In this document: positions 1 through 32,139 of the stretch, piece after piece
How positions within the stretch are numbered: position 1 is the stretch's first letter
Layout of the letters: every line of letters begins with the position of its first letter
Assembly: GCA_001768615.1 (NCBI GenBank)
Contig: MELE01000095.1
Location: 1 to 32,139 of the forward strand
Source: Acidobacteria bacterium RIFCSPLOWO2_12_FULL_67_14b
GTDB taxonomy: Bacteria > Acidobacteriota > Vicinamibacteria > Vicinamibacterales > UBA2999
DNA length: 32,139 bases
Direction: 5' to 3'
Position numbers and translations under genes: made by a program
The notes under the pieces: generated by a model
Seen by the model: the letters and a program-made list of their open reading frames with translations, nothing else
What the model was told of the DNA's origin: nothing
The model's database searches: none

Positions 1-66
1 TCCGCCTATGGCGCCTCGGTCGTGAACGAAGCCTTCATCTCGGGAACGCAGCCAAGCAAACAGTAA
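1..66 (+). CDS. 3' end of an unknown protein (partial)
   Basis: An open frame enters from the left edge and ends at TAA (64-66). It gives 21 residues ending in NEAFISGTQPSKQ. The fragment is too short to assign a family. It is convergent with prfB, and a repeat-rich 170-bp gap separates the two stops. Codon use is GC-rich like the neighbours, which supports a real gene end, but a chance open frame cannot be excluded. Confidence 0.4.
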   Translation, partial: SAYGASVVNEAFISGTQPSKQ

Positions 67-83
67 CGGGGACGCCGTCGATC

Positions 84-235
84 TCAGATCTCAGATTGCA
101 GATTGCCGATCAATTGAAGATTTTGGATTGGGCAGATTTTGCATGCCCGAACGTCTAGATCGAGTGAAGATTCTGCATCTGCAATCTGAGATCTGCAATC
201 TGAGATCTGCAATCTGAGATCTGAAATCTGAGATC
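84..235. repeat. Inverted and tandem repeat, 14-bp unit GCAATCTGAGATCT
   Basis: Three perfect 14-bp units (GCAATCTGAGATCT at 181-194, 195-208, 209-222) are followed by a degenerate fourth (223-235). An inverted copy lies at 84-103; its reverse complement matches 205-224 perfectly over 20 nt, giving a long stem with a loop of about 100 nt. The array fills the gap between two convergent gene ends and begins directly after the prfB stop. The same family recurs at 25617-25693. It may work as a bidirectional 3'-end structure; it has no T-tract typical of an intrinsic terminator. Confidence 0.8.
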
Positions 236-236
236 G

Positions 237-1377
237 TCACAGGTCATCGTCCGCTGTCACTGCCTGTCCCAGCGTCCCCGACGCTTTCTGCATCAAGTAG
301 GTCTTGACGAACGGATCGATGTCGCCGTTCAGCACCTTGTCCACCTGGCCCTCGGCGTACTTCGTCCGGTGGTCCTTGATCATCTGATACGGCTGCAGCA
401 CGTAGCTGCGGATCTGCGATCCGAAGGCAATCTCCTTCTTCGCGCCGCCGATCTGTGACAGCTTGTCCTGCTGCTCCTTCTGCTTCAGATCGTAGAGCCG
501 CGCCTTCAACACCTTCATCGCCACGTCGCGGTTCTTGTGCTGCGACCGCTCGTTCTGGCACGAAATGACGATGCCGGTCGGCAAGTGCGTGAGCCGGACT
601 GCGGAGTCGGTGACGTTGACGTGCTGCCCGCCCGCGCCGCTCGATCGGAACGTGTCGATCCGCAGGTCCTTTTCCGGAATATCGATCTCGATCTCGTCGT
701 CGAACTCCGGCCACACGTAAACGGACGCGAACGACGTGTGCCGGCGCGCCGCCTGGTCGAACGGTGAAATGCGGACCAGACGATGGACGCCGGCTTCCGC
801 CGACATCAGGCCGAACGCGTACTCACCTGACAGTGTGAAAGTCACGCTCTTCAGCCCGGCCTCTTCGCCGGGCTGGTAATCGAGGATCTCGCGCGTGAAG
901 CCCTTCCGCTCCGCCCACTTGAGATACATGCGGAGGAGCATCTCGGCCCAGTCCTGCGACTCGGTGCCGCCGGCGCCGGGATGGATGGTGACGATGGCGT
1001 TGGCCTGATCGTGCTCGCCGCCCAGCATCTTCTTGGTCTCGGCGGTTTCGACCTGGGCCACGAGCACATCGAGCGCCTTGGCCAGGTCGGCGGTCACGTC
1101 CTCTCCCGCCTGCGACCACTCGATCAAAACGCCGATGTCGTCGATCTTCTTCTGGAGGCTGTCGCGGAGCTCGATGTCTTCCGCGAGGCGGCGCTGCCGC
1201 TGCAGCGTCTTCTGGGCCTCGGCCTGGTTGTTCCAGAAGTCCGCGGCGGCCACCTTCCGCTCGAGTTGAGCTAGCTCGCCTGGGTCATGCGCGTCGTCAA
1301 AGATAGCTCCGCATGTCGGCGGCCCGCTTGAGCAGGTCAGTGGATCGGCGGACAAGTTCTTCGATGACGAGCGCCAC
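237..1377 (-). CDS. prfB: Peptide chain release factor 2, with programmed +1 frameshift
   Basis: RF2 recognises UGA/UAA stop codons and triggers peptide release on the ribosome. The SPF anticodon-like motif (RISPFDQ) and the GGQ hydrolysis motif ([15 protein letters not shown]) are both present. The gene lies in two frames. The first 26 codons (1377-1300) run from a GTG start to CTT-TGA; reading then slips +1 to GAC (1298-1296) and continues to TGA at 237, giving about 379 residues, near the usual RF2 size. The GTG is chosen because AGGGAG (1389-1384) lies 6 nt upstream and the short frame has the RF2 N-terminal pattern (IEELVRR...DLLKRA...RSYL). The ribosome-binding site overlaps the lnt stop, so translation is probably coupled to lnt. 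Frameshifting at UGA makes expression autoregulatory in this family. Confidence 0.95.
1296..1310 (-). promoter_or_regulatory. RF2 programmed +1 frameshift site
   Basis: On the - strand the sequence reads GGAGCTATCTTTGAC. CTT is the slippery codon (1302-1300), TGA the in-frame stop (1299-1297) and GAC the first +1 codon. The GGAG (1310-1307) sits just upstream, in the place of the internal Shine-Dalgarno-like element that stimulates slippage in known prfB genes. The layout matches the E. coli site (UAU CUU UGA C). Confidence 0.93.
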
Positions 1378-1388
1378 GAGCGTCTCCC

Positions 1389-2912
1389 TCAGGGTTGCGG
1401 TTTCCGCATCAGTGCGGCGGCCAGGGCCGCCAGCGTCAGCACGGCCGACACGTGCGCGACCAGATCCCCAATTCTGGCATACAGCGTCTTCTCCTGCACG
1501 AAGCGCGCCTCGCCGACGACGGCGACGGTCTCGAACAGCCTCGTGCGAATCAGGACGCGCCCGTAGGGATCGATAATGCCGCTGACGCCGGTGTTCGCGG
1601 CCCGCACCAGATAGCGGCCTTGCTCGACCGCGCGCACCGCGGCCATCTCGAAGTGCTGGTACGCCGCCGACGACTCGCCGTACCACGCGTCGTTGGTAAT
1701 GGTGGTCAGCAGTTCGCTGCCCTGCCGAACCGCTTCGCGCATCAGCTCCGGGTAGGTGACCTCGTAGCAAATCGCCGTGCTCGCCATGTGGCCGTGCATG
1801 GGCAACATGGTCACCTGGGTTCCCGCGCTGAACGCGGAGACCGCCTCGACCAGCGGACCCACGAAGAACAGGATGCGCTGGAAGGGAACGTATTCGCCGA
1901 AGGGCACCAGGTGAATCTTGCGATACACCGCCGCGATGGCGCCGCCGGCGTCGAGCATGAACGCGGAGTTGTAGAACCGGTTCGTCGCGCCCGGTTCGAA
2001 CTCGTCGCTCCCCAGCAGCAGCGGCCTGCCGATGGCCTGCACGGTGGCCCGGATCGCGTCGGCCTTCGGATCGTCGGCGAAATAGAACGGCGTCGCCGAT
2101 TCGGGCCACAGCAAGACGTCGGCGCCGGCGTCGGCCGCCTGTCGCGTGAGTTGCAGGTAGCGCTCAACGATCATGCCTTCGCGCGCGGGGTTCCACTTGT
2201 CGACTTGGGCGATGTTGCCCTGGACGAGGCCGACGCGAATGGGTGTGCCGCCGTCCACCAGGGTGTTGACCGCCATCCTCTGGCCGCCCCAGATCGAGAC
2301 CCCGGCAATCAGCGCGAGCGTCGCGGTTGCCGTGATCCGTCGCGTGCGGCCGGCCGCGAGCGCGACGCCGGCGAAGCCCGCGTTGACGAGCCCGACAAAC
2401 AGCGAGAGCCCGTACACGCCGAGCAGGCTGGCCAGTTGCGCCACGGGCAGGAGCGCGATCATCGTGTTGCCGAGCGGGATCCACGGGAAGCCGCCGAACA
2501 GGTGGCCCCGCACGTATTCCAGCGCGACCCAGGCCGCGGGGAACAGGGCCAGGCCCCAAAGACCGAAACGCCGGATCCAAACGGCGGCAATCGCACCGGC
2601 CACCGCCACGTACGTCGCCATGTAGAGGACGAGCAGGCCGGTCACGAACACCGCGACCGGCCACGCGAGGCCGCCGAAGGTCTGGACGGTGGCGCCGGTC
2701 CAATACACGGTGCCGGCGAAATGCACGAAGCCCGCGAGGAGCCCGAGCGCGAAACCGCGGCGGGCGGTGACCCCCGGGTAGTGCCCGGACCGACCGTTCC
2801 ATCCGCTGAGCGCGACGAGCAGGGGCACGAGCGCAATGAAGGCGACCGCGCCGTGGCCGTAGCGCGGGAACGAGAGCGCGAGCAGCACGCCCGAAGCCAG
2901 CGCGGCGATCAA
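1389..2912 (-). CDS. lnt: Apolipoprotein N-acyltransferase
   Basis: Lnt transfers a third acyl chain from a phospholipid to the N-terminal cysteine of lipoproteins in the inner membrane. The first ~200 residues form several hydrophobic segments with short polar loops. A carbon-nitrogen hydrolase domain follows, with the expected triad: Glu in LLWPESATPF, Lys in YRKIHLVPFGEYVPF and Cys in STAICYEVTYPEL. A final hydrophobic segment lies near the C-terminus. The length (507 aa) is typical. The start is a TTG preceded by GAAGGA with almost no spacing; no better start exists before the upstream stop, so the N-terminus is slightly uncertain. It sits between the SPOR gene (29-bp gap) and prfB (11-bp gap before the GTG). 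Confidence 0.93.
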   Translation of the reverse strand: MIAALASGVLLALSFPRYGHGAVAFIALVPLLVALSGWNGRSGHYPGVTARRGFALGLLAGFVHFAGTVYWTGATVQTFGGLAWPVAVFVTGLLVLYMATYVAVAGAIAAVWIRRFGLWGLALFPAAWVALEYVRGHLFGGFPWIPLGNTMIALLPVAQLASLLGVYGLSLFVGLVNAGFAGVALAAGRTRRITATATLALIAGVSIWGGQRMAVNTLVDGGTPIRVGLVQGNIAQVDKWNPAREGMIVERYLQLTRQAADAGADVLLWPESATPFYFADDPKADAIRATVQAIGRPLLLGSDEFEPGATNRFYNSAFMLDAGGAIAAVYRKIHLVPFGEYVPFQRILFFVGPLVEAVSAFSAGTQVTMLPMHGHMASTAICYEVTYPELMREAVRQGSELLTTITNDAWYGESSAAYQHFEMAAVRAVEQGRYLVRAANTGVSGIIDPYGRVLIRTRLFETVAVVGEARFVQEKTLYARIGDLVAHVSAVLTLAALAAALMRKPQP

Positions 2913-2941
2913 TCCTTCACCGATACGTGGAGCACGGCGCG

Positions 2942-3625
2942 CTAGCGGACGACCCAGGGTTTGAACTGTTCTTCCTTTTGGAGGCGGGCGGCGACGGTGT
3001 CGGCTTCACGCCGTTCCTTGAACTTGCCGACGCGGACGCGATAGACGGCCGGCGCTCCCTTGGCGGGCGCCAGCACGTACGCGGGATAGCCCTTCCCTGC
3101 CAGGCGTTTGACGATGGCGTCGGCTTCTTCGCGCTCGCGCAGCGCGGCCACCTGAATGGCAAAGCCACTGCCGGGCGGTTCGGTGTTCGCGGCCGGCGCC
3201 GCCGCTGCTGCCGGAACACGCCTCTCGGGCCGGGCCGGCGCCGGCGGAACGGCCTCAGGTTTCGGTGTGGGCGTGGATTCTTCAGGCGTTGGCGCTGCCG
3301 CGGCAGACCCGGAAGGCTTCAGCGAATCCGGCGGCGGGACCGATCCGCCAAGCCGCTCCGCGTAACTCAGCTTCTCGCCCGCGGTAACCGGCGACGAGCT
3401 CGAGCCCCCACCGGACGACGCGGGCGGCGGCGAGGGTTCCGCCTGCGCGGCCGCCACGGCATCGGCGCCTTCAGGCAGCCCCCGTTCGGCCCGGACCCCT
3501 CGACCGACCTGGACGCCGGTCAGGAAAATCACCACCGCGATCACGACCACGGCCATGAACAGGAACACGAGCTGCTTCCCGCTGAGTTGTATTTCCCGGA
3601 ATGCGTCGTCGTGTGTCGAGGCCAT
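2942..3625 (-). CDS. SPOR-domain membrane protein
   Basis: This 227-aa protein has a short cytoplasmic N-terminus, one transmembrane helix (about residues 18-40, VFLFMAVVVIAVVIFLTGV), a long Pro/Ala/Ser-rich periplasmic linker (about 50-150) and a C-terminal SPOR domain (about 152-227, starting FAIQVAALRE). SPOR domains bind denuded peptidoglycan glycan strands, usually at the division site; FtsN and DedD share this layout. The gene lies 22 bp after the TPR gene and 29 bp before lnt, in a cell-envelope operon. A division role is inferred from architecture only. Confidence 0.85.
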   Translation of the reverse strand: MASTHDDAFREIQLSGKQLVFLFMAVVVIAVVIFLTGVQVGRGVRAERGLPEGADAVAAAQAEPSPPPASSGGGSSSSPVTAGEKLSYAERLGGSVPPPDSLKPSGSAAAAPTPEESTPTPKPEAVPPAPARPERRVPAAAAAPAANTEPPGSGFAIQVAALREREEADAIVKRLAGKGYPAYVLAPAKGAPAVYRVRVGKFKERREADTVAARLQKEEQFKPWVVR

Positions 3626-3647
3626 CAGTGCAAAACTGGGAAGAATT

Positions 3648-5267
3648 TTACCACGCCGGTCCGCCCATCTTCACTTTCAGCTTCAGCGCGTCTTCCGACG
3701 TGGGATCCAGGGCCAGGGCACGGTCGATTTCGGCCCGCGCCGCCGCGGCATCCTGGACGTTCAAGTACGCCTCGGCGAGGGCGATGTGGGCCGCCACGGT
3801 CTCTTCGCTCCAGAGGGCGATCTTGAGGGCTTCAACCGCATCGACCGATCGGCCGCCGCGCAGGTACAAGCGGCCGAGCAGCAAGTGGGCCTCGGCCAGG
3901 TACGGCGACAGGTAGAGCGCGCGGCGGATCTCCTGGATGGCCTCGCGATCTGCTTCCCGCTGAAAGGCCCGCCGACCTGCGTCGAGGTGAAAGGCGGCCA
4001 GCAAATCCTGATCGCGCTGCCCGGCGGTGGTGATGATGGTGTCCACCCGGGTGGGTGCCGGTGTCAGCTCTTCGTCGAGTCGTTCGAGGCCCCGCGGCAC
4101 GGGATCGGCGCTTGCCGCCTTGGACTCCCACGACGCGTACTTCGTCGAGAGGCGCAGCGCGAGCTCGCGCTCCCGCGCCGCTTCGGCCGTGGCGCCGGTG
4201 TGGTGCAGGGCGACGGAGAGGATGTAATGCGCATCACCATCGCCGGGATCGCGCCGGACGGCCTCGCGGAGCCAGTAGATGGCTGCGCGCGGGTCCTTGT
4301 CCAGCCAGTATGCGTACCCCAGATTGAAGAAGAGATTGCCATCAGCCGGGTTCAACTCGGTCGCCTGGCTGAAGTAGTAAGTGGCCCGGCCCGGCTGGTG
4401 GGCCGTCGACTTGCGCAGCTCGGTGACGCCAATCGCGTTGGCGACGGCTGCGGACCGCTCTTCCGCCTGCAGCGCGCGAAGCGTCACCAACGCGTCGTCG
4501 AAGCGATGGAGGCTCAGCTGCGAGAGCGCACGGCGGAACCGGCCTTCCCGCGACAGACGGCTCTCGGGGCGGATCGCCGACACCACGTCGAGGGCACGCT
4601 GGTGGTCGGAGGCGTCGGTGTGAATTTCCCAGATCGCCAGGCGGGCCCGATCGAACTGGGGCGCGGCCTTGAGCGTCTGCTCGAGAAACGACAGCGCGGT
4701 CGCCGGGGTTTCGGCCACCAGGCCCTTCACGTATAACTCGAACACCTGGGGCGACGGCGGCAGCCGATCCGACGCGCTCACCACGGCTCCGGTTCCGCGC
4801 AGTTGCTGAGCCAGACGTCCGAAGACCGCGAAGACGTCGGCCAGCGGGCCGCTCGCGTCGACCTCAGGAAGCAGCCGCCCCGTGTCGAGCCGTACGAGCC
4901 GCGCGCGGGCGACGAGTTGATCGGCCCTCAGTTCCACGCTGCCCAACACCACGACGGTCGCGCCCACGGCGTGCCCCACCTTGATCGACGACGCGCGGCT
5001 GAGCAACGCGGCGGCCGGCAGTTGCAGGCGATCGAACGCCTGCAGCCGATCCTCGCGATCCACCGTAAGCTCGCCGCTCGCCGACAGCAGGTCGGTCAGC
5101 AGCACGGCCGCGCCTTCACGCATCCAGGCCAGCCTGGGTTCCTGGCCGATATTGTCGAACGGGAGCACGATCACCAGAGCGCCCGCAGGGACCTGGGCGG
5201 AGGCGTGGCTCGGCGATATCAGGGAGCCCAGGACCGCGCACGCCAAGGCCCAGCGCATCCGGATCAT
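3648..5267 (-). CDS. Secreted TPR-repeat protein with N-terminal FlgO/TolB-like domain
   Basis: The ATG at 5267 overlaps the upstream stop as ATGA, suggesting coupled translation and giving 539 residues; a second ATG lies three codons in. An N-terminal signal peptide (MRWALACAVLGSLISPSHASA) is followed by a domain of about 130 residues (ALVIVLPFDNIGQEPRLAWM...) of the FlgO/TolB-N-like type found before TPR arrays. Tetratricopeptide repeats cover most of the rest, for example FFNLGYAYWLDKDPRAAIYW and LAEAHLLLGRLYLRGG. Such proteins act as periplasmic or outer-membrane scaffolds. No catalytic motif is visible and the partner is unknown. The operon context (SPOR, lnt) suggests an envelope role. 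Confidence 0.75.
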   Translation of the reverse strand: MIRMRWALACAVLGSLISPSHASAQVPAGALVIVLPFDNIGQEPRLAWMREGAAVLLTDLLSASGELTVDREDRLQAFDRLQLPAAALLSRASSIKVGHAVGATVVVLGSVELRADQLVARARLVRLDTGRLLPEVDASGPLADVFAVFGRLAQQLRGTGAVVSASDRLPPSPQVFELYVKGLVAETPATALSFLEQTLKAAPQFDRARLAIWEIHTDASDHQRALDVVSAIRPESRLSREGRFRRALSQLSLHRFDDALVTLRALQAEERSAAVANAIGVTELRKSTAHQPGRATYYFSQATELNPADGNLFFNLGYAYWLDKDPRAAIYWLREAVRRDPGDGDAHYILSVALHHTGATAEAARERELALRLSTKYASWESKAASADPVPRGLERLDEELTPAPTRVDTIITTAGQRDQDLLAAFHLDAGRRAFQREADREAIQEIRRALYLSPYLAEAHLLLGRLYLRGGRSVDAVEALKIALWSEETVAAHIALAEAYLNVQDAAAARAEIDRALALDPTSEDALKLKVKMGGPAW

Positions 5268-5857
5268 CTGGGGTCGATGGCTCCCTCGTGACGCGCGCCG
5301 CGAACGGTGACGGCGAGGCTCCATCCCGCTTCGTCTTCGTGGGCGACGCCGACCTCCGCGTCGACGGCACAGAGGGCCATCAGGCGCTGCAGGGCCGCGG
5401 CATAGAATCCGCGCATGGGCACCGAGGCGGGGGCGCGCAGTTGTTCGAACAGGGCCGAGTGGATCTCGACGACGGCCCCGCCGTCGCGCATCCGGGTCTT
5501 CACTTTCGAGCGGCGGACGGTCGCCACGACGAGCTTCTTGCCGAGCGCCAGCGCGGCCCGCGCGCGCATGCCCGTGGGCAGCCGCCGGATCCACCACCGG
5601 CGCAGCGCCGAGGTTTCCTGGAAGGTCCAATCCGCGGCGCAGGTGCCGGCCCGGGTGGCGATCTCGTCGTTGGCGGGCGGCTCTTCGCGGTGGAGAAAAC
5701 TCAACACCGCGCCCAGCGGGGCCAGGCCGATGCGCCCGTCGCGCATGCCGGTGGGACTGAGCCAGTTCTCGTAGAACTCAAGCCGTGTGGGGGAAACGTC
5801 GGCAATGCCCTGATGCAGGCTCGAGATGAGCAACCGACCGATTCCGGCGTCAGCCAT
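5264..5857 (-). CDS. Unknown 197-aa protein, first gene of the envelope operon
   Basis: The frame starts at ATG 5857 (MADAGIGRLLISSLHQGIAD) and ends in TGA overlapping the next ATG. It contains a conserved-looking block (TRLEFYENWLSP), a basic central part (RRWWIRRLPTGMRARAALALG, SKVKTRMRDG) and a C-terminal alpha/beta stretch (FYAAALQRLMALCAVDAEVGV). There is no signal peptide, no transmembrane helix and no recognised catalytic motif. The C-terminal pattern is loosely like the small-molecule-binding V4R/heme-NO-binding fold, but this is a guess. It is divergent from argS, with a plausible promoter in between. Confidence 0.65.
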   Translation of the reverse strand: MADAGIGRLLISSLHQGIADVSPTRLEFYENWLSPTGMRDGRIGLAPLGAVLSFLHREEPPANDEIATRAGTCAADWTFQETSALRRWWIRRLPTGMRARAALALGKKLVVATVRRSKVKTRMRDGGAVVEIHSALFEQLRAPASVPMRGFYAAALQRLMALCAVDAEVGVAHEDEAGWSLAVTVRGARHEGAIDPR

Positions 5858-5885
5858 GACGAAGGCCCGAGGATCTGATAACGTG

Positions 5886-5914
5886 AGCGTACCGCACGCC
5901 TTCGAACGAGTCAA
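5886..5914 (-). promoter_or_regulatory. Putative sigma-70-type promoter for the 5857-to-237 operon
   Basis: Reading leftward, TTGACT (5914-5909) is followed after 17 nt by TACGCT (5891-5886). The -10 box keeps the T-A-n-n-n-T positions. It lies about 30 nt before the ATG at 5857, in a 69-bp divergent gap shared with argS. Two other gaps in the window carry similar TTGACA/TAnnnT pairs, which gives some support. No clear counterpart was found for argS. Confidence 0.4.
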
Positions 5915-5926
5915 CGAACCAGCATC

Positions 5927-7939
5927 ATGATTCTGCCGATTCACGAACAGGTCAGGGCGCGTGTGCGCGCCGTCCTCGCCGAGCTCTACGGGCTGAGCGA
6001 CGCCGACGCCACGGTCTCCGTGGAATACCCGCCGAACCGTACGCTCGGCGATCTGGGCACTCCGGTGGCCTTCGACCTGGCCCGCCGCCTGCGCAAGGCC
6101 CCGCGCGCGATCGCCCAGGAGATCGCCGGCGCGCTCGGTCCGATGCCCGGCATCACGCCCGTCGATGCGGCGCCGAACGGCTACCTCAACGTGTTTCTCG
6201 ATCGGCCCTCGTTCCTGCTGTCGCGCCTCGGCGTCGCCGGCACGCTGCCGCCGCCCGTCCGCGCCGACAAGACCATCGTCGAGCACACGGCGATCAACCC
6301 CAACAAGGCCGCCCACATCGGCCACCTGCGGAACTCGGCGCTCGGCGACACGCTCGTGCGCGTGCTCAGGTTCCGCGGGAACCCGGTCGAGGTGCAGAAC
6401 TACATCGACGACACGGGCGTGCAGGTCGCCGACGTCGTCGTCGGCTTCCAGGTCCTCGAGCAGGTCGACCTCGCGGCCGCGAAACGCATCGCGGCCTCGG
6501 CCCGGTTCGACTACTACTGCTGGGACCTCTATGCGCGCGTCACCGAGTGGTACGACGGCGACCAGCAACGGCTGCAGATCCGCGCCGCCACGCTGCACGA
6601 TATCGAGCACGGCACCGAGCCGACCGCGAGCCTCGCCGCGTTCATCGCGGATACGGTCGTCCGCTGCCACCTGAAGACGATGGCGCGGCTGAACATCGAC
6701 TACCAGTTGCTGACGTGGGAAGGCGACATCCTCCGTCTCAAGTTCTGGGCGCGCGCGTTCGACGTGCTCAAACAGACGGGGGCGGTGTTCCTCCAGACCG
6801 AGGGGCGCCTGGCCGGCTGCTGGGTGATGAAGATCGATGACACACCGGCCGAGGCCGACGGCGAGGCGACCGAGACCGATGACGCCGCCGAGGAGCGCGA
6901 GAAGGTGATCGTCCGCTCGAACGGCACCGTCACCTACGTCGGCAAGGACATGGCCTACCAGTTCTGGAAGTCAGGCCTGCTCGGTCACGACTTCCACTAC
7001 CGAAAGTTCGCCACGCGCATGAACGGCGACACGCTGTGGGCCACGACCAGCGACCCGGCCCGCGCCGTCGCCGACCATCCGGCCTTCGGCGCCGCCGCCG
7101 CCACCTACAACGTGATCGACGTGCGGCAGGCGTACCTGCAGAAGCTGCTCAAGCAGGCGCTGACGGCCATCGGCCACCCGGCGGAAGCGGAACGCCTGAC
7201 GCATTTCTCCTACGAGATGGTCGCGCTCTCGCACGCCACCGCCACGGAGCTCGGCTTCGCGCCGCCGCCCGATTCCGGCGACGCCAAGCGCCCGTTCGTC
7301 GAAGTGTCGGGGCGCAAGGGACTGGGCGTGAAGGCGGACGACCTGATCGATCGGGTGATCGACAAGGCGCTGGCCGAAGTGGATCGCCGGCAGAGCGACC
7401 TGCCGGCCGCCGATCGCCGCAAGATCGCCGAGCAGATCGGCATCGCCGCGGTGCGCTACTTCCTGATCAAGTACTCCCGCACGAAGGTCATCGCCTTCGA
7501 CATCGACGAGGCGTTGAACTTCGAGGGCGAAAGCGGACCGTATCTGCAGTACGCGGTCGTGCGCGCGAACAACATTTTCCAGAAGCTGCAGGACCGGTTG
7601 GGCCTGGACGAGGCGGCGATGCTGGCGCCGCTCCCCGCCGCCCCGCCGGAGGCGATCAACGGCGCCGGCGGCGACCACGAGCTCTGGGGCCTCGTGTTCG
7701 AGGCCTCGCGCCTGGACGATGTGGTCGAGCAGGTGGTGCGCTCGCTCGAGTTCGCCGTCCTGGCCAAGTACGGCTTCGGCCTGGCCCAGTTGTTCAATGC
7801 GTTCTATCACCGGGCGCCGATCCTCAACGAAGAACGCGACGACGTGCGGCGCTGGCGGGCGGCGGCGGTGGCCTATTTCCGCCAGCAGCTCACCCGCGCG
7901 CTCGATCTAATGGGCGTTGCCGTTCCCCCTCGAATGTAG
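5927..7939 (+). CDS. argS: Arginyl-tRNA synthetase
   Basis: ArgRS charges tRNA-Arg with arginine in the cytoplasm and is a class I synthetase. The N-terminal Arg-S domain (about 1-100) is followed by the HIGH signature (NPNKAAHIGHLRNSALGD) and a catalytic core with YIDDTGVQVADVV and YVGKDMAYQFWK. The KMSKS region has the relaxed ArgRS form (SGRKG). The DALR anticodon-binding domain ends the protein. At 670 aa it is longer than the common 550-600, partly through an acidic insert (TPAEADGEATETDDAAEERE, about residues 306-325). The ATG at 5927 lacks a strong Shine-Dalgarno sequence. The next gene follows after 12 bp. Confidence 0.95.
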   Translation: MILPIHEQVRARVRAVLAELYGLSDADATVSVEYPPNRTLGDLGTPVAFDLARRLRKAPRAIAQEIAGALGPMPGITPVDAAPNGYLNVFLDRPSFLLSRLGVAGTLPPPVRADKTIVEHTAINPNKAAHIGHLRNSALGDTLVRVLRFRGNPVEVQNYIDDTGVQVADVVVGFQVLEQVDLAAAKRIAASARFDYYCWDLYARVTEWYDGDQQRLQIRAATLHDIEHGTEPTASLAAFIADTVVRCHLKTMARLNIDYQLLTWEGDILRLKFWARAFDVLKQTGAVFLQTEGRLAGCWVMKIDDTPAEADGEATETDDAAEEREKVIVRSNGTVTYVGKDMAYQFWKSGLLGHDFHYRKFATRMNGDTLWATTSDPARAVADHPAFGAAAATYNVIDVRQAYLQKLLKQALTAIGHPAEAERLTHFSYEMVALSHATATELGFAPPPDSGDAKRPFVEVSGRKGLGVKADDLIDRVIDKALAEVDRRQSDLPAADRRKIAEQIGIAAVRYFLIKYSRTKVIAFDIDEALNFEGESGPYLQYAVVRANNIFQKLQDRLGLDEAAMLAPLPAAPPEAINGAGGDHELWGLVFEASRLDDVVEQVVRSLEFAVLAKYGFGLAQLFNAFYHRAPILNEERDDVRRWRAAAVAYFRQQLTRALDLMGVAVPPRM

Positions 7940-7951
7940 GACGCTTGAGCC

Positions 7952-8644
7952 ATGCCGTTGATCGCCATCGCCCAGAACCGGCGGATGTCCGACTATGTTG
8001 AATCCGTGCGCCGGGCCGGGGGCGAGCCGATTGAAGTGGGCGCCGATGGCGAGTCGCCCGAGCACATCCTGGCGCGCGTGGACGGCATCATGCTGACCGG
8101 CGGCGGCGACGTCGATCCCAAGCTGTACGGCGAGGCCCGGCACGCGACGTTCGACCCGGCCGAGTCGGGCCGCGACGCCTTCGAGATCGCGCTGACCAAG
8201 GCGGCGGTGGCGTCCGGCATCCCCTACTTCGCGATCTGCCGCGGCATGCAGCTGCTGAACGTCGCGATGGGCGGATCGCTCATCCAGGACATCCCCAGCC
8301 AGGTGCCCGGCGCGCTGCCGCACGCGGTGCCCGAGCCGCGCTTCGCCATCGCGCACGAAGTCTGGGTGTCGAAGGGCTCGCGCCTGTCGGCGCTGCTCGC
8401 CGATCACATGGAAGACGGCGAGACGTGCCACGTGAACAGCCGGCATCACCAGTCGGTGCAGCGGGTCGCGAACGGCTTCGACGTCACCGCCACCTCGCCG
8501 GACGGCGTCATCGAGGCGATGGAACAACCGGGCGACGGCTTTTGCGTCGCCGTGCAGTGGCATCCGGAGAACTTCTGGCGCACTGGCGAATTCCGATCGC
8601 TCTTCGAAGGCCTCGTGCAGGCGGCTAACGCGCGAACGCGATGA
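7952..8644 (+). CDS. Gamma-glutamyl-gamma-aminobutyrate hydrolase family (class I glutamine amidotransferase fold)
   Basis: This 230-aa protein has the peptidase C26 / PuuD-like layout: nucleophile Cys in FAICRGMQLLNVAMGG and His-Glu in VQWHPENFW near the C-terminus, plus GIMLTGGGDVDP, typical of the oxyanion region. Relatives hydrolyse gamma-glutamyl amides such as gamma-glutamyl-GABA in putrescine breakdown. No putrescine genes lie nearby, so the substrate is open. It follows argS by 12 bp on the same strand and probably shares its transcript. Its last 20 bp overlap the end of the convergent methyltransferase gene. Confidence 0.85.
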   Translation: MPLIAIAQNRRMSDYVESVRRAGGEPIEVGADGESPEHILARVDGIMLTGGGDVDPKLYGEARHATFDPAESGRDAFEIALTKAAVASGIPYFAICRGMQLLNVAMGGSLIQDIPSQVPGALPHAVPEPRFAIAHEVWVSKGSRLSALLADHMEDGETCHVNSRHHQSVQRVANGFDVTATSPDGVIEAMEQPGDGFCVAVQWHPENFWRTGEFRSLFEGLVQAANARTR

Positions 8645-9872
8645 CCGTTTCGACGTGCGCCGTGTTCGGAAACAAATCGAATGCCCGCACGCTGACGATC
8701 CGGTAGCCGGCCTCGATCAGCCGCCGCGCGTCGCGCGCCAGCGTGGCGACATCACAGGACACATACACGAGCCGGGGCGAGCGCAGCGCGATCGCGCCGG
8801 TGAGCGCCAGCGTCGAGAGGCCGGTGCGAGGCGGATCGACGATCACGCTGCCCGGCCGCGTGGTTGGGCGCGCGAGGTAGTCTTCGACCGCGTCGACCCG
8901 CACCTCGACGTCGTCCCGCTGCGCGGCGTTCAACCGCAGGTCGCCGGCGGCGAAGCGGTCGCCCTCGACGGCCGTCACCGGCCCGCGGCCGTGCGCCGCA
9001 GCCGGCACGCTGAACAAGCCGACACCGGCGTACAGATCCAGCAGCGGGCCATCTGCGATCTGGGCGAGCACGTGGTCCACCAGCGGCGCCAGCAGGAAGC
9101 GGTTCCCCTGGAAGAACGCGCGCGCGCTGCGGGCCAGCGTGACGCCGTGCACGGTATCTGACACCGTCGTCGATCCCCAGAGGTCCATCGTGCGGCGGCT
9201 CTCGGGCGGCGCGCACGATACACCGGTCACGCCGTCGACCTGGGTGATGGCGGCCAGGCGCGAGGGGTCGGCGTCGGGGGCGAGCTCGAGATGCAGGGCG
9301 CGCTCGGAGGCGGAGACGTTCTCCGATAACTCGATCTCCGCCACGGTCTCGCGCGGAAGCGTCGCCAGCGACGCCGCGAGCGCCCGCAGCACGTCGACCG
9401 TCCGGGGTTGCAGTTGCCGGGTTTCCGCCGGGTCGCAGAGCGAGTGCGTGCCTTCGCGGAAGAAGCCGATCCGGCCGCGGCGCGCGTGCAGCCGCGCGCG
9501 CATGCGATACCCGTCGACTGGTGATGCGACGATGCCGGGCGGCGCCTCGAGCGTAATGCGGCCGAGGCGTCTGAGCGTGTCTTCGATGATGGCCACCTTG
9601 AGGGCCAGCTGGCGCTCGTAGCGGATGTGCGCCAGCACCGAGCCGCCGCACGCGCCGTCGCGGGCGTCCGCGAGACGATCGGGCGAGGGGTCCTTGATCT
9701 CGCGCGTGATGGCCCAGCCCGTGCCCCGCTGGACCTTTTCGACCTCGGCCTCGACGACCTCGCCGGGGATGGCGCCCGCCACAAACACGATCGCGCCCTC
9801 GTGGCGCGCGATCATCCGTCCGCCCGCGGCAGGCCGTTCGATGGTGAGCGTGAGCCGATCTCCTCGTTGCAT
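8625..9872 (-). CDS. TRAM-domain 23S rRNA (uracil-5)-methyltransferase-like protein (RlmD/RumA family)
   Basis: An N-terminal TRAM domain (about 1-60, LTLTIERPAAGGRMIAR) precedes a linker with Cys residues (ACGGSVLAHIRYERQLALK) and a Rossmann SAM-dependent domain. Motifs seen are LLDLYAGVGLFSVPAAAHG (SAM binding), VIVDPPRTGLS and YVSCDVATLARD, whose Cys is the family nucleophile. The protein has 415 residues from the ATG at 9872. A GTG six codons upstream (9890) falls inside an inverted repeat and is considered less likely. The family methylates uracil C5 in rRNA or tRNA; the exact site cannot be read from sequence. The 3' end overlaps the convergent hydrolase gene by 20 bp. Confidence 0.88.
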   Translation of the reverse strand: MQRGDRLTLTIERPAAGGRMIARHEGAIVFVAGAIPGEVVEAEVEKVQRGTGWAITREIKDPSPDRLADARDGACGGSVLAHIRYERQLALKVAIIEDTLRRLGRITLEAPPGIVASPVDGYRMRARLHARRGRIGFFREGTHSLCDPAETRQLQPRTVDVLRALAASLATLPRETVAEIELSENVSASERALHLELAPDADPSRLAAITQVDGVTGVSCAPPESRRTMDLWGSTTVSDTVHGVTLARSARAFFQGNRFLLAPLVDHVLAQIADGPLLDLYAGVGLFSVPAAAHGRGPVTAVEGDRFAAGDLRLNAAQRDDVEVRVDAVEDYLARPTTRPGSVIVDPPRTGLSTLALTGAIALRSPRLVYVSCDVATLARDARRLIEAGYRIVSVRAFDLFPNTAHVETVIAFAR

Positions 9873-9879
9873 GGCGATG

Positions 9880-9966
9880 GGGTCTGGCACCTTGACATCG
9901 AAAACAATGCAGTAACTGCGTAGGTCGCAAATACTGCGGCGTCTTCGATGTTAAGGTGCCAGACCC
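9880..9966. repeat. REP-like inverted repeat with AAGGTGCCAGACC ends
   Basis: Arms 9880-9902 and 9944-9966 are reverse complements at 22 of 23 positions; the core is GGTCTGGCACCTT / AAGGTGCCAGACC. The 41-nt loop holds a smaller hairpin (GCAGTAACTGC). The element separates the unknown gene ending at 9951 from the methyltransferase gene. It supplies the former's stop and last codons (Leu-Ala-Pro-TAA) and an alternative GTG for the latter. The form resembles extragenic palindromes mobilised by REP-associated tyrosine transposases, but no transposase is in the window. Confidence 0.75.
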
Positions 9967-10679
9967 TCCCCCGGCAGTCCGAAGTGGAGGCGGACGAGGC
10001 GCTCGACGGCGGCACGGCGCGACTGCGCGTACGCCTCCGGCGTCATGCGCGCGCGGAACGGCGCCAGCTCGGCCTCGGCTTCCCTCTCGAAACCCACCCG
10101 TTGGGCGTCGGTAATGGCGGCGACCGCCGCCGCAAGCAGCGCGGCCTCGATCCCGGCGATGCGCTCCAGGATGGCCTCGCGCGCGTCGCCGCGCGCCTTC
10201 GCCGCCTCGGGACCCATGGCGTCGAGCGATCGCACGGCGGCGTCGAGGGCCGCGCCGATCGCCGGGCCCGCCTGGTCGCTGCCGCGCAACACCGTGAGCC
10301 GCGCCAGCGCGCCTTCAATCCGCGACGCCAGCGATCGCCTCGACCGGCCGGCGCCCTGAACCGGCTCCTCGACCTCCGGCCCGCCGGGCGTGTCCGGCAC
10401 GACCGTCGAGATGCCGAGCGCGCGGCGCCAGTCGTCGAACGCGTCGAGCACGTCCGCTTCGCAGAAGTCGATGCGGACCGGATGCCGCCGGGGGCCCTTG
10501 CGGTAGTAGCGCTCGAAATAGCGATCGATCCCGGCTTCGGCGATCTTGAGGGGAATGCCCTGTTGCGCCCAGCCGATGACGCGCTCGAACGCGGGCCCCG
10601 TGATGCGGATCAGGTGGCCGTCGTTCTTCCGGCAGAGATAGGCTTCGAGGTCGCGGCAGTAGGATTCAACATCGATCAC
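9951..10679 (-). CDS. Conserved-looking unknown protein downstream of coaX
   Basis: The GTG start (10679) overlaps the coaX stop as GTGA, indicating coupled translation; the product has 242 residues. The N-terminal ~90 residues look like a compact domain (YCRDLEAYLCRKNDGHLIRI, WAQQGIPLKIAEAGIDRYFE, DVLDAFDDWRRALG). The rest is Ala/Arg/Glu-rich and predicted helical, possibly coiled coil. No catalytic motif or signal peptide was recognised. The last residues (LAP) and the TAA come from the REP-like repeat, so the C-terminus may have been altered by repeat insertion. Its place in a cofactor/biotin gene run suggests a cytoplasmic protein. Confidence 0.65.
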   Translation of the reverse strand: MIDVESYCRDLEAYLCRKNDGHLIRITGPAFERVIGWAQQGIPLKIAEAGIDRYFERYYRKGPRRHPVRIDFCEADVLDAFDDWRRALGISTVVPDTPGGPEVEEPVQGAGRSRRSLASRIEGALARLTVLRGSDQAGPAIGAALDAAVRSLDAMGPEAAKARGDAREAILERIAGIEAALLAAAVAAITDAQRVGFEREAEAELAPFRARMTPEAYAQSRRAAVERLVRLHFGLPGEGLAP

Positions 10680-11446
10680 TGCTGGCGTTCCCAGACGAGG
10701 CGAAGTCCACGCAGGGTGAGATCCTCGTCCACGTGCTCGATGACCGTCGATTCGGGCGCGACGACCGAGGCCAGGCCGCCGGTGGCCACGACCACGGCGG
10801 CGCCGCCGAGCTCCGCCTTCATGCGGCGCACGAGGCCCTCGACCATGTCGACATATCCCCAGAAGAGGCCCGACTGCATCGACGCCACCGTGTTGGTGCC
10901 GACCACGCGCGCCGGCTTCTTCAGATCGATCCGGGGCAGCCGGGCCGCGCGCTGGAACAGCGCGTCGGCCGAAATCTGCGGGCCCGGACAAATCCCCCCG
11001 CCCAGGTACTCGCCCTTCGCCGAGATCGCATCGAAGGTCGTGGCGGTGCCGAAGTCGACGACGATGATCGGCAGGCCCCGGGCGTAGGTGTCGAACGCCG
11101 CGATGCCGTTGACGACCCGATCCGCGCCGACCTCCGCGGGATTGTCGTAGAGGATCGGCATGATCGAATTCACCGCCGGCTCGAACAGCAGCGGCACGCG
11201 GCCGAAGTAGTCGGTCACCATCCTGGTGAGCGTCGCCGTGAGCGGCGGCACCACCGAGGCGACGACGATGCCGGTAATGTCGGGCTGACGCACCTCGTAC
11301 CGATCGCACAGGCTGGCCACGAGGATGCCGAGCTCGTCCGAAGTCCGCTCGCGGATCGTCGTCAGCCGCCAGCTGTGGATCAGATCCGTGCCGCGGAACA
11401 CGCCGATGACGATGTTGGTGTTGCCGACGTCAATCGCTAACAACAT
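10676..11446 (-). CDS. coaX: Type III pantothenate kinase
   Basis: CoaX phosphorylates pantothenate, the first step of coenzyme A synthesis. It is an ASKHA-fold enzyme, ATP-dependent and insensitive to CoA feedback. The signature blocks are present: MLLAIDVGNTNIVIGVF (phosphate 1), NPAEVGADRVVNGIAAF, and IVVDFGTATTFDAIS (phosphate 2 / catalytic Asp region). The length of 256 aa is normal. The ATG at 11446 is the natural start. The stop overlaps the start of the next gene. birA lies directly upstream across a repeat array; this pairing (birA-coaX) is common in bacteria. Confidence 0.95.
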   Translation of the reverse strand: MLLAIDVGNTNIVIGVFRGTDLIHSWRLTTIRERTSDELGILVASLCDRYEVRQPDITGIVVASVVPPLTATLTRMVTDYFGRVPLLFEPAVNSIMPILYDNPAEVGADRVVNGIAAFDTYARGLPIIVVDFGTATTFDAISAKGEYLGGGICPGPQISADALFQRAARLPRIDLKKPARVVGTNTVASMQSGLFWGYVDMVEGLVRRMKAELGGAAVVVATGGLASVVAPESTVIEHVDEDLTLRGLRLVWERQQ

Positions 11447-11452
11447 AAAGAT

Positions 11453-11530
11453 AGGTGCCTAGGGTGCGTACGGTGCCTCGGGTGCCTAAGGTGCTACGGG
11501 TGCCAAGGTGCTCAAGGTGCTAAAGGTGCC
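11453..11530. repeat. Degenerate direct repeats with GGTGC core
   Basis: About nine units of 8-10 bp share the core GGTGCC or GGTGCT (AGGTGCCT, AGGGTGCGT, ACGGTGCCT, CGGGTGCCTA, AGGTGCTA and so on). They fill the birA-coaX gap and reach into the birA 3' end, where they encode the last residues (His-Leu) and the TAG. All units are in the same orientation, so no strong hairpin is expected, unlike the related array at 24098-24248. The decay of units suggests an old expansion. Confidence 0.7.
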
Positions 11531-12299
11531 ACTGCAGTTCTCCCGCAATGATGCGCTCGGTTCCGAGTGACGTGCGCAGGAGTAACGCGCCGGTGTCGTC
11601 GATCCCCGCGGTGATGCCGTGTGTCGCGTCCCACTCGACCCGCGTGCCGGCAGCCGACGGCGAGGCCGCACGCCAAGCTTGCAGGATATCACCGGGGTTC
11701 CGCTCGAGCGCGGCCACCGAGTCCCACAGGCCCAGCAGGACGGCGGCGAGCACCGCGCCACGGTCGACGCCGCGTCCCAACTCGTCTTCGAGGGACGTCG
11801 CCCGGGCCGCCACGTCCGGCGGATATGCCGCCGCCTGCACGTTGACGCCCACGCCGACGACCACCGCCTGCTGCGAAGTCCGCAGGGCGACCGCTTCCGC
11901 CAGGATTCCGGCGAGCTTCCGGCGGCCGACGATCACGTCGTTGGGCCACTTCAGATCCGGCGCAAGGCCGGTGGCGCCGCGGATGCCCTCGCGCACGCCG
12001 ACCCCGGCGGCCAGCGTCAGCAGCGGCAACGACGCCGTCGCGTGCGCCGACGGCCGGACGACCATCGAGAAATACAGCCCCGCGTCCGGAGGCGATTGCC
12101 ACGTGTGCCCCCGGCGGCCCCGGCCCGCCGTCTGCTCGCCGGCGGCCACGACGAATCCGTGCGCCGTGTCCCCTTCGGCCGCGGCGACCGCGAGGTCCAT
12201 CGTCGAGGTCACCGACGCGTGCCATCGCACATCAAGCCGGATGTCGGGCCGCGTGTGGCGGAGCGCGGCGAGCGGCGCGGCGAGTTCTTCAGGGATCAT
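11520..12299 (-). CDS. birA: Biotin--[acetyl-CoA-carboxylase] ligase
   Basis: BirA activates biotin as biotinyl-AMP and attaches it to the carboxyl-carrier protein of acyl-CoA carboxylases. Seen are TSTMDLAVAAAEGD, the biotin/ATP loop GRGRRGHTWQSPPDAG, and KWPNDVIVGRRKLAGIL with the catalytic Lys. The protein has 259 residues and no N-terminal helix-turn-helix, so it should be a mono-functional ligase and not a repressor. The ATG at 12299 lies one base after the nadC stop. A small SH3-like C-terminal domain follows. The final residues (HL) are encoded by the GGTGC repeat. Confidence 0.94.
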   Translation of the reverse strand: MIPEELAAPLAALRHTRPDIRLDVRWHASVTSTMDLAVAAAEGDTAHGFVVAAGEQTAGRGRRGHTWQSPPDAGLYFSMVVRPSAHATASLPLLTLAAGVGVREGIRGATGLAPDLKWPNDVIVGRRKLAGILAEAVALRTSQQAVVVGVGVNVQAAAYPPDVAARATSLEDELGRGVDRGAVLAAVLLGLWDSVAALERNPGDILQAWRAASPSAAGTRVEWDATHGITAGIDDTGALLLRTSLGTERIIAGELQWHL

Positions 12300-12300
12300 C

Positions 12301-13167
12301 TCAGGCCGGCCTGCCCTGAGCGGAGTCGAAGGGTGCGAGCTCGAAACTCAAGTCTGCCGCCGGCGCGGAGTGCGTCAGCGCGCCCACCGACACGTACTGC
12401 GCGCCGGTCGTGGCCAGCTCGGGAATGCGCTCGAGGGTCACGCCGCCGGAGATCTCGATCGCGGCGCGGCCCGCCACCCGCGCGACCGCCTCGCGAATGT
12501 CGTGGGTCGTGAAGTTGTCGAGCAGGATCCGCGGCACGCCCGCGTCGAGCGCCTGGTCGAGCTCGTCCGGCGTCTCGACTTCGACCTCCACGGGGAGGCC
12601 TTGCGCGGCCGCCATCGCGCGGGCGGCGGCGGCGCGCACGCCACCCGCCAGCCGCTTGTGGTTGTCCTTGATCAGGATGCCGTCATCCAGCCCTTGGCGA
12701 TGGTTGGTACCGCCGCCGCAGAGGACGGCGTACTTCTCGAGCGCGCGGAGGCCGGGCGTGGTCTTGCGCGTATCCAGGATGGTGATGCGGCCGGCGGCGG
12801 CGTCCACGAACTTCGCCGTCAGCGTGGCGATGCCGCAGAGGCGCTGGAGGAAATTGAGGGCCGTGCGTTCCGCGGCCAGCAGCGCCCGCGCGTCGCCCGC
12901 CACGACGGCCACCGCCTCGCCCGCCTGCACGTGGGAGCCGTCGCCCCATCGCACTTCGAACACCACCGCGGGATCCGATTGCCGGAAGACCTCGGCGGCG
13001 ACGTCGAGTCCCGCCACCACCAGATCCGACTTGGCGAGCACGGTGCCCCGCGCCCGCTGCCCGGCCGCGATCGTCGCGGCGCTGGTGGCATCGCCGCGCC
13101 CCCAATCCTCGGCGAGCGCGCCGCGGGCCAGATCGCGATAGGCCTCCGGCGGCAACACCGGCACCAT
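12301..13167 (-). CDS. nadC: Nicotinate-nucleotide pyrophosphorylase (carboxylating)
   Basis: NadC converts quinolinate and PRPP to nicotinate mononucleotide in de novo NAD synthesis. The start is ATG 13167 (MVPVLPPEAYRDLARGALAE), overlapping the valS stop by one base (TGATG). Motifs are EDWGRGDATS, AERTALNFLQRLCGIAT, ILDTRKTTPGLRALEKYAV, GGGTNHRQGL, IKDNH and EISGGV, with the expected Arg/His/Lys phosphoribosyl and quinolinate contacts. It has 288 residues. After the normal end (GALTHSAPAADLSFEL) comes an extra tail, APFDSAQGRPA, encoded by a dispersed repeat. No nadA or nadB is in view. Confidence 0.94.
   Translation of the reverse strand: MVPVLPPEAYRDLARGALAEDWGRGDATSAATIAAGQRARGTVLAKSDLVVAGLDVAAEVFRQSDPAVVFEVRWGDGSHVQAGEAVAVVAGDARALLAAERTALNFLQRLCGIATLTAKFVDAAAGRITILDTRKTTPGLRALEKYAVLCGGGTNHRQGLDDGILIKDNHKRLAGGVRAAAARAMAAAQGLPVEVEVETPDELDQALDAGVPRILLDNFTTHDIREAVARVAGRAAIEISGGVTLERIPELATTGAQYVSVGALTHSAPAADLSFELAPFDSAQGRPA
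12314..12333. repeat. Dispersed CCTGAGCGGAGTCGAAGG-type repeat in the nadC 3' end
   Basis: The 20-nt string CCCTGAGCGGAGTCGAAGGG matches a repeat type familiar from many environmental bacterial genomes. Read on the - strand it encodes PFDSAQG, part of the NadC tail. Only one arm is present here. Identification rests on recall of the motif, not on a search. Confidence 0.6.
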
Positions 13168-15716
13168 CAGGCCTCCGCGGGCTTGAGGGTGATCCGCACG
13201 CCCGCGTCGTCCCCGGCCTCGAGCACCAGCGAGTCCGCGCGGCATGCCGCCTTCAAGTCGCGCTCGACCAGGGCCAAGCTCTGCACCGCGTCGGCGGAGG
13301 CGGAATACACCACGGCCTTCACCGGCGTGCCGACCGACACTCTCTGATCGGTCTTGCCCTTGCGGATGGCATTGAGGGCCTCGGTCAGGTGCAGCACGGC
13401 CTGTCGCGCGGTCTCATCCTCGCCCGAGACCTTGACCACCTCCGCGCGAACCGGCCACGCGGCGCGATGCACCGAGCCCTGGCGCCACCACGACCAGACC
13501 TCGTCACACACGAACGCCAGGTACGGCGCCAGAAACCGCAGTAACACCGACAGGGCCAGGCGCATTGCCGTCGACGCCGACGACGCCGCCTCGGGACCGA
13601 AGTCTCCATAGCGGCGCGACTTCGCCGCCTCGACGTAGTTATCGCAGAAGTCCCAGAAGAACGACTCGATCTTGGCGAGCGCCTTCGCATACTCGTACCG
13701 ATCGAGCTCCGCCGTCGCTTCGTCCACGAGGTCCGCCAGGTTCAGCAGCATGCCGCGGTCGAGCGGCTCGGTCACCGCGCCGTCGGCGTGCTCGCCCGCC
13801 AGCACGAACTTCGAGACATTCAGGACCTTCATGGCGAGCTTGCGGCCGATCTTCATCTGGCCCACGTCGAACGCCGTATCCACGCCGGGCCCGCCGCGCG
13901 CCGCCCAGTAGCGGACGCCGTCGGATCCGTATTCCTGCAGCAGGCCGAGCGGCGTCACGACGTTGCCCTTCGACTTCGACATCTTCTTGCGATCGGGATC
14001 GAGCACCCAGCCGGAGATCGCGGCCTCGGTCCACGGCACCGACCCGTGCTCGAAATGCGCGCGCACGACTGACGAAAACAGCCACGTCCGGATGATGTCG
14101 TGCGCCTGCGGCCGCAGATCCATCGGAAAGGTGCGCGTGAAGATCTCGGCGTCGGTTTCCCACTGCGTGACCAGTTGCGGCGACACCGACGACGTCGCCC
14201 ACGTGTCCATCACGTCCGGGTCGCCGGCGAACCCTCCGGCCTGTCCGCGCTCGGCGGGCGTGAACCCGTCGGGCACGTCGGTGGACGGATCGATCGGCAG
14301 GCGCGACTCGTCGGGAACGATCGGGTGGTCGTAGTCCGCCGTTCCGTCCGCGCGAATCGGATGCCACACCGGAACGGGCACGCCAAAGAAGCGCTGGCGG
14401 CTGATGCACCAGTCGCCGTTGAGGCCGTTGACCCAGTTCTCGTAGCGCGCCCGCATGTACTCCGGGTGCCACTGGATCTCCCGCCCGCGCGCGATGAACG
14501 CCTCCCGATGGTCCATGGTCCTGATGAACCACTGGCGGCTGGTGACGATTTCGAGCGGGCGGTCGCCCTTCTCGTAGAACTTCACGTTGTGGGTGATTGG
14601 CGTCGGCTCGCCCTCCAGATCTCCGCTCTCACGCAGCAGCTCGACGATCCTGGCCTGCGCCTTCTTGGCCGACAGCCCGGCCAGCTGATCGTAGGCGCGC
14701 TGCGCCCGGGCCGCGTCGCCGGACTCCCATCCCCTGGCGCCCCACGTCACCGGCCCCAACGTGCCGTTGGGCTGGACGATGGCGCGCACCGGCAGTTTCA
14801 ACTCGCGCCACCAGGTGACGTCGGTCGTGTCGCCGAACGTGCAGATCATCGCGATGCCACTGCCCTTTTCGGGATCGGCCAGCGCGTGGGCCTTCACCGG
14901 CACGCGGACGCCGAAGAGCGGCGTGACGACCTCGGTGCCGAAGAGCGGCTGGTAACGCCGGTCATCCGGATGCGCCACCAGCGCCACGCACGCGGGGATC
15001 AACTCCGGACGCGTGGTCTCGATCGCGACCGCGGCGGATCCATCGGGCCGGGCGAAATGAATCTTGTGATACGCGCCGGGCTGCTCGCGGTCTTCGAGCT
15101 CCGCCTGGGCCACGGCCGTACGGAAATCGACATCCCACAGCGTCGGCGCTTCGACCTGGTAAGCGAGGCCCTGCTTCAGGTGGCGCAGGAACATGGTCTG
15201 CGACACGCGCTGCGCCTGGCGCCCGATGGTCGCGTAGGTCATCGACCAGTCCACCGACAGCCCGAGGTACCGCCACAGCTGCTCGAAGGCTTTTTCGTCT
15301 TCGACGGTGAGCTTGATGCACAACTCGATGAAGTTGGGCCGCGACACCGACACGGGGTGCTTGTCCGGCTTCTCCGGCGGCTCGAACGACGGGTCGTAGG
15401 GCAGCGACGGGTCGCACCGCACGCCGAAGTAGTTCTGCACGCGCCGCTCCGTGGGCAGGCCGTTGTCGTCCCATCCCATCGGATAGAAGACCTCCTTGCC
15501 GCGCATGCGCTGGAAGCGCGCGACGATGTCGGTGTGGGTGTAGGAAAAAACGTGCCCGACGTGCAGCGAGCCGCTGACGGTCGGCGGCGGCGTGTCGATG
15601 GAATAGATCTGGCGGCGTGACTTCGTGCGGTCGAAGCGATAGATGCCGTCACGCTCCCAGCGCGCGGCGAGCGCGTCTTCCAGGCCTTCGAGCGCGGGCT
15701 TTTCCGGGACGGACAT
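13167..15716 (-). CDS. valS: Valyl-tRNA synthetase
   Basis: ValRS charges tRNA-Val and hydrolyses mischarged Thr-tRNA-Val. The HIGH motif appears as SGSLHVGHVFSYTHTDIVAR, followed by FYPMGWDDNGLPTERRVQN. The CP1 editing domain contains IETTRPELIPACVALVAHPD and GSGIAMICTFGDTTDVTWW, the variant found in actinobacterial-type ValRS. KMSKS is DRKKMSKSKGNVV. The anticodon-binding domain and a short C-terminal part follow; at 849 aa it is on the short side, with no long C-terminal coiled coil evident. The ATG at 15716 has GAGAG a few bases upstream. A 22-bp-stem hairpin lies just upstream. Confidence 0.96.
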   Translation of the reverse strand: MSVPEKPALEGLEDALAARWERDGIYRFDRTKSRRQIYSIDTPPPTVSGSLHVGHVFSYTHTDIVARFQRMRGKEVFYPMGWDDNGLPTERRVQNYFGVRCDPSLPYDPSFEPPEKPDKHPVSVSRPNFIELCIKLTVEDEKAFEQLWRYLGLSVDWSMTYATIGRQAQRVSQTMFLRHLKQGLAYQVEAPTLWDVDFRTAVAQAELEDREQPGAYHKIHFARPDGSAAVAIETTRPELIPACVALVAHPDDRRYQPLFGTEVVTPLFGVRVPVKAHALADPEKGSGIAMICTFGDTTDVTWWRELKLPVRAIVQPNGTLGPVTWGARGWESGDAARAQRAYDQLAGLSAKKAQARIVELLRESGDLEGEPTPITHNVKFYEKGDRPLEIVTSRQWFIRTMDHREAFIARGREIQWHPEYMRARYENWVNGLNGDWCISRQRFFGVPVPVWHPIRADGTADYDHPIVPDESRLPIDPSTDVPDGFTPAERGQAGGFAGDPDVMDTWATSSVSPQLVTQWETDAEIFTRTFPMDLRPQAHDIIRTWLFSSVVRAHFEHGSVPWTEAAISGWVLDPDRKKMSKSKGNVVTPLGLLQEYGSDGVRYWAARGGPGVDTAFDVGQMKIGRKLAMKVLNVSKFVLAGEHADGAVTEPLDRGMLLNLADLVDEATAELDRYEYAKALAKIESFFWDFCDNYVEAAKSRRYGDFGPEAASSASTAMRLALSVLLRFLAPYLAFVCDEVWSWWRQGSVHRAAWPVRAEVVKVSGEDETARQAVLHLTEALNAIRKGKTDQRVSVGTPVKAVVYSASADAVQSLALVERDLKAACRADSLVLEAGDDAGVRITLKPAEA

Positions 15717-15736
15717 ATCTCTCTATTATGAAAGGC

Positions 15737-15799
15737 ACAAGGCAGAAGGCAGAAGGCAAAAACAAGGGCCAACCTTCTGCCTTCTGCCTTCTGCCTTGT
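15737..15799. repeat. Perfect inverted repeat built from AAGGCAG units
   Basis: Arms 15737-15758 and 15778-15799 are perfect 22-nt reverse complements, each made of tandem 7-bp AAGGCAG units; the loop is 19 nt. It lies between the pseudo-receiver gene and valS on the same strand. The right arm touches the TAA of the former. There is no T-tract, so it may act as a processing or attenuation hairpin. Its origin looks like tandem growth within an inverted repeat. Confidence 0.85.
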
Positions 15800-17319
15800 T
15801 ACTGAGTATCCCGTTCGGCCTGGGCCTTCACGCGCGCGATCTCGTCGCGCAGCAATCGCTCGGAGGTCTCGGAGACGACCGAGCGGACGGTGTCGCGGAC
15901 CGTGTCGTGCACGGTCGTCGTCATGGCCTCGCGCAGGTGATCCGCAAACATCCCGGCGTTGAGGCGTTCGACCACGCGCTCGGCGATCTGGTCGAGCATG
16001 ACGTCGGTGATCTCCGGCTGGATCACCACCGGGGGCGGGGGCTCGGGGACCGCGGCCCTCGGTGGATGCGATCGCTCGCCCTGCTCGAACGCCAGGAGAT
16101 CGGCAAAGTCGTCCGCCACATCTCGTTGGGCCGACGAGGGCGCGTTCGGCGGCGGCGGACCGGGAGCCGGAGGCGGCGCGGGCACCGCCACAAACGGCGC
16201 GACCTCCACGGGCGCGACTTCCAGGGCCGGGATCTCCTCGAGCGCGACCTCCACGGGTGCGACCTCTACGGGCGCGACCTCGACGGGCGTGACCTCCACG
16301 GGTGCGACCTCCACGGGCGCGACCTCTACAGGCGCGACCTCTACAGGCGCCGGCGGCGAATCGAAAACCGGCACAGGTGGCGGCGGTGGCGTGGGCGGAG
16401 CGGCCGGCGCGGCGGTATTCACGGCTTCGGGCGTCTCGGGCAGCTCGACGTCGTGGATCCCCATCTCGGCGGCGAGCGTCTGCTGCTCGAGGCGGCGTTC
16501 TTCCCTGATCTTGTCCTCGTCGGCAAACCACTCGTCGTCGATTTCGAAGACCGGCGATGCCGGGGGCGTGCCGGCGGCCGGCGGCTGCGGACGTCTGCCC
16601 GGCGACCGCGGATCGACCGCGGTACCATGATGCTCGAGCGGCGGCGCGGGGTTCCGCCCCTGCCGTTCCTCGCCGCGGCCCGCCAGATGCTGATCCAGCG
16701 AATCAAACGCCGCATCCAGCGTGTCGAGGTAGTCGTGGCTTCCGTGCCCGCTTTCCACGGACCTCGCGTCCGGCGCGAGGCCCGAATCTTCCTTGAGCTC
16801 GTCCCAGCTCGACGCCTTGGCGGCGCGCACCGGCCGCGGGCTCTGCGGGCGGACCTGCGCCGAGGGCGGCGCCTCGCGCTGCCCCTGCTTCCGCTTCTCC
16901 GGCGGCGCCGAGGCAGGGGTCACCGTCCGCCCGGCCGCGGGACGCGCTTCACTCTTGATGCCGAGCAGCTCTTTGACGCGGCTAATCACGATCGTCGGCT
17001 CTAATGGTTTCTCGAGTACTCCGCTGGCGCCGCTGGCCTTGAGCTGCGCCGGATCCACCGATTCAAACGCGCCCGACAGCAACAGCACGGGCAGGTTCTT
17101 CAACGCCGGCTGGCTTCGCACGAAGCTCGCCACTTCGTACCCGTTCACGTTCGGCATCGTCGTGCCAGCCAGGACGATGTCGGGCCGCTGCGAGCTGATG
17201 CGCTCAATCGCCGCCTGCCCGTCCGACACCGTGACGATCCGGAAGGCCTCCTCGGCGAAGGTCAGCGCGATCACCCGCTGGACCGTGATGCTGTCGTCGG
17301 CGAGCAGCAGTGTTCGCAT
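15799..17319 (-). CDS. Receiver-like protein without phospho-acceptor, with APVEV repeats
   Basis: The N-terminal ~125 residues have a CheY-like receiver fold: acidic pair in LLLADDSITVQRV, LLLSGAF at the Thr/Ser position and the conserved Lys in VLEKPLEP. The expected phospho-acceptor Asp is Gly (DIVLAGTTMPNVNG). A long Pro/Ala/Glu-rich region follows, including about ten 5-residue units (APVEV; 16199-16348), then a helical C-terminal block (MLDQIAERVVERLNAGMFAD). Total 506 aa. It may be a phosphorylation-independent scaffold, for example in gliding, polarity or chemosensory systems, but no partner is nearby. Start ATG 17319; a 51-bp gap separates it from the mutase subunit gene. Confidence 0.75.
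   Translation of the reverse strand: MRTLLLADDSITVQRVIALTFAEEAFRIVTVSDGQAAIERISSQRPDIVLAGTTMPNVNGYEVASFVRSQPALKNLPVLLLSGAFESVDPAQLKASGASGVLEKPLEPTIVISRVKELLGIKSEARPAAGRTVTPASAPPEKRKQGQREAPPSAQVRPQSPRPVRAAKASSWDELKEDSGLAPDARSVESGHGSHDYLDTLDAAFDSLDQHLAGRGEERQGRNPAPPLEHHGTAVDPRSPGRRPQPPAAGTPPASPVFEIDDEWFADEDKIREERRLEQQTLAAEMGIHDVELPETPEAVNTAAPAAPPTPPPPPVPVFDSPPAPVEVAPVEVAPVEVAPVEVTPVEVAPVEVAPVEVALEEIPALEVAPVEVAPFVAVPAPPPAPGPPPPNAPSSAQRDVADDFADLLAFEQGERSHPPRAAVPEPPPPVVIQPEITDVMLDQIAERVVERLNAGMFADHLREAMTTTVHDTVRDTVRSVVSETSERLLRDEIARVKAQAERDTQ
16199..16348. repeat. Coding minisatellite, ten 15-bp units
   Basis: Ten contiguous 15-bp units (consensus GCGACCTCCACGGGC on the + strand) lie in frame in the pseudo-receiver gene and encode V-A-P-V-E type pentapeptides. 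Units 4-10 are near-identical; units 2 and 3 are diverged. Because units are multiples of three, copy-number change would lengthen or shorten the linker without breaking the frame. Confidence 0.9.
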
Positions 17320-17370
17320 GAGACAGGCTACTTCCGGATATCGGCCGAATGCTGCAGCATCAACAGTCCG

Positions 17371-17780
17371 TCAGACCGGCTCCACCCGGACGCGGGCGTT
17401 GGCCGTGATGTAGTCGATGATGTGCTGCATCGGGGTGCCCGGCAGGAACACGCCGCGAATGCCCATCGCATTCAGCTTCGGCAGGTCCACGTCGGGGATG
17501 ATGCCCCCAATCACGACCTGGACATCGTCCAGGCCCTTCTCCTTCAACAGGGTCATGACCCGCGGGCAGATGTGCATGTGTGCGCCCGACAGGATCGACA
17601 GCCCGATGACGTCGGCGTCTTCCTGCAGCGCCGCGGACACGATCTGCTCGGGGGTCTGGCGGAGGCCCGTGTAGATCACCTCCATGCCGGCATCGCGCAG
17701 CGCGCGCGCGATCACCTTCGCGCCACGGTCGTGGCCGTCGAGTCCCGGCTTGGCGATGACGACTCGGATCTTCTGGCTCA

Positions 17781-17781
<1 letters not shown>
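17371..17781 (-). CDS. B12-binding small subunit of acyl-CoA mutase (IcmB/McmA2-like)
   Basis: This 136-aa protein is a stand-alone cobalamin-binding domain. It has the base-off/His-on signature: [10 protein letters not shown] (DxHxxG), [10 protein letters not shown] (SxL) and VVIGGIIPD (GG). It starts at ATG 17781, overlapping the stop of the large subunit by one base, so the two are made together. The length equals that known for IcmB of streptomycete isobutyryl-CoA mutase. With its partner it should form the adenosylcobalamin-dependent carbon-skeleton rearranging enzyme. Confidence 0.93.
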
Positions 17782-19460
<1,679 letters not shown>

Positions 19461-19468
19461 GCCACTTA

Positions 19469-19474
19469 ATTATA
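19469..19474 (-). promoter_or_regulatory. Perfect -10 box very close to the mutase ATG
   Basis: TATAAT (19474-19469 on the - strand) is followed by only 8 nt before the ATG at 19460. A start site at the usual distance would leave a 1-2 nt leader. No convincing -35 was found at 16-18 nt. The downstream gene lacks a good Shine-Dalgarno sequence, which fits leaderless initiation. Confidence 0.4.
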
Positions 19475-19536
19475 GGGCGTGCGAGCGGTTTCAGGCCGGG
19501 GAATCGATGCGTTCGGCTCATCGCACAGATAGCGAA

Positions 19537-19566
19537 TTGACATTGCGGCGTGATGGTTGCTACCGT
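19537..19566 (+). promoter_or_regulatory. Putative promoter of the glutamate dehydrogenase gene
   Basis: TTGACA (19537-19542) is followed after 18 nt by TACCGT (19561-19566), giving a leader of about 35 nt before ATG 19609. The -35 is a perfect consensus; the -10 keeps T-A-n-n-n-T. The 148-bp gap is divergent, with the mutase promoter at its other end. Confidence 0.5.
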
Positions 19567-19608
19567 GGGTCGTTTGCACTGATCGTCTTGATTCCTTGTT
19601 GAGGCACT

Positions 19609-20859
19609 ATGGCACCATACGGCACCGTCTTTGGCGCGATGCTCCAGGAGTTCGAGGGAGCCGCCCGCATTCTGAACCTCGAACCCGGCCTCTGGCGGAT
19701 GCTCACGCATGCCAAGCGCCAGATCATCGTCTCCTGCCCGGTCCAGATGGACAACGGCGAGATCCAGGTGTTCACCGGCTATCGCGTCCAGTACAACGTG
19801 ACGCTGGGCCCGGCCAAGGGTGGCATTCGCTATCACCCGGGCGTCACGCTCGACGAGGTCACGGCGCTCGCCGCGTGGATGACGTGGAAGTGCGCCGTCG
19901 CGCAGCTGCCCTTCGGTGGCGGCAAGGGCGGCGTAATCTGCGACCCGATGAAGATGTCGAGGCGCGAGCTCGAAGCGCTCACCCGCCGCTACACCGCCGA
20001 GATCATCGACTCCATCGGCCCCGAAAAGGACGTGCCGGCGCCCGACGTCAACACCAACGAGCAGATCATGGCGTGGTTCTCCGACACCTACTCGATGCAC
20101 GTCGGCCACACCTCCACGGCGGTCGTCACCGGGAAGCCGGTCGAGATGGGCGGGTCGCTCGGCCGCCGCGAGGCTACCGGCCGCGGCGTGATGATCGTCG
20201 CGCGCGAATCGGCGCGCCACCTCGGCTTCGAGCTGAAGGGCGCGCGCGTGGCCATCCAGGGCTTCGGCAACGTCGGGTCGATCGCCGCGGAGCTGCTGGC
20301 GCAGCAGGGCGCGAAGATCGTCGGCGTCACCGACTGGAAGGGCGGCGTCCAGAACCCGAAGGGCCTCGACGTGGGCAAGCTGATCGATTACGTCAAGGAA
20401 CACAAGACCGTGAACGGCTTTGCGGGCGGGGATCCGCTGGGGGCCGCCGACGTGTTCAAGCTCGACTGCGAGATCCTGATCCCCGCGGCCCTCGAGAAAC
20501 AGATCACCGACGAGAACGCGGCCGACATCAAGGCGAAGCTGATCGTCGAAGGGGCCAACGGCCCGACGACGCCGGAAGCGCACAAGCTGCTGCACGAGCG
20601 CGGCGTCTTCGTGGTGCCGGACATCCTCGCCAACGCCGGCGGCGTCACGGTGTCGTACTTCGAGTGGGTGCAGGATCGCCACGGCTACTTCTGGACCGAG
20701 AAGGAAGTGAACGAACGGCTCGAGGCGAAGATGGTCGAAGCCTACAACGTGGTGCTGAAGACCGCGGAGAAGTACAAGGTCGACATGCGGGCCGCGGCGT
20801 ACATCGTGGCGATCGGCCGTGTCGCAACCGTGACGCGCCTGCGCGGAATGTACGCCTAA
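19609..20859 (+). CDS. Glu/Leu/Phe/Val family dehydrogenase, glutamate-dehydrogenase-like
   Basis: This 416-aa enzyme reversibly deaminates an amino acid, most likely glutamate, to the 2-oxo acid with NAD(P). The dimerisation/substrate domain has GPAKGGIRYHPGV and LPFGGGKGGV (catalytic Lys) and PAPDVNTNEQIM. The nucleotide-binding domain has VAIQGFGNVGSIAAELL. The length matches hexameric GDH I. The ATG at 19609 is preceded by GAGG at short distance. The gene ends four bases inside the convergent VWFA-related gene. A role in nitrogen balance or branched-chain amino acid breakdown is plausible given the neighbours. Confidence 0.93.
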   Translation: MAPYGTVFGAMLQEFEGAARILNLEPGLWRMLTHAKRQIIVSCPVQMDNGEIQVFTGYRVQYNVTLGPAKGGIRYHPGVTLDEVTALAAWMTWKCAVAQLPFGGGKGGVICDPMKMSRRELEALTRRYTAEIIDSIGPEKDVPAPDVNTNEQIMAWFSDTYSMHVGHTSTAVVTGKPVEMGGSLGRREATGRGVMIVARESARHLGFELKGARVAIQGFGNVGSIAAELLAQQGAKIVGVTDWKGGVQNPKGLDVGKLIDYVKEHKTVNGFAGGDPLGAADVFKLDCEILIPAALEKQITDENAADIKAKLIVEGANGPTTPEAHKLLHERGVFVVPDILANAGGVTVSYFEWVQDRHGYFWTEKEVNERLEAKMVEAYNVVLKTAEKYKVDMRAAAYIVAIGRVATVTRLRGMYA

Positions 20860-22906
20860 CCGCCGATGCGGAAGGCCACAAGCTCGGTGACGGGTGGGTG
20901 GCCTTCGGCGTTGGCGGCGAGCTCGAGCAGGTACTGTCCGGTCGCGAAGCTGGCGAGCGGAAGGTCTAGGACGTATGGCTGGCCCGCGGCTGGCGGCGTC
21001 ACCGTGAGGTCGCTCATCTTCGTGCCCTGCTGATTCAGCAGGCGGGCCGTCACGGTGGCGGGCACGGTTCCCGGGGCGAAGGTGTCGAACCGCACCAGCA
21101 GCCGATCGGTCCTCCGGAAGTCGCGCGTCGCGGCGGGCGGAACGGCCGGGCCCGTGGTGAGGGCCGTGAACTCGCGGGCGTTGCGCGCGAACCAGACGCG
21201 CGGCGTGCCGATCATGACCTCGGGCGCCGACAGGTCCGGCACCGCCAGGTCGCGGTCTTCCGAATCGAGCGTCCCGGTGCCGTCGCCTTCGATGGTCAGG
21301 CGCATCTGCAGCGGGCCGGGCTTCGCCTCGAAGCTCACGGTGGCGCCTGATCCCACGGCGGCCATCTCGGCCGGGGCGCGGCCCCGATACACGACGTCGC
21401 CGGCGGGCGTGGTGGCCAGGATCGTCACGCGCCGCGGATCGTCCCGGCGGCTGCCCGGCGTGGCCGGGAGCGGTTCCCACAGGAACGTGACCGTGGTCTT
21501 GCCGTCATGGCCGGGACCGGTGCCAATCCACGTGCGGATGTAGCGGCGGTTGGTCATCGGCGCGATGGCGGCCAGGGCCTTGGTGACAGCCGCCGGCGGC
21601 CCGGCGGGCAGGCCCACGCGCGTCGCGCGCCGCACGTCGGCGTCGGTGTAGGCCCAGTAACCGCGCCGGGCCCGCACCTGCATGCCCGGCCGCTTCACGC
21701 GCACCTTGATCTCGTGGAACTTGCCGTCGGTGGGCGCCTGGGTCGAGTTGTAGCCGAGCAGGTAGTAGGCGCTCGAGTCCCTGACGATCTGCTTGAGCCC
21801 GTTGGCGAGGTCGTTCTGGTTCACGATGGCGCGGCCGTCGGTGTTCTCGGCCAGCCCGCGCAGCGTGTCCATCGTCGAATTGAGCGACGCCTGGCTCGTC
21901 GTGATCGAGATGTTCGCGGTGATGTCGAAATCGCCGATCGCCAGCCCGCGCGGGTCAACGGTGTAGATCGACGTGTTGTTGCGATTGGCGGCGTCGTAGA
22001 CGTCCTGCAGTTCCTGGATCAGGTCGAGCCCGGCGGTGAAGTTCGCGCGCTCTTCCATCAGGTTGTTGTCGCCCGCAAACGGGTCGCGGCGCGCCGGGTT
22101 GTTGCCGCTCCCCGGCTCGGCGGCGATCGCGTCGCGCATCTGCGGCGGCAGCACCGTCACGTAGCCCTCGCTGACGAGGACGATCGACTTGCGGCCCTCG
22201 CGCAACGAGCCGAGCTTGTGCGCGATGCCGCGCAGCGCCGTCAGCGAGACCTGGCGGCGGATGCGCTCGACGACCTCGGCCGGGTACTTGTAGACGTAGG
22301 ACTGCTCGATGTCGTTTTTGGGTTCGTAGTCGAACTTGCGGCCCTCGAACTTCTCCACGGTGTTGAGCACGCCCTGGTGGTTCCGCGTGAGCATGACGCC
22401 GTCGATCGGCGTCAGCGGGTACATCACGCCGATCAGGTCGGCGGGCGAGAGCTGGTTGGCGATGAAGTCCATCAGCGGCTTGCGCACGCGCCAGCTGGTT
22501 TCGCGCCGGACGTGATAGTCGTCCAGGAAGAACACGAAGATGCGCGAGTTCTCGTCGGCCGCGGCCATCTCTTCGTCGTTGCGGCTGCGGATGCCCCGCT
22601 GCGTGTAGGTCGGCACGGTGGTGGTGTCGACCTTGACGAGGCGGAAGGCTTCGAGCGTCTGCGGCTTGTTGTCTTCGAAGAGCTCGAAATCCGTGGGCGT
22701 GAGGTCGGCGACCGGGTTGCCCTGCTTGTCGGTGACGATCACGTCGACGCGGACGAAGTTGACCCCGGCACGGAAGACGGGCTGCGCCGGATCGGCGGGT
22801 GGAGGCTGGGCCGGCTGCTGGGCCGGTCCTGCGCCGCCACGGCCGCGAGGGTCGTGAGCGCCGCGACTGCAACCAGAGCGAACACCCGGACCGTCGTGAT
22901 GCGCAT
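20856..22906 (-). CDS. VWFA-related Acidobacterial-type secreted protein, apparent 1-nt frameshift
   Basis: The main frame begins with PVFRAGVNFVRVDVIVTDKQ, the N-terminal domain of VWFA-related acidobacterial proteins (TIGR03436-like), then a von Willebrand A-like domain (RIFVFFLDDYHVRRETSW to LLGYNSTQAPTDGK) and a beta-rich C-terminal part ending at TAG 20856. No start codon of this frame lies at a sensible place. A good signal peptide (MRITTVRVFALVAVAALTTL) lies just upstream in another frame, from ATG 22906. The two join if reading shifts by -1 near 22829; one extra G in the CAGG at 22828-22831 would restore a ~683-aa protein. The cause is a recent deletion or an assembly error. These proteins are exported and of unknown function; the MIDAS-type DxSxS is not evident. 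Confidence 0.8.
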
Positions 22907-22940
22907 GCCTGTACGGTCGATGATAACATTGACGTTCTCC

Positions 22941-24107
22941 ATGAGTCAGACCATCGCCGCCGCCCCCGCGCTGACACGGCTGGCCGAAGACGAGGCCCTG
23001 TTCCGCGACAGCGTCTACGAGTTTGCCGACCGCGAAGTGCGGCCGATCACCCGCGAGATGGACGAGCACGCCAAGATGTCGCCCGGCTTGATCACGAAGC
23101 TCTTCGAGCTGGGCGTGATGAGCGTCGAGATTCCCGAAAGCTACGGCGGCGCCGGCGGCACGTTCTTCCACTCGGTGCTGGCGGTGGAGTCGCTGTCGCG
23201 GGTCGACCCCTCGGTCGGCGTGCTGGTGGACGTGCAGAACACGCTCGTGATCAACGCGCTGCTGCGCTGGGGCAGCGACGAGATCAAGCGGCGCTACCTG
23301 CCGAGGATGGCGAAGAACCTGATCGGCGCCTACTGCCTGTCGGAGGCCGGCTCGGGCAGCGACGCCTTCGCGCTGGCCACCCGCGCGGCCGAGACCGGCG
23401 ACGGTTACGCGCTCACCGGCCGCAAGCTGTGGATCACCAACGGCAACGAAGCCGACCTCTTCATCGTCTTCGCCAACATCAATCCCGAGGCGGGCTACCG
23501 CGGCATCACCGCGTTCCTGGTCGAGCGCGGCATGGCCGGGTTCACGGTGGGCCAGAAGGAAGACAAGCTCGGCATCCGCGCCAGCAGCACCTGCGAGCTG
23601 CTGTTCGAAGACTGCGTGGTGCCGAAGTCGCAGATTCTCGGCGAGGTCGGCAAGGGCTACAAGGTCGCCATCGAGACGCTCAACGAGGGCCGCATCGGCA
23701 TCGGCGCCCAGATGCTGGGGCTCGCGCAGGGCGCGCTCGATCACACCGTGAAGTACATCAAGGAGCGCAAGCAGTTCGGCAAGCCCCTCGCCGATTTCCA
23801 AGGCGTGCAGTTCCAGCTCGCGCGCATGGCGCTCGACGTCGAGGCGACGCGGCTGCTCGTCTACAACTGCGCGCGCCTGCGCGATGCCGGCCTCCCCTTC
23901 CTGACCGAGGCGGCCATGTGCAAGGTCTACTCGTCGGAGGTGGCCGAGCGCGTGGCGTCGATGGCCATCAACCTGTATGGCGGCTACGGCTTCGTGAAGG
24001 ACTACCCGGTCGAGAAGTTGTACCGGGACGCGAAGATCGGGCAGATCTACGAAGGCACGACCAACATGCAGCTGATGACGATCGCCAAACAAGTACTAGG
24101 TGCTTAG
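22941..24107 (+). CDS. Acyl-CoA dehydrogenase (short/branched-chain type)
   Basis: This 388-aa FAD flavoprotein introduces an alpha-beta double bond into acyl-CoA and passes electrons to ETF. The N-terminal helical domain, middle beta domain (YCLSEAGSGSDAFALATRA, LWITNGNEADLFIVFA) and C-terminal helical domain (ERKQFGKPLADFQGVQFQLA, GGYGFVKDYPVEKLYRDAKI) are complete. The catalytic Glu lies in QIYEGTTNMQL. The start is ATG 22941 (MSQTIAAAPALTRLAEDEAL); the frame stays open far upstream but that part is antisense to the VWFA gene. The last residues (LGA) and TAG are encoded by the AGGTGCTT repeat. Substrate is probably a short or branched acyl-CoA, consistent with the nearby mutase. Confidence 0.94.
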   Translation: MSQTIAAAPALTRLAEDEALFRDSVYEFADREVRPITREMDEHAKMSPGLITKLFELGVMSVEIPESYGGAGGTFFHSVLAVESLSRVDPSVGVLVDVQNTLVINALLRWGSDEIKRRYLPRMAKNLIGAYCLSEAGSGSDAFALATRAAETGDGYALTGRKLWITNGNEADLFIVFANINPEAGYRGITAFLVERGMAGFTVGQKEDKLGIRASSTCELLFEDCVVPKSQILGEVGKGYKVAIETLNEGRIGIGAQMLGLAQGALDHTVKYIKERKQFGKPLADFQGVQFQLARMALDVEATRLLVYNCARLRDAGLPFLTEAAMCKVYSSEVAERVASMAINLYGGYGFVKDYPVEKLYRDAKIGQIYEGTTNMQLMTIAKQVLGA

Positions 24108-24248
24108 GTGCTTGGGTGCTTGGGTGCTTGGGTGCAGCACCTGAGCACCTCAGCACCTCAGCACTTCAGCACCTCAGGGTGCAGCACCTGAGCACCTGAG
24201 CACCTGAGCACCTGAGCACCTGAGCACCTCAGCACTTCAGCACCTCAG
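24098..24248. repeat. Tandem/inverted AGGTGCTT - GAGCACCT array
   Basis: The left part (24098-24134) has five AGGTGCTT-like units. The right part has two runs of the inverted 8-bp unit (GAGCACCT / CAGCACCT), one from 24135 and a very regular one from 24183, separated by GGTGC at 24178-24182. It can fold into one or two hairpins around GGTGCAGCACC. It fills the gap between two convergent genes and supplies both stops: TAG of the acyl-CoA dehydrogenase (24105-24107) and TGA of the opposite gene (24247-24245). It belongs to the same family as 11453-11530. Confidence 0.85.
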
Positions 24249-24970
24249 GGGAGTATCACCTGAAGCGTCCGGGCGTCGCGGGCGAGGCGCTCGAGCAGGC
24301 CGCCGCGGGCGTAGCCGTCGGGGCCTTCGACGCGGATGGCCGCGTGCACGGCCTTCTCCGCCGCCGCCGCCGACAACGACCGGGCCAGGCGGATCGCCGT
24401 TTCATAGTCGTCGTCCCGCTCCACCGTTTGCGCGGCCTGCAGCGTGAGCAGCCGCGCGGCGTAGAGTTCCGCGGCCGCGTCGGCGAGGGCCCAGTGCGGC
24501 ACCTTCTCGTCGCCCCCGGGGCGGAGCCCGGTGCGTTTCATGGCGGCCACCGCATGGGCGACCGCAGACCGCCCGACGCCGAGCGCCACGGCGCAGCACA
24601 CCAGGCGCGCGCGCATCAGGGTGGAGCCGGTGGCGCGCTGCACCGACGCCAGCGCGAACTCGGCCCCCCGCAGGCCCGGCAGCGACGGCGGAATCACGGT
24701 GCCCGCGGCGCCCGAACCCGCGGCCGAGCCGAAGCCGATCGACGCCGCCAACCCCGCGCTCGCCGACGCCAGCTCCTCGATGATCAGCACCGCCGCCATC
24801 TCGGCGCCCGCAAACGGATCCGCGAGCGCCTCGGCGATCAGCGCCTGGGTGACCTCCTCGGGAATGCGGCCCGTCTTGTCGATGGCCGCCGCCACGCTCC
24901 GGGCGGCCCGCGTCACGCCGCGCGCGCGATCGACGATGGCCTGCTGGTCGGGGGTGAGGTCGAAGGTCAT
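24245..24970 (-). CDS. Acyl-CoA-dehydrogenase-like protein lacking the middle domain
   Basis: This 241-aa protein starts like an acyl-CoA dehydrogenase (FDLTPDQQAIVDRARGVTRA; LIIEELASASAGLAASIGFG, residues 1-85). It then passes directly to a C-terminal helical domain (FALASVQRATGSTLMRARLV; PHWALADAAAELYAARLLTL; GLLERLARDARTLQVIL). The middle beta-barrel of about 110 residues is absent, as are the R..FG FAD contact and the IYEGT catalytic Glu, where the protein ends in VILP. It is thus unlikely to be an active dehydrogenase; it may be a structural partner subunit or a decaying paralogue. The open frame and normal codon use argue that it is expressed. Start ATG 24970. The TGA comes from the adjacent repeat. 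Confidence 0.7.
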   Translation of the reverse strand: MTFDLTPDQQAIVDRARGVTRAARSVAAAIDKTGRIPEEVTQALIAEALADPFAGAEMAAVLIIEELASASAGLAASIGFGSAAGSGAAGTVIPPSLPGLRGAEFALASVQRATGSTLMRARLVCCAVALGVGRSAVAHAVAAMKRTGLRPGGDEKVPHWALADAAAELYAARLLTLQAAQTVERDDDYETAIRLARSLSAAAAEKAVHAAIRVEGPDGYARGGLLERLARDARTLQVILP

Positions 24971-25018
24971 GAGGGGATAAGCCGCGGTGGATAGACCGAT
25001 AAGACACGATTATATAAA

Positions 25019-25119
25019 GAAACCACGAAGATCACGAAGGCCATCACGAAGGTCACGAAGATTCTCTTGGAAAAATACTTCTGGGCCTTCGTGGTGATCT
25101 TCGTGAGCTTCGTGGTTTC
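25019..25119. repeat. Inverted repeat of CACGAAG units
   Basis: The left arm (25019-25060) contains GAAACCACGAAG, ATCACGAAGG and related units; the right arm (25077-25119) carries their reverse complements (CCTTCGTGGTGATCTTCGTG, CTTCGTGGTTTCC). The outer 12 nt pair perfectly and the rest pairs with scattered mismatches around a loop of about 16 nt that contains AAAAA. It lies between the HIT gene stop (7 bp away) and the shortened dehydrogenase-like gene. CACGAAG-type repeats of this form recur in many bacterial genomes. Confidence 0.8.
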
Positions 25120-25126
25120 CTTTTGA

Positions 25127-25612
25127 TCAGCTCAGCCCGGCAAACAGCGGCCGCAGGCGCTCCACCGTGCGCGGCAACTCTTCCGGCAGCACGCGCACTT
25201 CCCCGACCACCGACATGAAGTTGGTGTCGCCGTTCCAGCGCGGCACCAGGTGCACGTGCAGGTGATCGACGATGCCGGCGCCGGCCGGCCGCCCCAGGTT
25301 CATCCCGACGTTAATCCCCTGCGGCTGGTAGGCCTCGGTCAGCACCTGCTCGGCGCGCTGCGTCAACAGCGCCAGCTCGTTCAGCTCGTCGCGCGTCAGC
25401 CGCGCCAGGCTGGCCACGTGCCGGCGCGGCACGACCATCAGGTGGCCGGCGTTATACGGATAGAGGTTGAGGATGACGTAGGTGAGCGGCGCCTCGTGCA
25501 CGACCAGCGCGCGCGCCGTCTCGGTGGCTTGCGCGGCGCAGAACACGCAGTCGTTCGCGTCTTCCGCGCGTGTCACGTAGGTGTGTCTCCAGGGCGACCA
25601 GATCCGCTCCAT
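25127..25612 (-). CDS. HIT-family nucleotide hydrolase/phosphorylase
   Basis: This 161-aa protein carries the histidine triad HLHVHLVPRW (about residues 116-125), with the central His as nucleophile, and an upstream CVFC pair plus HLMVVPRRHV that together resemble the zinc site of Ap4A phosphorylase-like HIT proteins. The N-terminus (MERIWSPWRHTYV) is typical of that subgroup (RIWTPxRxxYV). Such enzymes cleave dinucleoside polyphosphates or AMP conjugates. The ATG at 25612 is preceded by the repeat that also forms the HU gene 3' end; the two genes are co-directional and probably co-transcribed. Confidence 0.9.
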   Translation of the reverse strand: MERIWSPWRHTYVTRAEDANDCVFCAAQATETARALVVHEAPLTYVILNLYPYNAGHLMVVPRRHVASLARLTRDELNELALLTQRAEQVLTEAYQPQGINVGMNLGRPAGAGIVDHLHVHLVPRWNGDTNFMSVVGEVRVLPEELPRTVERLRPLFAGLS

Positions 25613-25616
25613 GACG

Positions 25617-25693
25617 ATCTCAGACCTCAGATCTCAGATTGCAGATCTCCACAGCCCGGATCAATCTGCGATCTGAGATCCGAGATCTGAGAT
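25617..25693. repeat. 30-bp-stem inverted repeat overlapping the HU gene 3' end
   Basis: Arms 25617-25646 and 25664-25693 match as reverse complements at 27 of 30 positions, with a 17-nt loop. On - strand RNA two of the three mismatches become G-U wobbles, so the structure suits the HU-to-HIT transcript. The right arm encodes exactly the last ten residues of the HU-like protein. The sequence belongs to the same family as 84-235 (AGATCTCAGATTGC). Confidence 0.9.
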
Positions 25694-25993
25694 TGGCGGT
25701 ACGCCGGGCTCCCCCGTCTCCCGGTTGATCAGGTCCTTCAGTTCCTTGCCCGGCTTGAAATACGGGACGCGCTTCGGCGGCACGTCCACCTTGTCGCCGG
25801 TCTTGGGGTTGCGGCCCTTGCGGGGCTCGCGCTTGCGCAGGCGGAAGCTGCCGAATCCGCGGAGCTCGATCTTCTCGCCCCGCTTGAGCGCATCGATGAT
25901 GCTCTCGAACACGGTGTCGACGATGACCTCCGAGTGCTTCTTCGTGAGGTCCGAAACGCGCGAGACTTCTTCGACCAGCTCCGCCTTCGTCAT
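25661..25993 (-). CDS. HU/IHF-family DNA-binding protein with repeat-encoded tail
   Basis: This 110-aa nucleoid protein bends DNA as a dimer. The helical N-terminus (MTKAELVEEVSRVSDLTKKH), the dimer-core motif (GEKIELRGFGSFRLRKREPR) and the DNA-binding arm (GRNPKTGDKVDVPPKRVPYF, with the intercalating Pro after NPKTG...) are complete; PGKELKDLIN closes the fold. IHF-beta-like features (RGFGSF) suggest an IHF/HU mix. The residues after about 100 (ISDLGSQIAD) are encoded wholly by the inverted repeat and are not part of the family fold. It lies 35 bp after rpsA, an order (rpsA then ihfB/HU) widely conserved in bacteria. Confidence 0.94.
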   Translation of the reverse strand: MTKAELVEEVSRVSDLTKKHSEVIVDTVFESIIDALKRGEKIELRGFGSFRLRKREPRKGRNPKTGDKVDVPPKRVPYFKPGKELKDLINRETGEPGVPPISDLGSQIAD

Positions 25994-26028
25994 AATCAGT
26001 AAGGAAAGTAGCTCAGTTTCTTTGACTA

Positions 26029-27810
26029 CTACTTGTGCTTCAGGTGATCGCCCAGCGTCGCGCCGCCTTCACCCTGCGCCGCCGAATACGACTCGTAGGC
26101 GGCGCGGTAGTTGGCGTTGGTCAGGGCGCGAATGCTCAGGCCGATCTTGCGTTCGGCCGGGCTGAGCTTGATGATCTTCATCTGGTAGCTCTTGTCGACT
26201 TCCAGATCGATCTTCTCGCCGCCCTGCGAATCGTCGAACTCGCTCACGTGAATCAGGCCCTCGATGCCTTCGTCGAGCTCGACGAACGCGCCGAAGTTGG
26301 TCATCCGCACCACCTTGCCGTCGATCGTGCTGCCGACCTGGTGCCGCGCGAAGAAGTCTTCCCAGATGTCGGTCGCCAGCTGCTTGAGGCCGAGCGACAG
26401 GCGCTGGTTCTCGGCGTCGATGCTGAGCACCATCGCCTCGACGACGTCACCCTTCTTCAGCACTTCGCTCGGGTGCTTGACGCGCTTGCTCCACGACATG
26501 TCCGAGATGTGGATCAGCCCGTCGATGTCTTCCTCGACCTCGACGAACGCGCCGAACTCGGTCAGGTTGCGAACCTTGCCCTTGATGCGCGTGCCGACCG
26601 GGTACTTTGCGGTCAGCTCATGCCACGGGTTCTGCTCGACCTGCTTGAGGCCCAGCGAGATGCGCCGCGCCGCCGGGTCGACGCCGAGCACCATCGCTTC
26701 GACCGCATCCCCGACGTTGAGGATCTTCGACGGGTGCTTGACGCGCTTGCTCCACGACATCTCGCTGACGTGAATCAGGCCTTCGACGCCCGGCTCGAGC
26801 TCGATGAACGCGCCGTAGTCGGTCAGGCTCACGACCTTGCCGCTCATGCGCGCGCCGGCCGGGAACCGATCCATCACCGTGGTCCACGGGTCGGCCATCA
26901 GCTGCTTGTGGCCGAGCGAGACGCGCTCGGTGGCCTGGTCGTACTTCAGCACCACCACGTCGATCTCGTCGTTGACCTTGAACAGCTCCGACGGGTGCCC
27001 GACGCGGCCCCACGACATGTCGGTGATGTGCAGCAGGCCGTCGATGCCGCCCAGGTCGATGAACGCGCCGTAGTCGGTGATGTTCTTGACCACGCCGCGC
27101 AGGACCTTGCCCTCGGCCAGGGTTTCGAGCGTCGACTTCTTCTTCTCGGCGTTCTCCTCCTCGAGGAGCACCTTGCGCGAGAGCACGATGTTGCCGCGCT
27201 TCTTGTTGACCTTGATCACGCGCATGCGGAGCTCCTGCCCCTTCAGCGCGTCGAGGTTGCGCACGGGACGCACGTCGATCTGGCTGCCGGGCAGGAACGC
27301 GCGGACGCCGATGTCCACCGCAAGACCGCCCTTGATCCGCTCGACGACGCGGCCGATCACGACCTTCCGTTCCTGGAAGGCGCGCTCGACTTCGTCCCAA
27401 ATCTTCATCTTCTCGGCCTTCTCGCGCGACAGCACGATGTGGCCTTCGCGGTCTTCGGTGCGCTCGAGCAGCACGTCGACCACGTCTCCCTCACGAACAA
27501 TTACCTGGCCGGTTTCGTCCAGGAACTCCTCGACGGCGATGACGCCCTCGGACTTGTAGCCGACGTCGATCACGACCTCGTTGGCGGTGACTTTGAGCAC
27601 GGTGCCCTTGACGACTTCGCCTTCCGCGAGGTTGCGGAAGCTGTTATCGTAAAGGTCCAGTAAGCGGGCATACTCTTGCGGGTCGGTGTCGTCGTCGTGA
27701 CCCCAGGGTGAGGTCGTTTTCATCACCGGTTTGCCCGTGGCCCGGGCCGTCGGGGCCGAGGCGCCCTGGGACTCGGTAGCCGGGTTCTGTTCGTCTTGCG
27801 AAATTGCCAT
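26029..27810 (-). CDS. rpsA: 30S ribosomal protein S1
   Basis: S1 binds mRNA leaders and helps 30S initiation. Six S1 RNA-binding domains are seen in order: GEVVKGTVLKVTANEVVIDV; RKVVIGRVVERIKGGLAVDI; GKVLRGVVKNITDYGAFIDL; GARMSGKVVSLTDYGAFIEL; GTRIKGKVRNLTEFGAFVEV; and GSTIDGKVVRMTNFGAFVEL. Domains 1 and 2 are the diverged ribosome-docking type. An acidic, low-complexity N-terminus of about 55 residues precedes domain 1; an internal ATG at residue 30 is a possible alternative start. At 593 aa it is slightly longer than the E. coli protein (557). A promoter and palindrome lie upstream, with a leader of about 85 nt that could serve autoregulation as in other rpsA genes. Confidence 0.96.
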   Translation of the reverse strand: MAISQDEQNPATESQGASAPTARATGKPVMKTTSPWGHDDDTDPQEYARLLDLYDNSFRNLAEGEVVKGTVLKVTANEVVIDVGYKSEGVIAVEEFLDETGQVIVREGDVVDVLLERTEDREGHIVLSREKAEKMKIWDEVERAFQERKVVIGRVVERIKGGLAVDIGVRAFLPGSQIDVRPVRNLDALKGQELRMRVIKVNKKRGNIVLSRKVLLEEENAEKKKSTLETLAEGKVLRGVVKNITDYGAFIDLGGIDGLLHITDMSWGRVGHPSELFKVNDEIDVVVLKYDQATERVSLGHKQLMADPWTTVMDRFPAGARMSGKVVSLTDYGAFIELEPGVEGLIHVSEMSWSKRVKHPSKILNVGDAVEAMVLGVDPAARRISLGLKQVEQNPWHELTAKYPVGTRIKGKVRNLTEFGAFVEVEEDIDGLIHISDMSWSKRVKHPSEVLKKGDVVEAMVLSIDAENQRLSLGLKQLATDIWEDFFARHQVGSTIDGKVVRMTNFGAFVELDEGIEGLIHVSEFDDSQGGEKIDLEVDKSYQMKIIKLSPAERKIGLSIRALTNANYRAAYESYSAAQGEGGATLGDHLKHK

Positions 27811-27888
27811 TTGCGATGCGTGTCCTTTGCTCTCAGATTTGCTACTGTCAGGTGGCCGATGCCCGTTGGAACTGAAACCGGCGGCCCG

Positions 27889-27908
27889 CGTAACCGATAG
27901 AGGTTACG
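27889..27908. promoter_or_regulatory. Perfect palindrome CGTAACC-N6-GGTTACG over the rpsA -10 box
   Basis: Seven-base arms (27889-27895 and 27902-27908) flank GATAGA. The right arm overlaps the putative rpsA -10 (27906-27901). Its position fits a repressor operator; a hairpin at the 5' end of the rpsA transcript is the alternative. There is no T-run for a terminator. Confidence 0.45.
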
Positions 27909-27929
27909 TTACTTAGCGCAAACTGTCAA
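27901..27929 (-). promoter_or_regulatory. Putative rpsA promoter
   Basis: On the - strand TTGACA (27929-27924) is followed after 17 nt by TAACCT (27906-27901). The -35 and spacing are consensus; the -10 keeps T-A-n-n-n-T. A start site near 27894 would give a leader of about 85 nt before ATG 27810. Confidence 0.55.
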
Positions 27930-27951
27930 GAAAGCCGGAAAGGATTTTGCC

Positions 27952-28590
27952 ATGGCCCGCAGGAAGCCCGCACGGCCCGCCAAGAGAGGTAAGAAGAAGG
28001 CCGCGCCCAAGGCCGCCCGTCGAAAAGGGGTGAAGAAATCCGCCCGGAAGGCCCCAAAGAAGGCCTCAAGGAAGGCGGCAAAGAAGGCACGGAAGGCCCG
28101 TCCCAAGCCGAAGGCCACGGTGCGCAAGGTCGCCAGGAAGGCGAAGCGGGCCGCCCCGGCGGCGAAGGCCGCGCCCAAGGCGGCGCCGAGAGCGTCCGCT
28201 AAGAAACCCAATCTCGACCGGCCCCGCAAGACGGTGGCCGACATTCATGGGATGCCCTCCAGCTGGGGGCCGGCCGCCGCCGCCACCGCCGCATCGACCG
28301 GCCGCGCCGAGATGAACGAGAAACTCCAGAAGAACACCAACACGAGCCCCGCGCTCACGGCGGGTGACGTGGACGCCGATTGGCAGTCGGCCGGCGCGGT
28401 CGGCGACGAGGCGCCGGGCGGCGACAACCCGACACCCGATCAGGACGTGGTCGACGAGATCGGCCGGGCGCTCGGCGTCGAGTACGCGGATGACGAGGAA
28501 CTCCAGGGCGGCGCGGAGATCACCGAGCGCGACGTGCACCGCTGGGAGCTGGATCCGAGCTCGAAGGACGATTTCGACGAGACCGAATAG
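27952..28590 (+). CDS. Histone-H1-like basic N-terminus joined to a DUF6335-like acidic C-terminus
   Basis: The first ~85 of 212 residues are almost only Lys, Arg, Ala and Pro (MARRKPARPAKRGKKKAAPK...), like histone H1 tails and bacterial H1-like proteins. The second half is acidic, with a conserved-looking block (NPTPDQDVVDEIGRALGVEY, DVHRWELDPSSKDDF) that resembles DUF6335. The start is secure: GGAAAGGA lies 7 nt before ATG 27952. The charge separation suggests a DNA- or RNA-binding tail on a small domain. It is divergent from rpsA and shares its control region. The function is unknown. Confidence 0.8.
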   Translation: MARRKPARPAKRGKKKAAPKAARRKGVKKSARKAPKKASRKAAKKARKARPKPKATVRKVARKAKRAAPAAKAAPKAAPRASAKKPNLDRPRKTVADIHGMPSSWGPAAAATAASTGRAEMNEKLQKNTNTSPALTAGDVDADWQSAGAVGDEAPGGDNPTPDQDVVDEIGRALGVEYADDEELQGGAEITERDVHRWELDPSSKDDFDETE

Positions 28591-28595
28591 CGAAT

Positions 28596-28609
28596 AGGAG
28601 GTAACTCCT
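28596..28609. terminator. Weak hairpin between convergent genes
   Basis: AGGAG-GTAA-CTCCT forms a 5-bp stem with a GTAA tetraloop, six bases after the DUF6335 stop in a 56-bp convergent gap. There is no T-tract, so a termination role is doubtful. Confidence 0.25.
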
Positions 28610-28646
28610 CGGCGCGTGGGCGTTGACCTCCCGCTTCGTGACGGCG

Positions 28647-32139
<3,493 letters not shown>

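Follow-up and report, generated by a model that had tools for sequence, protein, structure and literature searches.

A protein of 506 residues encoded in the window (the whole stretch of 32,139 nucleotides analysed here, one contig of a 5.3 Mb draft assembly of 258 contigs) is probably a scaffold of the RomR type that has outlived its GTPase module and that, in the genus of the source genome, works independently of phosphorylation; RomR was compared by its published description. The protein would follow the plan of RomR-type scaffolds, with an N-terminal receiver, a Pro-rich and probably disordered linker that carries short motifs, and a probably helical C-terminal block. The source genome belongs to the Acidobacteriota and probably to the order Vicinamibacterales, the order referred to throughout. 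In the mechanism proposed, the C-terminal block would, like RomR-C in Myxococcus xanthus, form oligomers and anchor the protein to a cell structure, and partners would dock on the receiver face and the linker motifs whatever the phosphorylation state. The receiver may do so in one fixed state, an arrangement for which the pseudo-receiver and coiled coil of FrzS provide a precedent in the accessible part of PMC11580455, and, its GTPase partners being gone, the protein would have been retained for another, permanently-on adaptor role. A sequence-only reading of the same DNA had already suggested a constitutive adaptor, and an adaptor or scaffold is still the best reading, the loss of the acceptor being fixed in the genus; that reading had left out the RomR-type family, the conserved gene order, the conserved linker motifs and the missing partners, all of which are treated below.

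The gene, its neighbourhood and its probable RomR-type family

Response_reg is the sole Pfam family of the 506-residue protein at an E value of 0.01, and covers residues 5-115 (E 2e-16). The C-terminal block, which comprises the last 71 residues and is probably helical as judged from the letters, had been called distinct in the sequence-only reading, a description that holds in that no convincing match was obtained in Pfam or NCBIfam (best member E 0.0022 and 0.00094, unrelated families). Scattered weak matches of C-terminal members in the two libraries also fell in unrelated families, and were taken as chance. Since the block has no Pfam or NCBIfam family, such libraries show these proteins only as response regulators. 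Among solved structures, the one match to the C-terminal profile of the order was a fimbrial fusion (E 9.8e-5), whose three stretches each stand at E 40 and which was put down to chance; the profile made from outside the order reached a best E of only 0.02. A likeness to PopZ (PF10691, DUF2497) presumably lies in a C-terminal VREEIERI-type helix within a disordered polar scaffold; 21 genomes, including that of the window, gave no PF10691 match, and the Caulobacter control was found, on which account PopZ was rejected. In the copy of G007, a genome of the window's genus (L074:7169-9724, minus strand), which encodes a protein of 852 residues, the C-terminal block is expanded to approximately 22 head-to-tail units of 16 residues of the ETSERLIRDxVxxVVP type, with 22 SER triplets at a spacing of 16 (once 24), 18 of which fit a stricter pattern.

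Table 1. Positions of the gene, its parts and its neighbours in the window
Feature	Position	Strand	Basis or remark
RomR-type protein (probable) with pseudo-receiver	15799..17319	minus	506 aa, ATG start; ORF list, Pfam, orthologues
Receiver (REC) domain, aa 1-122	16954..17319	minus	Pfam PF00072 and alignment
Acidic pair D8 D9, kept	17293..17298	minus	Alignment of orthologues
Gly52 (codon GGC), phospho-acceptor position	17164..17166	minus	Orthologue alignment and codons
Ser82, conserved Thr/Ser position	17074..17076	minus	Orthologue alignment
Lys104, kept	17008..17010	minus	Orthologue alignment
Linker motif DYLDTLDAAFDSLDQ, aa 196-210	16690..16734	minus	Common to part of the order's orthologues
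Linker motif FEIDDEWFADEDK, aa 258-270	16510..16548	minus	Seen only in the window's genus
APVEV array, 11 five-residue steps from aa 324	16186..16350	minus	TRF array 16196-16350, 15-bp unit
Linker motif VADDFADLLAFEQGE, aa 401-415	16075..16119	minus	Common to part of the orthologues
C-terminal block, aa 436-506	15802..16014	minus	Homologous to RomR-C-like block, without Trp/Pro signature
B12-binding subunit, methylmalonyl-CoA mutase	17371..17868	minus	Conserved upstream neighbour, 51 bp gap; internal start likely
Methylmalonyl-CoA mutase large subunit	17781..19460	minus	Pfam; conserved neighbour
valS, valyl-tRNA synthetase	13167..15716	minus	Name inferred; Pfam gives class I synthetase, I/L/M/V group; downstream, 82 bp gap

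The position of the gene between the mutase genes (mcm) and valS is widely kept. Among 20 regions chosen from other members of the order, all 20 contain both the gene and the mutase large subunit, 19 the B12-binding subunit and 18 valS, with three of the valS matches at only 28% identity; of the two regions without valS, one is on a contig that stops just past the gene, and in the other about 1 kb of contig remains. Outside the order, 11 regions were compared: the mcm-gene-valS arrangement is complete in four (L253, L254, L257, L262), valS alone follows in two (L259 and L258, the gene position in the latter being taken from a separate family search), the mutase alone precedes in one (L261), and neither neighbour is seen in four. 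Two genomes of the same class, G121 and G263, combine the complete arrangement with the Trp discussed below, a roadblock protein and MglA.

Farther downstream in the window, on the same strand, Pfam identifies quinolinate phosphoribosyltransferase, biotin-protein ligase and type III pantothenate kinase. The only histidine kinase among the 26 ORFs of the window scanned with Pfam is a hybrid located about 11 kb from the gene (28647-32129, minus strand), composed of two-component propeller repeats, Y_Y_Y, PAS, HisKA, HATPase and receiver domains. At about 10 kb from the gene lies an ORF of 660 residues rich in TPR repeats (3651-5630, minus strand); SgmX, the partner of FrzS, is also a TPR protein. 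The spacer between the gene and valS (15732-15799) carries a 25-nt inverted repeat of AGAAGGC-type heptamers, 96% complementary and with a 13-nt spacer of its own. Other short-unit tandem arrays in the window, at 177-235 and 24099-24248 (14-bp ATCTGCAATCTGAG; 8-bp GGTGCTTG and CAGCACCT), are possibly elements of the same kind, and the stretch 24080-24260 holds no inverted repeat.

RomR is described, in the accessible text of PMC3441718, as a receiver followed by an unstructured Pro-rich linker, whose length and composition differ between lineages, and by an alpha-helical, Glu-rich C-terminus with an invariant Trp and Pro, and is stated there to co-occur with MglA/MglB. In M. xanthus, RomR-C is reported as needed and sufficient for the formation of oligomers, as setting the polar position at least partly, and as binding MglC (PMC10329633, in excerpt), a binding that requires W394 (PMC12719032, in excerpt). 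Outside the order examined here, the C-terminal block of the receiver family usually reads IAWEV-(I/V)-P-(D/E)-LAE, with the Trp present in 44 of 54 complete ORFs and absent in 10; the cut ORFs L127, L132 and L134 are omitted from this count, and L222, whose Trp lies outside the block, is counted as lacking it and was left out of the outside C-terminal alignment. The matching position is without Trp in all 94 complete ORFs of the order (in three of them, by eye, a Trp lies elsewhere in the last 50 residues), and the block of the window protein has neither the Trp nor the Pro of the signature. Profiles of the blocks from within and outside the order match with 98.8% probability (E 1.3e-16, 62 columns), and this match, together with the shared mcm-gene-valS order, identifies the gene as the orthologue of the RomR-like acidobacterial proteins. 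Given the homology of the block to its Trp/Pro counterpart, the functions likeliest to survive are oligomerisation and tethering. The suggested identity with RomR draws on architecture, on the published signature and on co-occurrence, M. xanthus RomR being set beside these proteins by description. A contig search yielded 41 loci, one of which, L031, is apparently the contig G001:C71 itself; the remaining 40, at 20-36% identity, were treated as generic receivers and not considered further.

The phospho-acceptor position and constraint on the receiver

The sequence-only reading had noted that the acidic pair and the Lys are kept while the acceptor Asp is replaced by Gly, and the alignment agrees at all four positions (D8, D9, K104 and G52). 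Of 33 orthologues, 25 have Asp, seven Gly and one Ser at position 52, every non-Asp case coming from the window's genus. The order-wide set of 114 copies (one per genome, complete or longest, except for second copies in G040 and G411) gives 106 Asp, seven Gly and one Ser, with Asp in 106 of the 106 copies beyond the genus, and Asp also occupies the position outside the order in all 37 aligned rows and in 20 of 20 further sequences read by eye (57/57). Nine genomes of the genus were examined; the gene is present in eight, and all eight copies are non-Asp (seven Gly, one Ser), a divergent second copy in G004 (G004:C4; L099/L103) being kept out of this count. In that paralogue (L103, a frame of 553 residues), Ser occupies the acceptor position and His replaces Lys104, which makes it another pseudo-receiver, degenerated further than the first.

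Six genomes encode the Gly as GGC and one (G008) as GGA, and the Ser codon, AGC, is one step from GGC; the change from Asp, from GAC or GAT to GGC, involves one or two bases. In a receiver tree of 129 rows, from which one row of the order shorter than 110 residues was omitted and in which 16 of the 37 outside rows were used, the non-Asp rows form a single clade (support 99/87), and they still fall in one group when the acceptor column is masked (support 59 by a quicker method, G012 omitted). The change is fixed in the genus. An error of sequencing or assembly at codon 52 would find its ground in the draft state of the window's assembly (258 contigs), and the sequence-only reading had itself named, as a case against its own proposal, Asp in orthologues together with an erroneous Gly. 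Asp orthologues do exist, but Gly is carried by seven concordant genomes, through two different codons, and for this reason Gly52 is not an error; the seven genomes have already refuted such an explanation, whose chance is negligible. Phosphorylation of an Asp at position 52 is impossible, as had been claimed for ordinary phosphorylation; that the receiver functions without it is suggested by the chemistry and by purifying selection.

Substitution patterns indicate that the Gly receiver is under purifying selection. Its pN/pS within the genus ranges from 0.11 to 0.56 with a mean of 0.37 (8 sequences, 28 pairs), close to the mean of 0.42 for the receivers of Asp orthologues (12 of 25 orthologues, 66 pairs), which suggests that the Gly receiver is constrained much like the Asp receiver; elsewhere in the genus protein, the values are 0.29 for the C-terminal block and 0.49 for the linker. 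At matched divergence (pN 0.06-0.14), pairs from the genus lie at 0.11-0.39 (11 pairs) and those of Asp orthologues at 0.19-0.29 (at least 11 pairs), ranges that make a slight relaxation in some genus pairs possible.

The values of those genus pairs, slightly above Asp pairs at like divergence, would also suit a gene in decay, in which the disappearance of the MglA module relaxed selection and the loss of the Asp, the linker repeats and the deletions are steps toward loss. Deletions do occur among members of the genus. In G003, whose genome is reported as 100% complete, a remnant between the mutase and valS (L102:5740-5925) joins receiver residues ~3-31 in-frame to the last ~20 residues, with no ATG, GTG or TTG in the codons inspected ahead of the receiver-like part, and in G002 the protein is down to 249 residues, most of the linker having been lost. 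Of the order's 162 genomes, 118 have a match to the receiver family, as do 78 of the 100 of good quality, and the other 44 (22 of good quality) have none; together with the remnant and the shortened linker, these genomes indicate that the gene is dispensable in places. Decay would be in keeping, moreover, with the state of the catalytic positions other than the acceptor, at least one of which is gone in 15 of 16 other copies of the window's GTDB family; a loss of this kind affects 9 of 90 copies in the remainder of the order and 14 of 37 outside it. In all three groups the Thr/Ser position is the one most often lost, and among the copies examined the Asp itself is absent only from those of the genus. 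On the other hand, the receiver pN/pS of the genus is on average not above that of Asp orthologues and that of the C-terminal block is low, the frame is open in eight of nine genus members as far as the contigs reach, K104 is kept in all 33 aligned orthologues, and the Gly codon itself has undergone a synonymous change (GGA in G008). Decay of the gene in the genus is held to be rather unlikely. In four copies, L129 (G014), L207 (G012), L026 (G024) and L206 (G351), the second residue of the acidic pair is gone (E-P or D-A) and Asp52 is kept.

The receiver could also continue to switch, either through another phosphorylated residue, with Thr53 as the candidate, or through the binding of a ligand or protein. 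In 8 of 8 genus copies the residue right after the acceptor is Thr, and other modes of regulation of pseudo-receivers are discussed in the accessible part of PMC12632262. However, 23 of the order's 106 copies with Asp have Thr53 as well (31 of 114 overall), so that it is not a new acceptor, and the aromatic residue of Y-T coupling, found at K-3 in most receivers according to the same excerpt, is Val in 104 of 114 copies of the order. A surviving switch of this kind is considered improbable, and a phosphorylation-independent docking fold is preferred.

The linker and its APVEV array

The linker contains approximately 20% Pro and is probably disordered. Three short motifs within it (Table 1) are candidate docking sites. 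A DYFDRLDAAF-like pattern is found in 36 of 94 complete ORFs of the order versus none of 34 outside it, and a FAALLAxE-like pattern in 49 of the 94, while a FEVDDDWF-like motif is found in seven of eight genus copies (twice in five) and in none of the 106 other copies of the order, some of which are cut.

The 15-bp tandem array (10.3 copies, 82% matches, TRF score 198) is read in the protein as seven contiguous A/T-P-V-E-V units followed by degenerate ones. Compared with GCG CCC GTG GAG GTC, the seven clean units show eight synonymous departures and one non-synonymous one (counted by eye), and, these being mostly synonymous, the units are not fresh identical slippage copies. Other genus members that were read do not carry the array, the linker of G005 being cut by a contig end, and the array-free protein of G001, at 495 residues, is similar in length to the window protein (506). 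The sequence-only reading had described ten 15-bp units, variable in number and growing; the array itself is there, in 10.3 copies, but its growth finds no support in diverged units seen in one genome, and the idea that the array tunes the length of the adaptor is not supported, given the G001 protein. An array that is in frame, at 15 bp and 10.3 copies, would have the form expected of a phase-variable length tuner, but it is seen in the window's genome alone, its units have diverged mainly synonymously and genus mates are similarly long without it, which leaves such a role very improbable. The array may be better regarded as a spacer-like elaboration of the linker.

Missing GTPase partners and comparison with known systems

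Roadblock proteins (PF03259) were detected in 179 of the 297 genomes that sample the phylum, and with the same query in 0 of 162 genomes of the order. MglA behaves alike: a query with L252, which lies beside a roadblock gene in G162, found it in 207 of the 297 phylum genomes and in none of the 162 of the order. Among the 131 genomes outside the order that have the receiver family (E 1e-32), MglA is present in 127 and both MglA and roadblock in 121. The Trp of the C-terminal block also shows a suggestive association with roadblock proteins outside the order, being present in 41 and absent in 6 genomes with roadblock, and present in 3 and absent in 4 without it (Fisher p 0.017), in a sample that was not random, as a second batch of 20 genomes was picked partly for absent partners or low scores; the tracking is imperfect. 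That MglC binding requires W394 accords with the disappearance of the Trp in an order without roadblock proteins.

Partial losses have been seen before. The accessible text of a 2012 survey (PMC3441718) mentions five genomes whose RomR is without receiver or RomR-C and in which the MglA/MglB system is not complete and, as a separate matter, two RomR sequences from Acidobacteria that lack RomR-C. The present case extends this kind of pattern to a whole order, in which the block is retained but altered. Literature searches located nothing on RomR together with Acidobacteriota or on Vicinamibacter together with MglA, and the titles and abstract beginnings of the matches on RomR with MglA loss do not report the present case. 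PilT-family proteins occur in 147 of 162 genomes of the order, and the receiver family is still found in eight of the 15 genomes without PilT; with PilT this frequent, co-occurrence within the order is uninformative as to a link with type IV pili.

A broader history can be sketched tentatively. The whole order might have lost the Ras-like polarity GTPase module, MglA with roadblock proteins, and kept the RomR scaffold, which would have shed the surface of Trp and Pro to which MglC binds in M. xanthus and gained docking motifs in the linker (D-x-(D/E)-WF, seen in the genus only), with one genus discarding phosphorylation. The losses would then be ordered, the GTPase module and the Trp/Pro surface going order-wide and the phospho-acceptor afterwards in one genus. 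If true, the order would possess a hub for polarity or scaffolding that operates without a GTPase, perhaps in connection with type IV pili. In published descriptions RomR forms the base of the polarity network of Myxococcus, and the order keeps the scaffold where partners of the MglA, MglB and MglC type were not found. The coexistence of Asp and Gly orthologues makes it possible to test whether the receiver acts as a phospho-switch or simply provides a docking fold.

The closest known system is RomR (M. xanthus MXAN_4461; Bdellovibrio Bd2761), which has in common with the window protein the plan of receiver, Pro-rich linker and C-terminal block, and whose Trp/Pro signature and co-occurrence with MglA and roadblock proteins are shared by the orthologues outside the order. 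The window protein differs from it in having Gly in place of Asp and a C-terminal block without Trp and Pro, and in belonging to an order in which neither MglA nor roadblock proteins were found. In the excerpts of PMC3441718 and PMC6428892, the D53N variant of M. xanthus RomR still supports motility and the Bdellovibrio D55A variant is viable. FrzS of M. xanthus, a pseudo-receiver with a long C-terminal coiled coil, resembles the window protein in its manner of working only: its receiver is described as binding SgmX and its coiled coil as giving the polar position (PMC11580455, in part), and, on comparison by description, it is taken as a different family because the orthologues studied here have a RomR-like C-terminus. 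Finally, the window receiver falls within the bacterial pseudo-receivers, defined by the lack of at least one of DD/D/T/K and estimated at about 6% of bacterial receivers in the accessible part of PMC12632262, in that it likewise has no acceptor Asp; what sets it apart is that DD, Thr/Ser and Lys are kept, and that close orthologues bearing the Asp place the loss in a single genus.
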